Below, in pieces: positions 1 to 64,000 of a DNA stretch of 64,000 nt. The position numbers and the translations under genes were made by a program. The stretch comes from Aestuariimicrobium kwangyangense DSM 21549. Its GTDB lineage: Bacteria; Actinomycetota; Actinomycetes; Propionibacteriales; Propionibacteriaceae. The notes beneath the pieces are model-generated. The model worked only from the letters and a program-made list of their open reading frames with translations. It had not been told where the DNA came from and did not search any database. The stretch covers positions 1 to 64,000 of the forward strand of contig NZ_ATXE01000002.1 of NCBI RefSeq assembly GCF_000421525.1. Reading direction: 5' to 3'. The stretch's first letter is position 1; every line of letters begins with the position of its first letter.

Positions 1-2008
<2,008 letters not shown>

Positions 2009-2044
2009 TCATTCATCTACAAAGATGCTACGCGTCCACTGTGT

Positions 2045-2069
2045 GGTTCCCGGGATACGGTCGGGAACC
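2045..2069 (+). other. Stem-loop in the 23S-5S spacer
   Basis: GGTTCCCG (2045-2052) pairs perfectly with CGGGAACC (2062-2069) around a 9-nt loop. It lies in the spacer of about 100 nt between the 23S and 5S genes. Spacer stems of this kind are commonly RNase processing signals for the rRNA precursor; that role is inferred here. Confidence 0.4.
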
Positions 2070-2111
2070 AGGCTTGATAATTGAATGCTTGGTCCGACAC
2101 ATCTCCATAGT

Positions 2112-2230
2112 GTTTCGGTGGCCATGGCGAAAGGGAAACACCCGGTTCCATTCCGAACCCGGAAGTTAAGCCTTTCAGCGCCGATGGTACTGCAGGGGGG
2201 ACCCTGTGGGAGAGTAGGACGCCGCCGGAC
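2112..2230 (+). rRNA. rrf: 5S ribosomal RNA
   Basis: A 119-nt segment begins GTTTCGGTGGCC and ends GGACGCCGCCGGAC, whose ends pair as the terminal helix. It contains the conserved CCGAACCCGGAAGTTAAG segment near 2152 and the usual GATGGTACTGCAGGG stretch. It follows the 23S gene by about 100 nt, as in standard 16S-23S-5S operons. Ends are good to within one or two bases. Confidence 0.97.
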
Positions 2231-2234
2231 TTAC

Positions 2235-2268
2235 AACACCCCCTTGATCTTCGGATCAAGGGGGTGTT
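2235..2268 (+). terminator. Intrinsic terminator of the rRNA operon
   Basis: A perfect 15-bp stem (2235-2249 with 2254-2268) is closed by a TTCG tetraloop and begins 4 nt after the 5S gene. The 3' arm ends in GTGTTT, so there is only a short T tract, as is common in high-GC actinobacteria. Position and stability make it the clear end of the rRNA transcript. Confidence 0.9.
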
Positions 2269-2374
2269 TCCATTTGTGCCGAAAGTGGCCTCCACGGTGC
2301 CCTGTCGGTGAAGTGCTGGCGCTCGCCGGCCGCAGCGGGACCGATCGGGTCTCCCGCGCGCCGTGCCGATACGG

Positions 2375-2391
2375 CGAGCCCCCTGGGCTCG
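2375..2391. promoter_or_regulatory. Short inverted repeat upstream of the TPR gene
   Basis: CGAGCCC and GGGCTCG form a perfect 7-bp inverted repeat around CCT, about 50 nt before the TPR protein start. The 170-nt stretch 2269-2440 otherwise holds no recognisable gene. It must contain that gene's promoter, but no clear -35/-10 pair was found. Confidence 0.3.
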
Positions 2392-2440
2392 TCGGGACGT
2401 TCTTTGCCCGGGATCGGGCCACTGAGAGAAGATGGTGTTC

Positions 2441-4747
2441 ATGAATGCATGGCAGGCGGATCAGCCGCGTGAGGGTCGTCGTCCGTTCGGGGGTGGCCAG
2501 AGTGGCCGTTCCTCCGGCGGACGAGGCGGGGATGGCAGGGGCGACAGCCCGCGAGGCCCTGGCTCGGGTGGTTCGGGGAGGGGTTCGAGCGGCGGTTACA
2601 GCCGAGGGGGCACATCGCGTCCAAGTGGTGGCTCCTCCGGTGAGCGGCGTTCGTACCGCAGCAATGACCGTGATGACCGTGGCCCTCAGTCGGGTGAGCG
2701 TCGTCCCTACCGCGATGAGCGTGGTTCCCAGTCGGGCGAGCGCCGTCCCTACCGCAGCAATGACCGCGACGACCGTGGCGGGCAGTCGGGCGAGCGTCGT
2801 CCCTACCGCAGTGATGACCGTGGCCCGCAGTCGGGCGAGCGTCGCCCCTACCGCAGCGATGACCGTGGCCCGCAGTCGGGCGAGCGTCGCCCCTACCGCA
2901 GCGATGACCGTGGCCCGCAGTCGGGCGAGCGTCGCCCCTACCGCAGCGATGACCGTGGCCCGCAGTCGGGCGAGCGTCGCCCCTACCGCAGCGATGACCG
3001 TGGCCCGCAGTCGGGTGACCGTCGCCCGTACCGGAGCAATGACCGTGACGACCGAGGCGGCCGCCCGCAGTCGGGTGACCGTCGCCCGTACCGCAGTGAT
3101 GACCGTGGCCCCCAGTCCGGTGAGCGCCGTCCCTACCGCAGCAATGGCCGCGACGACCGTGGCCCGCAGTCGGGCGAGCGTCGCCCGTACCGCAGTGATG
3201 ACCGTGGCCCCCAGTCCGGGGAGCGCCGTCCCTACCGCACCAACGACCGCGACGACCGTGCCGGCCGCCCCCAGTCGGGTGAGCGGCGTCCCTACCGCAG
3301 TGATGACCGTGGCCCGCAGTCGGGTGAGCGTCGCCCGTACCGCAGTGATGACCGTGACGACCGTGGCGGCCGTCCGCAGTCGGGTGACCGTCGCCCGTAC
3401 CGCAGCAACGACCGTGACGACCGTGCCGGCCGTCCGCAGTCGGATGAGCGGCGTCCCTACCGCAGCAATGACCGCGACGACCGTGGCCCGCAGTCGGGTG
3501 ACCGTCGTCCCTACCGCAGCAACGACCGCGGGGACAGGGGTGCCGGACGGCCGAGTTTCAGCAGTGCTCGAGGCGACTTCAACCCCAACCAACGCCGGGG
3601 CCGCCGCGAGGACGAGCTCACGCGTGAGGAGGTTCGTGAGCAGGAGCGGGCGATCCGGCCGGGCCTTGAGCGCAAGGAGAACGAACCTCCACTCCCGGAG
3701 CACTTCGACGCCAAGCTGCTGCCGCGACAGGTTCGTGCCGAACTGCGCGGCCTTCCGCACGACCTCGCGAACATCGTGGGGGCACATCTGCAGGCTGCTG
3801 GTGAGCTGATCGACACCGATCCCCAGTTGGCGCTGGCCCATGCACATGCCGCTCGACGGCGAGCCGCTCGCCTGCCGATCGTGCGTGAGGCGACTGCTGA
3901 GGCGGCCTACGCTGCCGGTGACTGGTCGACGGCGTTGACCGAGTATCGCGCCCTGCACCGTATGACCGGCTCGGATGAGTACCTGCCGGTCCTGGCCGAC
4001 TGCGAACGAGCCCTGGGACGGCCCCGCGAGGCACTGACCTTGGCCCGCAAGGCGGCCACCGCCGGACTGGATGCCGACAGTTGGCTCGAGATGGTGATGG
4101 TCGAGGCGGGGGCGCGCGACGACCTCGGTCAACGCGCCGAGGGAATCAGGGTGCTCCGGCAGGCCATCGCCACGCGCCGGGGTGCACGCCTCAGCCAGGC
4201 GCGACTCCGGTTCGCGCTGGCCGAGTTGCTGATCAAGGAAGGCGACAACGACCAGGCCATCGACCTGTTCGGCCAGGTCGAGAAACTGGATCCTGCCAAC
4301 GAGCTTGATGCCGGCGATCGGTTGCTTGCCCTCGGCGCCACCAGTGCCCACCTCGCCGACGGTATCGACGTGATTGCGTTCGACGACAGCGAGGACGACG
4401 TCCAGGACGACGAGTCGCGGAGCCATGAGTCCGGGGATGACGAGGACGACGACTCCGAGGACGACGACTCCGAGGACGACGACACCGAGGACGACGATAC
4501 GGAGCAGGAGGACTCGGAGGACGACGACTTCGAGGACAACTCCGAGGAGGATGAGTCGGACGATGCTCACTCCGACGAGGACGAGTCGCACGATGGCGAC
4601 GACCTCGACGGCGACTCCGAGACCAGTCAGTCGGACGAGGACGTGACAGACCGGCAGTCGGCCGACGACACCGACCGGGGTTCGGCCGACGGCGACTCCG
4701 AGGATGACGCGGATCAGGACGATCAGAAGGCGGACGAGTCACAGTGA
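2441..4747 (+). CDS. TPR protein with Arg/Tyr-rich tandem repeats and an acidic tail
   Basis: This is a modular protein of about 768 residues. A Gly/Ser/Arg-rich head is followed by about 300 residues of tandem repeats (consensus SGERRPYRSDDRGPQ). A short basic linker and a helical region of about 200 residues with TPR-like helix pairs follow (LAHAHAARRRAARLP, YLPVLADCERALGRPREAL). The last 120 residues are almost all Asp, Glu and Ser. Its place before the HAD phosphatase and tlyA equals that of the TPR gene Rv1691 in M. tuberculosis. ATG 2441 is preferred because AGAGAAG sits 9 nt upstream; ATG 2432 and GTG 2435 are in frame but too close to it. Its stop overlaps the next start (GTGA). Function is unknown. 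The TPR part suggests protein binding, and the Arg/Tyr repeats suggest RNA binding or condensate formation, which is inference. Confidence 0.88.
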   Translation: MNAWQADQPREGRRPFGGGQSGRSSGGRGGDGRGDSPRGPGSGGSGRGSSGGYSRGGTSRPSGGSSGERRSYRSNDRDDRGPQSGERRPYRDERGSQSGERRPYRSNDRDDRGGQSGERRPYRSDDRGPQSGERRPYRSDDRGPQSGERRPYRSDDRGPQSGERRPYRSDDRGPQSGERRPYRSDDRGPQSGDRRPYRSNDRDDRGGRPQSGDRRPYRSDDRGPQSGERRPYRSNGRDDRGPQSGERRPYRSDDRGPQSGERRPYRTNDRDDRAGRPQSGERRPYRSDDRGPQSGERRPYRSDDRDDRGGRPQSGDRRPYRSNDRDDRAGRPQSDERRPYRSNDRDDRGPQSGDRRPYRSNDRGDRGAGRPSFSSARGDFNPNQRRGRREDELTREEVREQERAIRPGLERKENEPPLPEHFDAKLLPRQVRAELRGLPHDLANIVGAHLQAAGELIDTDPQLALAHAHAARRRAARLPIVREATAEAAYAAGDWSTALTEYRALHRMTGSDEYLPVLADCERALGRPREALTLARKAATAGLDADSWLEMVMVEAGARDDLGQRAEGIRVLRQAIATRRGARLSQARLRFALAELLIKEGDNDQAIDLFGQVEKLDPANELDAGDRLLALGATSAHLADGIDVIAFDDSEDDVQDDESRSHESGDDEDDDSEDDDSEDDDTEDDDTEQEDSEDDDFEDNSEEDESDDAHSDEDESHDGDDLDGDSETSQSDEDVTDRQSADDTDRGSADGDSEDDADQDDQKADESQ
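2636..3541 (+). repeat. 18-unit coding tandem repeat (45-60 bp units)
   Basis: Eighteen consecutive units encode S-G-[ED]-R-R-P-Y-R-S-[DN]-D-R-G-P-Q, with longer variants carrying an extra DDRGGR. Units 4-8 (2783-3007) are five 45-bp copies almost identical at the DNA level, which suggests recent expansion. Lengths of 42, 45, 54 and 60 bp all keep the reading frame, so selection has acted on the protein. There are no unrelated spacers, so this is not a CRISPR array. Confidence 0.95.
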
Positions 4748-5733
4748 CGTCCCCCTTGATCGACGACTACGACGCTGCGCTGTTCGACCTCGACGGGGTG
4801 GTCTACCTCGGACCACAGCCCGTCGAGGGCGCCTCCGAGGGGATCGCTGCCCTCCGTGAACGTGGGGTTCACGTCGGATTCGTGACCAACAACGCCGCTC
4901 GGACGCCACAGCACGTGGTCGATCATCTGGTCCAACTCGGGATTCCAGCTGACGTGGCTGACGTCGTCACCAGCGCGCAGGCGGTGGCGCGGCTGATGGC
5001 CGACGAATTGCCCGAGGGGTCGCTGGTGCTGGTCACCGGCACGGCAGCCCTGGCGGCCGAGCTCACTGCAGTCGGACTGACCACGACCCAGAACTGGCGG
5101 GACGAACCGGTCGCCGTCGTGCAGGGCTACGACCCGGACATGACCCAGGCCCGCCTCGACGGAGCGTGTTTCGCGATTCAGCGCGGCGCACGATGGTACG
5201 CGAGCAACACCGACGCCACCCGACCGACCGATCAGGGGTTGGTGCCGGGCGCCGGTTCACAGGTCGCTTCCGTACGGGTGGCCGTCGAGATCGACCCCGT
5301 GGTGGCGGGCAAACCCTGTGCCCCCTTGATGCACGAGACGGTGACCCGACTCGGCGCCGGCCGTCCCATCTTCGTGGGCGACCGCCTCGACACCGACATC
5401 GAGGGCGCCAACGGGGTCGACATGGAGTCCCTTTTCGTCTTCACCGGAGCCCACGGCAAGGCCGACCTCGCCGGAGCGGACGTCCATCACCGGCCCACCC
5501 ACATCGGCCACGACCTGCGCGCCCTCCTTGCCCCGGCCCGAACCTTGACCACGGGATCCGACTCGGCGACCTGCGGGCACATCACCGCGCGGGTGACCAA
5601 CGGTCGCGTCCACCTGGACCAGCCGGGCACCACCCCCGACGAGCAACTGGATGCCCTCTGGGCCGTGCTCGCGCTGGTGTGGGAGGGCGCCGACGGCACC
5701 GAAGCCTTGGCGGCACTGGACCTGATTCCATGA
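4744..5733 (+). CDS. HAD-IIA family sugar/glycerol phosphatase
   Basis: This is a 329-residue haloacid dehalogenase-superfamily hydrolase. The nucleophile motif ALFDLDGVVYLG has Asp15 and Asp17. Motif II is VGFVTNNAA, the Lys is in DPVVAGKPCAPL, and the metal-binding motif is FVGDRLDTDIEGANG. This is the NagD/4-nitrophenylphosphatase-like IIA layout with its C2 cap. The syntenic M. tuberculosis protein Rv1692 is reported to dephosphorylate glycerol 3-phosphate, so that is the best guess for the substrate. It starts with GTG overlapping the upstream stop and ends overlapping the next ATG, so it lies inside an operon. The C-terminal 80 residues are a less conserved extension. Confidence 0.9.
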   Translation: MTSPLIDDYDAALFDLDGVVYLGPQPVEGASEGIAALRERGVHVGFVTNNAARTPQHVVDHLVQLGIPADVADVVTSAQAVARLMADELPEGSLVLVTGTAALAAELTAVGLTTTQNWRDEPVAVVQGYDPDMTQARLDGACFAIQRGARWYASNTDATRPTDQGLVPGAGSQVASVRVAVEIDPVVAGKPCAPLMHETVTRLGAGRPIFVGDRLDTDIEGANGVDMESLFVFTGAHGKADLAGADVHHRPTHIGHDLRALLAPARTLTTGSDSATCGHITARVTNGRVHLDQPGTTPDEQLDALWAVLALVWEGADGTEALAALDLIP

Positions 5734-5981
5734 CCCAGAACCCGCAGTCCGGGAGGCCGCAGTCCGGGAGGCCCCAGAGCGGGAGGCCCCAGAGCGAGAG
5801 GCCCCAGACCGGCAACCGGCTGATCGACGCCGCCCTCGCCGAGTTCGGCAGCCTGGACGACCATCCGCCAGCCGAGCACCACGACCGCTTGGCCAAGGTG
5901 CATGAGGTGCTGGCATCGGTGCTGGAGCAGTCACGTGGGGGAGCGCAGGCACCGATTCCCGGGCTTCGTCCGAACCCGTGA
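5730..5981 (+). CDS. Small protein with QSGRP repeats (Rv1693 position)
   Basis: This 83-residue protein starts at an ATGA overlap and ends at a GTGA overlap with tlyA, so it is a bona fide operon member. Residues 6-28 are a fivefold QSGRP-type repeat. The rest (LIDAALAEFGSLDDHPPAEHHDRLAKVHEVLASVLEQ) looks like two amphipathic helices. A short gene occupies the same slot in mycobacteria (Rv1693). The QSGRP motif also occurs in the repeats of the TPR protein two genes upstream. No function can be assigned. Confidence 0.8.
   Translation: MTQNPQSGRPQSGRPQSGRPQSERPQTGNRLIDAALAEFGSLDDHPPAEHHDRLAKVHEVLASVLEQSRGGAQAPIPGLRPNP
5745..5813 (+). repeat. 15-bp coding repeats (QSGRP)x4-5
   Basis: Four 15-bp units start at 5745, 5760, 5775 and 5790, with a partial fifth at 5805. 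The first two differ at one base, and all stay in frame as Q-S-[GE]-R-P. They form the N-terminal low-complexity segment of the 83-residue protein. Confidence 0.85.
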
Positions 5982-6769
5982 GACTCGACCAGTTGATCAC
6001 CGAGCGGGGACTCGCACGCAGCCGCTCGGCGGCCCAGCAGTTGGTCCGCGCCGGGCGGGTCCGCGTTGCCGGGCAGGTCGTCACCCGCCCGGGGGTCGAG
6101 GTCGCCGCTGACACCAGCCAACTCGAGGTCGAGACAGACCCTTGGGTGAGCCGCGCGGCTCACAAACTGATCGGGGCACTCGACCATTTCGCAATCCTGA
6201 CCGCTGACGGGCCGGGCCCAGGGGTCAGGACGGAACAACACCCCGGGGACCGCGTCGCCCCGGTCGTGCTCGACGCCGGTGCCTCGACCGGGGGCTTCAC
6301 CCAGGTCTGCCTGGCACGAGGTGCGGGGCGGGTGCACGCCGTCGACGTCGGCCACGGCCAACTCTCCCCACTGGTCCGACACGACCCCAGGGTCGTCGTT
6401 CTCGAGGGCTTCAACCTGCGTGACCTGCGCCCCGACACCCTCGGCGAGCCCGTCGACCTGGTGGTCACCGACGTCAGCTTCATCGGTCTGGGCCTGCTGG
6501 TCGAACCACTGCTCAGCGTCGTGGGCGACGGCGGTCAGGCATTGCTCCTGGTGAAGCCCCAGTTCGAGGTGGGACGAGCCGGCCTCGACGCCCGCGGCGT
6601 GGTCAGGGACCCGACCGAGGCCGAACGCGCCGTCGTCCGGGTGGCAGATCGGGTGCACGAGCTCGGCTGGGAGGTGTCGGACCCCTTCCCCAGCCCGATC
6701 ACCGGCGAGACTGGCAACCAGGAGTTCTGGCTAAGGTGTTACCAGCAGACCACCGAGGAGGTCACGTGA
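5978..6769 (+). CDS. tlyA: TlyA family rRNA (cytidine-2'-O)-methyltransferase
   Basis: This 263-residue protein has an N-terminal S4 RNA-binding domain (residues 1-60, RLDQLITERGLARSRSAAQ) followed by an FtsJ-like Rossmann methyltransferase. The SAM-binding motif VVLDAGASTGGFTQVCL is near residue 95. VVTDVSFIGLGLL and LLLVKPQFEVGR supply the later catalytic Asp and Lys. TlyA enzymes 2'-O-methylate 16S C1409 and 23S C1920, which in mycobacteria determines capreomycin susceptibility. The start is GTG 5978 in a GTGA overlap. The downstream nadK start overlaps its stop, so the two are translationally coupled. Confidence 0.95.
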   Translation: MRLDQLITERGLARSRSAAQQLVRAGRVRVAGQVVTRPGVEVAADTSQLEVETDPWVSRAAHKLIGALDHFAILTADGPGPGVRTEQHPGDRVAPVVLDAGASTGGFTQVCLARGAGRVHAVDVGHGQLSPLVRHDPRVVVLEGFNLRDLRPDTLGEPVDLVVTDVSFIGLGLLVEPLLSVVGDGGQALLLVKPQFEVGRAGLDARGVVRDPTEAERAVVRVADRVHELGWEVSDPFPSPITGETGNQEFWLRCYQQTTEEVT

Positions 6770-7713
6770 CGCAGCGGTCGTTGGCGGTGATGGTGCACCC
6801 GACCCATCCCGACGCCCCCGTCATGGCGGCCGCCTTCATCGAGGCAGTCCAGGCCCACGGAATCGTGGTCGGCGTGCCCGCTGACCACTTGCCCACCCTG
6901 TTGTCGCTCGTGCCCGACTCGGCCCGGTCGCGACTGGTGGACCAGTCCCAACTCACCGACGCCGAGGTCGTGGTCGTCTTCGGCGGCGATGGCACCATCC
7001 TCAGAGCGGGCGAGTGGGCCCTTCCCCGACATGTGCCGCTGCTGGGGATCAACCTCGGCCACGTCGGGTTCCTCGCCGAACTCGAACCCTCGGGCGTTCC
7101 GCTGCTGGTGAGGCTGGTGGTGGAGCGCCACTACGAGGTCGAGGAACGGCTGACCCTGCAGGTGACGGTGCACGACGCCGACGACCGGGCGCTGTGGCAG
7201 TCCTTCGCCGTCAACGAGGTCTCCCTCGAGAAGGCCGCCCGCGAGCGGATGGTCGAGGTGCTCGCCACCATCGACGGCCGCCGTTTGTCGCAATGGGGGT
7301 GCGACGGTGTGCTGGTGAGCACCCCCACCGGTTCCACGGCCTATGCCTTCTCGGCGGGGGGTCCTGTGATGTGGCCCGATGTCGAGGCGCTGATCGTGGT
7401 CCCGTTGTCGGCCCATGCGCTGTTCGCGCGCGCCCTGGTGATCAGCCCGCGTGCCCATGTCGACCTGACCGTGATGCCCCAACTCAACTCGTCGGCGGTG
7501 GTGTGGTGTGACGGTCGACGTTCCTTCGACGTCGCCCCGGGGCAGCGGGTGGAGGTGGTCCGCGGTCCCGACGACCTGCTCATCGCCCGGCTCTCGGAAC
7601 AACCCTTCGCTGATCGCCTCGTGCGCAAGTTCGGGCTCCGGGTCGAGGGGTGGCGCAACATGAGGGAGGCCCCCACCGACGCTGTGGGTGAGCTCTCCGC
7701 GGGACACCACTGA
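6766..7713 (+). CDS. nadK: NAD kinase
   Basis: This 315-residue enzyme phosphorylates NAD to NADP. It shows the diagnostic VVVFGGDGTILRAGEWA motif near residue 70, NLGHVGFLAELE near 95 and TPTGSTAYAFSAGGPV near 187. GTG 6766 is chosen because GGAGG lies 4 nt upstream and it forms a GTGA overlap with the tlyA stop; the longer reading from 6736 lacks these. Its stop overlaps the recN ATG (TGATG). The tlyA-nadK-recN order is standard in actinobacteria. Confidence 0.96.
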   Translation: MTQRSLAVMVHPTHPDAPVMAAAFIEAVQAHGIVVGVPADHLPTLLSLVPDSARSRLVDQSQLTDAEVVVVFGGDGTILRAGEWALPRHVPLLGINLGHVGFLAELEPSGVPLLVRLVVERHYEVEERLTLQVTVHDADDRALWQSFAVNEVSLEKAARERMVEVLATIDGRRLSQWGCDGVLVSTPTGSTAYAFSAGGPVMWPDVEALIVVPLSAHALFARALVISPRAHVDLTVMPQLNSSAVVWCDGRRSFDVAPGQRVEVVRGPDDLLIARLSEQPFADRLVRKFGLRVEGWRNMREAPTDAVGELSAGHH

Positions 7714-9398
7714 TGCTGCGGGACCTGCATCTGCACGCCTTGGGGGTGATCGACGACGCCACCCTCGAACTCGCCCCGGGACTGACGGCGCTCACGGGTG
7801 AGACCGGCGCTGGCAAGACGATGGTCACCACCGGACTGGGCCTCCTGCTCGGCGCGAGGGCTGATGCCGGACTGGTGCGGGACGGCCAACGGCGCGCCCT
7901 GGTCGAGGGCCGGTTCACTGCCGAGCCTTCCCTGGCCGCCTCACGTCTCGACGAGGTGGGTGCCGAGCTGGACGGGGACGAGTTGCTCGTCGCCCGCCAC
8001 GTCACCGACCAAGGACGATCGCGGGCCTTCGTCGGGGGAGCCCAGACCACCGTCGCGGCGCTGGCCGAGGTCACCGCCGAGTTGGCAACGATCCACGGCC
8101 AGTCCGAGCAGGCCAGACTGGGCACCAGTGAGCGACAGCGTGACGTGCTCGACCGAGCCTGCGGTCCCGACCATCTGGCGGGGCTCGCCGACTACCAGCG
8201 AGTGTTCGCCGAGCGGCGTCGGCTGCAGGCCGAACTGGACGACCTGACCTCACACGCCCAGCAACGCGCCCGCGAGGCGGACCTGCTGAGATTCGGTCTG
8301 GACGAGATCGAACGGATCGCCCCCCAACCCGGGGAGGACCTGGCCCTGGCCTCGCAGTTCACCCGGCTCCAGGCGGTCGACGATCTCAGGGCCCTGGCAC
8401 ATCGGGTCAGCGTCACCCTCTCGGGCGACGAGTACGCCGACGACACCGCAGACGCCGTCGGCCTGCTGGGGGAGGCACGCAAGGGGCTGGACCACCTGGC
8501 CGACCTCGACCCCTCGGCCCGACCACTGCACGAACGAGCCGTCGAGATCAGCTCGGCGCTCGCCGATCTTGCCGCCGACACCTCTGGTTACCTGGCCGAC
8601 CTCGAGTCCGACCCTGCCGAACTCGAACGGGTGGTCTCCCGTCAGGCTGACCTGGCACGTCTCACCCGCAAGTACGGCACGACAGTCGACGAGGTGATCG
8701 CGTGGTCGTCCGAGCAGGCCACCCGACTGCTCGAGCTCGAGGACTCCGACGGCCGGGTGGGCGAGCTCGCTGCCAGGGTGCAGGTGCTGACCGCCGAACT
8801 CGAGGACAGGGCTGCCGTGCTCGGCCGGGAACGGCGCCGGCTGGCGACCGACCTGGCAGGGCGGGTCCAGGACGAACTCGCAGCTCTGGCGATGCCCCAC
8901 GCCCGACTCGTCTTCGAGGTGAGCACCACCACCGAGCTGACCACACACGGACGAGACCACGTGCAGCTGCTGTTCTCCGCCAACCCCGGGTCGCTCCCTG
9001 CCCCACTGGCGCGGACGGCGTCCGGTGGCGAGCTGTCCAGGGTGCGGTTGGCCCTGGAGGTGGTGCTCGCCGACGAGGACGCCGGGCACACGTTCGTCTT
9101 CGACGAGGTCGATGCCGGCGTCGGCGGGGCCGTCGGTCTGGAGATCGGACGGCGCCTGGCCAGGCTGGCTCGTGGTTCGCAGGTGGTGGTCGTGACCCAC
9201 CTGGCCCAGGTGGCCGCCTTCGCCGACCACCACCTGGTGGTACGCAAGGCCTCGGACGGTCAGGTCACCAGCTCGGACGTGGCACCCGTGGCCGGCGAGG
9301 CCAGACTGCGGGAATTGGCGCGCATGATGGGCGGTCTGGACGAAGCGGACTCGGCTCTCGCGCATGCGCGCGATCTGCTGGCCGAGACCGAACGCTGA
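7713..9398 (+). CDS. recN: DNA repair protein RecN
   Basis: This 561-residue SMC-like ATPase acts in double-strand-break repair. The Walker A motif GETGAGKT is at residues 29-36. A long Leu/Arg/Glu-rich coiled-coil middle follows. The ABC signature ASGGELSRVRLALEVV is near residue 437 and Walker B FVFDEVDAGVGG near 461. The length matches the family. It is the last gene of the run beginning at the TPR gene. The next gene, ligC, converges on it after 52 nt. Confidence 0.95.
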   Translation: MLRDLHLHALGVIDDATLELAPGLTALTGETGAGKTMVTTGLGLLLGARADAGLVRDGQRRALVEGRFTAEPSLAASRLDEVGAELDGDELLVARHVTDQGRSRAFVGGAQTTVAALAEVTAELATIHGQSEQARLGTSERQRDVLDRACGPDHLAGLADYQRVFAERRRLQAELDDLTSHAQQRAREADLLRFGLDEIERIAPQPGEDLALASQFTRLQAVDDLRALAHRVSVTLSGDEYADDTADAVGLLGEARKGLDHLADLDPSARPLHERAVEISSALADLAADTSGYLADLESDPAELERVVSRQADLARLTRKYGTTVDEVIAWSSEQATRLLELEDSDGRVGELAARVQVLTAELEDRAAVLGRERRRLATDLAGRVQDELAALAMPHARLVFEVSTTTELTTHGRDHVQLLFSANPGSLPAPLARTASGGELSRVRLALEVVLADEDAGHTFVFDEVDAGVGGAVGLEIGRRLARLARGSQVVVVTHLAQVAAFADHHLVVRKASDGQVTSSDVAPVAGEARLRELARMMGGLDEADSALAHARDLLAETER

Positions 9399-9450
9399 GG
9401 TCCCGCGCAGCCCTGGGCGGTCGTCCCCGACTCCGGGCCACCGAACGGAA

Positions 9451-10512
9451 TCAGCTGTCGAGCAGGCGCCCCAGGTCATAGGCCGAGGCCACGTCGACCT
9501 GGTCCAGGGTGCACGAGCGCGGCTCCCGATCGGGACGGAAGCGAACCAGCGTCACGGCGTGGCGGAACCGTCGTCCCTCGAGCTGGTCGAACGACACCTC
9601 GACCACCAGTTCGGGTCGAAGTGGGATGTAGGCGCCCTGGTCCCAGGGGCCGAGCCGGTTGCGCGCATTGGTGGGCGGCAGGATCAGCCCTTCGCCCTCC
9701 GGTGCCCGCAGCGGCTCCAGTTCGTCGGCGAGGGCCTCGCGCATCCGATCGCTGAGGGCGCCGATACCGCCCACGTTGACCAGTTCGCCACCCTCGTCGT
9801 ACATGCCCAACAGCAGGGAACCCACGCCGTGGCCGCGGGCGTGCTTGCGATAGCCCACCACCACCGCCTCGGCGGTGCGGGTGTGCTTGACCTTGAGCAT
9901 GCTTCGTCGTCCGGGCTCGTAGCAGCCCCGGCGCTCCTTCACCATCACCCCGTCGAGGCCGGCGCCCTCGAAGGAGTGGAACCACTCCCGGGCCAGTTCG
10001 GCGTCGTGCGTGACGACCGTGAGGTGAACCCCCGACTCGGGGGCGACACCGGCGAACAATCCCTCGAGCAACTCCCGACGGGTGTCGTAGGGCAGGTTGA
10101 GCAGGCTGGAGTCGTCGAGCGCCAGCAGGTCGAAGCAGACCAGTTCGGCAGGAGTCTGCACGCTGAGCCGGTGGATGCGCTTGAGCGCTGGGTGCACCCG
10201 GGCCGACAGCGCATCCCAGTCCAACTTCTGGTTGCCGGGCCGACCCGTGCGAACAATGATCTCGGCGTCGACCACGCATCTGTCGGGCAGGGCCGCCCGC
10301 ACCCGCTCCACGACCTCGGGGAAGTAGCGGGTCAACTGCTTGTTCATGCGGCTGATCAGTTCGACCTGGTCGCCGTCACGCAGGATGATGCAGCGGAACC
10401 CGTCCCACTTGGGCTCGTAGGCGTACCCGCCGGGCACGGCGTCGGCTGCGGGGATGTCATCGATCAGCCGCGCCAGCATCGGCGCGATCGGCAGATCGAT
10501 GGCGAGTCGCAT
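9451..10512 (-). CDS. ligC: ATP-dependent DNA ligase, LigC type
   Basis: This 353-residue ATP-dependent ligase has the adenylation motif I EPKWDGFR with nucleophile Lys35. FEGAGLDGVMVKER and KVKHTRTAEAVVVGYR are the later nucleotidyltransferase motifs, and a C-terminal OB-fold domain ends with FRPDREPRSC. It resembles M. tuberculosis LigC (Rv3731), which has no polymerase or nuclease domain and serves backup or base-excision-type repair. ATG 10512 is preferred to GTG 10536. It lies alone on the minus strand between recN and pyrG, where mycobacteria carry Rv1697/Rv1698 (SteA/SteB), so the local order has been remodelled. Confidence 0.92.
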   Translation of the reverse strand: MRLAIDLPIAPMLARLIDDIPAADAVPGGYAYEPKWDGFRCIILRDGDQVELISRMNKQLTRYFPEVVERVRAALPDRCVVDAEIIVRTGRPGNQKLDWDALSARVHPALKRIHRLSVQTPAELVCFDLLALDDSSLLNLPYDTRRELLEGLFAGVAPESGVHLTVVTHDAELAREWFHSFEGAGLDGVMVKERRGCYEPGRRSMLKVKHTRTAEAVVVGYRKHARGHGVGSLLLGMYDEGGELVNVGGIGALSDRMREALADELEPLRAPEGEGLILPPTNARNRLGPWDQGAYIPLRPELVVEVSFDQLEGRRFRHAVTLVRFRPDREPRSCTLDQVDVASAYDLGRLLDS

Positions 10513-10649
10513 GTGACCATCATGGCAGGGATCCACACCCCTCGTGTCGCGGCCCCGGGCTGGGCCCGGGTGGGTGTGACGAATGACACACCAGGCGCAC
10601 GAAACCGCTGGTCACCTCGTCGATGGCCCAGCCACCCCCCGGGAGCACC

Positions 10650-13006
<2,357 letters not shown>

Positions 13007-13020
<14 letters not shown>

Positions 13021-13948
13021 ACCGCTCACCCGTTTCGTGCGGGGCTACCTCGACCACCTGCGGGTGGAGCGGGGGCTGGCGTCCAACACCTTGGTGAGCT
13101 ACCGGCGCGACCTCGACCGCTATCTCGAGTTCCTCGCGTCCCGCGGGATCTCCGATCCCAGCCAGGTCACCGGCACCGACATCAGCGAGTTCGCCCGCGA
13201 CCTCGCCGCGCCGACCTCGGGACGGGCACCGCTGGCCCCCGCCTCGGTGGGCCGGGCGGTGGTGGCGGTTCGCAACCTGCACGCCTTCGGACTGGCCGAC
13301 GGCCTCACCCCCGAGAACCCCGCCCGTGACGTCTCACCGCCCCGGCTGGGCACCCGGTTGCCGAAGGCGCTGACGGTCGACCAGGTCGGACGACTGCTGG
13401 ACTCGCCCGACACCGACGAGGTCGACGGGTTGAGGGACGCGGCCCTGCTCGAGCTGCTCTACGGCACCGGCGCGCGCATCTCCGAGGTCTGCGGGCTCGA
13501 CGTCGACGAGGTGCGCCGCACCCTGGCCGATCCCGACCACGGGTTGAGGTTGTTCGGCAAGGGGAGCAAGGAGCGTCTGGTGCCGCTGGGCGACTACGCC
13601 CGCAGGGCCGTCGAGGCGTGGCTGGTGCGGGGTCGCCCGCAGTGGTCGGCGCGGGCCAGGACAGCCACCCCCGCCCTGCTGCTGAACACCCGCGGAGCGA
13701 GGCTCTCGCGCCAGAGCGCCTGGGCCGTGGTGCAGACCCACGCCGAACGGTCCGGCCTGGGCGCCGAGGTCAGTCCTCATTCACTGCGCCACTCCTTCGC
13801 CACCCACATGCTCGACGGGGGAGCCGACGTGCGAGTGGTGCAGGAGCTGCTGGGCCACGCCTCGGTCACGACCACCCAGATCTACACGATGGTGACGGTC
13901 GAGCATCTGCGAGAGGTGCACCGGGCCGCCCACCCCCGAGCCCGGTGA
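13007..13948 (+). CDS. xerD: Tyrosine recombinase XerD
   Basis: This site-specific recombinase of about 313 residues resolves chromosome dimers at dif with XerC. It has an N-terminal SAM-like core-binding domain (FVRGYLDHLRVERGLASNT). The catalytic residues are all visible: Arg in GTGARISEV, Lys in GKGSKERLVP, His-x-x-Arg in SPHSLRHSFATHML, His in LLGHASVTTTQIY, and the Tyr nucleophile following. GTG 13007 is preferred because it leaves only a 14-nt overlap with the NUDIX gene; GTG 12983 is also open. It matches Rv1701 by position. Xer belongs to the core chromosome here, so it is not evidence of a mobile element. Confidence 0.93.
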
Positions 13949-13993
13949 GGCTAGGCTCGTGGAGACAGATCGACAAACAGGAAGGTGACGAGG

Positions 13994-14905
13994 TTGAGCG
14001 ACGACGCGCTGTTCACCGTGCACGACGAGCCGGGCCCGGTGACCGAACAGGTCGAGGCCGACAACCTCGGTCCGACCGGACGCCCCCTGCCCGACCTGCC
14101 CGAACCCACCCCACCGCAACCGGGTTCCAAGGATGCGCTGATCATCGCCATGACCAACCAGAAGGGTGGGGTCGGCAAGACGACCACCACCATCAACCTG
14201 GGTGCGGCCCTCGCCGAGACAGGCCGCCGCGTGCTGCTGGTGGACTTCGACCCGCAGGGGTCGCTGTCGGTCGGGCTGGGGGTCAACCCGCACACCCTCG
14301 ACACCAGCATCTACAACCTGCTGATGTCACGGCGCACCGACATCCACGACGTCATCCAGCCGACCTCCGTCGACAACCTCGACATCCTTCCCTCCAACAT
14401 CGACCTGTCGGCAGCCGAGGTGCAGTTGGTCAGCGAGGTGGCCCGCGAGCAGACCCTGCTGCGGGTGCTCGAGAAGGTCAAGTCGGAGTACCACATCATC
14501 CTGATCGACTGCGCTCCCTCGCTGGGGCTGTTGACCGTCAACGCCCTCACTGCCGCTGACCGTGCCCTGATCCCCCTGGAGTGCGAGTTCTTCGCGCTGC
14601 GCGGCGTGGCCCTGCTCACCGACACCATCGCGAAGGTGCAGGACCGCCTCAATCCGCACCTGGAGATCCTGGGGATCCTCGGCACCATGTACGACGCGCG
14701 CACGCTGCACAGCCGCGAGGTGCTGGAGCGGGTGGTCGACGCCTTCGGCGAGACCGTCTTCCACACCGTCATCCGTCGCACCGTCAAGTTCCCCGAGACC
14801 ACCGTCGCGGGGGAGCCGATCACCACCTACGCGACGTCCTCGCCCGGTGCGACCGCCTATCGCTCGCTGGCACGGGAGGTGCTCGCCCGATGCCCAGGCG
14901 TGTGA
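13994..14905 (+). CDS. ParA/MinD-family ATPase next to scpAB (Soj-like)
   Basis: This ATPase of about 303 residues has the deviant Walker A KGGVGKTTTTINLGAAL after an acidic N-terminal extension of about 45 residues. LLVDFDPQGSLSVGLG is the Walker A' region and ILIDCAPSLGLLTVNAL is Walker B. It matches Rv1708, also upstream of scpA, which is distinct from the origin-linked parAB pair. TTG 13994 is favoured because AGGAAGG sits 8 nt upstream; GTG 13985 abuts that site. TAGGCT at about 13952 may be its -10 box. Its stop overlaps the small DNA-binding-like gene by 16 nt, so the two are coupled. Confidence 0.9.
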   Translation: MSDDALFTVHDEPGPVTEQVEADNLGPTGRPLPDLPEPTPPQPGSKDALIIAMTNQKGGVGKTTTTINLGAALAETGRRVLLVDFDPQGSLSVGLGVNPHTLDTSIYNLLMSRRTDIHDVIQPTSVDNLDILPSNIDLSAAEVQLVSEVAREQTLLRVLEKVKSEYHIILIDCAPSLGLLTVNALTAADRALIPLECEFFALRGVALLTDTIAKVQDRLNPHLEILGILGTMYDARTLHSREVLERVVDAFGETVFHTVIRRTVKFPETTVAGEPITTYATSSPGATAYRSLAREVLARCPGV

Positions 14906-15243
14906 ACCTACCCGGCGCCAGCGAACTCTTCCGCCCCACCCAGTCGACCAGGGCAGGTCAGACAGCACGGCCGGGCCAACCGGGCATCCGGCCCGACAGC
15001 GAGCCGGACGACGGCCCTCCCGGCCCCGCGGCCACGGGCCGGGTGCGCCACGACGAGAAGATCACGGTCTACGTCTCATCCGACGAGTTGATCGCGCTCG
15101 AACAGGCACGGCTCACGCTGCGTCAGCAGGGTGTGGTGGCCGACCGCGGCAAGATCGTGCGCACCGCCATCGCGATGGCCCTGGCGGGACTCGCCGAGAA
15201 CGGTGAGCAGTCCGACCTGGTCAGACAGCTGACCCAGCCATGA
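14890..15243 (+). CDS. Small ribbon-helix-helix-like protein between parA and scpA
   Basis: This 117-residue protein has a Pro/Gly-rich disordered first half. Its C-terminal half is KITVYVSSDELIALEQ... then DRGKIVRTAIAMALAGL, which has the pattern of a ribbon-helix-helix fold: a short beta strand, helix A, a turn, helix B. It overlaps the ParA gene by 16 nt and scpA by 4 nt (ATGA). RHH proteins often act as DNA-binding partners of ParA ATPases in plasmids, as with ParG. A partner role here is inferred. The fold rests on pattern reading only. Confidence 0.8.
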   Translation: MPRRVNLPGASELFRPTQSTRAGQTARPGQPGIRPDSEPDDGPPGPAATGRVRHDEKITVYVSSDELIALEQARLTLRQQGVVADRGKIVRTAIAMALAGLAENGEQSDLVRQLTQP

Positions 15244-16085
15244 CCACGACGGCCGCCACCGACGAGACCGCGCTCCCGTCGTCGGAGGGTCGGCCCGGCT
15301 TCACCCTGCACCTGGACAACTTCGAGGGGCCGTTCGACCTGTTGCTGCAACTGATCAGCAAGCACAAACTCGATGTCACCGAGGTGTCCCTGTCGCGGGT
15401 GACCGATGAGTTCATTGCCTTCGTCAAGGCCGGCGGCGAGGTCTGGGACCTCGACCAGACCAGTTCCTTCCTGTTGGTCGCGGCGACCCTGCTCGACCTG
15501 AAGGCCGCCCGGCTGCTGCCGCAGGGAGAGGTGGAGGACGAGGAGGACCTGGCCCTGCTCGAGGCGCGCGACCTGTTGTTCGCCCGGCTGTTGCAGTACC
15601 GGGCATTCAAGATCGTCTCGGCCTTGTTCGCCGACCGACTGGGGGAGCAGGCGAAACGGTTCGCTCGTCCCGGTGGGCTCGAACCCCGGTTCGCCGCGCT
15701 CATGCCCGAGGTGAACCTGCCCAGCCCCGAGGCTCTGGCACAAGCGGCGGCACGAGCGCTCTCACCCCAGCCCGCCGCCCTGGTCGGGCTGGAACACCTG
15801 CACCAGAGCACCGTCAGTGTGCAGGAGCAGGCCCGGCTGGTCGTGGGCAGGCTCCGCGCCAAGCGGGTGCTCACGTTCAGGGAGTTGGTCGCCGACGCCG
15901 ACCGGATCACCACGGTGGCGCGGTTCCTGTCATTGCTCGAACTGTTCCGCGAACAGGTGATCGCCTTCGAACAACTGACCGCGCTCGGCGAACTGACCAT
16001 CCGCTGGACCGGCGACGAGGAGTCCGACCTGCAGATCTCCGACGAGTTCGACGCCCCACCCCCTCAGTCCGAGGAGACACCATGA
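15240..16085 (+). CDS. scpA: Segregation and condensation protein A
   Basis: This 281-residue kleisin bridges the SMC dimer and binds ScpB. The N-terminal signature FTLHLDNFEGPFDLLLQLI is followed by HKLDVTEVSLSRVTDEF and the SSFLLVAATLLDLKAARLLP helix. The C-terminal winged-helix part includes RFLSLLELFREQVIAFEQ. Length fits the actinobacterial family. It is coupled by 4-nt overlaps to the small RHH-like gene before it and to scpB after it. Confidence 0.95.
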   Translation: MTTTAATDETALPSSEGRPGFTLHLDNFEGPFDLLLQLISKHKLDVTEVSLSRVTDEFIAFVKAGGEVWDLDQTSSFLLVAATLLDLKAARLLPQGEVEDEEDLALLEARDLLFARLLQYRAFKIVSALFADRLGEQAKRFARPGGLEPRFAALMPEVNLPSPEALAQAAARALSPQPAALVGLEHLHQSTVSVQEQARLVVGRLRAKRVLTFRELVADADRITTVARFLSLLELFREQVIAFEQLTALGELTIRWTGDEESDLQISDEFDAPPPQSEETP

Positions 16086-16705
16086 CCACCCCGCTCAGCG
16101 GCGCCATCGAGGCACTGCTGCTGATGGCAACCGAGTCCATGACCGCGATCGAACTGGCCGAGGCCACCCAGTCCCCGGTCGACGAGGTGGAGCAGGCGCT
16201 CGCCGAGATCGCCCGCTTCTACGACGACCACCAGCGTGGCATCGAGGTGCGTCACCTCGCCGGGGGGTGGAGGTTCTGGACCCGTGCGGACCACGCCGAC
16301 CTGATCAGCGCCTGGGTGCTCGAGGGTCAGCACTCGCGACTGTCGCAGGCCGCGCTCGAGACCTTGGCGGTGATTGCGTACCTGCAGCCGATCGCCCGTT
16401 CCCGGGTGTCGGCGGTGCGTGGGGTGAACGTCGACGGAGTGGTCCGCACCCTGCTCGCCCGCGGCTTGGTGGCCGAGAACGAACCGGCGGACGGCTCCCG
16501 CGGGGCGGCACTGCTGACCACCACCGACCACTTCGCGGAACGGATGGGACTGGAGTCCCTGAGCGACCTGCCACCGTTGGCCCCCCACCTGCCCGACGCG
16601 AGCGCACTGGAGGAGGAGTTGGCGCGAGTCGTCCACCCCGAGGACACTGGAACGGACAGGGCGTCATCCCACCAGGAGACAGGCCCAGAAGGAGACCAGC
16701 GATGA
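16082..16705 (+). CDS. scpB: Segregation and condensation protein B
   Basis: This 207-residue winged-helix partner of ScpA belongs to the SMC condensin. Diagnostic stretches are GAIEALLLMATESMTAIEL, RHLAGGWRFWTRADH and LSQAALETLAVIAYLQPI with RSRVSAVRGVNVDGVVRTL. The C-terminal 40 residues are acidic and variable. ATGA overlaps link it to scpA and to the pseudouridine synthase gene. smc itself is not in the window. Confidence 0.95.
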   Translation: MTTPLSGAIEALLLMATESMTAIELAEATQSPVDEVEQALAEIARFYDDHQRGIEVRHLAGGWRFWTRADHADLISAWVLEGQHSRLSQAALETLAVIAYLQPIARSRVSAVRGVNVDGVVRTLLARGLVAENEPADGSRGAALLTTTDHFAERMGLESLSDLPPLAPHLPDASALEEELARVVHPEDTGTDRASSHQETGPEGDQR

Positions 16706-17496
16706 CTGAGACAGACAACGCAACCCCGAACCGTGACCAGGAGCCCGACGACGCCGTCGTCCAGGAGGCACCCGACGAGATCCGACTGCAGAAGGTGCTG
16801 GCCCAGGCCGGGATCGCCTCCCGCAGGGCCTCGGAGGACCTGATCGCCAAGGGTCGCGTCGAGGTGAACGGACGGGTGGTCTCGGAGCTGGGTACTCGCG
16901 TCAACCCCGACCGGGACACGATCCGGGTCGACGGCTCCCGTATCCCACCGCCACGGCGCCACCAGTACCTGGTCTTCAACAAGCCTCGCGGGGTGGTCTC
17001 GACCATGGACGACCCGGAGGGCCGTCCCACCCTCACCGACTACCTCGGACGTCGCAAGGAGAGGCTGTTCCACGTGGGCAGGCTCGACACCGACACCGAG
17101 GGGCTGATCCTGCTGACCAATGACGGTGAGTTCGCCCACCGCATGGCCCACCCGAGCTACCACGTGCCCAAGACCTATCTGGCCGAGGTGGAGGGATTGC
17201 TCGACAACAAGATCCTGCGCCGCCTCGAGAAGGGCGTCACCCTGGACGACGGTCCGGTCCGTCCCGACCGGATCAAGCTCGTCAGCCGGGGGGAGTCACG
17301 GTCGCTGGTGTCGATCACCCTGCACGAGGGCCGTAACCGCATCGTGCGCCGCATGATGGACGCCGTGGCCCATCCGGTGATCAAGCTGTCACGCCAGTCG
17401 ATCGGCCCCGTGCGCCTGGGCAACCTCAAGCAGGGCGAGCTGAGGGAGCTGACCCGGGAAGAGCTGGGGGCACTGCTCGACCTCGTCAAGATGTGA
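16702..17496 (+). CDS. rluB: 23S rRNA pseudouridine synthase, RluB/RsuA family
   Basis: This 264-residue protein has an acidic N-terminal tail of about 25 residues. An S4 domain follows (RLQKVLAQAGIASRRASEDLI), then the RsuA/RluB catalytic domain with Asp in HVGRLDTDTEGLILLTNDG and HEGRNRIVRRMMDAVAHPV. It corresponds to Rv1711 in the scpA-scpB-rluB order and probably isomerises U2605 in helix 90 of 23S rRNA. The ATG is chosen from the ATGA overlap with scpB; the much longer upstream reading in this frame is a shadow of scpB. In mycobacteria cmk and der follow; here pafA follows. Confidence 0.93.
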   Translation: MTETDNATPNRDQEPDDAVVQEAPDEIRLQKVLAQAGIASRRASEDLIAKGRVEVNGRVVSELGTRVNPDRDTIRVDGSRIPPPRRHQYLVFNKPRGVVSTMDDPEGRPTLTDYLGRRKERLFHVGRLDTDTEGLILLTNDGEFAHRMAHPSYHVPKTYLAEVEGLLDNKILRRLEKGVTLDDGPVRPDRIKLVSRGESRSLVSITLHEGRNRIVRRMMDAVAHPVIKLSRQSIGPVRLGNLKQGELRELTREELGALLDLVKM

Positions 17497-17542
17497 GCTC
17501 GGGTGACCGCTGTCGGCCGAACTGGCCAATGAGGGGGGCGCA

Positions 17543-18949
17543 GTGACGGGGTTCATGTCTCGACGGGTGCGTGGACTGGAGACCGAGTACGGACTGCAGG
17601 TCGAGGTGCAGGGCCCCGGTGGCTGGCGACGGTTGGGAGCCGACGAAGGCGCCAGGCAACTGTTCCGTCCCGTGACCACGGTGAGCGCCACCACCAATGT
17701 CTTCCTGCGCAACGGCGGGCGGATGTATCTCGACGTCGGTTCGCACCCCGAGTACGCCACCCCTGAGTGCGACACCCTCGACGACCTCGTCGCCCACGAC
17801 CGTGCCGGCGACGCCGTGCTCAACCGGTTGGCGGATCGCGCCATCCAGGTGATGGCCGATGAGGGCACCACCGCCCGGGTGAGACTGTTCAAGAACAACC
17901 TCGACTCACACGGGAACTCCTACGGCAGCCACGAGAACTACCAGGTGCGGCGCGACACCACGCTGCGCTCATTCGCGTCGGCCCTGACCCCGTTCCTCGT
18001 GATGCGCCAACTTCTGTGCGGGACGGGTACCTGGGTCAGGTCGAGCCAGGAGTTCTGGCTCAGCCAGCGGGCCGCGCACATGTGGGACCCCCTGTCGTCC
18101 ACCACCACCCGCTCCCGGCCGATGATCAACACTCGCGACGAACCGCACGCCGATCCGCAGCTGCACCGTCGGCTGCACGTGATCGTCGGTGACTCGACCC
18201 TGGCCGAACCCACCCTCGCGGTGCGGATCGGCGCCACCGAGCTGATGCTGCGTGCCATCGAAGCGGGGGTGCGCTTCGAGCGATGGCAGTTGGCCGATCC
18301 CGGCCAGGCGATCCGGGACGTGGCCCGCGACCGCAGCGGACGATCCCCGGTGGCACTGGCCGCCGGGGGAGAGACCTCCGCCCTGGCCGTGCTGACGGAC
18401 TGCCTGGAGCAGGTTCGTCCGTTCACGGCCGGCGAGTCGTGGCTCGAACGCGCCGTCGAGTTGTGGCAGCGGGTGCTGACGGCTGTCGGCGACCACCGCC
18501 TCGACCTGATCCACCACGACATCGACTGGGCCGTGAAGTTGCGCCTGCTCCACGGCGACGCCGACCGTCGAGGCACTCTTGACCCGGCCCGCATGGCGCA
18601 ACTCGACCTCGCCTACCACGACGTCCGTCCGGGACAGGGCCTGTTCGGCACGCTCCGTGACGCCGGCCAGGTCAACCGGCTCGTCGACGAGTCAGCCGTC
18701 GTCCGGGCCGTCGACGACCCGCCGACCACCACCCGAGCCGCGATCCGTGGACGTCTGATCGCCGCAGCCCAGCGGCACGAGCGCTCGTACACGGTCGACT
18801 GGATGACCTTCAACTGCCGCGATCTCGACCAGGGCAACCTGATCTGCCCCGACCCGCTCGCGGCGGACGATCCCCGCGCCGATCGCCTCGTCGAACGCAT
18901 GGCCACCGAGCCACGTGTCGGCAGGTCGACCGCGTTCACGATCGGTTGA
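17543..18949 (+). CDS. pafA: Pup--protein ligase PafA
   Basis: This ligase of 468 residues or slightly fewer attaches the C-terminal Glu of Pup to target lysines. It carries the carboxylate-amine ligase signature RRVRGLETEYG (Glu13 and Glu15), NVFLRNGGRMYLDVGSHPEY with the presumed catalytic Asp, and LFKNNLDSHGNSYGSHENY. Also present are SATTRSRP-like STTTRSRPMINTRDEPHAD and YTVDWMTFN. The sequence follows M. tuberculosis PafA along its length and is not Dop-like. GTG 17543 has GAGG 8 nt upstream; ATG 17555 is possible. Pup, Dop, Mpa and proteasome genes are not in this window, so whether a proteasome exists cannot be told from here. Confidence 0.95.
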   Translation: MTGFMSRRVRGLETEYGLQVEVQGPGGWRRLGADEGARQLFRPVTTVSATTNVFLRNGGRMYLDVGSHPEYATPECDTLDDLVAHDRAGDAVLNRLADRAIQVMADEGTTARVRLFKNNLDSHGNSYGSHENYQVRRDTTLRSFASALTPFLVMRQLLCGTGTWVRSSQEFWLSQRAAHMWDPLSSTTTRSRPMINTRDEPHADPQLHRRLHVIVGDSTLAEPTLAVRIGATELMLRAIEAGVRFERWQLADPGQAIRDVARDRSGRSPVALAAGGETSALAVLTDCLEQVRPFTAGESWLERAVELWQRVLTAVGDHRLDLIHHDIDWAVKLRLLHGDADRRGTLDPARMAQLDLAYHDVRPGQGLFGTLRDAGQVNRLVDESAVVRAVDDPPTTTRAAIRGRLIAAAQRHERSYTVDWMTFNCRDLDQGNLICPDPLAADDPRADRLVERMATEPRVGRSTAFTIG

Positions 18950-18971
18950 GGCCGACCGCTACGCTGGCCGG

Positions 18972-20024
18972 GTGAATCGACGACCCGAACTGATCTCTCG
19001 CCGAACCCTCGGACTTTCCTCGCTCGGAGCGGCGGCGGTGGTGCTGGCGGGATGTTCCAAGCCGAGCAGTGACCCCGCCCCCTCGGGCGCGTCGGCCATC
19101 AACCCGTCGTCATCGACCAGCGCCTCCACCTCGGCCAGCGCTTCCGCCTCGGGCAGCGCCGCCGCGACCCCGACCGCGAAGCCCACCGTGCTGGCCAACC
19201 TCGACCAGATCAAGGTGGCCGGAGCAGTCGGCAAACTGCCCGTGGTGACCGGGCCGTGGCCCCTCACCACCGCCGAGACCCAGTCCAAGGTGCTCGTGGC
19301 GGGCAAGGGTACGACCGTGTCCAGGACGGCGATCGTCGAGGTCAACTACATCGGCATCAACGCCCGCACCGGCAAGTCCTTCGACCAGTCCTTCTCGGCG
19401 GGCAAGACCGCCTCGTTCCAGCTCGACCAGGTCGTCGCCGGGTTCGCCAAGGGGCTGCAGGGCAAGAAGGTGGGTGACCGTGTCCTGATCCTGATGCCGT
19501 CGAAGGACGGTTACGCCGACGGCAACACCAATGCCGGGATCGAGAAGGGCGACGGCCTGGTGTTCGTGGTCGACATCGAGGGGGCCTCCCTCGACCGGGT
19601 CACCGGTGACGCCGTCGCACCCCCCGCCGGCATGCCCACCGTGAAGGACAACGGCAACCAGGCACCCACGATCACGATCGGGTCGGCCACCAAGCCCACC
19701 AGGACGACCAGCGCGGTGCTGATCAAGGGTGCTGGCCGCGCCGTCGCGGCCACCGACTCGGTTCAGGTGCAGTACACCTGCGTCAACTGGGACACCGGCG
19801 ACGTCGTGGCCGAGACCTGGTCGACGGGAGCAGCCTCGGGCGCCCTCTCGTCATTGATCCCGGCGTGGCAGAGCCAGCTGGTGGGCAAGACGGTCGGCTC
19901 ACGGGTGCTGATCGTCGCCACCCCGGCCGACGCCTACCCCAAGGGGAATGCCACCCCTTCCGTGGCTGCCGGCGCCACCCTCGTCTACGTGGTCGACCTG
20001 CTGTTCGCCTCCGCCGCCCAGTGA
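18972..20024 (+). CDS. Lipoprotein with two FKBP-type PPIase domains, Tat-like signal
   Basis: This 350-residue protein begins with a signal peptide carrying twin arginines (ISRRTLGLSS) and the lipobox LAGC, with lipidated Cys28. A Ser/Ala/Thr-rich linker of about 50 residues follows. FKBP domain 1 contains VEVNYIGINARTGKSFDQSF, VVAGFAKGLQGKKVGDRVLI and GLVFVVDI. Domain 2 contains VQVQYTCVNWDTGDVVAETW and LVGKTVGSRVLIV. It should be an extracytoplasmic, membrane-anchored folding catalyst. GTG 18972 lies 6 nt after TACGCT (18960-18965), a leaderless arrangement. Its 3' end meets gluQ head-on, 3 nt apart. The Tat reading is inferred from the RR motif. Confidence 0.9.
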   Translation: MNRRPELISRRTLGLSSLGAAAVVLAGCSKPSSDPAPSGASAINPSSSTSASTSASASASGSAAATPTAKPTVLANLDQIKVAGAVGKLPVVTGPWPLTTAETQSKVLVAGKGTTVSRTAIVEVNYIGINARTGKSFDQSFSAGKTASFQLDQVVAGFAKGLQGKKVGDRVLILMPSKDGYADGNTNAGIEKGDGLVFVVDIEGASLDRVTGDAVAPPAGMPTVKDNGNQAPTITIGSATKPTRTTSAVLIKGAGRAVAATDSVQVQYTCVNWDTGDVVAETWSTGAASGALSSLIPAWQSQLVGKTVGSRVLIVATPADAYPKGNATPSVAAGATLVYVVDLLFASAAQ

Positions 20025-20027
20025 CCC

Positions 20028-20879
20028 TCACTCCGGCGGCGTGGGGTCGATGACCCAGTCCGCCGCCGGGTCATCCAGGGTCGGCGACACCAGCTGCCAC
20101 ACCAGCTCGACGGCCGAGGCGCGATCCCGCGCTCGTCCTGAGTCGACCAGTTGGGTCAACGTCACGGCCCCGTCGCGCTTGGCGAGGCGCTGCCCCGTCG
20201 TGGTGACGGCAAGCCCCACGTGGACGTACTCGGGCGTCGCGAAGCCCAGCTTCGCAGCGAGCCAGGCCTGGCGAGGCGCAGACTCGAGCAGGTCTCGTCC
20301 CCTGGTCACCTGGGTGACCCCCTGCAGCCCGTCGTCGACCACCACCGCAAGGTTGTAGGCAGGGGTCCCGTCATTGCGCACGACCACGAAGTCGTCGACC
20401 ACGGCGGTCACCTCTCCCGCGAAGCGGTCGGTCACGGTCCGGGTGACGCCGCCGGAGCGCACCCGCCACGCGGGGGGTCGAACCAGCGCTCGCTCCTGCT
20501 GCTCCCTGTGGGTCAGCCGGGCACACGTGCCCGGGTAGGGTCGCATCCCACCATGGGGGGCCTGTGAGGCCTGGACGATGTCACGTCTGCTGCAGAAGCA
20601 CGGGTAGAGATCCAGGGACTGCGCCGCGTCGCGGTAGAGCTGCAGACGATCGGACTGGCGCACCACCGGCACATCGGACCGAACGCCAAAGGCCCCCAGG
20701 TCGGCCACTTGCTGCTCGGCGATTCCCGGGGCGGCGGCAACCCGCTGCTGGTCGAGGTCCTCCACCCGCACCAGGTGCCCGATACCTGCCTCGTCCGCGA
20801 ACCGCTGCGACAGGATCGCGGTGCGCAGATTGCCCAGGTGCAGCTCGGAGGTGGGGCTGGGGGCGAATCGACCGCTCAC
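20028..20879 (-). CDS. gluQ: Glutamyl-Q tRNA(Asp) synthetase
   Basis: This 283-residue GltX-like catalytic core lacks the anticodon-binding domain. It begins GRFAPSPTSELHLGNLRTA (HIGH equivalent HLGN). It carries a Cys-rich zinc motif (YPCFCSRRD...YPGTC) and a degenerate KMSKS region (QRLAKRDGAVTL). Such enzymes charge glutamate onto queuosine at position 34 of tRNA-Asp, not onto tRNA-Glu. GTG 20879 is chosen because the signature starts immediately after it. It lies on the opposite strand between the FKBP lipoprotein gene and pafB. Confidence 0.92.
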   Translation of the reverse strand: MSGRFAPSPTSELHLGNLRTAILSQRFADEAGIGHLVRVEDLDQQRVAAAPGIAEQQVADLGAFGVRSDVPVVRQSDRLQLYRDAAQSLDLYPCFCSRRDIVQASQAPHGGMRPYPGTCARLTHREQQERALVRPPAWRVRSGGVTRTVTDRFAGEVTAVVDDFVVVRNDGTPAYNLAVVVDDGLQGVTQVTRGRDLLESAPRQAWLAAKLGFATPEYVHVGLAVTTTGQRLAKRDGAVTLTQLVDSGRARDRASAVELVWQLVSPTLDDPAADWVIDPTPPE

Positions 20880-20928
20880 CCCGGTAGTGTCTCGTGCAGG
20901 TCGAGCGCGTGTACGGAGGCAGGGAAGC

Positions 20929-21915
20929 ATGTCGGCGAAGAAGTCGGAGCGGCTGGTGAACCTGGCGTACCTGCTGCTGTCGAGCGGACGCCCCCTCACC
21001 AAGCGTGAGATCTTCAACGGGATCGACGGGTACCGCGAGCTGACCCCCAGTGGTCAGGAACGCACCTTCGAACGTGACAAGGACGACCTGCGGGCCCAGG
21101 GTATCGAGATCCACACCCGCAAGGCCTCCGACGAGTGGGGGGCAGCCGACACCTATGTCGTCGAACGCTCGGAGTTCGAGCTGCCACCGGTCGAACTGAC
21201 CGAGGAGGAGGCCGCCGTCCTGGGGGTGGCTGCCCACGTCTGGGACGAGTCGGGGGCGGCGGCGCAGACCACGATGGCGGTTGCCAAGTTGAGGGCCGCA
21301 GGCGCCCGGATCGATGCGGGTACCGTCGGCGTCCGCCCGGTGCTGGGAGCGAGGGAGCCCAGTTTCGAGGTGCTGTTCGACGCCGTCTCGGCCAAGCGGG
21401 TCGTGGAGTTCAGGTATCGCGGCGGTGAGGTCCGTCGTGTGGAGCCCTGGTCACTGCCGTACCGCAATGGTTCCTGGTACCTGATCGGGTACGACCAGTC
21501 ACGCGCTGCGCCCCGCTGCTTCAAGCTCGCCCGCATCTCGACGCCGCCGAGGGCCGTCGGCAAGGACGGTGCCTACGTGATCCCCGCCGACCATGACCCC
21601 GAACGGTCCCTGGCCGACCTCGCCCCCGCCGAGAACACCGATGTTGCCCTGGTGGCCGTGCGCACCGGTCATGCCCCCCGCTTCACCCGTCGCGGTCACC
21701 TGGTCGAGTCGCCGGTACCGCTGCCCCCCGGTTTCGACTGCTGGTCGGTGCCCTACAACCGGCACAACGACATGGTGGGCGAGGCTGCCTCGATGGCTCG
21801 TGACGCCGTGGTGCTGCAACCCACCGACCTGCGCGAGGCCGTGGTGGCCCACCTGCGCACCATGCTCGACCCGGTCGAGGCCGTCGTCGCCCACGAGTCC
21901 CAGGAGCAGCAGTGA
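20929..21915 (+). CDS. pafB: WYL-domain transcriptional regulator PafB
   Basis: This 328-residue regulator has an N-terminal winged HTH (SERLVNLAYLLLSSGRPLTKREI), then a WYL ligand-sensing domain containing VVEFRYRGGEVRRVEPWSL and YLIGYDQSR, and a WCX-like C-terminus. In mycobacteria PafB with PafC activates the LexA/RecA-independent DNA-damage response. ATG 20929 has GGAGG and AGGG upstream; TAGTGT (20885-20890) may be the -10 box. It is coupled to pafC by a GTGA overlap. Confidence 0.94.
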   Translation: MSAKKSERLVNLAYLLLSSGRPLTKREIFNGIDGYRELTPSGQERTFERDKDDLRAQGIEIHTRKASDEWGAADTYVVERSEFELPPVELTEEEAAVLGVAAHVWDESGAAAQTTMAVAKLRAAGARIDAGTVGVRPVLGAREPSFEVLFDAVSAKRVVEFRYRGGEVRRVEPWSLPYRNGSWYLIGYDQSRAAPRCFKLARISTPPRAVGKDGAYVIPADHDPERSLADLAPAENTDVALVAVRTGHAPRFTRRGHLVESPVPLPPGFDCWSVPYNRHNDMVGEAASMARDAVVLQPTDLREAVVAHLRTMLDPVEAVVAHESQEQQ

Positions 21916-22856
21916 AGTCGACCGACCAGTTGGGACGACTGCTGACCCTGGTGCCCTATCTGCAGGCCAACCCGGGGTTGACCGCGGCGGAGGTGGCGGA
22001 TCACTACGGCACCACGGCCTCGCAGATCGTCAAGGACCTGAACGTGCTGTGGTACTGCGGCCCCAACAACCTGCCGGGTCAGCAGTTCGACTTCAACATG
22101 GACACCATCGAGGCCGGCGGTCCGATCGAGGTGACCAACGGTGAGGCGGTTCGCCGACCCCACCGGTTCCAGATGACCGAGGCGCTGGCCCTCAAGGTGG
22201 CCCTGGCCGCGCTCGAACCGGTCGTACCGGCGGCCCAGCGAGCGGTGGTCAGGAGCACGCTGGCCAAGATCAGCGCCGTCTCGGGTCCCGCTGGTGGGGT
22301 CGCCGTGCAGTTGGCCTCGGGATCCGACCAGACCCGTGACACCCTCGCGCGGGCCATCGAGGCCCGGCGCCGGGTGCAGCTCAGCTACGACGGACTGACC
22401 AGGGGGTCCACGAGCACCCCCATGGTCGACCCGGCCGAACTCATCGTCCGCGACGGCTACGCCTACCTGCGCGGGTGGAGCCTTGAGCGGCAGTCGTGGC
22501 GCACCTACCGGCTCGATCGCGTGATCGACGTGGTCGACACGGGTGAACGCGCTGCCGACCACGGTGCCCTGCCCGACCTGGGTGAGACCTGGTTCGGCGA
22601 GGAGGCGGGGCACCTGGTGACCCTGACGCTGTCACCCAGGGCCGCCTGGGTCACCGAGTACGACCCGGTCAGCGATGTGGACCACCTCGACGACGGGCGC
22701 CTGCGGGCGACCTTCCAGGTGGTCGACGAGGAATGGCTGGTGCTGCGACTGTTGCAGTTGGGTAACGGTGTCGAGGCCGTGGAACCCTGCCAGGCCGCCG
22801 ATCCCGCCCGGGATGCCGCTCGGGCTGGCCTGCAGTTGTACTCCAGCCTCGGCTGA
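21912..22856 (+). CDS. pafC: WYL-domain transcriptional regulator PafC
   Basis: This 314-residue paralogue and partner of PafB has an N-terminal HTH (QLGRLLTLVPYLQANPGLTA, EVADHYGTTASQIVKDLNVL) and a WYL domain (RRVQLSYDGLTRGSTSTPMV, YAYLRGWSLERQSWRTYRLDR). It starts with GTG inside the pafB stop. The pafB-pafC-tatA-tatC order is the standard actinobacterial arrangement, so the call is firm. Confidence 0.94.
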   Translation: MKSTDQLGRLLTLVPYLQANPGLTAAEVADHYGTTASQIVKDLNVLWYCGPNNLPGQQFDFNMDTIEAGGPIEVTNGEAVRRPHRFQMTEALALKVALAALEPVVPAAQRAVVRSTLAKISAVSGPAGGVAVQLASGSDQTRDTLARAIEARRRVQLSYDGLTRGSTSTPMVDPAELIVRDGYAYLRGWSLERQSWRTYRLDRVIDVVDTGERAADHGALPDLGETWFGEEAGHLVTLTLSPRAAWVTEYDPVSDVDHLDDGRLRATFQVVDEEWLVLRLLQLGNGVEAVEPCQAADPARDAARAGLQLYSSLG

Positions 22857-23007
22857 GTCGCTGCCCACAGCTCGCGGGGGCGAAGGCGGCTTGGGTCGCC
22901 CGGTGTAACGTGCAGGCGTGCCGAGGTGGGCAGTGGTTGCTCCATCGTCGTAGCATGAACGCACAGTGTGGTGGAGACTCCGCTGCACCGACAGAAGAGA
23001 GACTGAC

Positions 23008-23292
23008 ATGCCCTTTGGACTGGGATGGCCCGAGCTGCTGATCATCCTCGTGGTGGCAATCCTGCTGTTCGGCGGGAGCCGTCTGGCAGGCATCGGCAAG
23101 GGAACGGGCCGCGCGATTCGCGAGTTCAAGGAAGAGACCCAGGGTCTGCGTGAGGCCGACAAGAACAAGGCCGCCTCGACCAACGCCGAGCTCGACCCCA
23201 GGCCCGCCGCCCCCCAGGCGCCCGTCGTCCAGGCACCGACCACGCCCGTCGTGGCCGACGCCCAGACCGTCGAGCAGCCCAAGCAGAATTGA
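23008..23292 (+). CDS. tatA: Sec-independent translocase subunit TatA
   Basis: This 94-residue protein has one N-terminal membrane helix (ELLIILVVAILLFGGSRL). An amphipathic helix follows (IGKGTGRAIREFKEE), then a Pro/Ala-rich tail, the TatA architecture. ATG 23008 follows AGAAGAGAGA; an in-frame upstream ATG lacks such a site. The 151-nt gap before it contains TAGCAT (22951-22956), a candidate -10 box. No separate tatB is in the window. It partners with TatC 45 nt downstream to export folded twin-arginine proteins. Confidence 0.94.
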   Translation: MPFGLGWPELLIILVVAILLFGGSRLAGIGKGTGRAIREFKEETQGLREADKNKAASTNAELDPRPAAPQAPVVQAPTTPVVADAQTVEQPKQN

Positions 23293-23336
23293 TCGTCGGG
23301 GCCTCCCGGACGAGCTGACGAGACGTCGACCGCGCC

Positions 23337-24209
23337 ATGACAACGACCACTGAGCCGAGGAAGCACAAGCTGAACCTGGGTTGGTTGACCCCGCCTCCGA
23401 AGACGGACGACGGGACCATGGCGTTGGTCGACCACCTCAAGGAGTTCCGCTACCGCGTGATCATCTCGGCCATTGGCCTGGTGCTGATGATGGCGCTGTC
23501 GATGGTCTTCTACAAGTACCTGTTCGCCTTCATGCTGCAGCCGGCCTTCGAGGCCGAGCACCTCTACAAGGCCGCCCATCCCGAGAACGCCGCGAACGTG
23601 TCGTTCACGGTCAATGGCATCACCGGCGGGTTCATGTTGATGCTGAAGATCGGCGGTGTGGCCGGGGTCATCCTGAGCTGCCCGATCTGGCTGTACCAGC
23701 TCTGGTCGTTCATCGTCCCGGGCCTGTTGGCCCAGGAGAAGAAGTACGCGGTCCGGTTCCTCGGGTCGGCCATCCCGCTGTTCCTGGCCGGTGTGGCCCT
23801 CGGTTACTGGATCAGCCCCAAGGGCTTCGCCGTGCTGATGAGCTTCAACCCCGCAGGCGTGCAGAACCTCAACGAGCTGAGCGAGTTCCTCGGGTTCCTG
23901 ATGCGCATGTTGCTGGTGTTCGGGTTGAGCTTCCTGTTGCCCGTCGTGATCGTGGCGCTCAACATGCTGGGAGTGCTCAAGGCAGCCCAGCTGAACCGCT
24001 ACCGCAACCTGTCGATCTTCGGCTGCTTCGTCTTCGGTGCGGTGGCAACGCCCTCGGTCGACCCCTTCTCGATGTTGGCCCTGTCGTTCCCGATGGTGGC
24101 TATGTTCTTCATCAGCCTGGCGATCTGTTCGGTCAATGACCGTCGCCGGGCCGAGCAGTCCGCCAACGATGACGTGGTGCTCGACGAGTCGAAGATCAAC
24201 GTCGACTGA
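23337..24209 (+). CDS. tatC: Sec-independent translocase subunit TatC
   Basis: This 290-residue integral membrane protein has six predicted helices. The N-terminal motif MALVDHLKEFRYRVIISA is the TatC signature that recognises twin-arginine signals. Loop motifs include YQLWSFIVPGLLAQEKKYA and the GFLMRMLLVFGLSFLLPV helix, followed by RNLSIFGCFVFGAVATPS. The length is slightly over the usual 250 because of a hydrophilic N-terminal extension and C-terminal tail. Confidence 0.95.
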   Translation: MTTTTEPRKHKLNLGWLTPPPKTDDGTMALVDHLKEFRYRVIISAIGLVLMMALSMVFYKYLFAFMLQPAFEAEHLYKAAHPENAANVSFTVNGITGGFMLMLKIGGVAGVILSCPIWLYQLWSFIVPGLLAQEKKYAVRFLGSAIPLFLAGVALGYWISPKGFAVLMSFNPAGVQNLNELSEFLGFLMRMLLVFGLSFLLPVVIVALNMLGVLKAAQLNRYRNLSIFGCFVFGAVATPSVDPFSMLALSFPMVAMFFISLAICSVNDRRRAEQSANDDVVLDESKINVD

Positions 24210-24258
24210 GACGGGCGCGGTCGCCGATCGATGACCGATACCTGCAACAATCGCTGAC

Positions 24259-25239
24259 GTGCTCAACCGCTTTGACGGGCCCACCATCACCCTGGTGGTG
24301 AATCCCAAGGCCGGCCGTGGTCGTGCAGGCCGGGTGCTGCCCAAGGTCTGCTCCTCACTGCTGGCGGCCCTGCCGGACGTCCATCTTCGTGTGCATCGGG
24401 CCATCAGCTACGACGACGCCCGGCTGCGCACCATCCAGGCCGTGGACGCGGCCCGACCGGGCGCCGACGGTGAGCCCTCCCTCGACACGCTCGTGGTGAT
24501 GGGAGGCGACGGCATGGCCCACCTGGGCATCAACGCGTGCGCGTCCACCGACGTACCCCTGGGAGTCATCCCGGCCGGCACCGGCAACGACTTCTGCCGT
24601 TCGGCCGGTCTACCCGTCACCCTGCGCGGGGCGGTGCAGACCATCGTGTCCCGCACCGTGGTCTCGATCGACCTCAACGAGGTGACCGGTGACCTCATCG
24701 ACGGGGCCGAACGCCGTTGGGTCGGCTGCTCGGTGTGCACCGGGTACGAGGCCGTCGTCAGCCAAGGGGCGTCCCGCAGCCCGATCCAGCTCGGCGGCCT
24801 CACCTACGGCATCACCGCATTGCGGGAGCTGGCACGATTCACGCCGGTCAGCTACGAGCTCGAGATCGACGGTGGGAGTCGTCGCCTCGACGCCATGTTC
24901 GCGACCGTCTGCAACGGCGCCTACTTCGGGGGTGGCATGAAGGTCGCACCCCACGCAGACCTGACAGACGGGGAGCTCGACCTCACCATCGTCCACCCCG
25001 TGCCGCGCAGCCTGCTGCTGCGACTCCTTCCCCGGATGTACGACGGCAGCTTCACCAGGCACCCAGCCGTGGAACTCGTCCGCGCCAAGCACGTGCGGGT
25101 GCGCACCCACCCCTCGACCATTGCCGATGGTGACGGGGAACTGCTGGGACACACCCCGGTCGACGTCCGAGCCGTCCGAGGAGCGCTGCGACTGGTGGTG
25201 CCGGCGACCCGCACCCCCGTCCGAGAGGTGACCCCGTGA
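24259..25239 (+). CDS. Diacylglycerol/lipid kinase family protein (YegS/DgkB-like)
   Basis: This 326-residue DAGK-catalytic-domain protein has ITLVVNPKAGRGRAG at the N-terminus, the nucleotide-binding VVMGGDGMAHLGIN near residue 80 and GVIPAGTGNDFCRS near 100, then FATVCNGAYFGGGMKVAP. It probably phosphorylates diacylglycerol or a related lipid at the inner membrane face. The start is GTG 24259. The end overlaps helY (GTGA), so the pair is co-transcribed, as in other actinobacteria where a lipid kinase sits by tatC/helY. Confidence 0.9.
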   Translation: MLNRFDGPTITLVVNPKAGRGRAGRVLPKVCSSLLAALPDVHLRVHRAISYDDARLRTIQAVDAARPGADGEPSLDTLVVMGGDGMAHLGINACASTDVPLGVIPAGTGNDFCRSAGLPVTLRGAVQTIVSRTVVSIDLNEVTGDLIDGAERRWVGCSVCTGYEAVVSQGASRSPIQLGGLTYGITALRELARFTPVSYELEIDGGSRRLDAMFATVCNGAYFGGGMKVAPHADLTDGELDLTIVHPVPRSLLLRLLPRMYDGSFTRHPAVELVRAKHVRVRTHPSTIADGDGELLGHTPVDVRAVRGALRLVVPATRTPVREVTP

Positions 25240-28052
25240 CCGAACCCGTTGAGACGCGCTCGACCCAACCCCAGCAGTGGGGCCCGCTGCTGCGCGAATT
25301 CGTCACCCGGTACTCATTCGCCCTGGACGACTACCAACTCGAGGCCTGTGCGAAGGTCGAGGACGGTGCCGGCGTGCTGGTCGCCGCACCCACCGGCGCG
25401 GGGAAGACGGTGGTCGGTGAGTTCGCGGTCTTCTGCGCCGTGGAACGGGGCACCAAGTGCTTCTACACCACACCCATCAAGGCACTCTCGAACCAGAAGT
25501 TCCACGACCTCGAGGAGCGCTACGGCAGCGAACGGGTCGGACTGCTGACCGGTGACACCACCATCAACGGCGAGGCCCAGGTGGTGGTGATGACCACCGA
25601 GGTGCTGCGCAACATGATCTACGCCGAGTCACCCACCCTGGCCAACCTCGGCTACGTCGTGATGGACGAGGTGCACTACCTCGCCGACCGGTTCCGCGGT
25701 GCCGTCTGGGAGGAGGTCATCCTCGGACTGGCGCCCGATGTGCAGGTGGTGAGCCTGTCGGCCACCGTCAGCAACGCCGAGGAGTTCGGTGACTGGCTCG
25801 ACGAGGTACGCGGACGCGTCGACGTGGTGCTGTCGGAGCGTCGTCCCGTGCCTCTGTTCCAGCACGTGATGGTCGGCCGGCGCCTGCACGACCTCTTCGA
25901 CGGTGACGCCCCCACCGCGCTGGCCATGCCTGCCCGGCGTGCCTCCGACGTCAATCCCGAGCTGCTGTCGATCTCGAAGCAGGAGGCGCGGGCGGTGCGC
26001 GACGACTCCCGCAACCCGCGCAGCCGCTCGGGGAGGGGCAAGCGGAAGGCCGGGTACGGCTCCGGCTCGTACGGCGGTGCGGCCCACGGGAGCCAGACCC
26101 AGGACTCCCAGCGCCGCCTCACCCCTCGTCGGGACGGCATGGTCGAACTGCTGGCCGCCGCGGAACTACTGCCCGCCATCTGCTTCATCTTCTCCCGGCA
26201 GGGTTGTGACGCGGCGGTGCGCCAGTTGTTGCACTCGAACGTCAGGCTGACCACGGCCAGGGAGGCCCGTGAGCTGCGTGAGATCTGCGAGCGCCATGTC
26301 GGTGGCATGCCGGCCGACGACCTGCGCGCCCTCGAGTTCGACGTCTTCGTCGAGGCCCTCGCCCGGGGGATCGCTGCCCACCACGCCGGTATCCTGCCGG
26401 CCTTCAAGGCCGTCGTCGAGGAGGGCTTCGCAGCCGGTCTGATCAAGGTGGTCTTCGCCACCGAGACCCTGGCCCTGGGCATCAACATGCCGGCGCGCAC
26501 CGTCGTCCTCGAGAAGCTGGTCAAGTACAACGGGCAGGCCCATGTCGACATCACGCCGGGGGAGTACACCCAGCTGACCGGACGAGCCGGCCGCCGCGGC
26601 ATCGACGTCGAGGGCCACGCGGTGGTGCTGTGGCAACCGGGCCTCGACCCCCGCGCTGTCGCCGGATTGGCTTCGAGGCGCACCTATCCGTTGCGGTCGT
26701 CGTTCTCGCCGACCTACAACATGGCCGTCAACATGGTCGGGCGCGTCGGCCGGTCGAAGGCCCGGGTACTGCTCGAGCAGAGCTTCGCCCAGTTCCAGAC
26801 CGACCGGAACGTCGTCGGTATCGCCCGCGAGGCGGAGCGGACCGAACAGGTCGTGGCCGAGCACCTCAAGGCGGCGCAGTGTGATCGAGGGGACTTCGTC
26901 GAGTACGCCCGGATGCGTGACCAGGTCAGCCAGCTCGAGGCCGAGGCGGCCCGGGGCCGGAAGTCCGACCTGCGCGCCGAGGCGATGGAATCGTTGTTCC
27001 ACCTCGAGGCCGGCGACCTGATCTGGGTGCCCGGGGGCAAGCACGCAGGCTGGGCCGTCGTGGTCGACCCCGGGCGGTCGCGGAGCAGCGAACCCACCCC
27101 GATGGTGATGACCGAGGGACGAGAGCTGACCCGCCTCTCGCTGAAGGACTTCCCCCAGCCGACGGCCGCGGTGGGCAAGGTGCGCATCCCCAAGAAGTTC
27201 GACCCGCGCGTGGCCCACTCCCGCAAGGCCCTGGTGGCTGCGCTGCTCGACCGGGTGAGGGCGCAGAAGCCGGTGCCGCCGCAGTTCTTCAAGCCTGAGC
27301 GTGACGAGGAGATAGCCACCGAGGTGGCCGAGTTGAGGCTCCGGCTGCGGGCGCATCCCTGCCATGGGTGTCCCGACCGCGAACTCCACGCCCGGCACGC
27401 GGAGCAGGCGCTGCGGATGGAACGAGACCTCGTGAAGTCCGAGGCCCGGATGGCTCGCCGCACGGCGACCATCGCCGCCAAGTTCGACCGGATCTGCACG
27501 GTGCTGACCTCGCTGGGCTACCTCGACGCGGACGATCCCGACCTGGTCACGGCCGACGGCAAACGGCTGAGCCGCATCTACTCAGAACTCGACCTGGTGG
27601 CCGCGGAGTGCCTCAGGGAGGGTGTCTTCGACGGGTTGGAGGCCCCCCAGTTGGCCGCCGTGCTGTCGTCGCTGGTGTACGAGTCCAGACGTGAGGCGTC
27701 GCGCGTGGCGCGGATGCCCGATCGCGCCTCCGAGTCCGCCCAACACGAGGTGCGCCAGGTCTGGCGGCGGGTCAGTCTGGTGGAACGCGACCAGCGGCTC
27801 GATCCTGCCAAGGAGCCCGACATCGGTTTCGCCGAGGCGGCCCACGCCTGGGCCACGGGTGCCGAGTTGGCCGACGTGCTCGAGGTCACGGGCCTGCCTG
27901 CTGGTGACTTCGTCCGCTGGGTGCGACAGGTGATCGACATGGCCGGGCAGGTGGCGGACGCCGCCGGTCCGGGGGACGTGCGTCGCAGGGCGCGGCAGAT
28001 CGTCGAGCTGATGCGGCGAGGCGTCATCCAGTACGACCCCGACGAGGACTGA
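25236..28052 (+). CDS. helY: Ski2-like DEAD/DEAH-box RNA helicase HelY
   Basis: This 938-residue superfamily 2 helicase matches the Rv2092c family. Motif I is VAAPTGAGKTVVGEFA, motif II is VVMDEVHYLADRFRG (DEVH), and motif III is VSLSATVSNAEEFGDWL. IKVVFATETLALGINMPARTVV and QLTGRAGRRGIDVEGHAV are motifs V and VI. The C-terminal DSHCT domain reaches YDPDED. Between the two RecA domains, about residues 250-300, is a low-complexity Arg/Gly/Ser insert. It is expected to unwind or help degrade RNA. It starts in a GTGA overlap with the lipid kinase. Confidence 0.95.
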   Translation: MTEPVETRSTQPQQWGPLLREFVTRYSFALDDYQLEACAKVEDGAGVLVAAPTGAGKTVVGEFAVFCAVERGTKCFYTTPIKALSNQKFHDLEERYGSERVGLLTGDTTINGEAQVVVMTTEVLRNMIYAESPTLANLGYVVMDEVHYLADRFRGAVWEEVILGLAPDVQVVSLSATVSNAEEFGDWLDEVRGRVDVVLSERRPVPLFQHVMVGRRLHDLFDGDAPTALAMPARRASDVNPELLSISKQEARAVRDDSRNPRSRSGRGKRKAGYGSGSYGGAAHGSQTQDSQRRLTPRRDGMVELLAAAELLPAICFIFSRQGCDAAVRQLLHSNVRLTTAREARELREICERHVGGMPADDLRALEFDVFVEALARGIAAHHAGILPAFKAVVEEGFAAGLIKVVFATETLALGINMPARTVVLEKLVKYNGQAHVDITPGEYTQLTGRAGRRGIDVEGHAVVLWQPGLDPRAVAGLASRRTYPLRSSFSPTYNMAVNMVGRVGRSKARVLLEQSFAQFQTDRNVVGIAREAERTEQVVAEHLKAAQCDRGDFVEYARMRDQVSQLEAEAARGRKSDLRAEAMESLFHLEAGDLIWVPGGKHAGWAVVVDPGRSRSSEPTPMVMTEGRELTRLSLKDFPQPTAAVGKVRIPKKFDPRVAHSRKALVAALLDRVRAQKPVPPQFFKPERDEEIATEVAELRLRLRAHPCHGCPDRELHARHAEQALRMERDLVKSEARMARRTATIAAKFDRICTVLTSLGYLDADDPDLVTADGKRLSRIYSELDLVAAECLREGVFDGLEAPQLAAVLSSLVYESRREASRVARMPDRASESAQHEVRQVWRRVSLVERDQRLDPAKEPDIGFAEAAHAWATGAELADVLEVTGLPAGDFVRWVRQVIDMAGQVADAAGPGDVRRRARQIVELMRRGVIQYDPDED

Positions 28053-28079
28053 CGCCGACCGGCCCCATCTCTCGCCCAA

Positions 28080-28107
28080 CAGATGCATGCGTTGATGCAT
28101 GCATCTG
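28080..28107. promoter_or_regulatory. Palindromic operator, probable GntR autoregulatory site
   Basis: CAGATGCATGC (28080-28090) and GCATGCATCTG (28097-28107) are perfect 11-nt arms around GTTGAT. The element ends 12 nt before the GTG of the GntR regulator and sits in the only gap between helY and the regulator/transporter pair. GntR-family repressors usually bind such palindromes in their own promoters. Binding here is inferred. Confidence 0.7.
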
Positions 28108-28119
28108 TAGCGTCCCTTC

Positions 28120-28803
28120 GTGAGCACTTCGCCTCCTTGGCAGGACATCCCCCCGACGGCCCCCGTCGCGCTGCGGATCGCAGCCGATGCTGCGGATGCC
28201 ATCGTGACGGGAGCCACCCCGGCCGGTGCGCTGATCACGGAGTCCGGTATCGCCGAGCCACTCGGTGCCAGCCGCACCCCGGCGCGCGAGGCCATGGTGC
28301 AGCTCTCGCGGTGGGGCCTCGTCCGTCTCGTGCCGAAGAAGGGTGCCGTCGTGACGACGGTCTCGACCGCCGACCGGCGTGACCTGCTCGAGGTCCGCCT
28401 CATGTTCGAGTCCAGGGCGGCCCAGCTGCTGGCCGATGACCGGGCTCGCCGAGATTCCGTGGTGACGCACCTGCGGGACGCCGTGGCGGCGCAACGCCGG
28501 GCGCTGGCAGACCATGACCTGCAGGCGTTCGCCGGTCAGGACGTGGCCTTCCACCTGGCGGTGATCGCCGCAACCGAGAACAAGGTGGTGGACGAGCTGA
28601 TGGCATCGCTGGCTCCCCGACTGGCCAGGCTCATCCACCTGGCCGTGTCGGACAACCCCGAAGCGGCCACCGTCTTCTGCCAGGAACACTCCCGGATGGC
28701 CGAGCTGCTCGCGGCCGGCGATTCGTCCGGTTACGTCGAGCTCCTGGCCACCCACATCGCGGCCGGGCACGTCGCCCCCGGCGAGTTCGGACGCTCCCGA
28801 TGA
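28120..28803 (+). CDS. GntR-family transcriptional regulator, FCD (FadR) type
   Basis: This 227-residue protein has an N-terminal winged HTH (GALITESGIAEPLGASRTPAREAMVQLSRWGLVRL, with the typical SRTPVREA-like core and VPKKGAVV wing). An all-helical FCD domain follows (DLLEVRLMFESRAAQLLADD, FHLAVIAATENKVVDELMA, HSRMAELLAAGD). These regulators sense small carboxylates or sugar acids. The start GTG 28120 is 12 nt after a perfect palindrome, so it probably controls itself and the MFS gene, which it overlaps by ATGA. The ligand is unknown. Confidence 0.9.
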   Translation: MSTSPPWQDIPPTAPVALRIAADAADAIVTGATPAGALITESGIAEPLGASRTPAREAMVQLSRWGLVRLVPKKGAVVTTVSTADRRDLLEVRLMFESRAAQLLADDRARRDSVVTHLRDAVAAQRRALADHDLQAFAGQDVAFHLAVIAATENKVVDELMASLAPRLARLIHLAVSDNPEAATVFCQEHSRMAELLAAGDSSGYVELLATHIAAGHVAPGEFGRSR

Positions 28804-30143
28804 GCCGCCCCCGTTCGGTGGGACACCCGTGGCGGTTGGTCGCTCCTGCCGTCTTCGTGATGGCTTGGGGAGGCAATCACTTCACGCCGTTGCTGCACCT
28901 CTACGAGCAGGTCGGTCACTACCAGCCGTGGCAGGCGAACCTGCTGCTCGGCACCTATGTGCTCGGGCTCGTGCCCGGACTGCTGGTTGCCGCGGCGATC
29001 TCAGATCGTCACGGGCGTCGCCGGGTGCTCCTGGGTGGCCTCGTGGTCAGCGTGGTCGGGAACCTCGTGCTCGCGGTCTCCCTGCAGTCCTTCCCGCTGC
29101 TCTGCCTTGGGCGCGCCCTGGCCGGCGCCGGGGTGGGCGTCGCGATGGCGGTGGGCACCAGCTGGATCAAGGAGTTGTCGTCGCCACCGTTCGATGCCGG
29201 GGCGACGCCTTCAGCGGGCGCTCGTCGTCCGGCGCTGACCCTGACCCTGGGGTTCGGGCTCGGCGCCGGTGTGACCGGGGCGTTGGCCCAGTGGGCGCCG
29301 ATGCCCACCCGGCTGCCCTTCCTGCTGCACGTCGTTCTCGGACTCGTGGCACTCGGCTGGTTGATGAGGGCGCCCGAGACCCTCGTCGGAAGCGCTTCAA
29401 CGCCCGCGGAGGGCCCCTGGTGGCATGACCTGCGTGTACCCGCCGCGGGCCACCGCCTCTTCACCTCTGTCATCGTGCCGGTGGCACCGTGGATCTTCGC
29501 CGCCGCCGGGGTGGCCTACGCCATCGTCCCGGCCGTGGAGGCGCCGAGCCTGGGGGAGTGGAGCACCCTCTACGCCACCGTGCTCACCGTTGCGACGCTC
29601 GGCGCCGGGGCCGCCGTGCAGGGTGTGGTGGGAACCATCGAGCGGATCACGGGTGGCCGCGCCCTCCTGGTCGGGATGGCTCTGATGACCACCGGCATGG
29701 TGACCGCCGTCATCGCTGCCCTCGAGGCCAACCCCGTGCTGGGGCTCGTCGTCGCGGTGCTGCTCGGTGTGGCCTACGGCATCACCGTCGTGGCCGGGCT
29801 GATGGTTGTGCAGCGGATCGCCAGCCCCACGGAACTGGCCGGCCTGACGGGGGTCTACTACGCCATCGCCTACGCCGGCTTCCTGCTGCCGGCGGTGCTG
29901 GCGGGCTTGCTCCCCGTGGCGGGGTACCAGTGGTCACTGCTCGTCGTGGCTGTGGCCTGTGGCTCGTGTTGGGGGACTGCGGCCCGCAACCTCCGCCGAC
30001 GGAACTCAGTAGGCCTTCGAGACGGTCGACATGTTGAACTCCGGCACCCTCACCGGGGGCACCTGGGTGAGCGTGAACCAGTCGTTCCACTCCCGGCACA
30101 GCACCTGCTCGGATCGTCCGACCTCAGTGATGCGCTTCAGTAG
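28800..30143 (+). CDS. MFS transporter
   Basis: This protein of up to 447 residues has about 12 hydrophobic segments. The major-facilitator loop motif appears as GLLVAAAISDRHGRRRVLLGG between helices 2 and 3, followed by LCLGRALAGAGVGVAMAVG. It is probably a drug or metabolite exporter controlled by the upstream GntR protein. The last 46 residues after LRRRN are hydrophilic and are read from the strand opposite tldE, a 138-nt convergent overlap. The natural end may be near 30005 with the stop lost, or the overlap may be real. The substrate is unknown. Confidence 0.85.
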   Translation: MSRPRSVGHPWRLVAPAVFVMAWGGNHFTPLLHLYEQVGHYQPWQANLLLGTYVLGLVPGLLVAAAISDRHGRRRVLLGGLVVSVVGNLVLAVSLQSFPLLCLGRALAGAGVGVAMAVGTSWIKELSSPPFDAGATPSAGARRPALTLTLGFGLGAGVTGALAQWAPMPTRLPFLLHVVLGLVALGWLMRAPETLVGSASTPAEGPWWHDLRVPAAGHRLFTSVIVPVAPWIFAAAGVAYAIVPAVEAPSLGEWSTLYATVLTVATLGAGAAVQGVVGTIERITGGRALLVGMALMTTGMVTAVIAALEANPVLGLVVAVLLGVAYGITVVAGLMVVQRIASPTELAGLTGVYYAIAYAGFLLPAVLAGLLPVAGYQWSLLVVAVACGSCWGTAARNLRRRNSVGLRDGRHVELRHPHRGHLGEREPVVPLPAQHLLGSSDLSDALQ

Positions 30144-31499
30144 GTCGACAGGCGACTCGTTCCAACGGAAGTTGTTGACCATGCCGGTCACCTTGCCGTC
30201 CTCGACCAGGTAGACGCCGTCGCGGGTGAGCCCCGTCAGCAGCAGGGTCTCGGGGTCGACCTCGCGGATGTACCACAGGCAGGTCAGCAACAGCCCACGC
30301 TTGGTCGAGCGAACCATCTCGTCGAGCGTGGCGGTGCCGCCGGCATCCACAAGGAGGTTCTCGGTCGGCCAGGGCAACGGACGATCCTGGTCGCCACCAG
30401 GGTGGTCGGCACCGTCCGGGGATCCCATCGCTGCCAATTCCGCCCGGGTCTCCACCAGGGTGGCCAGGCGACCCTCCTCCAGCCACGTCTGACGGCCGAC
30501 CGGCACTCCGTTGTCGTGCACCGAGGCCAGCCCGGCCAAGGAGGTTCCGGTGACCGCGAAGGGGGCGCGCTCCAGGCGCGGTGCCCGCGGGTCCGACCAC
30601 ATCGTGATCGGCAGAGTCGCGAGTCGCTCACCGACCCGTGTGCCTCCGCCCGGCCCGGAGAAGACGGTGCTGCCCTCGCGGGCGTCGCGACCCGCCATCG
30701 TCCAGTAGGCGTAGATGAGCAGGTCTGCGAGTGCTCCGCCGGGAAGGATGGTCTCGTAGCGTCCGGCCGGGAGCTCCACCCGGTTCTCGCACCAGCTCAG
30801 CCGCTCGAGCACCTCGGCGGTGAGCGCGGCGATGTCGATGTCGGCGAAGTCGGGGGTCGATCGACCCACCCAGGCCGAACCGATCAGGTCGGGATGCTTG
30901 GCGTTCAGTTCCAGACGTCCCATCCGCTCGACGGCTCGGCGGCGAGTGCCGGCGGAGGTGCCCAACCAGATGGTGGTGACGGCCAGTTCGGCGAACCCGA
31001 AGAACAGGTGGTGGTCGCCGGCCTCGGTGAACGACCGCCCCAGGCCTTGGGCCAGGCCGGTGAAGGCCTCGATGCCAGCGGATGCGGGGGGGTCGGCCAT
31101 GTCGGGGTCGACACCTCCGTCCACGAGCGGTGCTGCGTCCTCGTCCGGGGTGCCTGAGGCGGCCAGTTCTGCGGCCCTCCGGACGAGTGCGACCACCTCG
31201 TCCGAGGAGGTGACCGGCGCGTCGAGGCAGCCCGAGGCCACGCCGCCGTCCACGGTGGCCAGGGCCACCACCTGGGCGGTGCGGGTGTGCATCTGCCCGT
31301 TGGTGGTGAGCGCGTTGTTGGCCCAGCGAAGGTTGGCACTGGTCGCGTCGCGAATGATCACCACGCAGCCGGCATCGGCCCCGGGCAGGTCAACGGCCGC
31401 GGCGAGGGCATCCTCGATCCAGGCGGAGGGCGCCGGCTGGTCAGGGACGGAAACGGTGGTGGGCTCCGGGTTGCTGGGGTCTGGGGTGGTCTGAGACAT
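30006..31499 (-). CDS. tldE: TldE/PmbA-family metallopeptidase subunit
   Basis: This 497-residue member of the TldD/PmbA family is the non-catalytic partner (E type) because it lacks the HExxxH zinc motif. Features are VVIIRDATSANLRWANNALTT near the N-terminus, LPAGRYETILPGGALADLL, and C-terminal GLTRDGVYLVEDGKVTGMVNNFRWNESP. TldD/TldE complexes act as processing peptidases, for example on microcins and RiPPs, and modulate gyrase. The ATG overlaps the tldD stop (ATGA). Its 3' end runs 138 nt into the MFS reading frame on the other strand. Confidence 0.9.
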   Translation of the reverse strand: MSQTTPDPSNPEPTTVSVPDQPAPSAWIEDALAAAVDLPGADAGCVVIIRDATSANLRWANNALTTNGQMHTRTAQVVALATVDGGVASGCLDAPVTSSDEVVALVRRAAELAASGTPDEDAAPLVDGGVDPDMADPPASAGIEAFTGLAQGLGRSFTEAGDHHLFFGFAELAVTTIWLGTSAGTRRRAVERMGRLELNAKHPDLIGSAWVGRSTPDFADIDIAALTAEVLERLSWCENRVELPAGRYETILPGGALADLLIYAYWTMAGRDAREGSTVFSGPGGGTRVGERLATLPITMWSDPRAPRLERAPFAVTGTSLAGLASVHDNGVPVGRQTWLEEGRLATLVETRAELAAMGSPDGADHPGGDQDRPLPWPTENLLVDAGGTATLDEMVRSTKRGLLLTCLWYIREVDPETLLLTGLTRDGVYLVEDGKVTGMVNNFRWNESPVDLLKRITEVGRSEQVLCREWNDWFTLTQVPPVRVPEFNMSTVSKAY

Positions 31500-32998
31500 C
31501 AGGCCTGTCCTTCCTCGACAGTGTTGAGCACGTTGACGCCCCGGAAGAGGCAGGCGGGGGCTCCGTGGGAGACGGCGGCGACCTGGCCGGGTTGGCCCTT
31601 GCCGCAGTTGAAGGCCCCGGCGAGCAGGTAGGTGTCGGGGCCGCCCACGGCCTCCATCGACCCCCAGAAGTCGGTGGTCGTGCCCTGGTAGGCGGCGTCG
31701 CGGACCTGTTCGCCGGTGAGCTGGCCGTCCTTGATCACCAGGAACCGTTGGCCGGTGAACTGGAAGTTGAACCGCTGCATGTCGATGGACCACGACTTGT
31801 CGCCGACGACGTAGAGACCGTTCTCGACGCGTCCGATCAGGTCGTCGAGGCTGAGGTTGTCAGTTCCGGGTTGCAGCGACACGTTTGGCATGCGCTGCAG
31901 GGGAATGTGACCGGCGGAATCGGCGAAGGCGCACCCGTTGGAGCGGCCGAGACCCTTCTCGTGGGCCATCTGGCGGTTGAGTTGGTAGCCGACCAGCGTG
32001 CCGTCGCGGATGATGTCGAACGTCTGCGCGGCGACTCCCTCGTCATCCCAGCCGACGGTGGCCAGTCCGTGCTCGGTGACCCGGTCACCGGTGACGTTCA
32101 TGACCTCGGAGCCGTACCGCAGGGTGCCGAGTTGGTCGAAGGTGGCGAACGAGGTGCCGGCGTAGGCAGCCTCGTAGCCCAGGGCCCGGTCGAGTTCGGT
32201 GCCGTGGGCGACCGACTCGTGGATGGTCAGGAACAGGTTGGACGGGTCGATCACCAGGTCGGTGGGCCCCGCCGTCACCGAGGCGGCTCGCACATTGGCT
32301 GCCAGGTGGTCACCCACGCCTGCGATCTCGGCGTCGAAGTCCCAGCCGGTGCCCGTCAGGTACTCCCACCCGCGCCCGGCCGGCGGTGCGATCGTGCGCA
32401 TCGACGAGAAGCCCGAGTCGGAGACGTTGGTGGCCGTGAACTCCGGATGGACCCGCACCCGCTGCTGGGTGGTGCGGGTGCCGGCGAGGTTGGCGAAGAA
32501 GGTGTTCTCCTGCACCGCCATCAGGCTCGCCTGCGTGTGGCTCACCCCCGCCTGGGAGGCCAGCGACTGCGACAACTCGACCAGCCGGGCCACCCGGTCG
32601 CGGTCGGGCACGTGGAACGGGTTGACCTCGTAGCTCGACACCCACGTGCCCGTGTGCACGGGTTCGTCGGCGAGTTCGACGGCTCGAGGGTTGAGCGGGG
32701 CGCTCACCTGGGCAATGGCGACGGCCTGCTCGGCCAGCGTGCGCGCGGCTTCCGCCGTCAGCGTGATGCCTGCCGCGAAGCCCCACGACCCGTGGTGGAC
32801 GACCCGGATGCTGATGCCCAGGTCAGTGGAGTCGCTGGCACCGGCGAGCTTGCCGTCGCGCAGACGGGTCTGGGCGGTGCGGTGACGCTCGATGCGGACG
32901 TCGGCGTGGCTGGCGCCCAGCTGCTTGGCGCGGGCGAGGGCGGCATCGGCCAAGGCATCCAGGGGCAGGGAGGTGAAGCTCGGGTCAAGCTCGTTCAT
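31499..32998 (-). CDS. tldD: TldD-family metallopeptidase
   Basis: This 499-residue catalytic partner of the TldD/TldE pair has the zinc-binding motif in LTIHESVAHGTELDRALGYEA (HExxxH). Nearby are YGSEVMNVTGDRVTEHGLATVGWDDEG and GYQLNRQMAHEKGLGRSNGC, and the C-terminus has FNFQFTGQRFLVIKDGQLTG. ATG 32998 is chosen because TAGGTT lies 7 nt upstream on this strand, giving a leaderless start; TTG 33007 would fall inside that box. No precursor peptide gene for the pair to process was found nearby. Confidence 0.92.
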   Translation of the reverse strand: MNELDPSFTSLPLDALADAALARAKQLGASHADVRIERHRTAQTRLRDGKLAGASDSTDLGISIRVVHHGSWGFAAGITLTAEAARTLAEQAVAIAQVSAPLNPRAVELADEPVHTGTWVSSYEVNPFHVPDRDRVARLVELSQSLASQAGVSHTQASLMAVQENTFFANLAGTRTTQQRVRVHPEFTATNVSDSGFSSMRTIAPPAGRGWEYLTGTGWDFDAEIAGVGDHLAANVRAASVTAGPTDLVIDPSNLFLTIHESVAHGTELDRALGYEAAYAGTSFATFDQLGTLRYGSEVMNVTGDRVTEHGLATVGWDDEGVAAQTFDIIRDGTLVGYQLNRQMAHEKGLGRSNGCAFADSAGHIPLQRMPNVSLQPGTDNLSLDDLIGRVENGLYVVGDKSWSIDMQRFNFQFTGQRFLVIKDGQLTGEQVRDAAYQGTTTDFWGSMEAVGGPDTYLLAGAFNCGKGQPGQVAAVSHGAPACLFRGVNVLNTVEEGQA

Positions 32999-33005
32999 GG
33001 GCACC

Positions 33006-33011
33006 AACCTA
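33006..33011 (-). promoter_or_regulatory. -10 box of tldD
   Basis: On the minus strand TAGGTT precedes ATG 32998 by 7 nt, the spacing of leaderless transcripts. No Shine-Dalgarno sequence is present. Confidence 0.5.
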
Positions 33012-33120
33012 GCCGGAGCGGCGGCCCTGGCACCGGGGAGTTCTCGCGGCTGCGAGCCTCGCCGACGGGGGCTCGGCGCCCAACCACTGTCCGGGTGGGC
33101 GGACCCTGCGGCCCAGCACC

Positions 33121-33126
33121 TAGGCT
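33121..33126 (+). promoter_or_regulatory. -10 box of hisH
   Basis: TAGGCT is followed by 6 nt and then ATG 33133, so transcription should start at or beside the A of the start codon. It lies in the 134-bp divergent gap with tldD. No clear -35 was seen. Confidence 0.55.
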
Positions 33127-33132
33127 GGGCTC

Positions 33133-33768
33133 ATGGTGCAAGTGGCTCTCGTGGACTCAGGCGGCACGAACATTGGTTCGGTCGCCGACGCCGTCGAACG
33201 GCTCGGCGGTACCGCCCGCCTGACCGCCGACCCCGCCGAGATCCTCCGTGCCGACCGCGTCATCCTGCCCGGCGTTGGGGCCGCGGGTGCCGCCATGGCA
33301 CGGCTCAACGAACTCGACCTGATCGCGGTTCTCCGCGACGTCCGGGTGCCGATGCTCGGGGTCTGCGTGGGGTCCCAACTGCTGTTCGAACACTCCGAGG
33401 AGGACGGCGGCGTCGACCTGTTGGGCTACCTGCCCGGCCGTGTCACGCGGCTGCCCGGGGACGAGCACATCCGCATCCCCCACATGGGATGGAACACCCT
33501 CGAACTGCTCGCCGACGACCCGATCCTGGCCGGCATCTCCACGGGGGAGCGCGGCTACTTCGTCCACTCCTACGCCGCCCCGGTCACCGGTACGACGCTG
33601 GCGGCCTGCGAGCACGGCACCCGGTTCGCGGCCGTCGTCCGGGGTCGAACGGCTGAGACCGCCCACATCTGGGGCTGCCAGTTCCACCCGGAGAAGTCCG
33701 CCGCCGTCGGGTCTCGTCTGCTCGCCAACTTCCTGTCGCCAGCGATCTCTGAGGGGGTCACCGCATGA
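33133..33768 (+). CDS. hisH: Imidazole glycerol phosphate synthase glutaminase subunit HisH
   Basis: This 211-residue class I glutamine amidotransferase feeds ammonia to HisF in histidine synthesis. [19 protein letters not shown] is the HisH start and [15 protein letters not shown] follows. The catalytic Cys is in [16 protein letters not shown] near residue 78, and the His-Glu pair is in [17 protein letters not shown]. The ATG is 6 nt after the TAGGCT -10 box. It overlaps hisF by ATGA. Only hisH and hisF of the pathway are here; hisA, hisB and hisI are not. Confidence 0.95.
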
Positions 33769-34565
33769 GCGTCGCCCGCCGCATCATCCCGTGTCTCGAC
33801 GTGCGCGACGGACGCGTCGTCAAGGGCACCCAGTTCCGTGACCACGTCGACATGGGCGACATCGTCGAACTGGCCGACCGCTACCGCCTTGAGGGTGCCG
33901 ACGAGTTGGTGTTCTACGACATCACCGCATCCCCCCAGGGTCGCGCCGTCGACATCGACTGGGTGCGTCGCGTGGCCCGGGCCATCGACATTCCCTTCTG
34001 CGTCGCCGGCGGCATCTCGTCCGTCGAGCAGGCCAGGGCCGTGCTGCACGCCGGCGCCGACAAGATCTCGATCAACACCCCGGCCACCCAACGCCCGGAA
34101 CTGATCAGCGAACTGGCTGAGGCCTTCGGGGTGCAGTGCGTGGTGGTCGGCATCGACTCGCTGCGCGACCCCGACGGGCAGTGGCGCATCCGCCAGTTCA
34201 CCGGCAATCCGGATGCCACCCGTGCCCTCGAGACCACCACCCTCGACTGGGTTGCCCGGGTGCAGGAGCTGGGTGCCGGCGAGATCGTGCTGAACTGCAT
34301 GGGCTCCGACGGGGTGAGGGCCGGCTACGACCTCGAGCAGTTGTCGGCCGTCCGGGCTGTCTGCCACGTGCCCCTGGTCGCCTCCGGTGGCGCCGGCGCG
34401 ATCGACCACTTCGTCGATGTCTTCCGCGAGTCCGATGTCGACGCGGCCCTGGCCGCCTCTGTGTTCCACTCCGGGCAGGTGCCCATCCCCACCCTCAAGG
34501 ACTCCTTGGCCGAGGCAGGTGTCGAGGTCCGTCGTCCCCATCTCGAAGGAGAACACTCCGCATGA
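33765..34565 (+). CDS. hisF: Imidazole glycerol phosphate synthase cyclase subunit HisF
   Basis: This 266-residue (beta/alpha)8 barrel joins with HisH to make IGP and AICAR. The N-terminal [18 protein letters not shown] holds the catalytic Asp near residue 11. [14 protein letters not shown] and [11 protein letters not shown] are phosphate-binding loops. VVVGIDS supplies the second Asp, and [16 protein letters not shown] is the C-terminal phosphate site. The start overlaps hisH and the stop overlaps the dehydrogenase gene. Confidence 0.96.
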
Positions 34566-35482
34566 GCCGTATTGCCTGGGTCCCCTACTCGCAGGAGGAC
34601 GCCATCCGCATCCTCGGTGAGCACGATGGCCTCACCTACCGCTCCTACACCGACGCGGACACCGCTCCCGGGCCGCTGTCGGAGGTGAACTTCCTGGTGG
34701 TGCCCTACATGTCGTCGGGGGGAGTGATCCATCGTCCGGACGAACTCACGGGGCTCGAGGTGGTGCAGATGCAGAGCGCGGGCTATGACAACGTGCCCGA
34801 ACTGCCGGCCGGAGTCAGGCTGTGCAACGCCGCCGGGGTGCACGACTCGGCCACGGCCGAACTCGCGGTGGCCCTCACGTTGGCCCACGCACGCCACCTG
34901 GACGACTTCGCCCGCAACCAGACCACCGGCACATGGCAGGGGGAGTGGGGCACCGGTCTGGCCTATCGCCGGGTCACGATCATCGGCTACGGGCACATCG
35001 GCAAGGCCATCGAGGCGCGCGTGGAACCGTTCGAACCGACGGTCATCCGGCGCGTGGCCCGTACGGCCCGCGACGGTGTGGAGCCGATCGAGAACCTTCC
35101 CCAGGTGCTGCGTGAGACCGACGTGGCCATCATCATCCTGCCGCTCACCGATGACACCCGCGGGCTCTTCGACGCGGCCATGCTCGCGAACCTCCCCGAC
35201 GGTGCGCTGCTGGTCAACGTCGGGCGAGGGCCCATCGTCGAGACCGACGCTCTGCTCGCCGAGGTGACGTCGGGACGACTCCACGCCGCTCTGGACGTGA
35301 CCGACCCGGAGCCGCTCCCGGCCGACCATCCCCTGTGGTCGCAGCCCAACGTGCTGATCAGCCCCCACGTCGGCGGATACACCAACGCGTTCGACCCCCG
35401 CCGCGACCGGATGCTGCGCGAGCAGATCGCCCACTGGGTCGCCGGCGAGCCGGTGGCCAACGTCGTGCGTGGGGGCGAATGA
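34562..35482 (+). CDS. D-isomer-specific 2-hydroxyacid dehydrogenase family protein
   Basis: This 306-residue NAD(P)-dependent dehydrogenase has the Rossmann motif [20 protein letters not shown]. The catalytic Arg lies in [14 protein letters not shown], the Glu in [15 protein letters not shown] and the His in [11 protein letters not shown]. It probably reduces a 2-keto acid such as glyoxylate, hydroxypyruvate or a similar substrate; the substrate cannot be read from sequence. The ATG is in an ATGA overlap with hisF, and its stop overlaps the HIT gene, so all four genes are one transcript. Confidence 0.9.
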
Positions 35483-35862
35483 GCATGGACGGATGCATCT
35501 TCTGCCGCATCGTCCAGGGTGACGTCCCCGCCCGGGAGGTCTTCCGCGATGACACGGCAGTCGCCTTCCTCGACCTGTCCCCCAAGTCACCGGGGCACAC
35601 TTTGGTCGTTCCCACCACCCACACCGAGAACCTCACGAGTGAACCGGCGGGGCTGGCGCTGATGGCCGATGCGGTCACGACCGTCGCCCGGACGATCACC
35701 GACCGTCTCGGTGCCAGCGGGGTCACGGCACAGATCAACTCGGGCGCGGCCGCGGGGCAGGAGGTCTTCCACCTGCACGTCCACCTCATACCCCGCTACC
35801 AGCCGGGGCAGTCGCCCCGGGGAGGACCCGACGAGGTGTTGACCCAGCTCCTCGGGTCGTGA
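35479..35862 (+). CDS. HIT-family nucleotide hydrolase
   Basis: This 127-residue histidine-triad protein has CIFCRIVQGDVPAREVF at the N-terminus (two Cys of a possible zinc site), SPGHTLVVPTTH, and the triad HLHVHLIPRY near the C-terminus. Such proteins hydrolyse adenosine 5'-phosphoramidates or related nucleotides. It is the last gene of the hisH operon, coupled by ATGA. terC converges 15 nt downstream. Confidence 0.92.
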   Translation: MSMDGCIFCRIVQGDVPAREVFRDDTAVAFLDLSPKSPGHTLVVPTTHTENLTSEPAGLALMADAVTTVARTITDRLGASGVTAQINSGAAAGQEVFHLHVHLIPRYQPGQSPRGGPDEVLTQLLGS

Positions 35863-35877
35863 CCCCCTGGGATCGTC

Positions 35878-37008
35878 TCAGCCCATTTGTCCGGGTCGAA
35901 CGCGGGTGACCGGAGTGGCATGCTGCCGGCTCCGCCGTTCGGGATCAGGACCCGGACGCGTCGACCCGCTCACTTGGGAGGCCGACGGGGGCGTCAGCTT
36001 CGTCAGGGCGAAGCGCTGACGCGCGTCCGATGCCAGCAGGCTGGTCACGGTGGTCAGGCCGAGCACCCCGACGATGACCACCAAGGAGGCGAGGGTGGGG
36101 ACGGTGGGCACCCAGTCCCACACGCCGTGCGCCCAGTGCAGCACCAGCTTCACCCCGATGAAGGCGAGGATGATCGCCAGACCGTAACTGAGGTGCACGA
36201 GCTTCGACAGCACTCCTTCGAGCACGAAGTAGAGCGCCCGCAGGCCGAGCAGGGCGAACGCGTTGGTCGCGAACACCAGGTACGGGTCGCCGGTGATGCC
36301 GTAGACGGCAGGCACCGAGTCGATGGCGAACAGCAGGTCGGTTCCCAGGATCGCCAGGGTCACGACCGCGAGAGGGGTGAGGGCCCGCCCGCCCGACTGG
36401 ACGACCGTCATCTTCGTGCCGTGATAGGCGGGGGCCACCGGCCACACCTTGTTGACGAGTCGGACCACCGGCAGCTTCGACACGTCCTCGTCGGAGTGGC
36501 CGACCGCGGCGTCACGCCAGACCTTGACGGCGGTGGCGACCAGGATCAGCCCGAAGAACAAAAAGGTGATGGCGAACGATTCGATCAGCGTTGCGCCCAG
36601 GGCGATGAACCCGGCGCGCAGCAGGAGTGCCCCGGCCACGCCGATCAGCAGGACTCGCTGCTGCAGGGCTCGAGGAACGGCGAAGCCGGCCAGCAACATC
36701 ATGAAGACGAACAGGTTGTCGACCGAGAGGGACTTCTCCACCAGGTAACCGGTGTAGTACTCCATCCCGGTCCCACCGCCGAACCGCAGGACGACGAACA
36801 CGCCGAACAGCAGCGGCAGCGCGACGTAGAAGATCGACCAGCCGACGGCCTCCTTCATGGAGACCTCGTGCGGCTTCCGGGTGATCAGGAAGTCGATCAC
36901 GAACAGAGCGATCACACCGGCGATCGTCCAGCCCCACAGGGCTGGGGAACCGATGGTCGACAGGGAGCCCTCGAGGGGCAACAAGGGGGCGACGGACGCA
37001 GGGGTCAT
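35878..37008 (-). CDS. TerC/Alx-family membrane protein, probable Mn2+ exporter
   Basis: This 376-residue membrane protein has about nine helices. The family motifs are EKSLSVDNLFVFMMLLAGF and LGTDLLFAIDSVPAVYGI, whose Asp residues are thought to bind metal. ALLGLRALYFVLEG and YGLAIILAFIGVKL follow. The 60-residue C-terminal tail is polar and disordered. Alx/TerC proteins export manganese. A Mn-riboswitch-like element sits directly upstream, which supports this substrate strongly. Ribosome-binding sequence before ATG 37008 is weak. Confidence 0.9.
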   Translation of the reverse strand: MTPASVAPLLPLEGSLSTIGSPALWGWTIAGVIALFVIDFLITRKPHEVSMKEAVGWSIFYVALPLLFGVFVVLRFGGGTGMEYYTGYLVEKSLSVDNLFVFMMLLAGFAVPRALQQRVLLIGVAGALLLRAGFIALGATLIESFAITFLFFGLILVATAVKVWRDAAVGHSDEDVSKLPVVRLVNKVWPVAPAYHGTKMTVVQSGGRALTPLAVVTLAILGTDLLFAIDSVPAVYGITGDPYLVFATNAFALLGLRALYFVLEGVLSKLVHLSYGLAIILAFIGVKLVLHWAHGVWDWVPTVPTLASLVVIVGVLGLTTVTSLLASDARQRFALTKLTPPSASQVSGSTRPGPDPERRSRQHATPVTRVRPGQMG

Positions 37009-37029
37009 GGAGGGCTCAGATCTCTCAAG

Positions 37030-37150
37030 GATGGTCTGAGGTCTCCTTCACCTCCGGATCCGACTGGACCCGTGGGCGCTCACGCCGAGGATGGATGACC
37101 ATCCGTAGTGACCGGCGAAGACTTGTGAAGTACTCCCCTCGGCTTCCAGC
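37030..37150 (-). ncRNA. yybP-ykoY (manganese) riboswitch, probable
   Basis: Read on the minus strand, this 5' leader starts with GAGGGGAGTA (near 37140-37131). It continues with a stem-rich middle (CGGTCACTACGG; GGCGTGAGCGCC) and closes with GGAGGTGAAGGAGACCTCAG (about 37053-37034). The GGGGAGUA start and the G(U/A)GA-GGAGACCU end are the conserved marks of this class as found in actinobacteria. It lies about 20 nt before a TerC gene, its classic target. TTACGCT just upstream may be the -10 box. The rest of the gap, 37151-37363, shows no gene or other feature. Confidence 0.72.
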
Positions 37151-37363
37151 GTAACCCAAGCAGTGGTTGAACCCGAAATGACAACGTCGAGGAAATCGTG
37201 CGGTCGGCCAATCGTGCGGATCGTGTCGCCTGAGCGGGATTGTTGCGCCCCAGCCGCACCATGGGGCACCAAGGTGCATCATCCGCACGATTGGACCGAT
37301 TGACTCTGTCTCAACCAGTCACGAGAGGCCAGTCAGCCACGAGGCCGGGTTGTGGCCAGGCGA

Positions 37364-39208
37364 TCAGTCGACGACCCGAGCCGCACCCTTGTCGGCGGAC
37401 TGCGCGAACTTCGCGAAGATCTTCAGCGCCGGTGAGACCTCGCGTTGCCGGGTGGCGGGCTTCCATCCGTGGGCGTCGGCATGGGCGCGGCGCTCGGCCA
37501 GCACCTCGTCGGGCACGTCGAGGTGGATGCGCCGGTCGGGGATGGAGATCTCGATGATGTCCCCGTCCTCGACCAGACCGATGGTGCCCCCGGAAGCAGC
37601 TTCAGGTGAGACGTGGCCGATCGACAGGCCCGAGGAACCACCCGAGAATCGTCCGTCGGTGATCAGGGCGCACTTGGGGCCCAGCCCCACCCCCTTGAGG
37701 TACGACGTCGGGTACAGCATCTCCTGCATGCCCGGGCCACCCTTGGGTCCCTCGTAGCGGACGACGACCACGTCGCCCGGCTTGATCAGACCGCCGAGGA
37801 TCTGCTCGACCGCCTCGTCCTGGGACTCGGAGACCTTGGCCGTGCCGCGGAAGACCCACTGGTCCTCGGGCACCCCTGCGGTCTTGACGATGCAGCCGTC
37901 CTCGGCGAGGTTGCCGTAGAGCACGGCCAGTCCGCCGTCGGTGGTGTAGGCGTGCTCGACGGAGCGGATGCAGCCCGACTCCGCGTCGGTGTCGAGGCTG
38001 GCCCACCGGTTGGTGGACGAGAACGCCTGGGTGGTCCGCACCCCGCCCGGGGCTGCGTACCACAGGTCCATGGCCTCGTCGGTGGCCTTGCCGCCGCGCA
38101 GGTCCCAGGTGTCCATCCAGGACTGGAGGCTGGGGGAGTGGACCGCGTGGACGCCGGTGTCGAGCAGTCCCCCGCGGAACAGCTCACCCATGATGGCGGG
38201 GATGCCGCCGGCGCGGTGCACGTCCTCCATGTAGTAGTTGTGGGTGTTCGGGGCGACCTTGCACACACACGGCGTGTGCCGCGACAGCCGGTCGATGTCG
38301 GGCTGGGTGAAGTCCACCCCGGCTTCGTGGGCTGCTGCCAACAGGTGCAGCACGGTGTTGGTGGATCCGCCCATCGCGATGTCGACGGTCATGGCGTTCT
38401 CGAAAGCCGCCTTGGTGGCGATCGAGCGCGGCAGCACCGAGTCGTCGTCCTCGTCGTAGTAGCGCTTGGCCAGGTCGACGACCAGTCGTCCGGCGTTCTC
38501 GAAGAGGCCCTTGCGCTGCGCGGCGGTGGCCAGGGTCGACCCGTTGCCCGGCAGCGAGAGCCCGAGCACCTCGGTGAGGCAGTTCATCGAATTGGCGGTG
38601 AACATGCCCGAGCACGAGCCACAGGTGGGGCAGGCGTTGGCCTCGATCGTGTCGAGTTGGTTGTCGGGGACGCTCTCGTCGACGGCCTTGACCATGGCGT
38701 CGATCAGGTCGAGGCGGGTCTGCGCGGTCGACGTGGTGGGGTCGATCACGGCGGTGCCGGCCTCCATCGGGCCGCCCGAGACGAAGACGGCCGGGATGTT
38801 CAGTCGCAGCGCTGCGAGCAGCATGCCGGGAGTGATCTTGTCGCAGTTCGAGATGCACACCAGAGCGTCGGCGCAATGGGCGTTCACCATGTACTCCACC
38901 GAGTCGGCGATCACCTCTCGCGAGGGCAGTGAGTACAGCATGCCGGCGTGGCCCATGGCGATGCCGTCATCGACGGCGATGGTGTTGAACTCCTTGCCCA
39001 CACCTCCGGCCTCCGCCACCGCGCCGGCGACCAACTGGCCCATGTCCTTGAGGTGCACGTGTCCGGGGACGAACTGGGTGAAGGAGTTCGCGATCGCCAC
39101 GATCGGCTTGCCGAAGTCGTTGTCACCCATGCCCGTGGCACGCCACAGGGCTCGGGCGCCGGCCATGTTGCGGCCGTGGGTGGTGGTCTTGGAACGCAGT
39201 TCGGGCAT
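37364..39208 (-). CDS. ilvD: Dihydroxyacid dehydratase
   Basis: This 614-residue iron-sulfur enzyme dehydrates dihydroxyacids to 2-keto acids in valine and isoleucine synthesis. It shows [19 protein letters not shown], the cluster cysteines in [11 protein letters not shown] and [20 protein letters not shown], and near the end [23 protein letters not shown] 39208 has GGAGG 5 nt upstream. TAGGCT about 26 nt before it may be the promoter -10. It faces away from ilvBNC, which begins about 1.2 kb to the right on the other strand. Confidence 0.96.
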
Positions 39209-39314
39209 CGGTCCTCCTGGGAATACTGCGCTCCAGCCTAGGCCTTCGGTGCGGGAGGGGTGCGTTCGTCCGCGGTGGGAGGGACCGACACGGTGATCGC
39301 CCGGCACACGCGAA

Positions 39315-39344
39315 CGGGCGGCCCGGATCTCTCCGGACCGCCCG
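39315..39344 (-). terminator. Stem-loop terminator for the minus-strand membrane protein gene
   Basis: Arms 39315-39327 and 39332-39344 pair over 13 bp around a 4-nt loop. The single non-Watson-Crick pair is a C-A mismatch if read as plus RNA but a G-U wobble as minus RNA. This favours function on the minus strand, 70 nt after the stop at 39415. Confidence 0.6.
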
Positions 39345-39360
39345 CTGCAGGGGGGATCAT

Positions 39361-39377
39361 GCAGCTGGATCAGCTGC
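39361..39377. other. Small perfect inverted repeat
   Basis: GCAGCTG and CAGCTGC flank GAT, 37 nt past the end of the minus-strand membrane protein gene and next to the larger hairpin. It may be a second part of the 3' end structure. No other role is apparent. Confidence 0.35.
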
Positions 39378-39414
39378 GGGGTGAGTCACACGGTCGCCCG
39401 TGCAACTCGGCAGG

Positions 39415-39978
39415 TCACTCGGCGACGGTGTGCTTGCGGCTGACCGACACGAAGGCCCAGCCGTAGAGCAGGTTCATCAGGCCCATGCCGATCACGAAGG
39501 CCGACACGCCGTAGGTGATCACCGAGCTGAACAGCGAGGTGCGCAGGAAGGCACCGTTCATCTGGGTGGTGCGCTGAGCGGTGTACTTGGCGAGTTCACC
39601 CTTGAGTTCGGTCAGGGTGGGGTCGGCCTCGATCTTCGAGACGACGGCAGGGTCGGTGCTGGTGAGGTCTTCGACGCCCAGATCCTTGGCCTTGGTCTTG
39701 ACCCCGTTCTGCAGGGCACCGAGCTCGGCGTAGGTCTTGCCGTCCGAACCGGTGGTGGCGTGGTGCTTGATGATCTCGGCCTGGCCGAAAGCGGTGATCG
39801 GGCCGGCGACGTTCTTGCCGGCGACCTTGATCCCCATCACGGGGGCGGCGTCGGCGGCGACGGTGATGCGCTCGTCCTTGAGCTGCGAGGTGACCACACC
39901 CCACGTGACAGCTCCGGCGACGATCATGACCAGGCCAGCGACGAAGGAAATGATTCCGACGATCTTGGTGGGCTTCAT
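39415..39978 (-). CDS. Two-helix membrane protein of unknown function
   Basis: This 187-residue protein has an N-terminal hydrophobic helix (IVGIISFVAGLVMIVAGAVTW). An extracytoplasmic polar domain of about 110 residues follows, containing ERITVAADAAP, GKNVAGPITAFGQAEIIKHHA and KTYAELGAL. The second helix is near the C-terminus (VITYGVSAFVIGMGLMNLLYGW). From memory, homologues in actinobacteria are often labelled 'aromatic ring-opening dioxygenase LigA', which nothing in this sequence supports. ATG 39978 follows AAAGG; the longer open frame upstream lacks a start signal. Function is unknown. Confidence 0.82.
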   Translation of the reverse strand: MKPTKIVGIISFVAGLVMIVAGAVTWGVVTSQLKDERITVAADAAPVMGIKVAGKNVAGPITAFGQAEIIKHHATTGSDGKTYAELGALQNGVKTKAKDLGVEDLTSTDPAVVSKIEADPTLTELKGELAKYTAQRTTQMNGAFLRTSLFSSVITYGVSAFVIGMGLMNLLYGWAFVSVSRKHTVAE

Positions 39979-40031
39979 GGGAGGACCTTTCGAACTTCTG
40001 CGGACGGGCTGGGTCTGGACCAGCAGGTGTC

Positions 40032-40050
40032 CTACGACTCCGTGTCGTAG
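40032..40050. promoter_or_regulatory. Inverted repeat upstream of the membrane protein gene
   Basis: CTACGAC-N5-GTCGTAG is a perfect 7-bp inverted repeat 54 nt upstream of the minus-strand gene at 39978. It could be an operator or a leader hairpin. The remaining gap to 40262 holds only an AT-rich TATATC at about 40100 in an otherwise GC-rich stretch. Confidence 0.35.
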
Positions 40051-40262
40051 CAAGAAGAACGCTACGTCGTTGGTTGAACGATGAATTGGGTGGGGGTGGC
40101 ATATATCTCTGAGGACAGGCAACCCACAATGGCTGCGCGGCAGGTGTTCGTCCGGGCAGGTCCTCACGGCAGCTCATCAATGCTGGGGTCATGGCTGCGA
40201 AGGCCAGTGGGGCAGCCCGCGACGCGGGGGCGTCCCACGATGCGAGAGATGCGCCCGCCGCA

Positions 40263-40291
40263 TTGGTCCCCGATGGTCGCCGGGGTATGGT
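40263..40291 (+). promoter_or_regulatory. Promoter of the ilvBNC leader
   Basis: TTGGTC (40263-40268) and TATGGT (40286-40291) are separated by 17 nt, the canonical spacing. The leader-peptide GTG follows 6 nt after the -10, so the transcript should begin at the start codon. Confidence 0.7.
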
Positions 40292-40297
40292 GAAGCC

Positions 40298-40330
40298 GTG
40301 CGCACGAACCTCGTACTCCGCCAGCGCTGA
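40298..40330 (+). CDS. ilvB leader peptide ([10 protein letters not shown])
   Basis: A ten-codon ORF starts with GTG 6 nt after a good promoter and contains three regulatory codons in a row, CTC GTA CTC (Leu-Val-Leu). It resembles the short Arg/Leu/Val leader peptides known before ilvB in streptomycetes. Ribosome stalling on scarce Leu- or Val-tRNA would alter folding of the downstream RNA. The ORF is too short for normal gene finders, so the call rests on position, codons and the downstream structure. Confidence 0.75.
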
Positions 40331-40390
40331 GCCGACCAGCAGTCGGTCCAGCGCACCCTCGTATGCCCATGGAGGCAGCGGGGGTTTTTT
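40325..40390 (+). promoter_or_regulatory. Transcription attenuator of ilvBNC
   Basis: The last leader codon lies in a stem. CGCTG/CAGCG (40325-40329 with 40349-40353) encloses CCGAC/GTCGG (40332-40336 with 40342-40346) around a 5-nt loop. Further on, CCTC/GAGG-type pairing precedes GGGGG and T6 (40380-40390), an intrinsic-terminator-like tail. This is the layout of ribosome-mediated attenuation. The terminator stem is not perfectly clear by eye. Confidence 0.6.
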
Positions 40391-40454
40391 GTTGTCAGGG
40401 ACAGCGCACGTACACACATCGCCCCACGGGGGGCGCCGAGGAAAGGGAGACACC

Positions 40455-43932
<3,478 letters not shown>

Positions 43933-43938
43933 CCCACC

Positions 43939-44015
43939 CGAACCACACCCTCGGCCAATGGTCAGACTTCACGCCCACAAGCGTGACGTCTGGACATTGG
44001 CCGAGAGTGTGTTCG
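43939..44015 (+). terminator. Long imperfect stem-loop after ilvC
   Basis: Arms 43939-43974 and 43981-44015 pair over about 35 bp with a few mismatches and a 6-nt loop. Weaker pairing (GACCCA/TGGGTC) extends it to about 43931-44027. It starts 6 nt past the ilvC stop, so it may end or protect the ilvBNC mRNA. The inner arms (ACTTCACG ... GCGTGACGTCTG) match those of the stem-loop at 60766-60843, so this may be one copy of a dispersed element. Confidence 0.75.
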
Positions 44016-44061
44016 GGCCTCTGGGTCGGGCGCGACCGGCTCGAGGGACGGCGGGGACAGC

Positions 44062-44892
44062 GTGATCACCCACTGGATCGACGGTCTTCCGGTACCGCTG
44101 CGGGCTCCCACCGACCTGGGCTGGGTCGCCCCGTGGGGTCGGGTCTTCACCGTGCTGGCAGACCAGGACTCCGGCAACCTGTGCCTGGGCGCCCATGATG
44201 GTGAGCGCCTCTTCCTGAAGATGGCCGGCGCCGCAACCTCGCGCTACGAGGGAACGATCCCGGACGCGGTCGAGCGCCTGCGGCATGCGGGGGAGGCCTT
44301 CGAGCAGTTGGCGCACCCGAGCCTCGTCCGGCTTCGCGACCGACGTGACCTCGACCTCGGCGACGCGACCGGGCATCTGCTCGTCTTCGAGTGGACGGAC
44401 GCGATCCCCCTGGGCAGGCAGTACGACCGCGTGCACGAGGTGCGGGCGCTCCCGCAACCAGTCCGCGTGGACCTCGTCAGCCAATTGATCGCCTTCCACG
44501 CCCATGTCGCTGAGAAGGGTTGGGTTCCGGTCGACCTGTACGACGGATCGGTCATGGTCGATCCGGCTGCCGGTCGGGCGGTGGTCTGCGACATCGACCT
44601 CTACCAACGCGCACCCCTGACCAACACCATGGGGCGCATGTGGGGATCGACGCGGTTCATGGCGCCCGAGGAGTTCCAACTCGGCGCCCTCCTGGACGAG
44701 AGCACCACAGTCTTCACCCTGGGCTGTCTGGCGCACGCCCTGCTCGGCGACAGTGGCACCAAGCAGTTCACGGCCTGGGAGGCCAGTCCACGCCAGTTCG
44801 AGGTGGCGGAACGCGCCCGCAGCACCTCCCGGGAGGATCGGTACGCCAGTGTCGACGAACTTCTGGACGCCTGGGGGCGGGCTCAGCGCTGA
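44062..44892 (+). CDS. Atypical protein-kinase-like protein (YrzF-like)
   Basis: This 276-residue protein has kinase-fold marks but unusual motifs. LFLKMAGA near residue 53 would supply the ATP-binding Lys. HLLVFEWTDAIPL fits the hinge. GWVPVDLYDGSVMVD stands where HRDLKxxN is normally found, and VCDIDLYQ near residue 176 replaces DFG. GSTRFMAPEEFQLGA is a good activation-segment/APE motif. The pattern matches small atypical kinases such as B. subtilis YrzF. GTG 44062 is used. It probably forms an operon with the NfeD-like and flotillin genes, so it may act on or with that membrane system. Confidence 0.75.
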   Translation: MITHWIDGLPVPLRAPTDLGWVAPWGRVFTVLADQDSGNLCLGAHDGERLFLKMAGAATSRYEGTIPDAVERLRHAGEAFEQLAHPSLVRLRDRRDLDLGDATGHLLVFEWTDAIPLGRQYDRVHEVRALPQPVRVDLVSQLIAFHAHVAEKGWVPVDLYDGSVMVDPAAGRAVVCDIDLYQRAPLTNTMGRMWGSTRFMAPEEFQLGALLDESTTVFTLGCLAHALLGDSGTKQFTAWEASPRQFEVAERARSTSREDRYASVDELLDAWGRAQR

Positions 44893-44936
44893 ACCGCACG
44901 ACCGATAGCCTTCAGGTCAGCGGAAGGCAGTCTCTG

Positions 44937-45467
44937 ATGGTGTTCCTGGTGGTCGGCGGGATCGGTGCGGCGATCCTCGTGCTCTCGTTGGTCCTGGGGG
45001 ACTTCCTGCAGATCGGTGACCACCTCGGTGGTCTGCTCGACTCCGACCTCGTCTCGAGCGCTGCGATCGCTGCCTTCCTGGGAGTGTTCGGTTTCGTCGG
45101 CTGGGGCGTCCGCTCGGCCACCGGCAGCACTTGGCTGGCCATTCCCGTCGGCGTGGTCGCCGGTTTGATGGTCGGTTGGCTGCTCGGACGACTGACCCGC
45201 GCCCTCGACCGCAACGACCCCACTGCATCGCTCAACACCTCGTCCTTGGTCGGCCTGAACGCCACGGTGATCTCCGACATCCCGAGCTCGGGGTTCGGCG
45301 AGGTTCGCGTGAATGCCGCTGGCCACCCGCTCAAGCTCAACGCCCGCGCCGACGGACCGCTGCCCCGGGGAACGCAGGTGTGGGTGGCCGGCGTCGTGTC
45401 GGCCACCGCCATCGAGGTCCGCACGACCGATCCCGGCGACGCACCCACCAATGACACCCCGCACTGA
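44937..45467 (+). CDS. NfeD-like membrane protein
   Basis: This 176-residue protein has three N-terminal membrane helices (VFLVVGGIGAAILVLSLVL, SAAIAAFLGVFGFVGWGV, WLAIPVGVVAGLMVGWLLG). A small soluble domain follows (SLVGLNATVISDIPSSGFGEVRV ... GTQVWVAGVVSATAIEV) with the look of the NfeD OB fold. ATG 44937 has GGAAGG 9 nt upstream. NfeD proteins usually sit beside an SPFH protein and are thought to work with it, as YuaF does with FloT. The flotillin gene follows after 81 nt. Confidence 0.82.
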   Translation: MVFLVVGGIGAAILVLSLVLGDFLQIGDHLGGLLDSDLVSSAAIAAFLGVFGFVGWGVRSATGSTWLAIPVGVVAGLMVGWLLGRLTRALDRNDPTASLNTSSLVGLNATVISDIPSSGFGEVRVNAAGHPLKLNARADGPLPRGTQVWVAGVVSATAIEVRTTDPGDAPTNDTPH

Positions 45468-45548
45468 CCCAACCCAGCCTGCAAGACACCAACCAGAGGT
45501 CCCGCGCCCACCGGCGCCACCCAGGGACCCAAACCGGACAGGAGCACC

Positions 45549-47066
45549 ATGCCCGACATCTCTCCCCTGGCGATCGGCATCGCAGCGGCGGTGGTGGTGG
45601 CAGTCATCGCCGCCCTGCTGATCGTCAGCCGTTACCGCGTCGCCGGTCCCAACGAGGCCTTCATCGTGACCGGCCGCAAGGGCAAGGAGGTGCGCAATCC
45701 CGAGACCGGGATCCTGTCGACCGACCTGTCGGGCCAGAAGGTGGTGATGGGTGGAGGAGTGTTCGTGTGGCCGTTCGTGCAGCGACTGCACACGCTCGAC
45801 CTCTCGAGCCGCCGCATCATGGTGCAGATCAAGGGGGCGGTCTCGGGTCAGGGAATCAAGCTCAACCTCGACGGCGTCGCCATCGTCAAGGTGGGCGGGA
45901 ACGAGGACTCCATCCGGGCGGCAGCCCAGCGCTTCCTGTCCCAGCAGGACGAGATCGAGACCTTCACCCAGGAGACCCTCGCTGGTTCGCTGCGCTCCAT
46001 CGTCGGCCCGTTGACCGTCGAGCAGATCATCAGGGACCGGGCGGCGTTCGCGCAGCGGGTGGCCGACGAGTCGGAATCGTCCCTGACGGGGCAGGGTCTG
46101 GTGCTCGACACCTTCCAGATCCAGGACATCACCGATGACGGCACCTACCTCTCCGACCTCGGACGACCCGAGGCAGCGAAGGTGCAGCAGGTGGCCGCGA
46201 TCGCCGAATCGGCCGCCCGACAGCAGGCGGAACAGGCCAGGATCGCCGCCGAGCAGCAGATCGCCATCGCCCAGCGCGAACTGGCCCTGAAGCAGTCAGA
46301 GATCAAGGCCGAGACCGACGCGGCATCCGCTCGAGCCGCGGCCTCGGGGCCCTTGGCCCAGGCCGACCGTGACCAGGCCATCCTGACCGAGCAGGAGAAG
46401 GTGGCCGTGAGGCAGGCGGCCCTCAAGGAACGCCAACTCGACACCGAGGTTCGCAAGCCAGCCGACGCCGAGCGTTACCGCGTCGAGACGGAGGCGGAGG
46501 CGAGGCGGGCTGCTGCGATCTCGCAGGCTGCCGCCGCGAAGGCCGCCGCCATCGCCAATGCCGAGGCAGAGGCAGAGACGGCCCGCTTGACCGGAGAGGG
46601 CGACAAGTCCCGACGTGCCGCACTCGCGGAAGCCGAAGCGATCGAGGGTGCCCGGCGGGGTGAGGCCGAGAAGGCCCGTCGTATCGCCGAGGCCGATGCC
46701 GTGCGCGCTGAGGGCGATGCGAAGGCCTCCAGCGTGCTCGCGGTGGGTGAGGCCGAGGCAGCTGCCATGAACAAGCGGGCCGATGCCTTCGCACGCTACA
46801 ACGAGGCCGCTGTGCTGCAGATGTTGGTGGAGGTGCTGCCGCAGGTGGCCGAGAAGGTCGCAGCCCCGATGGCGGGTATCGACAAGCTGACCGTGATCTC
46901 GACCGACGGAGCCGGTGCGGTCCCCAAGCAGGTGACCAACACGGTGGTGCAGACCATGGAGTTGATCAAGAACACCACCGGGGTCGATCTCTCGAGGCTG
47001 ATGTCGGCCTATTCCGATGAGGCCGTCGTCGCGACGCAGAAGGTGCCCGAGGGCGACCCCGCCTGA
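45549..47066 (+). CDS. Flotillin-family (SPFH/Band 7) protein
   Basis: This 505-residue protein has an N-terminal membrane anchor (AIGIAAAVVVAVIAALLIV) and an SPFH domain (RVAGPNEAFIVTGRKGKEV to VLDTFQIQDITDDGTYLSDLGRPEAA). A flotillin domain of about 190 residues follows, made of Glu/Ala-rich coiled coil (AEAEAETARL, EAEAIEGARRGEAEKARR). The C-terminus is LEVLPQVAEKVAAPMAGIDKL. It likely scaffolds ordered membrane microdomains. It follows the NfeD-like gene and ends before a strong hairpin. Confidence 0.92.
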   Translation: MPDISPLAIGIAAAVVVAVIAALLIVSRYRVAGPNEAFIVTGRKGKEVRNPETGILSTDLSGQKVVMGGGVFVWPFVQRLHTLDLSSRRIMVQIKGAVSGQGIKLNLDGVAIVKVGGNEDSIRAAAQRFLSQQDEIETFTQETLAGSLRSIVGPLTVEQIIRDRAAFAQRVADESESSLTGQGLVLDTFQIQDITDDGTYLSDLGRPEAAKVQQVAAIAESAARQQAEQARIAAEQQIAIAQRELALKQSEIKAETDAASARAAASGPLAQADRDQAILTEQEKVAVRQAALKERQLDTEVRKPADAERYRVETEAEARRAAAISQAAAAKAAAIANAEAEAETARLTGEGDKSRRAALAEAEAIEGARRGEAEKARRIAEADAVRAEGDAKASSVLAVGEAEAAAMNKRADAFARYNEAAVLQMLVEVLPQVAEKVAAPMAGIDKLTVISTDGAGAVPKQVTNTVVQTMELIKNTTGVDLSRLMSAYSDEAVVATQKVPEGDPA

Positions 47067-47084
47067 TCCGGGGGAGACGACGAC

Positions 47085-47119
47085 GGCGTGGGTGCCCCGG
47101 TCAACGGGGTACCCACGCC
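47085..47119. terminator. Terminator between flotillin and the HtrA-like gene
   Basis: Arms 47085-47099 and 47105-47119 pair over 15 bp around GTCAA, with one position that is a G-U wobble in the plus transcript. It lies between convergent genes, 19 nt after the flotillin stop, and may work in both directions. Confidence 0.8.
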
Positions 47120-47153
47120 GTTCGCGTGACGCTGTGAATTCCTGATCCCGAGG

Positions 47154-48449
47154 TCATCGTCCGCCGGTGCGGGGTGAGCTGCCTGAGCCGGCACTTCTGG
47201 GGGCGGCCACCAGAGTCGTGGTGAGGGTGGTGGCCGTTCCCTTGCGGACGACCCCCAGTGTCACCTTCTCGTTCACCTCCGCCGACCGCACGAGCGCGAC
47301 CAAGGAGTCCGACGAGGCCACCGAGGTGCCGTTGACGGAGGTGATCAGGTCGCCCGCCCGCAGTCCAGCCCTCGCTGCGGGTGTCCCGGCCGAGACCGAG
47401 CGCACCTGGGCGCCGGTGATGGTGACCCCGTTGACAGTGGCCGTGCCGTCGGTGGTGCCGATGCCGAGGTAGGCGTGGTCCGCCGTGCCGTCGGCAATCA
47501 GCTGCTTGACCACGTAGCTCACCTCGTTCGACGGGATCGCGAACCCGATGCCGATGCTGCCGCTCTGGCTGGCCGTGCCACTCGACAGCGTCGCGATCGA
47601 GGAGTTGATCCCCAGCAGCTCAGCGTCTGCGTTGACCAGGGCGCCTCCGGAGTTCCCGGGGTTGATGGGTGCCGAGGTCTGGATCGCGTTGGTGTAGACG
47701 GCGTCGGCCTGCGTCGTGGGTGTGGTGGTCTCGCCCGTGGTGACCACCGGACGGTTGAGAGCACTGACGATGCCCGTGGTGACCGTGTCGCTCAGACCGA
47801 GCGGATTGCCGATGGCCATCACCGCCTGCCCGACGGACGCCTTGTCGGAGTCGGCCACCGTGATCGGCTGGCTGCCCGACGGGAGTCCCGCGACCTTGAT
47901 CACGGCCAGGTCGGACGAGGCATCAGTGCCGACGATGGTCGCGGGATGGCTGCTGGTCCCGAACTGCACCGTGATCGTCGCTCCCGTGCCGAGTCCCGAC
48001 ACGACGTGGTTGTTGGTGACGATGTGACCGGCCGTGTCCCAGATGACTCCCGTACCGGCCGCCTCCGACCGGGCCGAGGAGACGGTGATGGAGACGACCG
48101 ACTTCGAAGCCGTGGCGGCCGTCCTCGACCAGTCAGGGTTGGACGAGTCGCCCTGCACCACCTTGGTGACCGTCGTGGACGAGGCTGCACCCGATCCGCT
48201 CGCCGAGGCGACGGCAGCCGGGCGCTGGTCCGCAAGGTAGCGGTCGGTGATGACACCGGCTCCTCCCCCGACACCCGCGGCCAGTACTGCGACCGCCAGC
48301 ACCGAGGAGATGCGACCGCGTGAGTGCTTGGTCGCAGCGGCAGCCTGTTGGGTGGGCTGCTGTTGGTCGGGCCACTGTTGGGTGGGCCACTGTTGGGTGG
48401 GGCCTTGCGGGTACTGGACCGGCTGGTGTTCGAATCGATCGTTGGTCAT
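47154..48449 (-). CDS. HtrA/DegP-like membrane-anchored serine protease
   Basis: This 431-residue protein has a cytoplasmic N-terminus rich in Gln/Pro/Trp (repeats of PTQQWP) and one membrane helix (ISSVLAVAVLAAGVGGGAGV). A trypsin-like protease domain follows with its triad in VTNNHVVSG (His), ASSDLAVIKV (Asp) and INPGNSGGALVN (Ser). A C-terminal PDZ domain (YLGIGTTDG, GTPAARAGLRAGDLITSVNG) completes it. It should degrade or refold damaged exported proteins outside the membrane. ATG 48449 has GGAGG 5 nt upstream. It faces flotillin across a terminator. Confidence 0.93.
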   Translation of the reverse strand: MTNDRFEHQPVQYPQGPTQQWPTQQWPDQQQPTQQAAAATKHSRGRISSVLAVAVLAAGVGGGAGVITDRYLADQRPAAVASASGSGAASSTTVTKVVQGDSSNPDWSRTAATASKSVVSITVSSARSEAAGTGVIWDTAGHIVTNNHVVSGLGTGATITVQFGTSSHPATIVGTDASSDLAVIKVAGLPSGSQPITVADSDKASVGQAVMAIGNPLGLSDTVTTGIVSALNRPVVTTGETTTPTTQADAVYTNAIQTSAPINPGNSGGALVNADAELLGINSSIATLSSGTASQSGSIGIGFAIPSNEVSYVVKQLIADGTADHAYLGIGTTDGTATVNGVTITGAQVRSVSAGTPAARAGLRAGDLITSVNGTSVASSDSLVALVRSAEVNEKVTLGVVRKGTATTLTTTLVAAPRSAGSGSSPRTGGR

Positions 48450-48589
48450 GGGAGCCTCCGGGTGATCGGGGTGGGCGTTCCGTGCGTCCTCGACCACCAA
48501 CCAACTCCGGGAGTCTGGGTGTTTCCTGTGAGCCACCCACGCGTCCCCTGTCAGTGCGGACGCCGCTGCGACCACACCTCCCGGCCACC

Positions 48590-49555
48590 TCAGCTCAGGA
48601 TGGCGGCGGCCATGTCGTCCAAGGTCTGCTTCGTGCGCGGGTGTCCGACCAGGTTCAGGTGACCGTGCTTCATGCCGTGGGCCGTCAGGCAGACGACCTC
48701 GACACCACTGGCCTCCAGGTGCCGGGCCAGGGCCTCGCCGGAGGCACGAAGCTCGTCGTACTGGTCGTTGACGATCAGGCAGCGGGGCAGACCCGCCATG
48801 TCAGTTCGGTGACCGACATAGCCGTACGGGTCATCGACGGTGGCCCCATAGGCGGCGCCGATGAAGGTCAGCGCTGTCTCGTCGAACCCTGACCCGAACT
48901 GGTCGAGGTCGCGACGCAACTCGTCCGACATCTCCGGCGTGTGGGCGTGGACGGCGGGGTAGATGGGCAGCCAGACATGGGGGAGCGGGCCGCCCTCGTC
49001 CCGCAACCGGACGACCGCGCCCGCGATCAGGTTGGCGCCGGCGGAGGCTCCCCCGATGGCCAGCCGGTCGGGGTCGATGCCGAGCTGGGCGGCGTGCTCA
49101 TGCACCCAGCGGTAGGCGGTGGTCACCTCGTCGTGGGCGATCGGGTACTGGTTGCTGACTGACTCGGGCAGCGGCATGGCGGTGGGGGGGTTCGGGGCCC
49201 CGGTCAGTCGGTAGTCGACCGAGATGACCACGCCCTGGGTTCGGGTCGCGATGCCTCGGCTCACCTCGTCCGCCTCGGGCATGTCGAGGTCGCCCCACAT
49301 GAAGGCTCCTCCGTGGCACCAGACCAGTCCCGGGGCCTGCGGTGCAGCCGAGGGGTCGCGGTAGACGCGCACCGGTATGTCGCCGTGCGGGCCGGGGATC
49401 GTGTCGTGGTGGATCAGCACCTCGTCGGACTCGGCCGCCCCGTAGGGGCGCGCCATCACTGCCTGCACCTGCGGCGACTCGGCGTCCAGGCCCTGTTCCT
49501 GGGCCAGTTGGGCGGCCTCGGCGAGGCGGGCGGCGAACAGTTCATCCAGCGGCAT
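48590..49555 (-). CDS. Alpha/beta hydrolase, hormone-sensitive-lipase (HSL) family
   Basis: This 321-residue esterase/lipase-like enzyme has the oxyanion motif LVWCHGGAFMWGD and the nucleophile elbow IGGASAGANLIAG. The Asp lies in IVNDQYDELRASGEAL and the His in HGMKHGHLNLVG. That is the HSL/family IV layout, likely acting on short acyl esters. It lies 140 nt upstream of the HtrA-like gene on the same strand. The substrate is unknown. Confidence 0.9.
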   Translation of the reverse strand: MPLDELFAARLAEAAQLAQEQGLDAESPQVQAVMARPYGAAESDEVLIHHDTIPGPHGDIPVRVYRDPSAAPQAPGLVWCHGGAFMWGDLDMPEADEVSRGIATRTQGVVISVDYRLTGAPNPPTAMPLPESVSNQYPIAHDEVTTAYRWVHEHAAQLGIDPDRLAIGGASAGANLIAGAVVRLRDEGGPLPHVWLPIYPAVHAHTPEMSDELRRDLDQFGSGFDETALTFIGAAYGATVDDPYGYVGHRTDMAGLPRCLIVNDQYDELRASGEALARHLEASGVEVVCLTAHGMKHGHLNLVGHPRTKQTLDDMAAAILS

Positions 49556-49604
49556 GCCGCCAGCCTAGGTGCCGTGCGGTCTGGTCCGCGCGGTATCTGT
49601 CGGG

Positions 49605-50228
49605 TCAGGACCTTCGGCGGCGCCGAATCCATATCGCCACAGCCAAACAGAGGACGACGAACGCGCCACTCGCGTACCAGTAGGCGGGCGTGTGGTCCTC
49701 GGTGGCGGGCAGCGGTGGCAGCGGTGTGATCGAGATCTCGGTTCCCGCGCCCAGCAGTTCGGTGATGTCGGAGGCGCGTGAGGCGGAGTGGCTCCCGGTT
49801 CCCGAACACAGGCCGCCCTGCCACCCCTCGCCGGTGCGCTGCACCATGAAGAGCACGTCGGCGCCGACCGCGAAGTCCTGGCCGCAGGCGCCACCTCCTT
49901 GGCCATACCCATCGATCACCTCCAGACGCCCGCGAGCTTCGCCCTTCCAGACCTGGGTGGGACGGACAGTGAGCACGTTTCCGGCCATCTGATTGCCAGT
50001 GGGCACCCGGACTCGCTCGACCACGCCGCGGAAGATCGCGTCCGCTCTGGTCACCTGATGGTTCAGGTCCTCCTCGACACACGAGCACGCCCAGGCGGTG
50101 GTGGCCGACCAGGTGGACAGCAGCACGGCGACAAGCAGCGGTACGAGTCCGGCGACCGCGGCGGCGAACCACGCCCGTGCCGACCGCGCAGGTGTGGGCC
50201 CCCATGAGATCGGGCGCCGGAGGGACAT
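49605..50228 (-). CDS. Exported NTR/TIMP-like domain protein with C-terminal anchor
   Basis: This 207-residue protein has a signal peptide or anchor (AAAVAGLVPLLVAVLLSTWSATTAWA) directly followed by CSCVEEDLNHQVTRADAIFRGVVERV. A Cys-x-Cys right after the signal cleavage site, with this pattern, is typical of netrin/TIMP-like (NTR) modules. Further Cys occur in GGACGQDF and GGLCSGTGS. A second hydrophobic helix and RRRRRS end the protein, so it is probably held at the outer face. ATG 50228 follows GGATGG; TTG 50261 is an alternative. Function is unknown. Confidence 0.8.
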   Translation of the reverse strand: MSLRRPISWGPTPARSARAWFAAAVAGLVPLLVAVLLSTWSATTAWACSCVEEDLNHQVTRADAIFRGVVERVRVPTGNQMAGNVLTVRPTQVWKGEARGRLEVIDGYGQGGGACGQDFAVGADVLFMVQRTGEGWQGGLCSGTGSHSASRASDITELLGAGTEISITPLPPLPATEDHTPAYWYASGAFVVLCLAVAIWIRRRRRS

Positions 50229-50254
50229 GTGTCCATCCTGCGCCCGATCAGGCC

Positions 50255-50274
50255 GTGACAAGCGGTGTTGTCAC
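50255..50274. promoter_or_regulatory. Inverted repeat between leuB and the NTR-like gene
   Basis: GTGACAA-N6-TTGTCAC is a perfect 7-bp inverted repeat, 27 nt upstream of ATG 50228 and 20 nt after the leuB stop on the minus strand. It could end the leuB message or act as an operator for the NTR-like gene. No T tract follows. Confidence 0.45.
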
Positions 50275-50294
50275 CCAATCGTGATGATCGGTCT

Positions 50295-51365
50295 TCAGCC
50301 GGCCACCCGGGCGGCGATGTCGTCACCGATCTGCTGGGTGATCCGCTGCTTGCCGGCCCGGCCCGCGATGTCGGACTCGACGGCGGCCACGATGCGGGCC
50401 GCGTCCTCGGGTCGTCCCAGGTGCTCGAGCAGCAGGGCCATCGACGAGATGGCGGCGGTCGGGTCGGCCTTGCCGGTGCCGGCGATGTCGGGTGCCGAGC
50501 CGTGCACCGGCTCGAACATCGAGGGGTACTGGCGGGTGGGGTTGATGTTGGCGCTGGCGGCGAGGCCGATGCCACCGGTGACGGCTCCGGCGAGGTCGGT
50601 GACGATGTCGCCGAACAGGTTGTCGGTGACGATCACGTCGAACCGCGAGGGGTTGGTGGTCAGGTGGATCATGGCCGCGTCGATGTGCTGGTAGTCGGTC
50701 GACACCTGCGGGTACTCGGCGGCGACCTCGGTGAACACCCGGTTCCACAGCTTGCCGGCATTCACGAGCACGTTGTGCTTGTGCAGCAGGGTGACATGGT
50801 TGCGGCGCTGGGTGGCGCGCTCGAACGCGTCACGGACGACCCGCTCCACACCGAAGGCCGTGTTGATGCTGACCTCGGTGGCCAACTCCTGGGGTGTTCC
50901 CACCCGCACGGCGCCACCATTGCCGCAGTACAGGCCCTCGGTGCCCTCACGCACGACGACGAAGTCGATCGGCCCCTGGGCCACCACCTGGTCGGACAGT
51001 GGCGAGGGCACCCCGGGGTACAACTTCGAGGGGCGAAGGTTCACTGCGTGGTCGAGGGCGAAGCGCAGCTTGAGCAGCAGACCACGTTCGAGCAGACCCG
51101 AGGGGATCTGCTGGTCCCCGGGGTGCGCCCCCACGGCGCCGAGGATGATCGCGTCAACCCGCTTGAGCTCCTCAAGGGTCGAGTCGGGCAGCACCTCGCC
51201 GGTTCGCTTCCATGCCTCGGCCCCGAGGTCGTGGTCGACGAAGCTGAAGGTGTTCTCTCCCACGGTGGCCTTGAGCACCTTGACGGCTTCGGCGGTCACC
51301 TCCGGCCCGATGTAGTCGCCGCCGATGACGGCGATGGTCGGGGTGTGTTGGCTGTCGTTGCTCAT
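50295..51365 (-). CDS. leuB: 3-isopropylmalate dehydrogenase
   Basis: This 356-residue NAD-dependent beta-decarboxylating dehydrogenase acts in leucine synthesis and also on methylmalate in the citramalate route. [19 protein letters not shown] opens the protein. [14 protein letters not shown] carries substrate residues. [29 protein letters not shown] is the metal/cofactor signature, and [20 protein letters not shown] is the NAD loop. ATG 51365 lies 7 nt after TACAGT on this strand, so the message is probably leaderless. It diverges from ilvE across a 70-bp gap with a shared inverted repeat. Confidence 0.96.
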
Positions 51366-51372
51366 GGCCGTG

Positions 51373-51429
51373 ACTGTAGCCAGCATCGCCGCAAGCCGGG
51401 TGCAGGTTCCAGCACCCGGGCGGTAGGTT
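51373..51429. promoter_or_regulatory. Divergent leuB/ilvE promoters with central palindrome
   Basis: CCGGGTGC (51396-51403) and GCACCCGG (51412-51419) form a perfect 8-bp inverted repeat with an 8-nt spacer. It overlaps the expected -35 positions of both promoters. The -10 boxes are TACAGT on the minus strand (51373-51378) for leuB and TAGGTT (51424-51429) for ilvE. Each ends 6-7 nt before its ATG. One regulator could therefore control both genes. Confidence 0.6.
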
Positions 51430-51435
51430 GCTGGC

Positions 51436-52581
51436 ATGGAGTTCACCCTGCCCACCGACCCCACGTTCTCCGATGCGGCCACGATCGCACGGGTGCACGC
51501 CAACCCCGGCTTCGGGGTGCACTTCACCGATCACATGTCGCGCGTGGAGTGGACGGCCGACCAGGGGTGGCACGACGCGGCCGTCGTCCCCTACGGGCCG
51601 ATCCAGCTCGACCCGGCGGCTGCGGTGCTCCACTACGCCCAGGAGATCTTCGAGGGCATGAAGGCCTACCGGCACGGCGACGGCTCCGTGTGGACCTTCA
51701 GGCCCGAGGCCAATGCAGCCCGCTACGCCCGCTCGGCGACCCGACTGCAGTTGCCCGTGCTCCCGGCCGCCGACTTCCTCGCGAGCATTGAGGCCCTCGT
51801 CCGACTCGACGAGCGCTGGGTGCCCGCTGGACTGGACGGGCGTTCCGACGACGAGGGGGTCGATGACGGGCGGTGCGAGCAGGGCCACAGCGGTGGCGGG
51901 CAGGGTGAACAGAGTCTGTACCTTCGTCCCTTCATGTTCGCGCGCGAGGCCTATCTGGGGGTTCGGGCCGCGAGAAGCGTCACCCACCTCGTGATCGCAT
52001 CGCCGGTCGGACCCTACTTCCCGGGGGGCGTCGAACCGGTCGACATCTGGCTCGAGGACGAGTTCTCCCGTGCAGCCCCCGGCGGCACCGGGGCCGCCAA
52101 GTGTGGCGGCAACTACGCGGCTTCCCTCCAGGCGCAGGCGAAGGCGGCCGAGCACGGCTGCTCCCAGGTGCTCTTCCTCGACGCCGTCGAGCACCGTTGG
52201 CTCGAGGAGCTCGGTGGCATGAACATCGTGCTGGTGAGCGCCGACGGTGAGTTGGTCACCCCCGAGACCTCGGGCACGATCCTCGAAGGGGTGACACGTT
52301 CCTCGGTCCTGCAGGTCGGACGCGACCTCGGCCTCACCCCGGTCGAACGCCCGGTGGCCTGGGCAGAGGTGGTCGCCGGTGTCGAGGCGGGCCGTTTCAC
52401 CGAGATCTTCGCGTGCGGCACGGCCGCCGTCATCACGCCGATCCGCGCCATCAGGTCGAACGGGGGAGAACTGGTGGTGCCCGGCAGCGGCGAGGTGTCG
52501 CTGCGCATCCGCGAGCGACTGGTCGACATCCAGTACGGACGCGCCGAGGACACCCATGGTTGGCTGTACCGGTTGGCCTGA
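51436..52581 (+). CDS. ilvE: Branched-chain amino acid aminotransferase
   Basis: This 381-residue fold-type IV PLP enzyme interconverts branched-chain keto and amino acids. [21 protein letters not shown], the PLP Lys in [30 protein letters not shown] and [14 protein letters not shown] are the family signatures. About 25 hydrophilic residues rich in Asp and Gly (near residues 137-160) interrupt the usual join between DERWVP and [10 protein letters not shown]. The ATG is 6 nt after the TAGGTT -10 box. cimA follows on the same strand. Confidence 0.95.
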
Positions 52582-52619
52582 GCGGCGTACCACACACTGG
52601 AACCCCGCACCCACTGGTT

Positions 52620-52646
52620 GGTTCGTGCCTCAGGATTGTACGAACC
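52620..52646 (+). promoter_or_regulatory. Inverted repeat in the ilvE-cimA gap
   Basis: GGTTCGT and ACGAACC form perfect 7-bp arms around a 13-nt loop, about 45 nt upstream of the cimA GTG. It may be a leader hairpin or operator. The rest of the 108-nt gap shows only the AGGAG ribosome-binding site at 52678. Confidence 0.4.
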
Positions 52647-52689
52647 CCCAGATCGGGGGACACGCCATGCACCGCACAGGAGTTGACCA

Positions 52690-54273
52690 GTGACGCTCAC
52701 CCCCGTCGCGCCCGAGTACCTGCACGTCTACGACACCACTCTTCGTGACGGCGCCCAGCAGGAGGGCTTGAGGCTCACCGTCTCCGACAAGCTGCGCATC
52801 GCGGGACTGTTGGACGAACTGGGTGTCACCCACATCGAGGGTGGCTGGCCGGGCGCCAATCCGAACGACACCGCCTTCTTCAAGGCGGCCGCCGAAGGCC
52901 TCGCCCTGCGCAACGCCACTCTGGTCGCCTTCGGATCCACCCGACGTCCCGGCGGGAAGGCGGCGGACGACCCCTTGGTGGCTGCCCTACGTGACGCCGG
53001 CACGAGTCACATCTGCCTGGTCGCAAAGTCCCACGACCGCCACGTGGAACAGGCCCTGCGTACGACCCTGGACGAGAACCTGGCGATGGTGCGCGACACC
53101 GTCAGCCACCTCGTCAACGAGGGCAAGCGGGTCTTCGTCGACTGCGAACACTTCTTCGACGGGTTCCGCCGCAACGAGGCCTACTCCCTCGAGGTGGTAC
53201 GGGCCGCTGCCGAGGCCGGCGCAGAGGTGGTCGTGCTGTGTGACACCAACGGCGGCATGCTGCCCAGCTGGATGGGCGACGTGGTCTCGTCCGCAGCGGC
53301 CATCGGGGTCGACCTCGGCATCCACTGCCACAACGACACGGGCTGCGCTGTCGCCAACTCGATGGCGGCCGTCGAGGCCGGCGCCATGCACGTGCAGGGC
53401 ACCATCAACGGCTACGGCGAGCGGACCGGCAATGCCGACCTCACCACGGTGGTGGCCAACCTGCAGCTCAAGTACGGGTGGGAACCCCTGGGCGGACGAG
53501 GGCTCGAGTCACTCACCCACATCAGCCACGCGATCGCCGAGATCGCCAACCAGCCGGCGCACGCGCGCCAGCCGTACGTGGGTCACTCGTCCTTCGCACA
53601 CAAGGCAGGACTTCACGCCTCAGCCATCAGGGTCGACCCCAATCTCTACCAGCACATCGACCCTGCTCTGGTGGGCAACGACATGCGCATGCTCATCTCA
53701 GACATGTCGGGTCGCGCCAACATCCAGATCAAGGCCGAGCAGTTGGGATTCGAACTCCCAGACCGTGACACCGCCGCAATGGTGGCCGACGTGGTCAAGG
53801 AACGGGAAGCGAACGGCTACTCCTACGAGGCCTCCGACGCCAGCTTCGAACTGCTGATGCGTGACCTGCTCGGCACCCTCGACAAGCCTTTCGAGGTGGG
53901 CGCGTGGGAGGTCAGCACCCGGCACCAGGCCTTGAACGTTCCCGGCGACTCCCAGGCCACCGTCACCCTCACCCTCGACGGTGAGACCAAGACCGTCACC
54001 TCGGACGGAAACGGCCCCGTCAACGCGCTCGACTCGGCACTCCGCGAGGTGGTGGCGCACGGGTTCGAGCAAGTGCTGCCCTACCGGCTCTCCGATTACC
54101 GGGTGCGCATCCTCGAGGCCGGCTTCGGAACCGACGCGGTCGTGCGGGTGCTGATCGACATGGGCACCACCGACCACACCTGGACCACGGTGGGTGTGGG
54201 CACCAACGTGATCGAGGCCTCCTGGGAGGCCTTGGCCGACGGTTACCTCTACGGACTCGTCAAGGGCTATTGA
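52690..54273 (+). CDS. cimA: (R)-citramalate synthase
   Basis: This 527-residue DRE-TIM metallolyase has VYDTTLRDGAQQEGLRLTV at the N-terminus, IEGGWPGANPNDTAFF, and the metal His pair in LGIHCHNDTGCAVANS. GTINGYGERTGNADL and VGHSSFAHKAGLHASA follow. A C-terminal LeuA-type allosteric domain begins near residue 410. This long form belongs to the pyruvate-using citramalate synthases and not to 2-isopropylmalate synthase; substrate choice is inferred from family. It would supply 2-ketobutyrate for isoleucine without threonine. GTG 52690 has AGGAG 8 nt upstream. Confidence 0.92.
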   Translation: MTLTPVAPEYLHVYDTTLRDGAQQEGLRLTVSDKLRIAGLLDELGVTHIEGGWPGANPNDTAFFKAAAEGLALRNATLVAFGSTRRPGGKAADDPLVAALRDAGTSHICLVAKSHDRHVEQALRTTLDENLAMVRDTVSHLVNEGKRVFVDCEHFFDGFRRNEAYSLEVVRAAAEAGAEVVVLCDTNGGMLPSWMGDVVSSAAAIGVDLGIHCHNDTGCAVANSMAAVEAGAMHVQGTINGYGERTGNADLTTVVANLQLKYGWEPLGGRGLESLTHISHAIAEIANQPAHARQPYVGHSSFAHKAGLHASAIRVDPNLYQHIDPALVGNDMRMLISDMSGRANIQIKAEQLGFELPDRDTAAMVADVVKEREANGYSYEASDASFELLMRDLLGTLDKPFEVGAWEVSTRHQALNVPGDSQATVTLTLDGETKTVTSDGNGPVNALDSALREVVAHGFEQVLPYRLSDYRVRILEAGFGTDAVVRVLIDMGTTDHTWTTVGVGTNVIEASWEALADGYLYGLVKGY

Positions 54274-54277
54274 GTCG

Positions 54278-54455
54278 ATGGGGCGGCTCGCAGCAAGCTG
54301 CGACGCTCGCCGCCCTGAGGTCTCGCTTCGCTCGCCCGTCGTGGTCGCGTCGGTGGGGCACACCTGTCAGCAAGCTGCGACGCTCGCCACGTGTCCATGG
54401 GGCGGCTCGCAGCAAGCTGCGACGCTCACCGCCCGGAGGTCTCGCTTCGCTCGCC
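54278..54455 (+). repeat. 59-bp direct repeats between cimA and deoA
   Basis: Two 59-bp copies (54278-54336 and 54397-54455) begin ATGGGGCGGCTCGCAGCAAG and differ at two positions. A 21-bp core of the repeat occurs a third time at 54368-54388. They fill the whole 204-bp gap between convergent cimA and deoA. Both strands remain open, but the peptides (for example SKLRRSPPGG) look like translated repeat and are not called as genes. Confidence 0.88.
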
Positions 54456-54477
54456 AGTCGGTGGGGCGCGGCGTCAG

Positions 54478-55758
54478 TCAGCTGATGCGCTCGATCACCA
54501 GCGGTCGTCCTTCGAACGAGCCGGACGCCTCGATCGTCCAGCCGCCCTCCAGTGCCTGCTTGGCCCGGTCGAACGTCTCCGGGGTGTCGGTGAGCAGGGT
54601 GAACAGCGGCTGACCCGCGGTGACGGCGTCACCGGGCTTGGCATGCATCATCACACCGGCCCCCGTCTGCACCGGGTCCTCCTTGCGGGCGCGCCCCGCA
54701 CCGAGTCGCCACGCCGCCAGACCGACGGCCATGGCATCGAGCCGGGTGAGCACCCCCGACTGGTCCGCGAGGACGACCTCCTGATGTCGGGCCTGGGGGA
54801 GGGCCGCCTCCGGGTCGCCACCCTGGGCGCGGATCATCCGCCGCCACACGTCCATCGCAGAGCCGTCGGCAAGCTTGTCGGCAGGGTCGACGTCGACGCC
54901 GGCTGACTGCACCATCTCGCGCGCCAGGGCCAGCGTCAGGTCGACCACGTCGGTCGGGCCGCCCCCGGCGAGGACCTCCACCGACTCGGCCACCTCGACG
55001 GCGTTGCCTGCCGCGCGGCCCAGCGGGGTGTCCATGTCGGTGAGCAGGGCGACGGTCGTGACGCCCGCTGCCTTGCCGAGGGCCACCATGCGACTCGCCA
55101 GTTCACGGGCCTGGTCGAGGGTCTGCATGAAAGCGCCGACCCCGACCTTCACATCGAGCACCAACGAGTCGGTTCCCTCGGCGATCTTCTTCGACATGAT
55201 CGAACTGGCGATCAGCGGGATCGCCTCGACGGTGCCGGTGACGTCCCGCAGCGCGTAGAGCTTCTTGTCTGCCGGAGCCAGCCCCGAACCGGCAGCGCAG
55301 ATGACGGCGCCCACATCCTCCAACTGGCGCATCATCTCGTCGTTCGTCAGGGACGCCCTCCAGCCGGGAATGGACTCGAGCTTGTCCAGGGTGCCACCGG
55401 TGTGGCCGAGGCCTCGTCCGCTCAGCTGTGGCACGGCGACACCGCAGGCCGCGACCAACGGCGCGAGGGGGAGAGTGATCTTGTCACCGACCCCGCCCGT
55501 GGAGTGCTTGTCGGCGGTGGGTCGAGAAAGTCCGGAGAAGTCGAGCCTCTCGCCGGTGTTTATCATCGCGGTGGTCCAGGTCGAGAGCTCGCTGTCGGCC
55601 ATGCCGCGGAAGAAGATGGCCATCGCCATCGCCGACATCTGTTCGTCGGCCACCTCACCTCGGGTGTAGGCCGGGATCAGCCAGTCGATCTGGTCACTGG
55701 TCAACTCAGCCCCGGAACGCTTGCGGCGGATCAACTCGACGGCATCGAAAGCACTCAT
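54478..55758 (-). CDS. deoA: Thymidine phosphorylase
   Basis: This 426-residue pyrimidine-nucleoside phosphorylase splits thymidine into thymine and deoxyribose 1-phosphate. It has FDAVELIRRKRSGAELTSDQI at the start, the phosphate-binding ADKHSTGGVGDKITLPLAPL, GRGLGHTGGTLDKLESIPG, and SLVLDVKVGVGAFM. The C-terminal domain includes DPVQTGAGVMMHAKPGD. ATG 55758 is 7 nt after CATACT on this strand. It stands alone between the repeat block and the divergent VOC gene. Confidence 0.95.
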   Translation of the reverse strand: MSAFDAVELIRRKRSGAELTSDQIDWLIPAYTRGEVADEQMSAMAMAIFFRGMADSELSTWTTAMINTGERLDFSGLSRPTADKHSTGGVGDKITLPLAPLVAACGVAVPQLSGRGLGHTGGTLDKLESIPGWRASLTNDEMMRQLEDVGAVICAAGSGLAPADKKLYALRDVTGTVEAIPLIASSIMSKKIAEGTDSLVLDVKVGVGAFMQTLDQARELASRMVALGKAAGVTTVALLTDMDTPLGRAAGNAVEVAESVEVLAGGGPTDVVDLTLALAREMVQSAGVDVDPADKLADGSAMDVWRRMIRAQGGDPEAALPQARHQEVVLADQSGVLTRLDAMAVGLAAWRLGAGRARKEDPVQTGAGVMMHAKPGDAVTAGQPLFTLLTDTPETFDRAKQALEGGWTIEASGSFEGRPLVIERIS

Positions 55759-55817
55759 GCCTCGCAGTATGTCAGCAGCGCCCAGCGTGCCGACGGCCGC
55801 CATGGCAGGGTGGGGGA

Positions 55818-56192
55818 ATGGCCCCACGACTCCAGTTGACCTCCGTCACCCTCGGCTGTGCTGACGCGGCAGCCCTCGCCAACTTCTACGCTCGCCTGCT
55901 GGGCGGCGAACCCAATCCCTCAGACCCCGGGTGGGCTCAGCTGAGCACCGAGTCCGACGGGGGACGGTTCACCGTGAACTTCGAGTTCGAGGAGCAGTGG
56001 ACCCCACCCGTGTGGCCCGCCGAGCCCGGCCACCAGTTCGCCAGTCAACACCTGGACATCTTGGTGGACGACCTGCCGGCGGCCGTCGACCACGCCTTGG
56101 CCTGCGGTGCGCGCCTCGCCCCCCACCAGCCCCAGGAATCGGTACGGGTGATGTTCGACCCGGCAGGCCATCCGTTCTGCCTGTTCCTCTGA
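55818..56192 (+). CDS. VOC-family (glyoxalase/bleomycin-resistance-like) protein
   Basis: This 124-residue protein has the paired beta-alpha-beta-beta-beta pattern of the vicinal oxygen chelate fold. LTSVTLGCADAAALANFYARLLG leads, HLDILVDDLPAAVDHALACGARL starts the second half, and MFDPAGHPFCLFL ends it. The substrate is unknown. The start is ATG 55818 with only a G-rich stretch upstream. A hairpin follows before the FAH-family gene. Confidence 0.85.
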   Translation: MAPRLQLTSVTLGCADAAALANFYARLLGGEPNPSDPGWAQLSTESDGGRFTVNFEFEEQWTPPVWPAEPGHQFASQHLDILVDDLPAAVDHALACGARLAPHQPQESVRVMFDPAGHPFCLFL

Positions 56193-56231
56193 GCAGAGCT
56201 CGCCGGCCCCCCGACCCGGCCCGTCCCAACC

Positions 56232-56254
56232 CGGCCCGCTCCGGTGCCGGGCCG
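56232..56254 (+). terminator. Probable terminator after the VOC gene
   Basis: CGGCCCG (56232-56238) and CGGGCCG (56248-56254) pair perfectly around a 9-nt loop, 40 nt past the VOC stop. There is no T tract. The next gene has its own -10 box downstream. Confidence 0.4.
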
Positions 56255-56283
56255 TCCCGCGCAGCTTCGGATGGCCGCGTCGA

Positions 56284-56289
56284 TAGGCT
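56284..56289 (+). promoter_or_regulatory. -10 box of the FAH-family gene
   Basis: TAGGCT is followed by 6 nt and ATG 56296, which implies a leaderless mRNA. No clear -35 was seen. Confidence 0.5.
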
Positions 56290-56295
56290 GACCGC

Positions 56296-57099
56296 ATGCG
56301 CATTGCTCGTTACTCCCTGCCCGGTCAGGACCCCGCCTACGGCATCGTCGAACTCGCCGCTGACGGGGGCGACCACCCCGACACCGTCTCCCAGATCACC
56401 GGGGATCCCTTGGCCGGTCCGGTGAACTACTCGGGGCAGCGCCACGACCTGTCCGATGTCCGACTGCTCTCGCCGGTCATCCCCCGCTCCAAGGTCATTG
56501 GCGTGGGCCGCAACTATGCCGCCCACGCTGCCGAACTCGGCAATGAGGTGCCCCAACGCCCGTTGTTGTTCTTCAAGCCCAACACCTCGGTGATCGGGCC
56601 CGGCGAGGCCATCGTCAAGCCGGCCGAGGTCAACGAGTTGAGCTACGAGGGTGAACTGGCCGTCGTGATCGGACGCATCGCCAAGCAGGTACCCGCCGAA
56701 CGCGTGCAGGAGGTCATCTTCGGGTACACCATCGCCAACGACGTGACCGCCAGGGACCTGCAGGCACCCGAGGGCCAGTGGGCGCGGGCCAAGGGATGGG
56801 ACACGTTCTGCCCGCTCGGGCCGTGGCTCGTCACCCACCTGTCGGTGGACGAGGCCGGGCACCTGCCGCTCGAGACCACCCTGGACGGGGAGACCCGGCA
56901 GCGGGGCAACACCGACCTGATGATGCGATCGATCACCGAACTGGTCACCTACATCTCCGGCTTCACCACCCTCATCCCCGGCGACGTCATCCTGACCGGG
57001 ACACCCGCGGGGGTCGGGTCGATGCAGGCGGGTCAGGAGGTGAGCGTCACCATCGACGGCATCGGTACGCTCACCAACCCGATCGTGGACGAGGCCTGA
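56296..57099 (+). CDS. Fumarylacetoacetate hydrolase family protein
   Basis: This 267-residue enzyme shows VIGVGRNYAAHAAELGNEVP, LLFFKPNTSVIGPGEAI, and the metal-binding acidic residues in YEGELAVVIG and GYTIANDVTARDLQ. GDVILTGTPAGVG is near the end. The family cleaves or decarboxylates acylpyruvates such as fumarylpyruvate or oxaloacetate. It corresponds to Rv2993c, which in mycobacteria stands beside gltX. Here a CPBP protease gene follows after 4 nt. Confidence 0.9.
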   Translation: MRIARYSLPGQDPAYGIVELAADGGDHPDTVSQITGDPLAGPVNYSGQRHDLSDVRLLSPVIPRSKVIGVGRNYAAHAAELGNEVPQRPLLFFKPNTSVIGPGEAIVKPAEVNELSYEGELAVVIGRIAKQVPAERVQEVIFGYTIANDVTARDLQAPEGQWARAKGWDTFCPLGPWLVTHLSVDEAGHLPLETTLDGETRQRGNTDLMMRSITELVTYISGFTTLIPGDVILTGTPAGVGSMQAGQEVSVTIDGIGTLTNPIVDEA

Positions 57100-57103
57100 G
57101 CCG

Positions 57104-58057
57104 GTGCAGCCACTGCTCGAACCGGTCGCCGATCCGGAGCCCTCCATCGCCTACCCCGACGTGCTCGGCAGAGGACGCCAGGTGATGGTGCGCTGCGTCG
57201 TCGGCCTGTTGATCGGGATCTCGGGCTACCTGTTGGTGGTACCGGTGGTCGCCCAACTGGTCCTGGGACTCGGCTACCTGGTCCGCCGTCCGAACGGCGG
57301 GTTCACCGCCTACTACGGCCGGGCCATGGCCTACCACCTGCCCGAGGGCCTGGCCGCGACCCACATTGCCCTTGCCACGCTGATCCCGCTCAGCATCGCG
57401 CTCGTGTGGGGCTGGCACCGGGTGCGCCCGCGGTGGCTGCTGTCGGTGCAACCGGGCCTGCGGTGGCGCTACCTGGTCGGCTGCCTCGCCATCGCCGCTG
57501 TGGCGTTGAACCTGGTCATGTGGGTGAGCGAATGGGCCTCGGGCGGTTGGGGGGGTTGGGGTCACTTCCCCCAGTGGACGGTGCCCGCGCAGGCCTGGCT
57601 CTGGGTCGTCTTCGTGCTGGTGCTGTCGCCCCTGCAAGCGGCGGGGGAGGAGTTCTTCTTCCGTGGCTACATGCTGCAGGCCATCGGTGGGATCACCCGC
57701 AACCGCTGGGCCGCCGTGGTGGTGACGGCGCTGGTCTTCGCGCTGTTCCACGGTGTGCAGAACATCTGGTTGTTCATCGACCGATTCGCCTTCGGCCTGC
57801 TGGCAGGTGCGCTGGTGGTCGTCACCGGAGGCATCGAGGCAGGCATCGCCGCGCATGTGGCCAACAACGTCTTCGCCTTCGGCTACGCCATCTTCAGCGG
57901 GGGCGCCGCCCGGGCCAAGGGAGTCACCCAGATCACCGCGAGCGCTGCGGTCTGGGACGTGGCCGGATTCGCGGTCACCGCCGCCCTGTGCTGGTGGTTC
58001 GGACGCCGACTCAACGTCGCCCACACCACCCCCGCCATCACCCCGGGACGGATTTGA
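57104..58057 (+). CDS. CPBP-family intramembrane metalloprotease
   Basis: This 317-residue multi-pass membrane protein has the Abi/CAAX-protease-like motifs. These are AAGEEFFFRGYMLQAIGG (EExxxR), ALFHGVQNIWLF (FxxxH), and AAHVANNVFAFG (HxxxN). About eight hydrophobic helices surround them. It is probably a membrane-embedded glutamic/metalloprotease that processes membrane or prenylated peptides; the target is unknown. GTG 57104 follows the FAH-family stop closely. The promoter for the downstream tRNAs begins inside its last codons. Confidence 0.87.
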   Translation: MQPLLEPVADPEPSIAYPDVLGRGRQVMVRCVVGLLIGISGYLLVVPVVAQLVLGLGYLVRRPNGGFTAYYGRAMAYHLPEGLAATHIALATLIPLSIALVWGWHRVRPRWLLSVQPGLRWRYLVGCLAIAAVALNLVMWVSEWASGGWGGWGHFPQWTVPAQAWLWVVFVLVLSPLQAAGEEFFFRGYMLQAIGGITRNRWAAVVVTALVFALFHGVQNIWLFIDRFAFGLLAGALVVVTGGIEAGIAAHVANNVFAFGYAIFSGGAARAKGVTQITASAAVWDVAGFAVTAALCWWFGRRLNVAHTTPAITPGRI

Positions 58058-58083
58058 GCGATCTGGTCGGCGTGCTCTAGAGT
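58054..58083 (+). promoter_or_regulatory. Promoter of the tRNA-Gln/tRNA-Glu transcript
   Basis: TTGAGC (58054-58059) and TAGAGT (58078-58083) are 18 nt apart. The -35 overlaps the stop codon of the CPBP gene, and the first tRNA begins 43 nt downstream. Confidence 0.6.
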
Positions 58084-58126
58084 TAGTCGTCGTTGCCGAG
58101 GGTTCCGAGGAGCCGGTCGGCAACGT

Positions 58127-58198
58127 AGGGGTATGGTGTAATTGGCAACACGAAGGTTTCTGGTTCCTTTATTCTAGGTTCGAGTCCTAGTACCCCTG
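58127..58198 (+). tRNA. tRNA-Gln (anticodon CUG)
   Basis: AGGGGTA (58127-58133) pairs with TACCCCT (58191-58197), with discriminator G. The D stem is GTGT/ACAC and the T stem CTAGG/CCTAG around TTCGAGT. The anticodon loop TTCTGGT gives CUG. The anticodon stem AAGGT/TCCTT has a T-T mismatch next to the loop. CCA is not encoded. Confidence 0.93.
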
Positions 58199-58272
58199 CG
58201 AAGAACTGAATTGGCAGGCCCTCAAGGTTTCCAGTAGAGTTCTTCGAGCGCCGAGGTCAGACTCGGCAGCTG

Positions 58273-58345
58273 GCCCCCGTTGTGTAGCGGCCCAGCACGC
58301 CGCCCTCTCACGGCGGTAGCGCCGGTTCAAATCCGGTCGGGGGTA
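58273..58345 (+). tRNA. tRNA-Glu (anticodon CUC)
   Basis: GCCCCCG (58273-58279) pairs with CGGGGGT (58338-58344) with one G-T pair. The anticodon stem CCGCC/GGCGG holds loop CTCTCAC, giving anticodon CUC. The T loop is TTCAAAT. The tRNA-Gln/tRNA-Glu pair next to leuCD is a common actinobacterial arrangement. Confidence 0.95.
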
Positions 58346-58351
58346 CAGATC

Positions 58352-58379
58352 GAGGCCCGTCAGGCGACTGACGGGCCTC
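58352..58379 (+). terminator. Terminator of the tRNA transcript
   Basis: A perfect 12-bp stem (58352-58363 with 58368-58379) with loop GCGA starts 6 nt after tRNA-Glu. It is followed by TCGCATTTG. Confidence 0.85.
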
Positions 58380-58432
58380 TCGCATTTGCGGTCACTCGGC
58401 CTGGGGACCACGGCCCGTGCTTGAATCGTTTC

Positions 58433-60754
58433 ATGCCGCAGTCGACACCCGCCCTCGCCGAACCGAGCCCGAAGTGGACGGCACGCCTCATTGCCGCCTC
58501 GACCGGTGGCGACTCGGCACCTCGATTCCGTCGGGAGTTCACCGTCGACCACACGCACGGCGCGATCGTCCGGGCTCGTTGGTTCGTGAGTGCCCACGGC
58601 ATCTTCGAGGCACAACTCGACGGACGACCGATCGGTCCGGACGTGTTGAGCCCCGGGTGGACCAGCTACGAGTGGCGGCAGCGCTACCGCGAGTACGACG
58701 TCACCCATCGCCTGCACCCCAGCGTCGACCCTGTCGTGGCCAGCATCCTGGTCGGGAACGGGTGGTGGGCCGGTCGCCTCACCTGGCAGGAAGGACGCCG
58801 CCACCTCTACGGCGACCGCACGGCCGTGATCGCCCAACTCGAGATCACCTTCGCCGACGGGTACGTGCAAACGGTCGTGACCGACGCGTCCTGGGACGTG
58901 GGCCCGTCCGAGGTGTTGACCGATGACCTCTACGACGGGCAGACCATCGATGCGCGGCGAGCCGCGCGGGACTGGCTGAGGCCCGGCTTCTCGTCCGAGT
59001 CCGAGCCCCGTGGCTGGGGCCCAGCCGAGGTGCTCGACTTCGACGCCTCGGTGCTGGTTCCCTATCTGGGTCCGCCCGTGGTCAGGCATGAGGAGTTGCC
59101 ACCCCGACGCATCTGGACGTCCCCGTCCGGACGCACCTTGGTCGACTTCGGCCAGAACGTGGTGGGGTGGGTGAAGCTGAGGGTGCAGGGGCCCGCCGGT
59201 CAGGAGGTGATCATGCGGCATGCCGAGGTGTTGGAGCACGAGGAGTTGGGCACTCGTCCGCTGCGCTCGGCGCTCGCCACCGATCGTTTCGTGCTGTCGG
59301 GGGGTGCCGACCACTTCGAACCGACGTTCACCTTCCACGGATTCCGCTACGTCGAGGTGGAGGGCTGGCCCGGTGAGCTGGACCGCGACGACCTCCGCGC
59401 CGTGGTGGTCTCGTCCGACCTGAGGCGCACCGGGCACTTCGAGTCCTCCCATGCCGAACTCAACCAACTCCACCGCAACATCGTGTGGGGGCTGCGGGGG
59501 AACATGGTCGACGTCCCCACCGACTGCCCGCAGCGTGACGAGCGGTTGGGCTGGACGGGTGACCTGGCCGTGTTCGCCCCCACCGCCACCTTCCTCTATG
59601 ACATGCGCGGGTTCCTGGGCGACTGGTTGGCCGACCTTCGAGCCGAACAGGTGCACGCCGGCGGCCGGGTGGCCTTCGTCATCCCCGACGCCCTGAAGAT
59701 CGTCGAACCCGCCAACGACGCCACCGCCGCCGTGTGGTCCGACGCCGCGGTGTGGGTGCCGTGGGCGCTGTGGCAGGCCCACGGTGACGTCGATGCCCTG
59801 GCTGAGGCGTACCCCGCGATGGTCGACCACATCGATCACGTCACCACCCTGCTCTCGCCCACCGGTCTGTGGGACACGGGCTTCCAGTTCGGCGACTGGC
59901 TGGATCCGGCCGCCCCGCCGGACCACGCCGACCAGGCGCGAGCCGACAAGGGGGTGGTGGCCACCGCCGCCCTGTACCGCAGCGCAACATTGACGGCCAA
60001 GGCCGCGCGGGTGCTGGGTCGCGAGCAGGATGCCGCACGGCTGGAAGCACTGGCGACCCGCACCAAACAGGCCTTCAACGAGCACTGGGTCGGCGAGGAC
60101 GGGACCGTCTTCTCGGACTGTCCCACCGTCTACGCCCTGGCGATCGCGTTCGACCTGCTGGACGAACCCCGCCGCCAGTTGGCCGGGGACAGGTTGGCCC
60201 AGCTCACCCGCGAGGAGGGGTTCCACATCGCCACCGGCTTCGCGGGCACCCCGTTCGTGTGTGACGCCCTGACCAGCACCGGTCACCTGGTCGAGGCCTA
60301 CCGACTGCTGCTGCAGACCGAGTGCCCCTCGTGGCTCTACCCGGTGACGATGGGGGCGACGACGATATGGGAGCGATGGGACTCGATGCTGCCCGACGGC
60401 TCCATCAACCCCGGCGAGATGACCAGTTTCAACCACTACGCCCTCGGCGCCGTGGCCGACTGGCTGCACCGCACCGTCGCCGGTCTGGCACCCGCCGAGC
60501 CAGGCTATGCGCGGGTGCGGTTCGCCCCTCGTCCGGGTCTGGGTGTGGAGTGGGCGAGGGCATGGCTCGACACCCCGCACGGGCGAGCCTCGATCCGGTG
60601 GAGCGTGGCCGACGGCGAGCTCCACGTGCTCGTCGACACCCCCGTCGAGGCCGACCTCGACCTGCCGGGGGTGCGTCCCGAACGGGTGGCGGCCGGGCGG
60701 CACAGTCGGGTGGTTCCGGTCGGCTCCGTGCTCACCGGGATCGCCCCTGCCTGA
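58433..60754 (+). CDS. Glycoside hydrolase family 78 alpha-L-rhamnosidase
   Basis: This protein of about 773 residues removes terminal rhamnose from glycans or flavonoid glycosides. An N-terminal jelly-roll region (FEAQLDGRPIGPDVLSPGWT, ILVGNGWWAGRL) is followed by the concanavalin-like part (LVDFGQNVVGWVKLRVQGP). The catalytic (alpha/alpha)6 barrel has VPTDCPQRDERLGWTGD, GDWLDPA and the late GATTIWERWDSMLPDGS. A C-terminal beta domain ends it. No signal peptide is visible, so it is likely cytoplasmic. ATG 58433 is used because upstream codons overlap tRNA-Glu and its terminator. No rhamnose transport or catabolism genes are nearby. Confidence 0.92.
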   Translation: MPQSTPALAEPSPKWTARLIAASTGGDSAPRFRREFTVDHTHGAIVRARWFVSAHGIFEAQLDGRPIGPDVLSPGWTSYEWRQRYREYDVTHRLHPSVDPVVASILVGNGWWAGRLTWQEGRRHLYGDRTAVIAQLEITFADGYVQTVVTDASWDVGPSEVLTDDLYDGQTIDARRAARDWLRPGFSSESEPRGWGPAEVLDFDASVLVPYLGPPVVRHEELPPRRIWTSPSGRTLVDFGQNVVGWVKLRVQGPAGQEVIMRHAEVLEHEELGTRPLRSALATDRFVLSGGADHFEPTFTFHGFRYVEVEGWPGELDRDDLRAVVVSSDLRRTGHFESSHAELNQLHRNIVWGLRGNMVDVPTDCPQRDERLGWTGDLAVFAPTATFLYDMRGFLGDWLADLRAEQVHAGGRVAFVIPDALKIVEPANDATAAVWSDAAVWVPWALWQAHGDVDALAEAYPAMVDHIDHVTTLLSPTGLWDTGFQFGDWLDPAAPPDHADQARADKGVVATAALYRSATLTAKAARVLGREQDAARLEALATRTKQAFNEHWVGEDGTVFSDCPTVYALAIAFDLLDEPRRQLAGDRLAQLTREEGFHIATGFAGTPFVCDALTSTGHLVEAYRLLLQTECPSWLYPVTMGATTIWERWDSMLPDGSINPGEMTSFNHYALGAVADWLHRTVAGLAPAEPGYARVRFAPRPGLGVEWARAWLDTPHGRASIRWSVADGELHVLVDTPVEADLDLPGVRPERVAAGRHSRVVPVGSVLTGIAPA

Positions 60755-60765
60755 GCCCCCGACAG

Positions 60766-60843
60766 CACAAACTCCCACTCCCGGGACACACTTCACGGTT
60801 GTGAGCGTGCAGTCTGTCCCGAAGGTGGGAGTTTGCGGGTGTG
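60766..60843. terminator. Long stem-loop between convergent rhamnosidase and IclR genes
   Basis: AACTCCCAC (from 60769) and GTGGGAGTT (to 60833) are the base of a stem whose arms run about 60766-60797 and 60805-60843 with few mismatches. The inner arms ACTTCACG and GCGTGCAGTCTG nearly equal those of the stem-loop after ilvC. It sits 12 nt after the plus-strand stop and 33 nt from the minus-strand stop, so it can serve as a two-way terminator. Confidence 0.75.
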
Positions 60844-60875
60844 GACGAGGGGAGCCCGCTGGTGCGGGCGTCAGG

Positions 60876-61601
60876 TCACTCGGCCGAGGCTGCCCTGCGC
60901 AGGACCTCCGAGAGCCGCTCGGCGGCGCTCATCACGGCGGCGGCGTGCAGTCGTCCCGGCTGGCGACCCAGACGTTCGATCGGACCCGACACCGACAGTG
61001 CGGCGATCACCTTGCCGGAAGGCGAGCGGACGGGCGCGCTGACCGAGGCGACCCCCGGCTCGCGTTCGGCGACGGAGTGCGCCCAGCCACGTCGACGCAC
61101 CGACGCCAGAGCCACTGCCGAGAAGTTCGAGGACGACAGGCCGCGCTGCACCCGCTCCGGCTCCTCCCAGGCGAGCAGCACCTGGGCGGCGGAGCCAGCT
61201 GACATCGTCAACTGGGTGCCCACCGGGATGGTGTCGCGCAGTCCCGAGGGACGCTCGGCCGCCGCAGCACACACGCGGAACTCGCCCTGCCTGCGGAACA
61301 GCTGGGCGGACTCACCGGTGATGTCGCGAAGCCGCGCGAGAATGGGGCCGGCGGTGGCCAGCAATCGGTCCTCGCCCGCGGCGGAGGCGAGTTCACCCAG
61401 ACGCGGACCCAACACGAAACGGCCCTGCAGGTCGCGTCCCACCAAGCGGTGGTGTTCGAGCGCCACGGCCAGGCGATGGGCTGTCGGTCGGGCCAGTCCG
61501 GTCGCCGTGACGAGTCCCGCCAGGGTGGTCGGTCCGGATTCGAGTGCGGTGAGTACAAGGGCGGCTTTGTCGAGCACGCCCACGCCACTGGTGTCGTCCA
61601 T
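60876..61601 (-). CDS. IclR-family regulator of leuCD (LtbR/NdgR-like)
   Basis: This 241-residue protein has an N-terminal winged HTH (LDKAALVLTALESGPTTLAGLVTATGLARPTAHRL) and a C-terminal IclR effector domain (DTIPVGTQLTMSAGSAAQVLLAW, APVRSPSGKVIAALSVSGP). It is divergent from leuC, the place of Rv2989 in M. tuberculosis, LtbR in C. glutamicum and NdgR in Streptomyces. Those proteins control leuCD and other amino acid genes. ATG 61601 is 8 nt after TGTAAT on this strand (-35 TTGCAT, 16 nt apart), so it should be leaderless. The symbol is not assigned because orthology is only inferred. Confidence 0.9.
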   Translation of the reverse strand: MDDTSGVGVLDKAALVLTALESGPTTLAGLVTATGLARPTAHRLAVALEHHRLVGRDLQGRFVLGPRLGELASAAGEDRLLATAGPILARLRDITGESAQLFRRQGEFRVCAAAAERPSGLRDTIPVGTQLTMSAGSAAQVLLAWEEPERVQRGLSSSNFSAVALASVRRRGWAHSVAEREPGVASVSAPVRSPSGKVIAALSVSGPIERLGRQPGRLHAAAVMSAAERLSEVLRRAASAE

Positions 61602-61609
61602 GATTTGAG

Positions 61610-61647
61610 ATTACATGTCCGCATTTTGGAAATGCAAGCGCTAGAGT
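61610..61647. promoter_or_regulatory. Divergent iclR/leuC promoter region with palindrome
   Basis: GCATTT-TGG-AAATGC (61621-61635) is a perfect palindrome with a 3-nt centre. It covers the -35 of the regulator's own promoter (TTGCAT 61637-61632, TGTAAT 61615-61610 on the minus strand). It lies just upstream of TAGAGT (61642-61647), the probable leuC -10. It is the best candidate for the regulator's binding site. A small GGACTC/GAGTCC hairpin (61649-61669) follows in the leuC leader. Confidence 0.65.
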
Positions 61648-61712
61648 TGGACTCCTCGGCGAAGAGTCCTGCTTCGTCGCGAGCCAGTCAGAGACCCACA
61701 TCGAGGTGTTGA

Positions 61713-63149
61713 ATGCCCACCACTGCCAGTGGTCCGACCACCCTGTCCGACAAGGTCTGGGACGCCCACGTCGTCCGTCAGGCCGCGGGTGAGCCCGACC
61801 TGTTGTTCATCGACCTGCACCTCGTGCACGAGGTCACCAGCCCGCAGGCCTTCGCCGGACTCAAGCTCGCGGGACGCCCCGTGCGCCGGCCCGACCTGAC
61901 CCTGGCCACCGAGGACCACAACACCCCGACGCTCGACATCGATCGGCCCATCGCCGACCCGGTCAGCCGCACCCAGGTCGACACCCTGCGCAAGAACGCT
62001 GCCGAGTTCGGGATCCGCATCCATTCCTTGGGTGACAAGGACCAGGGCGTGGTCCACATCATCGGTCCCCAGTTGGGCATCACCCAGCCGGGCATGACCA
62101 TCGTGTGTGGCGACTCCCACACCTCCACCCACGGCGCCTTCGGGGCACTGGCCTTCGGCATCGGCACCTCCGAGGTCGAGCACGTCCTGGCCACCCAGAC
62201 GCTGCCGCAGGCTCGTCCGAAGACCATGGCCGTCAACATCAACGGTGACCTGCCCGCCGGTGTGACCGCCAAGGATGTCGTGCTGGCACTGATCGCCAAG
62301 GTCGGCACCGGCGGCGGCCAGGGCTACATCGTGGAGTACCGCGGCACGACCATCGAGAACCTGTCGATGGAGGGTCGCATGACCATCTGCAACATGTCGA
62401 TCGAGTGGGGAGCCAAGGCGGGCATGATCGCCCCCGACCAGGCCACCTTCGACTACATCAAGGGCCGTCCGCATGCTCCCGAGGGTGAGCAGTGGGACGC
62501 CGCGGTCGAGTACTGGAAGACGCTGCGCAGTGACGACGACGCCGTGTTCGACCGCGAGGTGGACATCGACGCCACCCAGCTCACCCCGTTCGTGACCTGG
62601 GGCACCAACCCCGGCCAGGGAGTGCCGCTCGGGGCAGTCGTCCCCACCCCCAGCGACTTCACCGACGAGGTCGACCGCACCGCCGCCGAGAAGGCCCTGC
62701 AGTACATGGGCTTGACGGCGGGCACGCCGATGCGTGAGATCGCCGTCGACACCGTCTTCCTGGGATCCTGCACCAACGGACGCATCGAGGACCTCCGCCT
62801 CGCGGCCAGCGTGCTGCAGGGCAACCGGATCGCCGACTCGGTGCGCATGCTGGTGGTTCCCGGTTCAGCCCGGGTACGGCTGCAGGCCGAGATCGAGGGA
62901 CTCGACAAGGTCTTCCTCGAGGCGGGTGCCGAGTGGCGCGCCGCCGGCTGCTCCATGTGCCTGGGCATGAACCCCGACCAGTTGGCTCCCGGGGAGCGGG
63001 CCGCGTCGACCTCGAACCGCAACTTCGAGGGCAGGCAGGGCAAGGGTGGACGTACCCACCTGGTCTCGCCCGCCGTCGCGGCCGCCACCGCCATCACCGG
63101 ACACCTGTCCGCACCCCAAGACCTCATCCCGGCCGAACAGAAGGGCTGA
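61713..63149 (+). CDS. leuC: 3-isopropylmalate dehydratase large subunit
   Basis: This 478-residue aconitase-family subunit has [37 protein letters not shown], and the three [4Fe-4S] cysteines in [13 protein letters not shown] and [15 protein letters not shown]. With LeuD it isomerises isopropylmalate and also citramalate. ATG 61713 follows GAGG at 61703. leuD begins 5 nt after its stop. Confidence 0.96.
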
Positions 63150-63154
63150 TCACC

Positions 63155-63763
63155 ATGGACAAGTTCTCCACCCACATCGGTGTGCCCGTGCCGCTGCGAC
63201 GCAGCAACGTCGACACCGACCAGATCATCCCTGCCGTCTACCTCAAGCGGATCACCCGCGACGGGTTCGAGGACGGGCTGTTCTCGGCATGGCGCAACGA
63301 CCCCGACTTCGTGCTCAACCAGGAGGCGTACCGGGCGGGGACGATCCTGATCCCGGGCCCCGAGTTCGGCACGGGTTCATCGCGTGAGCACGCGGTCTGG
63401 GCCCTGCAGAACTACGGCTTCAAGGTGGTCATCGGCAGCCGCTTCGGTGACATCTTCCGCAACAACTCGGGCAAGGCCGGCTTGTTGGTGGCGCTCGTCG
63501 AGCAGGACGTCGTCGAGCAGTTGTGGGACTGGGTCGACGCCCACCCGGGCACCGCCATCGAGGTGTCGCTGGAGGATCGGGTGATCAGCCTGCCCGACGG
63601 CACGCGTCACGGGTTCACGATCGACGACTTCACCCGGCAGCGGTTGCTCGAGGGGCTCGACGACATCTCGATGACGCTGCAGCACTCCGACGAGATCGCT
63701 GCCTACGAGGCCTCACGCCCGAGCTTCAAGCCGGCCACCCTGCCGGTGCGCACCGCGGACTGA
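63155..63763 (+). CDS. leuD: 3-isopropylmalate dehydratase small subunit
   Basis: This 202-residue swivelling-domain partner of LeuC has [20 protein letters not shown], the active-site Ser-Arg in [17 protein letters not shown], and [27 protein letters not shown] 63155 is chosen because it starts just after leuC and matches the family N-terminus; the longer reading from 62933 overlaps leuC. A hairpin follows its stop. Confidence 0.96.
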
Positions 63764-63785
63764 TCCTCACGAGCCGGTTTGGGGC

Positions 63786-63807
63786 GGTCGTCCCCGGACG
63801 GACGACC
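63786..63807. terminator. Stem-loop after leuD
   Basis: GGTCGTCC (63786-63793) and GGACGACC (63800-63807) pair perfectly around a 6-nt loop, 22 nt after the leuD stop. It also abuts the stop of the small minus-strand ORF, so it may end both transcripts. Confidence 0.6.
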
Positions 63808-63808
63808 C

Positions 63809-63994
63809 TCACCCGATCGAGACGCGGACGACCTCGTCGCCGCGCCTGGTGACGGTGACTCGTTGACCCGGGCGCAACGACCGCAGCCGTATCAGGCTGG
63901 CCCTGGGCAGGTCGACGGCCGTCCCGCGATCGGTGAGGGCTCGCCAGCCCTCAGGCATGACGGCCACCACCGTCGCCTGCACCACGGTGGGCAC
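63809..63994 (-). CDS. Small hypothetical protein, possibly extending beyond the window
   Basis: This 61-residue reading frame begins TVVQATVVAVMPEGWRALTDRG and continues VDLPRASLIRLRSLRPGQRVTVTRRGDEVVRVS. It is rich in alternating hydrophobic residues, like a small beta-barrel or OB-like protein. It ends beside the hairpin shared with leuD. The start GTG 63994 is 6 nt from the window edge, so a longer N-terminus cannot be excluded. Function is unknown, and it could be a chance frame. Confidence 0.45.
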   Translation of the reverse strand: MPTVVQATVVAVMPEGWRALTDRGTAVDLPRASLIRLRSLRPGQRVTVTRRGDEVVRVSIG

Positions 63995-64000
63995 GGCCCC

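Follow-up and report, generated by a model that had tools for sequence, protein, structure and literature searches.

The closest described systems are NdgR of Streptomyces coelicolor and LtbR of Corynebacterium glutamicum. NdgR is described as an IclR-family regulator that is encoded divergently from leuCD and recognizes a 15-bp imperfect palindrome (PMC4340878). ChIP-seq in S. coelicolor detected NdgR at the ndgR-leuC region and at ilvB, and gave the motif [GT]T[CT]CAC[CA][CTA][TC][GC][TC]GGAC (PMC4340878). The target list reported there also holds cysteine and methionine genes, ilvD and leuB-ilvE; cimA is absent from it, as far as the available part of that report extends (PMC4340878). LtbR is an IclR-type regulator whose gene lies upstream of leuCD, with a consensus in the promoter -10 region, and it additionally represses trp genes, according to the available part of a review (PMC11802643). 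The two regulators are reported to differ in sign: LtbR represses leuCD (PMC11802643), whereas NdgR of S. coelicolor is described as activating leuCD (PMC10331944). A common motif, KTYCRSMWYSYGRRM, has been compiled for NdgR and LtbR, and the LtbR motif is compared here solely as merged into it (PMC8222616).

A locus of similar layout is found in the window, the whole stretch of 64,000 nucleotides of Aestuariimicrobium kwangyangense DSM 21549 that was analysed. The gene iclR (60876..61601, minus strand) encodes a product of 241 amino acids, which in a profile search matched PF09339 (IclR helix-turn-helix; 33.9 bits, cut-off 22) and PF01614 (IclR C-terminal; 77 bits, cut-off 24), while no NCBIfam model reached its cut-off for this product. 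The genes leuC (61713..63149, plus strand) and leuD (63155..63763, plus strand) encode the large and small subunits of 3-isopropylmalate dehydratase, and match TIGR00170 and TIGR00171 over cut-off, respectively. The genes iclR and leuCD are divergent and are separated by an intergenic region of 111 bp. Homologues of iclR were matched in 57 of 57 genomes, the window's own genome counted. The iclR product is 77-78% identical to those of 11 Streptomycetaceae loci among the best 80 of 510 contigs, and these loci also adjoin leuC. Judged from its sequence and gene order, the window regulator is an IclR-family protein, probably of the NdgR/LtbR type, divergent from leuCD like NdgR and LtbR. A search of the plasmid collection with the iclR-leuC intergenic region gave no match. 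At Rfam gathering scores, the whole window yielded only rRNA and two tRNAs, and neither iclR-leuC nor the ilvB leader gave a hit.

Conservation between the two genes was assessed, without the locus of the window itself (L002), in regions upstream of iclR orthologues from 29 loci (L003-L031) and from the 80 best of 510 contigs (L032-L111). With the window, these gave 110 upstream sequences, 104 of them distinct over the first 60 bases. Removal of the window and of L029, whose upstream region is visibly non-homologous, left 102 relatives; in two loci (L052 and L098) the match started a codon too late, and these were shifted into register. Counted from the iclR start codon, these relatives, which are uneven across lineages and not independent, share a gap-free footprint: conservation is found at columns 7-22 and 28-38, is low in the centre (columns 23-27) and drops from column 39 onwards. 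The footprint contains a conserved inverted repeat, TCTCR-N5-TGRRA, at columns 18-32, and its distance to the iclR start is fixed. The corresponding sequence in the window is GTCCG-CATTT-TGGAA (GTCCGCATTTTGGAA; 61617..61631, centre 61624). Columns 18/32 and 21/29 are complementary in 92% and 96% of the relatives, respectively, and each of the remaining five pairs in 11-46%; with just two of seven pairs complementary in most relatives, the operator is an imperfect palindrome. The top dyad axes scored 0.63 each, one at 25.0 (the principal operator) and one at 14.5 (the left half of the operator with the next box). The initial annotation had proposed a comparison with known LtbR/NdgR sites, and this comparison succeeds at 61617-61631, where GTCCGCATTTTGGAA matches 14 of the 15 positions of KTYCRSMWYSYGRRM, the exception being a T instead of S at position 10; the exact KTYCRSMWYSYGRRM pattern has no match at these coordinates. 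The window's copy is a weak one, carrying G where 100 of the 102 relatives carry T, and only three of the 102 score lower.

The segment 61617-61631 is thus a deeply conserved, predicted operator of the NdgR/LtbR type, a known kind of switch. It is very probably the operator of the adjacent regulator, through which iclR and likely leuCD would be repressed, with ilvB and cimA as further predicted targets. A dimer of the regulator would occupy the imperfect repeat GTCCG-N5-TGGAA of 15 bp. The operator register, its conservation, the promoter geometry and the ilvB and cimA sites are results of computation. What is gained is an operator that extends across genera with a fixed promoter geometry, a corrected register and the predicted further targets.

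The iclR promoter consists of a -35 box TTGCAT (61632..61637, minus strand) and a -10 box TAATCT (61608..61613, minus strand), the latter 6 nt before the ATG. The -35 box reads TTGCAT or TTGCGT in 86 of the 102 relatives. The -10 box is CAGTAT in 48 of them, CAATAT in 21, GAGTAT in seven, TAATCT in six and TAGTCT in six, with rarer forms in the remainder. The spacer is 17 in 100 of the 102 relatives; the window, with one extra base between the operator and the -35 box, has 18. Since the distance from promoter to start codon is locked, a leaderless iclR transcript is supported, and we infer one by position. The initial annotation had called this promoter strong and leaderless; the leaderless part agrees with the position of the boxes, but the hexamers are far from consensus, and a consensus scan of 61560-61760 found no sigma-70 promoter reaching 9 of 12 matches, so that a strong promoter is unsupported. 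A regulator bound at 61617-61631 would sit between the -35 and -10 boxes of iclR and would repress its own gene; autorepression is likely, as the operator occupies the space between the boxes, and it follows from position only.

The same geometry raises the possibility that the core promoter explains the conserved columns without any regulator site. The -10 and -35 boxes do account for columns 9-14 and 33-38, which could be conserved for these boxes alone. However, the information content of columns 18-21 and 28-32, which lie inside the spacer, is 0.3-1.9 bits per column and exceeds 1.5 in seven of these nine. Moreover, a 15-mer of the same type occurs before ilvB and cimA, at ilvB outside any -10/-35 spacer. 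A promoter without an operator is therefore considered highly improbable, and the conserved spacer columns are best read as the regulator's site.

The initial annotation had placed the operator at the palindrome GCATTT-TGG-AAATGC (GCATTTTGGAAATGC; 61621..61635), recognized through its six-base arms. This palindrome is present, has perfect 6-bp arms, lies correctly between both promoters and is the sole match at up to one mismatch in the genome (2.99 Mb searched). Taken simply as an inverted repeat it has little significance: when the 111-bp region was shuffled 1000 times with dinucleotides preserved, 2.2% of the shuffles held a perfect 6-bp inverted repeat with a spacer of exactly 3, and 19.5% held at least one with a spacer of 0-10, so that a repeat of this general kind is not rare. 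It is not conserved as a palindrome, its arm pairs being complementary in just 7-36% of the 102 relatives, and its dyad axis (29.0) is outside the 12 best axes tested. With the matrix derived from the relatives, the score is -34 for its 15-mer and 8.2 for the one four bases further left; the palindrome is thus a poor search motif. The right arm (61630-61635) is explained by the last two bases of the operator and, on the opposite strand, four bases of the iclR -35 box; the noted overlap of the palindrome with this box is accordingly real, four bases being shared with TTGCAT (61637-61632, minus strand). On the arm-pair and matrix values the palindrome was rejected as the operator, and there is very little chance that it is the unit recognized. 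What was wrong was the register, the conserved site lying four bases to the left at 61617-61631 and the exact palindrome being for the most part coincidental; in that shifted register, the idea of one LtbR/NdgR-type operator common to the divergent iclR and leuC promoter region is supported. The site worth probing for the regulator is hence 61617-61631 rather than 61621-61635.

The operator found here is related to the published Streptomyces site and is not the same. The NdgR ChIP motif approximates GTCCA-N5-TGGAC (PMC4340878), whereas TCTCR-N5-TGRRA is conserved in the present set. The instance published for the ndgR-leuC peak is GTCCAGAACGCCGAC (PMC4340878). In the 11 Streptomycetaceae loci, the 800 bases counted from the ndgR start hold no close match to this sequence (best 11 of 15), and nine of the loci (L100-L103, L105-L107, L109 and L110) carry TCTCACTCTGTGAAA at the operator place. 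Judged from these 11 loci, the in vivo NdgR site at ndgR-leuC in Streptomyces may be misassigned. Farther downstream, seven of the 11 loci contain TTGnnA-N17-(C/T)ACAAC, which may be their leuC promoter.

A symmetric matrix constructed from the operators of the 102 relatives, the window excluded, was scanned over the 64 kb. The top 15-mers begin at 40233 (score 16.6), 38839 (11.5), 61596 (about 11.3), 52588 (11.3), 53756 (10.9) and 61617 (8.2). The matches at 38839 (inside ilvD) and 53756 (inside cimA) are intragenic and look like background. A first-order random model predicts about 15 sites of at least 8 and about four of at least 11 per 64 kb, and the window has six and four, respectively; sites of at least 16 were found in none of 12 random sequences, and the window has one. 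As the window is unenriched overall, position and homology carry the case, and the weaker matches count only by their position.

The best 15-mer of the window is the predicted operator TCCCACGATGCGAGA before ilvB (40233..40247, centre 40240). It is followed 15 nt downstream by the leader promoter TTGGTC-N17-TATGGT (40263..40291, plus strand). A putative ilvB leader peptide (12 residues and a stop; 40298..40330, plus strand), proposed on sequence and fold, would be leaderless by position, its GTG lying 58 bp after the site centre and 6 nt after TATGGT. Downstream of the peptide, the leader (40298-40390) has a terminator-like hairpin, with six T at 40385-40390. The peptide contains Leu-Val-Leu codons, and the whole leader looks like a typical attenuator. 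In S. lividans, attenuation with an ilvL leader peptide that is itself leaderless has been described (PMC8079986).

Of 25 loci, 19 have a site scoring at least 8 in the 500 bp before the matched part of ilvB (shuffles expect about 3.9; coding control 2 of 25), and 12 have one of at least 11 (1.2 expected); the set consists of 30 TIGR00118 loci, the window's included, minus four lower-scoring paralogs (L138-L141) and a fragment (L137). Measured to the best TTGACA-like hexamer, 12 of the 19 sites end 16 nt and two of the 19 (the window included) 15 nt before a -35-like hexamer, and five loci (L112, L115, L120, L129 and L132) gave other gaps; in L115, an equal-scoring site at -242 may be the real one. 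Sites 15-16 nt upstream of the -35 box, with centres near -60, are in an activator position. The regulator would bind upstream of the -35 box of the ilvB leader, probably as an activator, and we infer the sign of this control from the location that suggests it. The initial annotation had listed ilvB and cimA among possible targets, and the homologous loci agree with it for both genes.

The gene cimA (52690..54273, plus strand) encodes citramalate synthase (TIGR00977, 594 bits, cut-off 450) and is preceded by the predicted operator TACCACACACTGGAA (52588..52602, score 11.3). A set of 30 loci that includes the window's own was scanned over the 300 bp before the matched part of cimA: 15 loci have a site of at least 8 (shuffles expect about 2.5; coding control 1 of 30), and 12 have one of at least 11, against 0.65 expected. 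The regulator would also bind upstream of cimA, and its action at ilvB and cimA would tie leucine, valine and isoleucine synthesis together. An inverted repeat, GGTTCGT ... ACGAACC (52620-52646), lies between the predicted cimA operator and cimA.

Two targets in the available part of the NdgR list, ilvD and leuB-ilvE (PMC4340878), found little or no support here. No site was found before ilvD (best score 0.3), nor before the presumed leuA (best score -1.0). The 70-bp leuB-ilvE intergenic region contains an exact KTYCRSMWYSYGRRM match at 51407-51421, and its best score with the relatives' matrix is a weak 3.3. Exact KTYCRSMWYSYGRRM occurs 38 times genome-wide, against 52 times for a reversed control, and such a search is uninformative by itself. 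Only three of 30 ilvE loci reached 8, the starts of partial matches being placed by an approximate shift, and the leuB-ilvE site is unsupported as a target. The gene ilvE looks leaderless, with TAGGTT six nt before the ATG (51424-51436), and many ilvE loci, as judged by eye, have similar TAnnnT boxes a short way before the start.

A possible tandem site, GTCCA-TGATT-TGAGA (GTCCATGATTTGAGA; 61596..61610, centre 61603), lies over the iclR start codon. Its score of about 11.3 is above that of 98 of the 102 relatives at the same position, where the median is 5.1 and 31 of 102 reach at least 8; non-coding offsets other than this one average -5 or lower. The window contrasts in this respect, its main site being unusually weak and its left site unusually good. 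Tandem dimer sites are described for the IclR family, and the window resembles them in that its centres are 21 bp apart, inside the described 18-22 nt, and in that its half-sites alternate in direction as in three-box sites, within what the available part of the source covers (PMC8222616). A second dimer might accordingly bind at 61596-61610, on the same face of the DNA and two helical turns away. Unlike the described tandem sites (PMC8222616), the putative left site overlaps the start codon and the -10 box: its left half consists of the start codon and a codon for Asp that is GAC in all 102 relatives, and its right half touches the -10 box. Because it is confounded by the start codon, the invariant Asp codon and the -10 box, the second site is left as possible. 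At ilvB, partners at 21 bp scoring at least 3 were few (two of 19 loci at -21 and one of 19 at +21), and a general tandem rule is unsupported at ilvB and cimA.

For leuC, the initial annotation had placed a -10 box just downstream of the palindrome. The candidate TAGAGT (61642..61647, plus strand) is credible: 40 of the 102 relatives have a TAnnnT that starts at the matching place (columns 40-46), and each of seven control stretches with the same width has one in no more than two of the 102 (range 0-2). The candidate box has no recognizable -35 box. By lineage, 14 of 39 Propionibacteriaceae and 26 of 38 Nocardioidaceae have the box, and none of 11 Kribbella, 10 Streptomycetaceae or four Micrococcales does, which makes 40 of 77 in the first two groups and 0 of 25 in the others; these lineages are our own assignments, in which loci without a stated lineage and three class- or order-level MAGs were counted as Propionibacteriaceae by default, except that seven loci were placed in Kribbella and one class- or order-level MAG in Nocardioidaceae. 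A second perfect inverted repeat, GGACTC-N9-GAGTCC (61649-61669), stands just 3' of the candidate box and is possibly due to chance.

The centre of the operator lies about 30 bp before the expected leuC start (about 61654), over the place of the -35 box. A bound regulator would cover this place and would most likely repress leuCD, as LtbR does (PMC11802643); repression of leuC by the operator-bound regulator is plausible. The simultaneous repression of both genes claimed initially is nevertheless uncertain: autorepression is deduced from position only, and the published orthologues disagree on leuCD. The same operator could instead activate leuC, as reported for NdgR in Streptomyces (PMC10331944), and the leuC promoter without a recognizable -35 box and the activator geometry at ilvB are in keeping with this. 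The candidate -10 box, however, puts the operator centre near -30, and in Streptomycetaceae, which have no such box, leuC presumably starts elsewhere; this lineage argument is not clean, because 25 of the 39 Propionibacteriaceae also have no such box. Activation of leuC in the window is rather unlikely, and repression is the preferred reading. Regulator binding and the effector, expected to be a leucine-pathway signal, belong to the same predicted scheme as the sign of regulation and the transcript starts.

A wider reading is offered tentatively, in which one operator acts with two signs, occluding iclR and, in many Propionibacteriaceae and Nocardioidaceae, leuC, and activating ilvB from about -60, with cimA as an added target. 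If this is true, the lineage-specific leuC -10 box would explain why LtbR appears as a repressor and NdgR as an activator of leuCD, and the addition of cimA would link leucine control to isoleucine synthesis through citramalate. Three Propionibacterium-like loci (L025, L051 and L089) have the start of leuC at column 53-54, some 15 bases beyond the iclR -35 box, and leuC too may be near-leaderless there.
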